NCBI GenBank assembly: GCA_937875885.1
Contig: CALEIO010000041.1
Span: forward strand, 1-11,323
Length of the DNA stretch: 11,323 nucleotides
Reading direction: 5' to 3'
From: an uncultured Clostridia bacterium
Lineage (GTDB): Bacteria > Bacillota > Clostridia > Oscillospirales > Acutalibacteraceae
Of the stretch, positions 1-11,323 are shown one piece after another. The notes below the pieces were generated by a model, which did not search any database, was not told where the DNA came from, and saw only the letters and a list, made by a program, of their open reading frames with translations. How positions within the stretch are numbered: position 1 is the first letter of the stretch; each line of letters opens with the position of its first letter. The position numbers were made by a program, and so were the translations under genes.

Positions 1-769
1 GCATTCTCATAACGTCGTCAGCCGTAACGAAGGACATCTCTGTATCAATCTGTGTGAACTCGGGCTGACGGTCAGCTCTTAAGTCTTCGTCACGGAAGCA
101 ACGTGCAAGCTGAATGTATCTGTCAAAGCCCGAAAGCATAAGAAGCTGCTTGTAGATCTGGGGAGACTGGGGAAGCGCATAGAAGCTGCCCTTGTGAACT
201 CTGGAGGGAACAAGGTAGTCACGTGCGCCCTCGGGAGTGGACTTCATCATCATTGGAGTTTCAATCTCAATGAAGCCGTTCTCGTAGAAATAGTCACGTG
301 CAGATTTGCAGATTTCGTTTCTCATCATAAGATTCTTCTGCAGGGGTCTGCGACGAAGGTCAAGATATCTGTACTTAAGACGAAGCTCTTCGTTTGTGTT
401 AAGGTCGTCGAGAATTTCAAAGGGAGTTGTTTCTGCTTTTGAGAGCAGACGAAGGTCACAAACGTCGATTTCGATGTTACCTGTGGGAATGTCAGGGTTT
501 TTAGAGCTTCTCTCTCTTACTGTACCCTTTGCACATACAACATACTCACTTCTGAGTGTCTGTGCTTTCTCAAAAATTTCTTTGTCTGTTTTATCGTCAA
601 AAGCAAGCTGAACAATGCCTGTGCGGTCTCTCAGGTCAACGAATACCAGCTGACCTAAGTCACGCTGCTTCTGCACCCAGCCGCAAACTGTTACTGTGTC
701 ACCGATGTTGCTGTCGCGCAGGTCACCGCAGTAGATAGTTCTTTTGAGTCCTGTCATAAATTCTGCCAT
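1..769 (-). CDS. aspS: Aspartate--tRNA ligase, N-terminal 256 residues (3' end beyond the window)
   Basis: Cytosolic class II aminoacyl-tRNA synthetase that charges tRNA(Asp) with aspartate. The frame is open from ATG at 769 to the left edge. The first ~110 residues form the anticodon-binding OB fold, with [19 protein letters not shown] near residues 30-48 typical of bacterial AspRS. The class II core follows: a motif 1 region (FIEIETP) leading into [14 protein letters not shown], then the motif 2 region around [21 protein letters not shown]. The GAD insertion and motif 3 lie outside the window. The start is supported by GGAGG at 776-780, six bases before the ATG. The gene follows hisS by 17 bp with no promoter or terminator between, so the two are probably co-transcribed. 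Identification is firm; whether the enzyme is discriminating or also charges tRNA(Asn) cannot be judged here. Confidence 0.97.
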
Positions 770-786
770 ATATTGCCTCCTGTGTG

Positions 787-2088
787 TTATTCGTTGAAAC
801 CTACGGCGCTTGCAAGGTCTGCCGCAAGAAGATTTTCTAAAAATACTGCAGGGTCATCAATTGACACCTCAGTCTGGTCGCCGCTTTCCATATTCTTGAG
901 GATAGCTTTTCCGTTTTCAATTTCGTTATCACCGAGAACAATAGAAAACTTTGCGCCGATTTTGTTTGCATATTTCATCTGAGCCTTAAGACCTCTGCCC
1001 ACAATGTCAAACTGTGCGCCGATGCCTGTCTCTCTGACCTCTCTCACAAGCTCAAAAGCCTTGAGCTGTGCTTTGTCGCCTAATGCTGCTACGTAGAGCA
1101 TATCAGCTTCGGGCTTGGGAATCTGAATTCCCTCGGCTTCCATAACCATAAGAAGTCTTTCAAGACCGATTGCAAAACCGAGAGAGGGAAGGGGATTGCC
1201 GCCCAGTTCCTCGATAAGACCGTTGTATCTGCCGCCGCCGCAAACAGTGGACTGTGCGCCGATGCTGTCAGAGATAAACTCAAAAACGGTGTTTGTGTAG
1301 TAGTCAAGGCCACGAACGATGGAAGAGTTTACTGTGTACTCTATGTTTGCAGCGTCAAGGTATGCCTGAACCTTTTTGAAGTGGTCGTCACACTCTTCAC
1401 AGAGGAAATCTGTGATTTTGGGAGCGTTCTTTGCAATATCCTTGCAAACAGGGCTCTTGCAGTCAAGAATTCTCATGGGATTCTTCTCAAGTCTTGACAT
1501 ACAGGTGCCGCAGAGTGTGTCTGTGTGCTGTGCAAAGTATTCCTTGAGAGCTTTGTGGTAGTTCTTTCTGCACTCGGGGCAGCCGATGGCGTTAATCTCC
1601 AGACGAACATCAAAAAGCTGAAGTCTTTCAAAGATGGATTTTGCTGCGCAGATAAGCTCTGCATCAGAGATGGGATCGTTTGCTCCGTAAACCTCCATAC
1701 CAAACTGGTGGAATTCACGCTGTCTGCCGGCCTGGGGCTTTTCGTAGCGGTAGCAGGTTGTGAAGTAGTGAGCCTTGATGGGCAGACCGTCGTTGTAAAG
1801 CCCGTGCTCAAGAAGTGCTCTTGCTGCACCTGCAGTACCCTCGGGACGAAGAGTGAGTGATTCACCGCCCTTTGTTTCGAAGGTGTACATCTCTTTCTGT
1901 ACAACGTCTGTGCCCTCGCCAACACCACGCTGGAAAAGCGCTGTCTGCTCAAAAACAGGAGTGCGGATTTCAGAGAAGCCGTAAACTCTTGCCTCGTCTG
2001 CAAGAATCTTCTCTACGAACTGCCATTTATAGCTGTCACGGGGAAGAATGTCCTCCGTGCCCTTGATTTTTTTAGTGATAAGTGCCAT
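787..2088 (-). CDS. hisS: Histidine--tRNA ligase
   Basis: Cytosolic class II synthetase that charges tRNA(His). At 433 residues it is full length for the family. Visible signatures: TLRPEGT at residues 78-84, motif 2 around [19 protein letters not shown] (112-130), the histidine-specific motif [14 protein letters not shown] (258-271), [14 protein letters not shown] (284-297) and motif 3 [10 protein letters not shown] (304-313). A C-terminal anticodon-binding domain spans about 328-425. The insertion region 170-233 holds eight cysteines, including CPEC (170-173), CGTC (193-196) and CEEC (230-233), which could bind zinc; this is a guess from spacing. ATG at 2088 has an AAAGGA-type site about 9 bases upstream. 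aspS follows 17 bp downstream. The leader is only about 45 bases, so there is no room for a T-box. Confidence 0.98.
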
Positions 2089-2140
2089 TGCACGTCATCC
2101 TTTCCTGAAATAAAAAAACAAAAATATTTATACAGTATAT

Positions 2141-2169
2141 ATAATATCATAAATGCACAGGGTTTTCAA
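2141..2169 (-). promoter_or_regulatory. Sigma-A promoter of hisS-aspS
   Basis: On the minus strand TTGAAA (2169-2164), a 17-base spacer and TATTAT (2146-2141) match the housekeeping consensus. Transcription would start near 2134, about 45 bases before the hisS ATG. The leader is A/T-rich and shows no T-box or other riboswitch-like structure. Confidence 0.8.
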
Positions 2170-2184
2170 CATAAATATTGCGCA

Positions 2185-2229
2185 GAAAAAAGAAAAGCCG
2201 CCTTGCTTTAAGTTAAAACAAGACAGCTT
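2185..2229 (-). terminator. Rho-independent terminator after the YD-repeat lipoprotein gene
   Basis: Read on the minus strand, AAGCTGTCTTG (2229-2219) pairs with CAAGGCGGCTT (2205-2195), an 11-bp stem with two G-U pairs. A T-rich tract (TTTTCTTTTTT, about 2196-2186) follows. It lies just after the lipoprotein stop codon and upstream of the hisS promoter, so it separates the two units. Confidence 0.85.
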
Positions 2230-2245
2230 TGATTTCTGCTATTTG

Positions 2246-3055
2246 TCAGTCGGACATACACTGTGACGCAGGACGATATTCGTACATAACGTGCAGAGTG
2301 TTGTCGGTAAGTCTGCACAGACCGCCGTTTTCATCGTACTCGTAGGTGATGGTTTCGGATACACCAGACTCATCGGTTTTTGTTTCGGATGTAAGTCTGC
2401 CGAATTTATCGTATTCAAGCTTCCAGGTACAGCTGAAAATCACTTCAGAGGAATCTCCCTCATGTTTGGTCTGTTTGATTACTTTTCCGTTTTCGTCATA
2501 TTCATATCCGATATAGGATGTTGTTTTGCCGTCAGCATCCAGAGAATTTCTCTTAACAAGATGATTCAGAGTATCGTACTCCATTGTTTCGTGTAGAGTG
2601 TCGGTTTTCATCTCTGTAATCTTGCCCGTTGTGTTGTACTTGAAGATTGCTGTTGAGGCAGAGTCTGTATCATAGTTAAGCACTCTTTTTGTAACAAGAC
2701 CCGCGGCGTTGTATTCCTCGAGAGTTTTCTCAAGGTCACTGCGGATAACAGCGGTATAGCTGCCGTCGGATTTGTTTTTGTAAGTATAGTTGCAGGTGAT
2801 ACTGTTGCCTTTTGATGTTACGGTTTTGATGACGGGACGATAGTCTTCGTTATATTTGTACACAGATTCTGCACCTGTTTCGGTGTCGGTCTCTTTGTAC
2901 AGGAGATATTCCTCATCGGGGAGAGGTGCAGCATCTGCTTCGCTCTGTGAGGGGTTTGTGGATTCTGTGTTGGTTGTTGTGTCTGCTGTGTTTTTACAAG
3001 CGCAAAGTGAACAGCAGAAAAGCATTGCAATTATAAGGGCAATGATGCGTTTCAT
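2246..3055 (-). CDS. YD-repeat lipoprotein of unknown function
   Basis: 269 residues. The N-terminus is a lipoprotein signal: charged MKR, a hydrophobic stretch, then lipobox LCAC with the modified cysteine at residue 20, predicting an anchor on the outer face of the membrane. Residues 21-46 are a Ser/Thr-rich spacer. The rest is built of about seven YD-like units of 20-29 residues with the pattern [EK]Y[DN]xxGx[LIV]xxxT, starting near residues 67, 114, 139, 159, 185, 214 and 239. YD/RHS repeats form beta-strand shells in larger secreted proteins; a short free-standing lipoprotein with them has no assigned role I can name. GGAGG sits 7 bases before the ATG. It follows the cytidylyltransferase gene by 41 bp and ends at a terminator, so it is probably the last gene of that transcript. 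Confidence 0.85.
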   Translation of the reverse strand: MKRIIALIIAMLFCCSLCACKNTADTTTNTESTNPSQSEADAAPLPDEEYLLYKETDTETGAESVYKYNEDYRPVIKTVTSKGNSITCNYTYKNKSDGSYTAVIRSDLEKTLEEYNAAGLVTKRVLNYDTDSASTAIFKYNTTGKITEMKTDTLHETMEYDTLNHLVKRNSLDADGKTTSYIGYEYDENGKVIKQTKHEGDSSEVIFSCTWKLEYDKFGRLTSETKTDESGVSETITYEYDENGGLCRLTDNTLHVMYEYRPASQCMSD

Positions 3056-3096
3056 AGAGGAACCTCCGCCTATGTAATATGAGGGGAATTTCGGGA

Positions 3097-3987
3097 TTAT
3101 ACGTCGTAAGTTTTGTCCAGAGCCTTGAGCTCGTTGTAGGTGTCAACCTCAATAATATCCTCAAAAGAGCACTCTCTTACGTGGATTTTGTATTCATCCT
3201 TGAAGTATTCAAGAGCAACCTGGTCCCAGTATCTTTCTTTTCCGCCGGGGGACTGGAACACCTGCTTGATGTGACCCACAAGACGGGCACCGTCTGCTTC
3301 GTCCCAATAAGAGATACCGAACATATGGTGACAGTTTGTGCCGCCTACAAGAAGCTTTTTGATAACACCGCTGTCGTTGGTTTCAAAGCACCAGTCATCG
3401 GTTTTGTCTACAGGTACACCAAGGTAGTTGGAGTGATACTGATATTTTGTGATAAGCTTAGGGTTGTAGAGCACAAGGTCACCCTCCAGCACGTAAGCAT
3501 TCTTGAGCAGATAGCTTGCGCATACAGCAGAAGAAATGTTGTTTGCTTCGTTGTACTGGGGATTTTCGATAAATTTGATTGTAGGATAATCGTAGAGAAG
3601 CTGATCAAACTGCTCTGCAAGGTAGCCTCTTACAATGTATATCTCGCTGATGCCTGCAGCCACAACCGCATCAAGCAAAGTGGTGATGATGCGCTTGCCG
3701 TTTACTCTGATGAGGGGCTTGGGTGTGTTGAGGGTTACGGGCACCATACGGGAGCCGAAGCCTGCAGCAATAAAGATTGCTCTTTTTACTCTGAAGGGCT
3801 CCAGTGCGTCGATGCCTGCAGCGGTGATTATACCATCTTGAATATAACCTTCGTTTGTAAGTTCAGCAAGACATTTGTTAACAGTACCCACAGACATTTT
3901 TGTTTCTGTGGCAATTGTTCGCTGGGGAATGGAAGCGTGCTTATCGGAAAGATAAACAAGCACATCAAATTGTTTTTTGGAAATCAT
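3097..3987 (-). CDS. Winged-HTH domain fused to LicC-like phosphocholine cytidylyltransferase
   Basis: 296 residues, probably cytosolic. Residues 1-65 resemble a MarR-type winged helix, with a recognition-helix-like segment near 31-45 (MSVGTVNKCLAELTN). Residues 69-296 are a nucleotidyltransferase. The NTP-binding signature AAGFGSRMVPVTLNTPKPL lies at 74-92, an EGD at 168-170 fits the catalytic acidic position, and EVDTYNELKALD near the end matches the C-terminus of LicC. LicC makes CDP-choline from CTP and phosphocholine for decoration of teichoic acids or lipids. The substrate here is inferred from similarity and could be another phospho-alcohol. No choline kinase is visible nearby. ATG at 3987 has an AAGGAAA site about 10 bases upstream. 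The position near a TagF-type transferase suggests supply of a CDP-activated headgroup. The HTH may be regulatory or only structural. Confidence 0.88.
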   Translation of the reverse strand: MISKKQFDVLVYLSDKHASIPQRTIATETKMSVGTVNKCLAELTNEGYIQDGIITAAGIDALEPFRVKRAIFIAAGFGSRMVPVTLNTPKPLIRVNGKRIITTLLDAVVAAGISEIYIVRGYLAEQFDQLLYDYPTIKFIENPQYNEANNISSAVCASYLLKNAYVLEGDLVLYNPKLITKYQYHSNYLGVPVDKTDDWCFETNDSGVIKKLLVGGTNCHHMFGISYWDEADGARLVGHIKQVFQSPGGKERYWDQVALEYFKDEYKIHVRECSFEDIIEVDTYNELKALDKTYDV

Positions 3988-4011
3988 AGCTGTATCGTTT
4001 CCTTTTCTGTA

Positions 4012-4053
4012 ATAATAGTCAGAAATTGAACATCCGGCAGATGAAAAATCTGC
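4012..4053 (-). promoter_or_regulatory. Possible promoter and inverted-repeat operator of the HTH-cytidylyltransferase gene
   Basis: The upstream small gene ends in a terminator, so the HTH-cytidylyltransferase gene needs its own start signal. On the minus strand TATTAT (4017-4012) is a fair -10, but the -35 position (about 4040-4035, CTGCCG) matches poorly. A perfect 6-5-6 inverted repeat GCAGAT/ATCTGC (4037-4053) overlaps that position. A protein-binding site is one reading; a plain RNA hairpin in the leader is another. Confidence 0.35.
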
Positions 4054-4058
4054 ATTTG

Positions 4059-4105
4059 AAAACTAAAGAAACCCTCTGCAGGATTTTCCTCACAGAGGGG
4101 TTTCT
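4059..4105 (-). terminator. Rho-independent terminator after the small membrane protein gene
   Basis: On the minus strand AGAAACCCCTCTG (4105-4093) pairs with CAGAGGGTTTCT (about 4078-4067) over 12 bp with one bulged C. A T-rich tail TTTCTTTAGTTTT follows. It lies about 30 bases past the stop codon of the 68-residue gene. Confidence 0.85.
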
Positions 4106-4134
4106 GATGTTGAATTTTTGAACAAAAGGGTGGA

Positions 4135-4341
4135 TTACTTATCTTCGCCGAAAGAGCCTGTAATCTCTTCTTCAACCTCTTTGTTACGGTTTTCGTCGAT
4201 GCCCAGCTTTTCGCTGATTTTATGCTTTGCACGACGGAAGTAAACTGCCACTACTGCACCCAGTGTAACAGCAACGCCTGCAACTGCAGCAAAAACCATA
4301 GACATACTTGCAGCATCGATATAAGCTGTAATAATCTGCAT
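4135..4341 (-). CDS. Small single-span membrane protein of unknown function
   Basis: 68 residues. The N-terminus ITAYIDAASMSM resembles the YIDPGTGSM start of small membrane proteins that I recall near cell-envelope polymer genes in Firmicutes. A hydrophobic span follows (about residues 14-34, rich in Ala/Val), then the basic patch RRAKHK and an acidic tail, fitting an N-out, C-in topology. GGAGG lies 8 bases before the ATG, and the gene has its own consensus promoter and terminator, which argues that it is real. It lies 93 bp downstream of the YidC-TagF fusion gene. A helper or subunit role with its neighbours is plausible but unproven. Confidence 0.8.
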   Translation of the reverse strand: MQIITAYIDAASMSMVFAAVAGVAVTLGAVVAVYFRRAKHKISEKLGIDENRNKEVEEEITGSFGEDK

Positions 4342-4379
4342 CTTTATTTCCTCCGAGTGTTTGATCTTAAAACAAATAC

Positions 4380-4408
4380 ATTATATTACCCGTGTACAAA
4401 AAAGTCAA
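4380..4408 (-). promoter_or_regulatory. Sigma-A promoter of the small membrane protein gene
   Basis: On the minus strand TTGACT (4408-4403), exactly 17 bases, then TATAAT (4385-4380). Transcription would start near 4373, giving a leader of about 30 bases that contains the GGAGG site. The small gene can therefore be expressed independently of the upstream fusion gene, which shows no terminator of its own. Confidence 0.85.
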
Positions 4409-4419
4409 ACTTTATTGTA

Positions 4420-4430
4420 TTGTGTCACAA
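4420..4430. repeat. 11-bp palindrome TTGTGTCACAA upstream of the small-gene promoter
   Basis: A perfect 5-1-5 inverted repeat lies 12 bases upstream of the -35 box at 4403-4408 and just past the stop codon of the fusion gene. It has no T-tract, so it is not a terminator. It could be a regulator-binding site or chance. Confidence 0.3.
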
Positions 4431-4434
4431 GGTT

Positions 4435-6546
4435 TTATTTTTTGTTCTGCTGTTTTTTAATAAGCTGTTCGTAAATGTACTTTGCTCCTGCAAGTCCGCT
4501 TTCGCCTACGTTGTAGATGTTGCGGTTGAGAGCCTCTGTAATCTGCTTTTCGTATTTATCGGGGTTTGTCAGCAGCTCCTCAACAGTTTCGGGGATAGTT
4601 GAGAGTTTGTCTGTGTCTACAGAGATACCAACCTGATCTTTCCAGGAGATTTCTGTGGGCACAAAGGGAATCTTTGTGTAGTTGGGATTAAGCACCTTCA
4701 TGGGAGTGTTGATAAACAGAGAAGGTTTCTTTGTAGCGTAAGAAAATTCGTAGGCAATGCCGGACCAGTCGGTAATAAGCAGGTCGGATTCCCAGATGGT
4801 GCGGTTGGAAGAGAAGTCCATCTCGATAACAAAATCGTCACCGTCGCATCCGTCGTACTTTTTGATGATGGCATCCATCTTTGCAGGGAAGCGCTTGATG
4901 AACTCGGGGTGAGGACGAAGAATAACCTTGTTGCCCTTGTGCAGAAGACCTTCCATAAGGTCATCGAGGCAATACTCAAGGATGTTGTCCTCCTGCCAGG
5001 AGGGAGCAAGCAGAATCTGCTTTTTGTCTTTTTGCACCTTCTCCATCTCATCGTACATTTTGCAGAGGTTGTCGATAAGACCAAAGCCTACGGGCACGAG
5101 CGTTTTTTCGGGAAGATTGTAGAGCTTTTCTGTAGCACGGATTTCATCCACCTGATGGGGGCCTACACAGAAAATTGTATCAAAGTGGTCATAAGCACCC
5201 TCACGTACACACATAGTGGTGCTGGTGGGTCCGTGGAAGGTATAGATGTATTCTACGTCTTTCTTTACATAGGAACGCTTGATGTAATATTTCTCCAGGT
5301 CGGGAGTAGTCATCAGCACAATTTCAGCATCCATCTTCATCATAAATGTGATGATCTTTTTGGGTCCTATGTAGTAAGGTTTAATGCGGGGCTCCTGCTC
5401 TGCTTTCTTGAAGATTGCATCGTCAGGATCGTTGGTTACATAGTGAATGGTGAGGGATGTGTTTTTGAGCAGAGCGTTAATTGTATTCTCAAAGTACTTG
5501 TAGAAACCGCTCTTTTCGGAGTAGATGACAAGCTTTTTGTTTACAATGGAGAAAAAGCGTTTGTAGTCGGCTCTTTCTCTTTTTGCGTTTTCGTCTTTGC
5601 TGAAGAGCTTTTTCTCGGGTTTATTGTCGAGAGCTTCAATAGCCGCAAGCTCTGCGCGACTTGCTTCCAGCTCGGGGTAGTCAACATACTTTTTGGGAGG
5701 AATGATTGCATTGAGAAGCAGAAGCTGCAGCACTGCAATAACATTACTTGCAACCCAATACAGAGCAATGCCTGTGGGGACAAAGAAACCAAGATAAAGG
5801 GAAAGTCCCACAGAGAAAATCATTGTGCCGTATTTGTTGCCTTTACCTTGCTCTGCCTGCAGTACGTTGATTTTGTTCTGAATAAAGCAGAGAAGCCAGG
5901 AAGAAAATCCTGCAATAATGGGAGCAAGAGCATAAACCCAATTTTGTGCAACTGTCTGGCTGGGAGTTGCAGAAAGGTCAAATCCGAAGAAATCCAGGTC
6001 AAACTTCTGTGCGTTGTTTATGGCGGCGGCACCGCTTTCGGTTTCCAGAAGAGTGCTGAAAGTTTCGGGGTATGTCTTGATTGCGTACATAGCGTTGATT
6101 TCAACAGAGTTTGCTTCTGTGTCAATCTCCACAACAGAGGATGCGGTCTGGTTTATGGAATTGATTACATCAGAGGGAGTGTTGAAGATGTAAGAAAAAG
6201 GATGATAGATAACCGCTACAACACCCAGAAGAAGCACAATCTGCAGAGCCAGAGGAAAAAGACTTGCAAAGGGGTTGTACTTCTGCTCTTTATACATACG
6301 TGTCTGCTCTTCGCCGATTCTCTCTGCATCGCCGTAGTATTTTGCTTTGAGTCGGTTGATGGCAGGCTGGATTTTTACGATTTTAATAGAATTCTTGTGT
6401 ACCCAGATTCCCACGGGAAGAATGATTATCTTTGTTACCAGAGTAAAAAGGATAATGGCCAGACCGTAGTCGCTGACCAGGGAGTGGCAGAATTGCATAA
6501 TATATCCCAGCGGGATTGCAAGCCAGGACATAAGTGTATCAAACAT
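4435..6546 (-). CDS. YidC/Oxa1-type insertase domain fused to CDP-glycerol glycerophosphotransferase (TagF-type) domain
   Basis: 703 residues in one uninterrupted frame. Residues 1-290 are YidC-like: membrane spans near 23-48, 96-118, 205-225, 239-258 and 260-280, a basic cytoplasmic loop at 49-95, and Lys39 in the first span where most YidC proteins have the groove arginine. The outer loop between spans 2 and 3 is long, about 85 residues. A charged linker (about 290-330) leads to a cytoplasmic glycerophosphotransferase-like domain. It carries FHGP (His438) and RPHP (His546), placed like the two catalytic histidines of TagF, and ITDWSG (591-596) like the family's TDYSS motif. TagF-type enzymes transfer glycerol phosphate from CDP-glycerol to build teichoic acid; the exact donor here is unknown. 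GGAGG sits 7 bases before the ATG. There is no lipobox. The insertase part may be a paralog serving as membrane anchor rather than the cell's main YidC. Confidence 0.92.
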   Translation of the reverse strand: MFDTLMSWLAIPLGYIMQFCHSLVSDYGLAIILFTLVTKIIILPVGIWVHKNSIKIVKIQPAINRLKAKYYGDAERIGEEQTRMYKEQKYNPFASLFPLALQIVLLLGVVAVIYHPFSYIFNTPSDVINSINQTASSVVEIDTEANSVEINAMYAIKTYPETFSTLLETESGAAAINNAQKFDLDFFGFDLSATPSQTVAQNWVYALAPIIAGFSSWLLCFIQNKINVLQAEQGKGNKYGTMIFSVGLSLYLGFFVPTGIALYWVASNVIAVLQLLLLNAIIPPKKYVDYPELEASRAELAAIEALDNKPEKKLFSKDENAKRERADYKRFFSIVNKKLVIYSEKSGFYKYFENTINALLKNTSLTIHYVTNDPDDAIFKKAEQEPRIKPYYIGPKKIITFMMKMDAEIVLMTTPDLEKYYIKRSYVKKDVEYIYTFHGPTSTTMCVREGAYDHFDTIFCVGPHQVDEIRATEKLYNLPEKTLVPVGFGLIDNLCKMYDEMEKVQKDKKQILLAPSWQEDNILEYCLDDLMEGLLHKGNKVILRPHPEFIKRFPAKMDAIIKKYDGCDGDDFVIEMDFSSNRTIWESDLLITDWSGIAYEFSYATKKPSLFINTPMKVLNPNYTKIPFVPTEISWKDQVGISVDTDKLSTIPETVEELLTNPDKYEKQITEALNRNIYNVGESGLAGAKYIYEQLIKKQQNKK

Positions 6547-6596
6547 GTATTTTCCTCCATTCAGAGTTGAGACAAGCCCAAATTATTTCATTGTAT

Positions 6597-6626
6597 ATTA
6601 TACGGCAAAGCTTTCGGCGTTGTCAA
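6597..6626 (-). promoter_or_regulatory. Sigma-A promoter of the YidC-TagF fusion gene
   Basis: On the minus strand a perfect TTGACA (6626-6621), 18 bases, then a perfect TATAAT (6602-6597). It lies about 50 bases before the ATG at 6546. It predicts strong constitutive expression and is divergent from the CapA-type gene. Confidence 0.88.
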
Positions 6627-6710
6627 TTGCAAAGAATGGTATATATAACAGAAAAATCCGCAAAAAGATGAACTTTGAAGATACAGGTGGGTTTTGTAAC
6701 TTTTGTGTTG

Positions 6711-6739
6711 TTGAATTGTGGGTTTTTATGTGATATATA
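6711..6739 (+). promoter_or_regulatory. Sigma-A promoter of the CapA-type gene
   Basis: TTGAAT (6711-6716), 17 bases, then TATATA (6734-6739) preceded by TGA, an extended -10. Transcription would begin near 6746, only about 17 bases before the chosen ATG at 6763, leaving just room for the ribosome-binding site. Confidence 0.6.
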
Positions 6740-6762
6740 AAAGATAGCAAGAGGTGAGCCTG

Positions 6763-8004
6763 ATGAACAAAAAGACAAAGTTGACAGTAGCAATCATAGC
6801 TTCAGCTATGGCTCTGGTTTTTATAGTGGTGCTTATAGTAGGTGTTGCAGGTAAAAAAACCACACCTGCACCGGAAGTTGACACAAGCACCGAAGAAACA
6901 CAGCTTCAGACAGTACCCACAACAGTAATCGAGGACAAAGGAGTGCGCCTTTCTTTCATAGGTGACTGCATTATCGGTAGTGAATCGGGCAAGGTCAACG
7001 ATGGCAATTTTGCCTGGATGGCGCGCAACAAAGACCACGGATATTTCTTCTCAAAGGTTTACGATGTGCTGTCAAAGGATGACCTGACTGTTGCTAATGT
7101 GGAGTGTGTTCTTACAGACAGAGACCTTGAAAAAACAGGCAAGGACTACAGCCCTGCGTTCTGGTTCAAAGCACCTGCAGGGGATGCAGACATCCTCACC
7201 AAAGGCTCTGTTGAATTTGCAAGCATTGTAAATAATCATACTTATGACTACAGAGAAGAGGGCTACAACGATACGGTAGAAGCTCTGAAAGCCCAGGGTC
7301 TGCTTGTGGGAGAAAGTCTTTCTCCTGTTTATGTAGAGAAAAAAGGTATAAAAATCGGCATTGTCAGCTGTAATCTTTGGGGAAGCTATCAGGCAGCGTA
7401 CATAGAAGAAGCTCTGGAAGAAATGCGGGACAAATGCGATTATAAGATTGTGTTCTTCCACGGAGGGACAGAGGGTGTGCACGAACCCGATAACTATAAA
7501 ATTGACGCTTGCAGATATCTGGCACAGACAGGTCTTTGTGACCTTATTGTGGGAAGTCATCCCCATGTGCTTCAGCCTATGGAGGTTGTAAACGGAGTTC
7601 CGATTCTGTATTCTCTGGGCAATTTCTGCTACTCTGCAAATAATTATCCCGAGAACAAAACTGTAATCTTCCAGGTAAATCTTGAAAAGAACGGCAACGA
7701 AATTACAACAGCAACAAGCCTGATTCCCTGCTACGTTTATACAGGCAGCATCAACAACTATCAGCCAGCGGTTATGACAGATAAGGATGACATCAACCAG
7801 GTGCTCGGTATGATGTCACAGGTGGTTGAGCATCAGACAGAGCCTCCCTCAACCACAGCCGCCACCACTGCTCCCGAAAATGTTACCGAAGCAGTGGAGG
7901 AATATATTCCTCCGGAGACCGACCCCCAGGAAGATGTTGTTGAGGATGAATATTATGAAATCCCCGACTACGTTGAGTCTGAAACCCAGATTTATCAGTA
8001 TTAA
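6763..8004 (+). CDS. CapA/YwtB-type (PGA_cap) metallophosphatase-fold protein, membrane-anchored
   Basis: 413 residues from ATG 6763. This start is preferred over the in-frame GTG at 6754 because GAGGTG (6751-6756) overlaps that GTG and sits 6 bases before the ATG. Residues 7-28 are an uncleaved signal anchor; a Thr/Pro-rich spacer follows, and the PGA_cap domain spans about 60-330. Metallophosphatase-like motifs are intact: FIGDC (65-69), NVEC (112-115), NNH (157-159), FFHGGTE (231-237), GSHPHV (264-269) and YSLGNF (283-288). The domain would lie outside the membrane. CapA proteins are required for poly-gamma-glutamate capsule production in Bacillus, but the family is broad and no CapB/CapC is seen here. 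The last ~55 residues are a Thr-rich then acidic, Tyr-rich tail. Divergent from the fusion gene, suggesting a surface-polymer role. Confidence 0.9.
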   Translation: MNKKTKLTVAIIASAMALVFIVVLIVGVAGKKTTPAPEVDTSTEETQLQTVPTTVIEDKGVRLSFIGDCIIGSESGKVNDGNFAWMARNKDHGYFFSKVYDVLSKDDLTVANVECVLTDRDLEKTGKDYSPAFWFKAPAGDADILTKGSVEFASIVNNHTYDYREEGYNDTVEALKAQGLLVGESLSPVYVEKKGIKIGIVSCNLWGSYQAAYIEEALEEMRDKCDYKIVFFHGGTEGVHEPDNYKIDACRYLAQTGLCDLIVGSHPHVLQPMEVVNGVPILYSLGNFCYSANNYPENKTVIFQVNLEKNGNEITTATSLIPCYVYTGSINNYQPAVMTDKDDINQVLGMMSQVVEHQTEPPSTTAATTAPENVTEAVEEYIPPETDPQEDVVEDEYYEIPDYVESETQIYQY

Positions 8005-8014
8005 TTCAATCGGA

Positions 8015-8053
8015 TAAGAAAAAGAAAACCCCTTGCACAAAAGTGCAGGGGGT
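8015..8053 (-). terminator. Terminator between convergent genes
   Basis: ACCCCTTGCAC (8028-8038) and GTGCAGGGGGT (8043-8053) form an 11-bp stem with one wobble and an AAAA loop. On the minus strand a T-rich tract (8016-8027) follows, terminating the amidohydrolase operon. On the plus strand the tail is only GCTTTGTT, so it probably also ends the CapA-type transcript but less efficiently. Confidence 0.88.
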
Positions 8054-8062
8054 GCTTTGTTA

Positions 8063-8872
8063 TCAGAGTTTGATATCGAAGAGTTTAGCAGCATTGCGCC
8101 ACATAATGTTTTCGTAGTCAGTAGGGGAAACCTGAGCTTTGAACTCGTTCCAGTATTCCTGATACAGACTCCTGTCGCCTTTTCCGTTGTTAAGGTAGGT
8201 ATCTTTGCCGTCGATGGGGGAGTCGGAGCCGAACAAGAGACGTTCGCTGCCGCATTTGTCTATAAATTCCAGAGCACTTTTTGTGCTGACCCAGGTGGTG
8301 TCCCCATAAAGATTCGGGAGCTTACTGCACAGCTCAATAGCTTCTTTGTTGTCGGAGCCCAGACCCAGGTGCACCATAACAAAGTTTGTTTCGGGATAAA
8401 GCTTTGCCATCTCGAAAAGTCGCATAGGATTATCGTCATAGTCGGTGCCTGTGTGGCTTATGACAGGCAGATTGTATTCTGCAGCCAGGTCTATATATTT
8501 TCTGCATTCTGCAGAAGTAAAAGCACAGCCTGCGTGAAAAGGATGAAACTTGATTCCTTTGATGACATCTAGGTTGTTTTCTATGAGCGTTTTAAGCTCG
8601 TTTGTTATGTTTTCCATAGGTTTTACCCAATGCTGGAGAGATATTCTGCCGGGATTTTCCCTTGCAAAGGCGAGGGCTTTCTTCAGACATTCAATCTGGG
8701 ACTTTTGCTCTGATTGGGGCAGAAGTTTTCTGTCGTGCCCGTGGGAAGCAGCTTCCGCGTTAGAAACAACAACGTGGTCGATGCCGTATTTATCCATTGA
8801 GTAGAGCACGTCTTCCTCGGTCATTACAAAACCAAGACCTGTGCCGATGTGTACGTGAGTATCAATAATCAT
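8063..8872 (-). CDS. Metal-dependent amidohydrolase (amidohydrolase_2-like TIM barrel)
   Basis: 269 residues, no signal peptide, so probably cytosolic. Metal-binding features of the superfamily are all visible: DTHVH (His6, His8) on strand 1, IKFHPFHAG (107-115), SHTGTD with His140, VHLG with His168, and GSDSP with Asp217. The family hydrolyses or decarboxylates varied small molecules; the substrate cannot be deduced. A TatD-type nuclease is an alternative but fits less well. ATG at 8872 has an AAAGGA site 10 bases upstream. It is the last gene after two lipoprotein genes (22-bp gap) and ends at a strong terminator, so it is probably co-transcribed with them, although a cytosolic hydrolase with exported lipoproteins is not an obvious partnership. 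Confidence 0.88.
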   Translation of the reverse strand: MIIDTHVHIGTGLGFVMTEEDVLYSMDKYGIDHVVVSNAEAASHGHDRKLLPQSEQKSQIECLKKALAFARENPGRISLQHWVKPMENITNELKTLIENNLDVIKGIKFHPFHAGCAFTSAECRKYIDLAAEYNLPVISHTGTDYDDNPMRLFEMAKLYPETNFVMVHLGLGSDNKEAIELCSKLPNLYGDTTWVSTKSALEFIDKCGSERLLFGSDSPIDGKDTYLNNGKGDRSLYQEYWNEFKAQVSPTDYENIMWRNAAKLFDIKL

Positions 8873-8894
8873 TATTAATCAATCCTTTGCGATA

Positions 8895-9533
8895 TTATCT
8901 GTCAAACAGAGCCTCAACCTGCTCTACAGTAGTGTCGGCTGTGTGGGATGTTACGATAATGCACAGGTAGTCGCCCAGACTGCGGGCATAGTAGGACTGT
9001 GTTGCAGTATCGTCTGCGGTTGAGATTGTGAGGGATTTGCGGTAATATTCGTGGCCGCAGATGGTGACAGCTTCTGTGTCAGAGAGGGTGTAGGGGTTGT
9101 TTTCTGTGTCAATTGTCTGCAGAAAACTGTCCAGCACCTTGTTAACAAAATCCTTTGCGGAGGATGTGGAGGTAACAGCAGAGAGTTTTGGGTTTTCGAT
9201 GCCCATAAGCACAGCAATTCTGTCTTTTTCGGACTGTGCAATCATATCGTAAACAGTGGAGTTGTTTTTTAGCAACGTTTCAAAGTCTTCTGTTGCAAAA
9301 ACCTTGGGGTCAATGTTGCAGGCAGAAGCAAGCTCTTCGTCTGTAGCAAACACCCAGTTGTCGGAGGGTGCGCTGAAGGCAACGTCTGTGTATTCGCTGA
9401 CAAAGTCAAGACCATTTACAGAACCTCTTGCAGGAGGTGTGTCGGGCAGGTCTGTTTTTTCTTTGGTGCTTCCGCAGGCTGCGCACAAAAACAGAACAGC
9501 GGCACAAAGCATAAGGGATAAAACTTTTTTCAT
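8895..9533 (-). CDS. Lipoprotein of unknown function, paralog of the upstream lipoprotein
   Basis: 212 residues from ATG 9533. This start is chosen over the in-frame codon at 9602 because MKKVLSLMLC begins a clean signal peptide, GGAGG sits 5 bases before it, and a longer start would overlap the upstream gene. The lipobox-like CAAC puts the lipid-modified cysteine at residue 20. After a short linker, residues ~37-212 align along their length with residues ~98-264 of the neighbour: shared landmarks are a GS start, a W-x-FA-x-[ED][EH]EL segment, VYDM, an EN[PL] pair, SAKD[FY] and a YY near 163. Exported and membrane-tethered. The domain is not one I can name; a PsbP/DUF1795-like fold is only a suspicion. 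Separated from the upstream lipoprotein by 13 bp, so translation is probably coupled. Confidence 0.85.
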   Translation of the reverse strand: MKKVLSLMLCAAVLFLCAACGSTKEKTDLPDTPPARGSVNGLDFVSEYTDVAFSAPSDNWVFATDEELASACNIDPKVFATEDFETLLKNNSTVYDMIAQSEKDRIAVLMGIENPKLSAVTSTSSAKDFVNKVLDSFLQTIDTENNPYTLSDTEAVTICGHEYYRKSLTISTADDTATQSYYARSLGDYLCIIVTSHTADTTVEQVEALFDR

Positions 9534-9546
9534 AATTACCTCCGTG

Positions 9547-10341
9547 TTATTTGAACATAGAATCAACAGAAGAAATTTCTGCATTTTCGGGCAGAGTGAC
9601 AATGATGTTTGTCATATAATGATCGATTCTGCGCAGATAATAGATGCGGTTTAAGGTTGTGTCGGCATTTGATGACCTGAAAGCCAGTTTGTAATATTTA
9701 TTGCCGCCAAAGGTTACGGTGCCTTCTTCAAGTACTGTTGAATCGGGTGTTTCGCAGAATGCATTTTTGAGCATATCCGCATAGTCTTTTGCAGAAAGTT
9801 CGTCGCCTTTTGTAATTTGCAGATTTTCGTAGCAGATGCAGACAGAGGAGTTGTTTTCTTTGTAAGAGGCGTACATATCGTAAACTGCGGGATTTGCTTC
9901 GGCTGTTGCATTGAAATCTCCGAAGGAGTCTGCTTCAATGCCTGAATATGTCAGCAGCTCGTGTTCGTTGGCAAATGCCCACTTTGCAGGTTTTGTAAAG
10001 GTAAGGTTCAGGGTTTTGCTTGTGTATATGTTGCCTTTCGTTGAACCTTTTTTCAGAACGGAAACATCACTTTCGGGTGTGGTTTCGGTTTCTGCAGAGG
10101 GATCTGTTGCAGGTGCAGTTGCAGAGTCTGTTACAGATTCCGTCACGGACTGTGTTGCAGTTGCTGTTTCGGTTTCGGGTGCAACTTGTGTGGTTTCGTG
10201 GGAATGGTCATGAGCAGAAGCACTCTGCTGTGTTGTGTTATGGGTGTGGTCGTGCACATCTGTTGTGCTTTGTTTTGCGGCGCAACCTGCCAGAGAGCAC
10301 ACCATAAGAGATGCTATAGCAAGGGTAATCAGTTTTTTCAT
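9547..10341 (-). CDS. His-rich lipoprotein of unknown function
   Basis: 264 residues. The signal peptide ends in lipobox LAGC with the lipidated cysteine at residue 20. Residues 21-97 form a low-complexity linker containing two HxHxH clusters 14 residues apart, HDHTH (30-34) and HDHSH (44-48), then Ser/Thr/Glu-rich repeats of the type TESVTDS. A globular domain (about 98-264) is paralogous to the downstream lipoprotein. His clusters of this kind bind zinc or other transition metals in surface lipoproteins such as AdcA, so metal capture is possible, but the rest of the protein is not an ABC-type binding protein. GGAGG lies 7 bases before the ATG and a consensus promoter lies just upstream. It is the first gene of the three-gene operon. 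Confidence 0.87.
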   Translation of the reverse strand: MKKLITLAIASLMVCSLAGCAAKQSTTDVHDHTHNTTQQSASAHDHSHETTQVAPETETATATQSVTESVTDSATAPATDPSAETETTPESDVSVLKKGSTKGNIYTSKTLNLTFTKPAKWAFANEHELLTYSGIEADSFGDFNATAEANPAVYDMYASYKENNSSVCICYENLQITKGDELSAKDYADMLKNAFCETPDSTVLEEGTVTFGGNKYYKLAFRSSNADTTLNRIYYLRRIDHYMTNIIVTLPENAEISSVDSMFK

Positions 10342-10368
10342 AACTATACCTCCAAAAGTTCTGCTTTA

Positions 10369-10397
10369 ATAATACCACCGAGAGGCTATCAAGTCAA
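10369..10397 (-). promoter_or_regulatory. Sigma-A promoter of the lipoprotein-amidohydrolase operon
   Basis: On the minus strand TTGACT (10397-10392), 17 bases, then TATTAT (10374-10369), about 28 bases before the ATG at 10341. It is divergent from the NifU-like gene's promoter. No zinc-uptake-regulator box was recognised. Confidence 0.82.
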
Positions 10398-10481
10398 TTT
10401 GAAAGAGTGTGCAATATTTGCCCTTTGGTTTGCATAATTTGTATTCTTGAAAAAAAGTAAAAATTTCTACCCAAAAAACTA

Positions 10482-10510
10482 TTGAAAAATGGCGCAAAAT
10501 GGCATATAAT
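10482..10510 (+). promoter_or_regulatory. Sigma-A promoter of the NifU-like gene
   Basis: TTGAAA (10482-10487), 17 bases, then a perfect TATAAT (10505-10510). Transcription would start near 10517, which rules out the in-frame ATG at 10519 as a normal start and supports the ATG at 10564. Confidence 0.88.
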
Positions 10511-10563
10511 GTCCCTGTATGAGTTATCTCAACTTTTTAATTTCAGAAAGGAGTAGCAACAAA

Positions 10564-10989
10564 ATGAACTATTCTCATGAAGTACAGAAAATGTGTACTG
10601 TTGCAAAAGGACCCAAGCACGGTCCCGCACCCATTCCCGAAGAGGGCAAATGGGTAAAATCCTATCAGATTTCCGACATTTCCGGTCTTTCTCACGGTGT
10701 AGGCTGGTGTGCACCCCAGCAGGGTACATGTAAGCTCACACTCAACGTTAAGAACGGTATTGTAGAAGAGGCTCTGGTTGAGACTCTCGGATGCTCCGGT
10801 ATGACTCACTCTGCAGCTATGGCTGCTGAGATTCTTCCCGGCAAGACTCTCCTTGAGTGTCTGAACACAGACCTTGTTTGTGATGCTATCAACACAGCTA
10901 TGAGAAACATCTTTGAGCAGCTCGCTTACGGCCGTTCACAGACAGCTTTCTCAGAAGATGGTCTTCCAATCGGTGCTGGTCTGTCCTGA
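10564..10989 (+). pseudogene. NifU-like Fe-S cluster assembly scaffold protein, truncated at a junction
   Basis: 141 residues are read from ATG 10564, which has AAAGGAG 10 bases upstream. The sequence matches the clostridial NifU/IscU-like scaffold family: the start NYSHEVQKM, GWCAPQQGTC with Cys49 and Cys56, LGCSGMTHSAAMAAE with Cys77, Cys106, and YGRSQTAFSEDGLPIGAGL at 122-140. From memory, homologs continue past GAGL for roughly 90 more residues; here a stop follows one codon later, at the point where unrelated sequence begins (about 10976-10984). The visible part would bind Fe-S clusters in the cytosol, and a GGGtGRT-type partner gene would be expected downstream but is absent. The truncation is more likely an assembly break than a genuine mutation. 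Confidence 0.8.
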
Positions 10990-11175
10990 CGGATCAGCTG
11001 TCCAGGATGCCCACGTCGCTCCGTCATAACCGTATGAATAGGCAGGATTTATGGCATAGGCATTGTCGGCTGCATTCCTGATATATCTTATGAACTCAGG
11101 TCCGTTCATCATGCGGAAGGCCTTGCCTACAGCCATGCTGCTGACACCGGCCTCGCCGCTGTAGCTTATGCTTTT
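10981..11175 (-). pseudogene. Fragment of an unrecognised coding sequence
   Basis: The minus-strand frame continuous with the HAD fragment stays open here for about 65 residues with plausible coding composition: a segment SSMAVGKAFRMMNGPEF, then an aromatic- and Tyr-rich stretch near YSYGYDGATWASW. It does not fit the HAD fold to its right and has no start or stop of its own; the frame ends only by running into the antisense of the NifU-like gene. I do not recognise the family. It reads as an internal slice of another gene, joined at both sides to unrelated sequence; both edges are approximate. Confidence 0.45.
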
Positions 11176-11322
11176 CTTTTCTATCTTTTCGTAGTTTAAT
11201 GAACGAGTTTCGCCAAACACCACGTAGTCGGGATTAACGTCGTTCATAGAAAAGCCAGCGTCGTACAAAGCGTTAACTAAACCCGGTTCGCCGATAACGT
11301 AAACCGAACCGCCCGGGCATTG
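11176..11322 (-). CDS. Internal fragment of a NagD-type HAD phosphatase
   Basis: An open minus-strand frame from the right edge encodes about 49 residues with the pattern of the cap region of class IIA HAD phosphatases (NagD / nitrophenylphosphatase type): a VYVIGEPGL segment, then ALYDAGF, then NPDYVVFGETRSLNYEKIEK. In that family the next residues would be a helix followed by FIGTNPD; here the sequence switches to unrelated residues at about 11176. Start, catalytic DxD and the C-terminal half are all absent, so only the family can be given. Confidence 0.6.
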
Positions 11323-11323
11323 A

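Follow-up and report, generated by a model that had tools for sequence, protein, structure and literature searches.

The gene at positions 4435..6546 (minus strand) of the window, that is, of the whole 11,323-nucleotide stretch of clostridial DNA analysed here, encodes a genuine two-domain protein of 703 aa in a single frame, in which a YidC/Oxa1-like membrane domain is joined to a TagF-type transferase domain (YidC-TagF, or fusion I). What is new here is that this fusion represents one wiring of four modules, namely YidC, TagF, a one-span small protein that we call YIDP, and an LtaS/EptA-like sulfatase-fold enzyme. The case that these four modules are linked through interchangeable fusions is strong, and they very probably cooperate in decorating the surface with phospho(n)ate groups. 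We give an even chance to the more specific proposal that fusion I serves as the YidC-TagF component of a membrane machine built from the four modules, which places small CMP/CDP-activated phosphorus groups on the surface of the cell. Such a four-part machine is apparently so far undescribed.

The membrane domain of fusion I occupies residues 1-290 (5677..6546, minus strand) and the TagF-type domain (PF04464) residues about 330-700 (4447..5559, minus strand). Both Pfam models score over their curated cut-offs (108 bits vs 35 for PF02096, and 44.7 bits vs 22.1 for PF04464). Comparison of the predicted structure with solved folds matched the YidC fold over residues 1-290 and assigned a GT-B fold to the TagF half, with TagF and Staphylococcus aureus TarL among the closest solved folds. 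The first-pass annotation, which read two real domains in one frame, is thus borne out, and the model (pTM 0.58) does not fix the mutual placement of the domains. The candidate catalytic histidines that it had singled out, His438 (codon 5233..5235) and His546 (in the motif RPHP; codon 4909..4911), are invariant in an alignment of 66 fusion I rows (A2, a chosen subset of the 120 listed homologues from which L014 and L015 were excluded). The same holds for D593, W594 and S595 of the TDWSG motif (residues 592-596; 4759..4773) that it had noted as kept, and T592 is conserved in at least 90% of these rows; all these positions are on the minus strand. We take H438 and H546 to be the counterparts of the TagF catalytic histidines. 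In the YidC half, Lys39 (codon 6430..6432, minus strand) aligns with the functional arginine in the groove of E. coli YidC (4utq). Lysine occupies this position in 65 of the 66 rows, and the YidC half has its own invariant set of W48, N52, K86, Q223 and N224.

Beside the fusion gene is the gene for YIDP, a small protein of 68 aa (4135..4341, minus strand; profile E 2.4e-29) with one membrane span and a predicted N-out C-in orientation. The name is coined here from a Tyr-Ile-Asp-Pro start, which in the window copy reads Tyr-Ile-Asp-Ala. A profile search placed a YIDP gene on the same strand and less than 300 bp from fusion I in 30 of 34 fusion loci, in addition to the window, with no other match among the 5140 ORFs of 84 loci. 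Among the 34 loci, YIDP was not found at three where the fusion lies at the end of the contig or close to it (L010, L019, L032) nor at L011; it is also missing at L094. In an even sample of 200 evenly drawn genomes from the family of Lachnospiraceae bacterium A4 (G016), YIDP is present in seven of the eight fusion I genomes and missing in G565. The C-terminus of YidC and the N-terminus of LtaS both lie inside. Charge bias predicts an N-out C-in orientation for all five YIDP-bearing proteins tested, and therefore a TagF domain fused to YIDP would stay cytosolic. The first-pass annotation was silent on the YIDP gene and on the PntC/LicC-type cytidylyltransferase gene (3097..3987, minus strand), both of which lie downstream of the fusion in the window.

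A second wiring of the modules came from an additional, third YidC, about 930 aa long, in four of the 34 fusion genomes (G002, G005, G025, G031), which is a YidC fused to a sulfatase-fold domain (YidC-sulfatase, or fusion II). Adjoining it is a protein of ~415 aa composed of an N-terminal YIDP-like span and a TagF-type body (YIDP-TagF). All three YidC-sulfatases tested match PF02096 over the cut-off, and two of them match PF00884, the third scoring 23 bits against a cut-off of 25; among the homologues listed, PF02096 is present in 120/120 and PF00884 in 107/120. The motif Y[IVLM]DP appears within the first 60 residues of all 120 listed YIDP-TagF homologues. At its threshold, the profile of the small YIDP protein misses the corresponding segments of YIDP-TagF; compared directly by hhalign, the two YIDP profiles align (probability 91, E 9e-7) over only 21 columns. 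This wiring was found at seven loci (L084-L090), and for at least 20 of the 120 listed YIDP-TagF rows the longest contig was judged by eye to be of the same size as that of a YidC-sulfatase row. There is also one case of a third wiring, in which YidC-TagF stands beside a 756-aa YIDP-sulfatase fusion (G431, locus L093).

In the even sample, matches to YidC-sulfatase and YIDP-TagF coincide in the same eight of 200 genomes (Fisher p 1.9e-14 over 199 genomes, the centre genome G016 being dropped in this and the other Fisher tests). The two genes are neighbours in seven of the eight and lie on separate contigs in G435. YIDP-TagF was counted only where the match included the start, which excluded four of the 12 matched genomes (G016, G516, G565 and G625, where the hit was confined to the TagF half of fusion I). 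Counted as YidC-sulfatases were G482, where the match covers the YidC part only of an 801-aa frame, and G539, whose 1087-aa frame is matched in two pieces; the YIDP-TagF frame of G466 measures 734 aa and may carry extra sequence. ORFs were called mechanically, without Prodigal, and gene starts are approximate.

The predicted model of a YidC-sulfatase has a pLDDT of 79.8, with a poor YidC half in which residues 143-204 fall below 50. Its best 50 fold matches include MCR-1, LtaP, phosphonate monoester hydrolases, EptA, sulfatases and LtaS. T524, D788 and H789 do not vary across 62 aligned rows (A1, a chosen subset of the 120 listed homologues), and the groove position is Asn in all 62. An Asp-His pair and further residues are likewise invariant in 20 full-length separate sulfatase partners, and some candidate partners score below the Pfam cut-off. 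These enzymes resemble LtaS/LtaP and EptA/MCR-1 in predicted fold and in their PF00884 matches, and differ from them in forming fusions with YidC or YIDP, or in lying next to a YidC-TagF gene. In the clade of the window (11 genomes) a sulfatase-fold homologue is present in ten genomes, adjoining the fusion only in G011 and located elsewhere in nine; none was found in G003, and none among the ten window proteins tested.

The genomic neighbourhood connects both fusions to phosphonate synthesis. Locus L016 encodes, beside fusion I, a PEP mutase (TIGR02320, 411 bits), a phosphonopyruvate decarboxylase (TIGR03297, 442 bits) and a 2-aminoethylphosphonate (AEP) aminotransferase (TIGR03301, 470 bits), all over their cut-offs, together with a LicC/PntC-type nucleotidyltransferase. 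The PEP mutase cluster (c5) is represented in 11 of the 34 fusion loci, a set in which L016-L021 and L028-L030 are close kin; its members at L011 and L016 were confirmed by models. A PEP mutase is present in 20 of the 34 genomes. Fusion I lies inside AEP operons at L016, L095 and other loci, and the second wiring does so at L084 and L086 and not at L085 and L087-L090. At L023 and L025 the nucleotidyltransferase is joined to a CobD-like PLP domain (L023 tested). Within the even sample (n=199), seven genomes have fusion I, 21 have PEP mutase and four have both (p 0.0027); counting either fusion, the numbers are 14, 21 and seven (p 1.1e-4), so that 14 of the 21 PEP mutase genomes contain neither. 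The PEP mutase count was made at E 1e-60, and 20 of the 21 are over the curated cut-off. As a sign of AEP import, the phosphonate-binding protein PF12974 was uninformative, being over the cut-off in 10 of 14 control genomes.

These gene sets recall the Pnt/Lic pathways (PntC, LicC, LicD), with which they share a PntC/LicC-type cytidylyltransferase and, in relatives' operons, PEP mutase, decarboxylase and AEP aminotransferase. Near PntC genes, LicD-like phosphotransferases or glycosyltransferases have been described, whereas the candidate transferase here would be YidC-TagF or YIDP-TagF; the main text of that description nowhere mentions YidC (PMC6697681). Our system provides, in gut Clostridia, a concrete candidate for the steps that follow nucleotidyl activation when bacteria place phosphonates on their surface.

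We propose the following order of events. The cytidylyltransferase encoded nearby would make an activated donor, CMP-2-aminoethylphosphonate in many relatives and elsewhere perhaps an ethanolamine- or hydroxyethyl- analogue. The cytosolic TagF-type domain, judging from its fold and conserved residues, would move the group onto a membrane-held acceptor, either a lipid or a lipid-linked glycan. The YidC fold, with the one-span YIDP beside it, may then present the loaded acceptor or carry it across the membrane, and the LtaS/EptA-like sulfatase-fold enzyme would use it outside. This sequence of loading, presenting or flipping, and use outside is proposed because TagF-type enzymes take CDP-activated donors at the cytosolic face, whereas the head groups used by LtaS/EptA enzymes of the sulfatase fold come from lipids on the outside. 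An intervening module able to let polar groups through would complete the route, and YidC scrambles lipids in vitro. Scrambling has been reported for E. coli YidC in vitro and for the tested Oxa1-family members in simulation, and a dedicated biosynthetic use is not described in the portion of that report drawn on here (PMC10491306).

The first-pass annotation had offered two meanings for the fusion, an insertase-fold platform for a surface-polymer enzyme and a coupling of membrane-protein insertion to polymer synthesis. The former is favoured, since two distinct kinds of fusion tie the YidC fold to this machinery, and the latter gained no support. We rate at somewhat less than even the chance that the loaded acceptor is flipped or translocated by the YidC part, whose role would otherwise be just to dock the enzyme. 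The full version, in which the YidC-family protein is a dedicated flippase for lipids or lipid-linked glycans, with the cytosolic TagF-type domain loading a phosphonate (or phosphate) head group, the groove passing it across the membrane with the YIDP span as subunit, and the sulfatase-fold transferase using it outside, is held tentatively. If true, this would be a physiological use of the insertase lipid scrambling seen in vitro and a candidate for both the transferase and the export steps of bacterial surface phosphonate decoration. The same fold is wired to a cytosolic-type or an outer-type enzyme of apparently one pathway, which makes this a natural system for asking if insertase folds are capable of work on lipids.

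The flip step is the least certain step of the scheme. A 16.5-kb AEP locus (L091) carries a standalone TagF-type enzyme with no YidC-profile match, so AEP loci do not always require the YidC part; this locus, together with the absence of the groove charge from YidC-sulfatases, is the reason for that uncertainty. The locus also favours a reading that keeps the same pathway and makes the YidC fold a mere anchor or dock, holding the TagF-type and sulfatase-fold enzymes near a lipid-bound substrate, as does the fact that in YIDP-TagF the YIDP span alone can anchor the TagF-type domain. However, an insertase fold of 300 residues would be a costly anchor, the basic groove residue is retained in nearly every fusion I row, and where YIDP anchors TagF the YidC fold nevertheless persists on the partner protein (8/8 genomes). 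We regard a pure anchoring role as a serious possibility that falls short of being probable.

The annotation of the C-terminal half as a polymerase is affected by the operon context. The transferase domain itself was confirmed; the word polymerase became doubtful, as many relatives lie in operons that make and activate AEP. AEP has no hydroxyl, hence it permits no chain extension, and so in the AEP-operon relatives the TagF half should be a group transferase rather than a polymerase. A teichoic-acid-type polymerase that transfers glycerol or ribitol phosphate from a CDP-polyol onto a membrane primer would agree with the PF04464 match, with TagF and TarL as close folds, and with the lack of PEP mutase in 8 of the 11 near relatives of the window. 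Moreover, at L011, which encodes a 69% relative of the window protein, the PEP mutase carries fused nucleotidyltransferase domains and is accompanied by a gene resembling iron alcohol dehydrogenases (below cut-off) and by a member of the decarboxylase cluster; this gene set suggests hydroxyethylphosphonate, which could be polymerised. The fusion does share PF04464, the GT-B fold and two invariant histidines with TagF and TarL (3l7m, 8va1). Unlike them, it is fused to YidC and linked to a cytidylyltransferase of the LicC/PntC type, many relatives also show a link to AEP biosynthesis, and it is probably a group transferase. The linked cytidylyltransferase belongs to the LicC/PntC family and is close to the enzymes of AEP operons, which together with the missing hydroxyl of AEP makes polymerase activity unlikely.

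This cytidylyltransferase comprises 296 aa with a winged-helix part and a LicC/PntC-type domain (PF13412, PF12804, PF00483), and matches LicC (1jyk) with E 1e-29 and PntC (6pd1) with E 2.2e-12. Its catalytic domain is 60-62% identical to the AEP-operon enzymes of L084, L086 and L095, 65% identical to the enzyme of L009, whose genome has a PEP mutase elsewhere, and 29% identical to LicC. It has Glu at the position of LicC Asp105 and keeps Trp136, Tyr190 and Asp192. The second Asp position of LicC/PntC is Glu in L084, L086 and L095 and Asp in the window enzyme and in ten other AEP-operon enzymes, and because of these ten the residues do not settle AEP as the substrate. The PntC of Treponema denticola has Glu at both Asp positions, and another PntC retains the LicC aromatic residues (PMC6697681). 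The context marks F1 and F2/3 in our cytidylyltransferase table cross-match and were disregarded.

A PEP mutase was found in only three of the 11 genomes nearest to the window (G007, G009, G011), and its lack in the other eight counts against AEP as the donor in the window itself. Phosphocholine is disfavoured as a donor because no choline kinase over the cut-off was found in the same 11 genomes. Phosphoethanolamine, a close analogue, or AEP derived from the gut are possible donors; AEP occurs in rumen ciliates.

The fusion is not the housekeeping YidC/SpoIIIJ, since another YidC match is present in 32 of the 34 fusion genomes, which answers the check on a separate copy that the first-pass annotation had proposed. 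Its nearest highlighted relation among YidC/Oxa1 proteins is YidC2 of Bacillus halodurans (3wo7). In comparison with such insertases it has a C-terminal enzyme domain, invariant residues of its own, an additional YidC in nearly all of the fusion genomes, and neighbours other than rnpA or jag, these being in the window a CapA-like gene, YIDP and the cytidylyltransferase. A second insertase, coupling the insertion of a client such as YIDP or the sulfatase-fold enzyme to surface-polymer synthesis, would account for the YidC fold over residues 1-290 and for the adjacent gene of a one-span small protein. However, the other YidC, the fusion of YIDP elsewhere to TagF or sulfatase, which makes it look like a subunit and not a client, and the loss of the basic groove residue from all 62 YidC-sulfatase rows render such a role improbable.

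Loss of the groove Arg was considered as a non-insertase mark of fusion I and rejected, as Lys also occupies this position in 11 of 28 ordinary YidCs (13 of 30 with L034 and L045 included, which represent a single truncated fusion). The idea holds only for YidC-sulfatase, with its invariant Asn. Since Lys is common in ordinary YidCs and Asn is universal in the aligned YidC-sulfatases, a charged groove is no general requirement. In a tree of 59 rows, made after removal of seven standalone YidC loci that were nearly identical and of the truncated L034/L045 fusion, the YidC domains of fusion I form one branch and those of fusion II another, each with an SH-aLRT of 100 (quick method). A joint clade of the two is not rejected (AU p 0.52), so that the tree, examined for the idea of two recruitments of YidC, fits either one or two origins.

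Matches at E 1e-30 or better to the fusion were obtained for 7029 of 8000 scored candidates, and both Pfam domains are present in 115 of 120 homologues among the matches listed. A scan of GTDB species contigs yielded the 34 fusion loci, one of them in the genome of the strain Eubacterium uniforme ATCC 35992 (L024). Fusion I is infrequent across the phylum: of 398 genomes sampled from the G024 phylum, two contain a full-length match, namely G024 itself and G431, and eight of the 200 genomes of the even sample contain it. The same domain order had been expected in other Clostridia, and its recurrence rules out an assembly join; the combined presence of both domains in the listed homologues and of the fusion in a strain genome leaves a chance fusion or assembly artefact with a practically negligible probability.

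Where clostridial relatives are named, the annotation covers one half, as anticipated, with 'membrane protein insertase YidC' given for P0011, P0014, P0022 and P0056. Telling names in the homologue listings are only 'YidC' or 'CDP-glycerol glycerophosphotransferase'. No paper on a YidC-TagF fusion was found in the open-licence literature, judged by titles and abstract openings, just as the first-pass annotation knew of none.

Promoter-like sequences, identified by consensus match only, lie upstream of the fusion gene (TTGACA-18-TATAAT, 12/12; 6597..6626, minus strand) and of the YIDP gene (TTGACT-17-TATAAT; 4380..4408, minus strand). Such sites are not enriched in the region, with 5 found vs 7.1 expected. 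Terminator-like sites numbered 7 vs 3.0 expected, and the sole one on the minus strand (6890-6862) is located before the fusion gene.

The YidC-TagF system, centered on the fusion of a YidC/Oxa1-like domain to a TagF-type domain, can occur more than once in a genome. In one relative (genome G004), a second YidC-TagF copy (locus L039, 1512-5563, minus strand) is accompanied by its own gene for YIDP, the small one-span membrane protein, and by a sulfatase-family partner that scores just at the Pfam cut-off; a single genome can therefore carry two copies of the system. On one contig of another genome (G002:C90; loci L002 and L035/L087), YidC-TagF lies about 14 kb from a YidC-sulfatase protein with YIDP-TagF, so that both wirings of the same modules are present.

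In five related loci (L013, L014, L015, L026, and L033), the fusion and YIDP genes are followed by SerC-like and SerA-like genes, as named by eye from sequence; phosphoserine as a precursor is a possible explanation for these neighbors, as is adjacency alone. Near YidC-TagF, L023 (12681-14504; assigned by family search) as well as L025 (12183-13994), L096, and L097 (assigned by clustering or local profile) encode a protein in which a nucleotidyltransferase is joined to a CobD-like PLP domain. This protein may point to ethanolamine-type donors in those genomes that gave no hit for PEP mutase, an enzyme encoded in the 2-aminoethylphosphonate (AEP) operons of relatives.

An AEP locus (L091, 5694-13216) encodes a standalone TagF-type enzyme with 38% identity to the TagF-type domain of the window's fusion, as well as a single protein combining PEP-mutase-like and LicC-like (cytidylyltransferase) domains. 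A YidC profile search of its 16.5 kb gave no match.

In the window, a CapA-like protein gene (PGA_cap, PF09587; 6754-8004, plus strand) is transcribed divergently from the fusion. Its cluster (c6) contains 10 sequences, from the window and nine loci of its clade, that adjoin the fusion, and thus the CapA-like protein may be functionally tied to YidC-TagF.

The window also contains two small, overlapping lipoprotein-like genes of one cluster, c3 (8895-10341, minus strand), which had no match in a Pfam search; one has a His/Asp-rich stretch. Another lipoprotein-like gene (2246-3055, minus strand), with a Pfam match to RHS repeats (PF05593), is flanked by the cytidylyltransferase gene and hisS.
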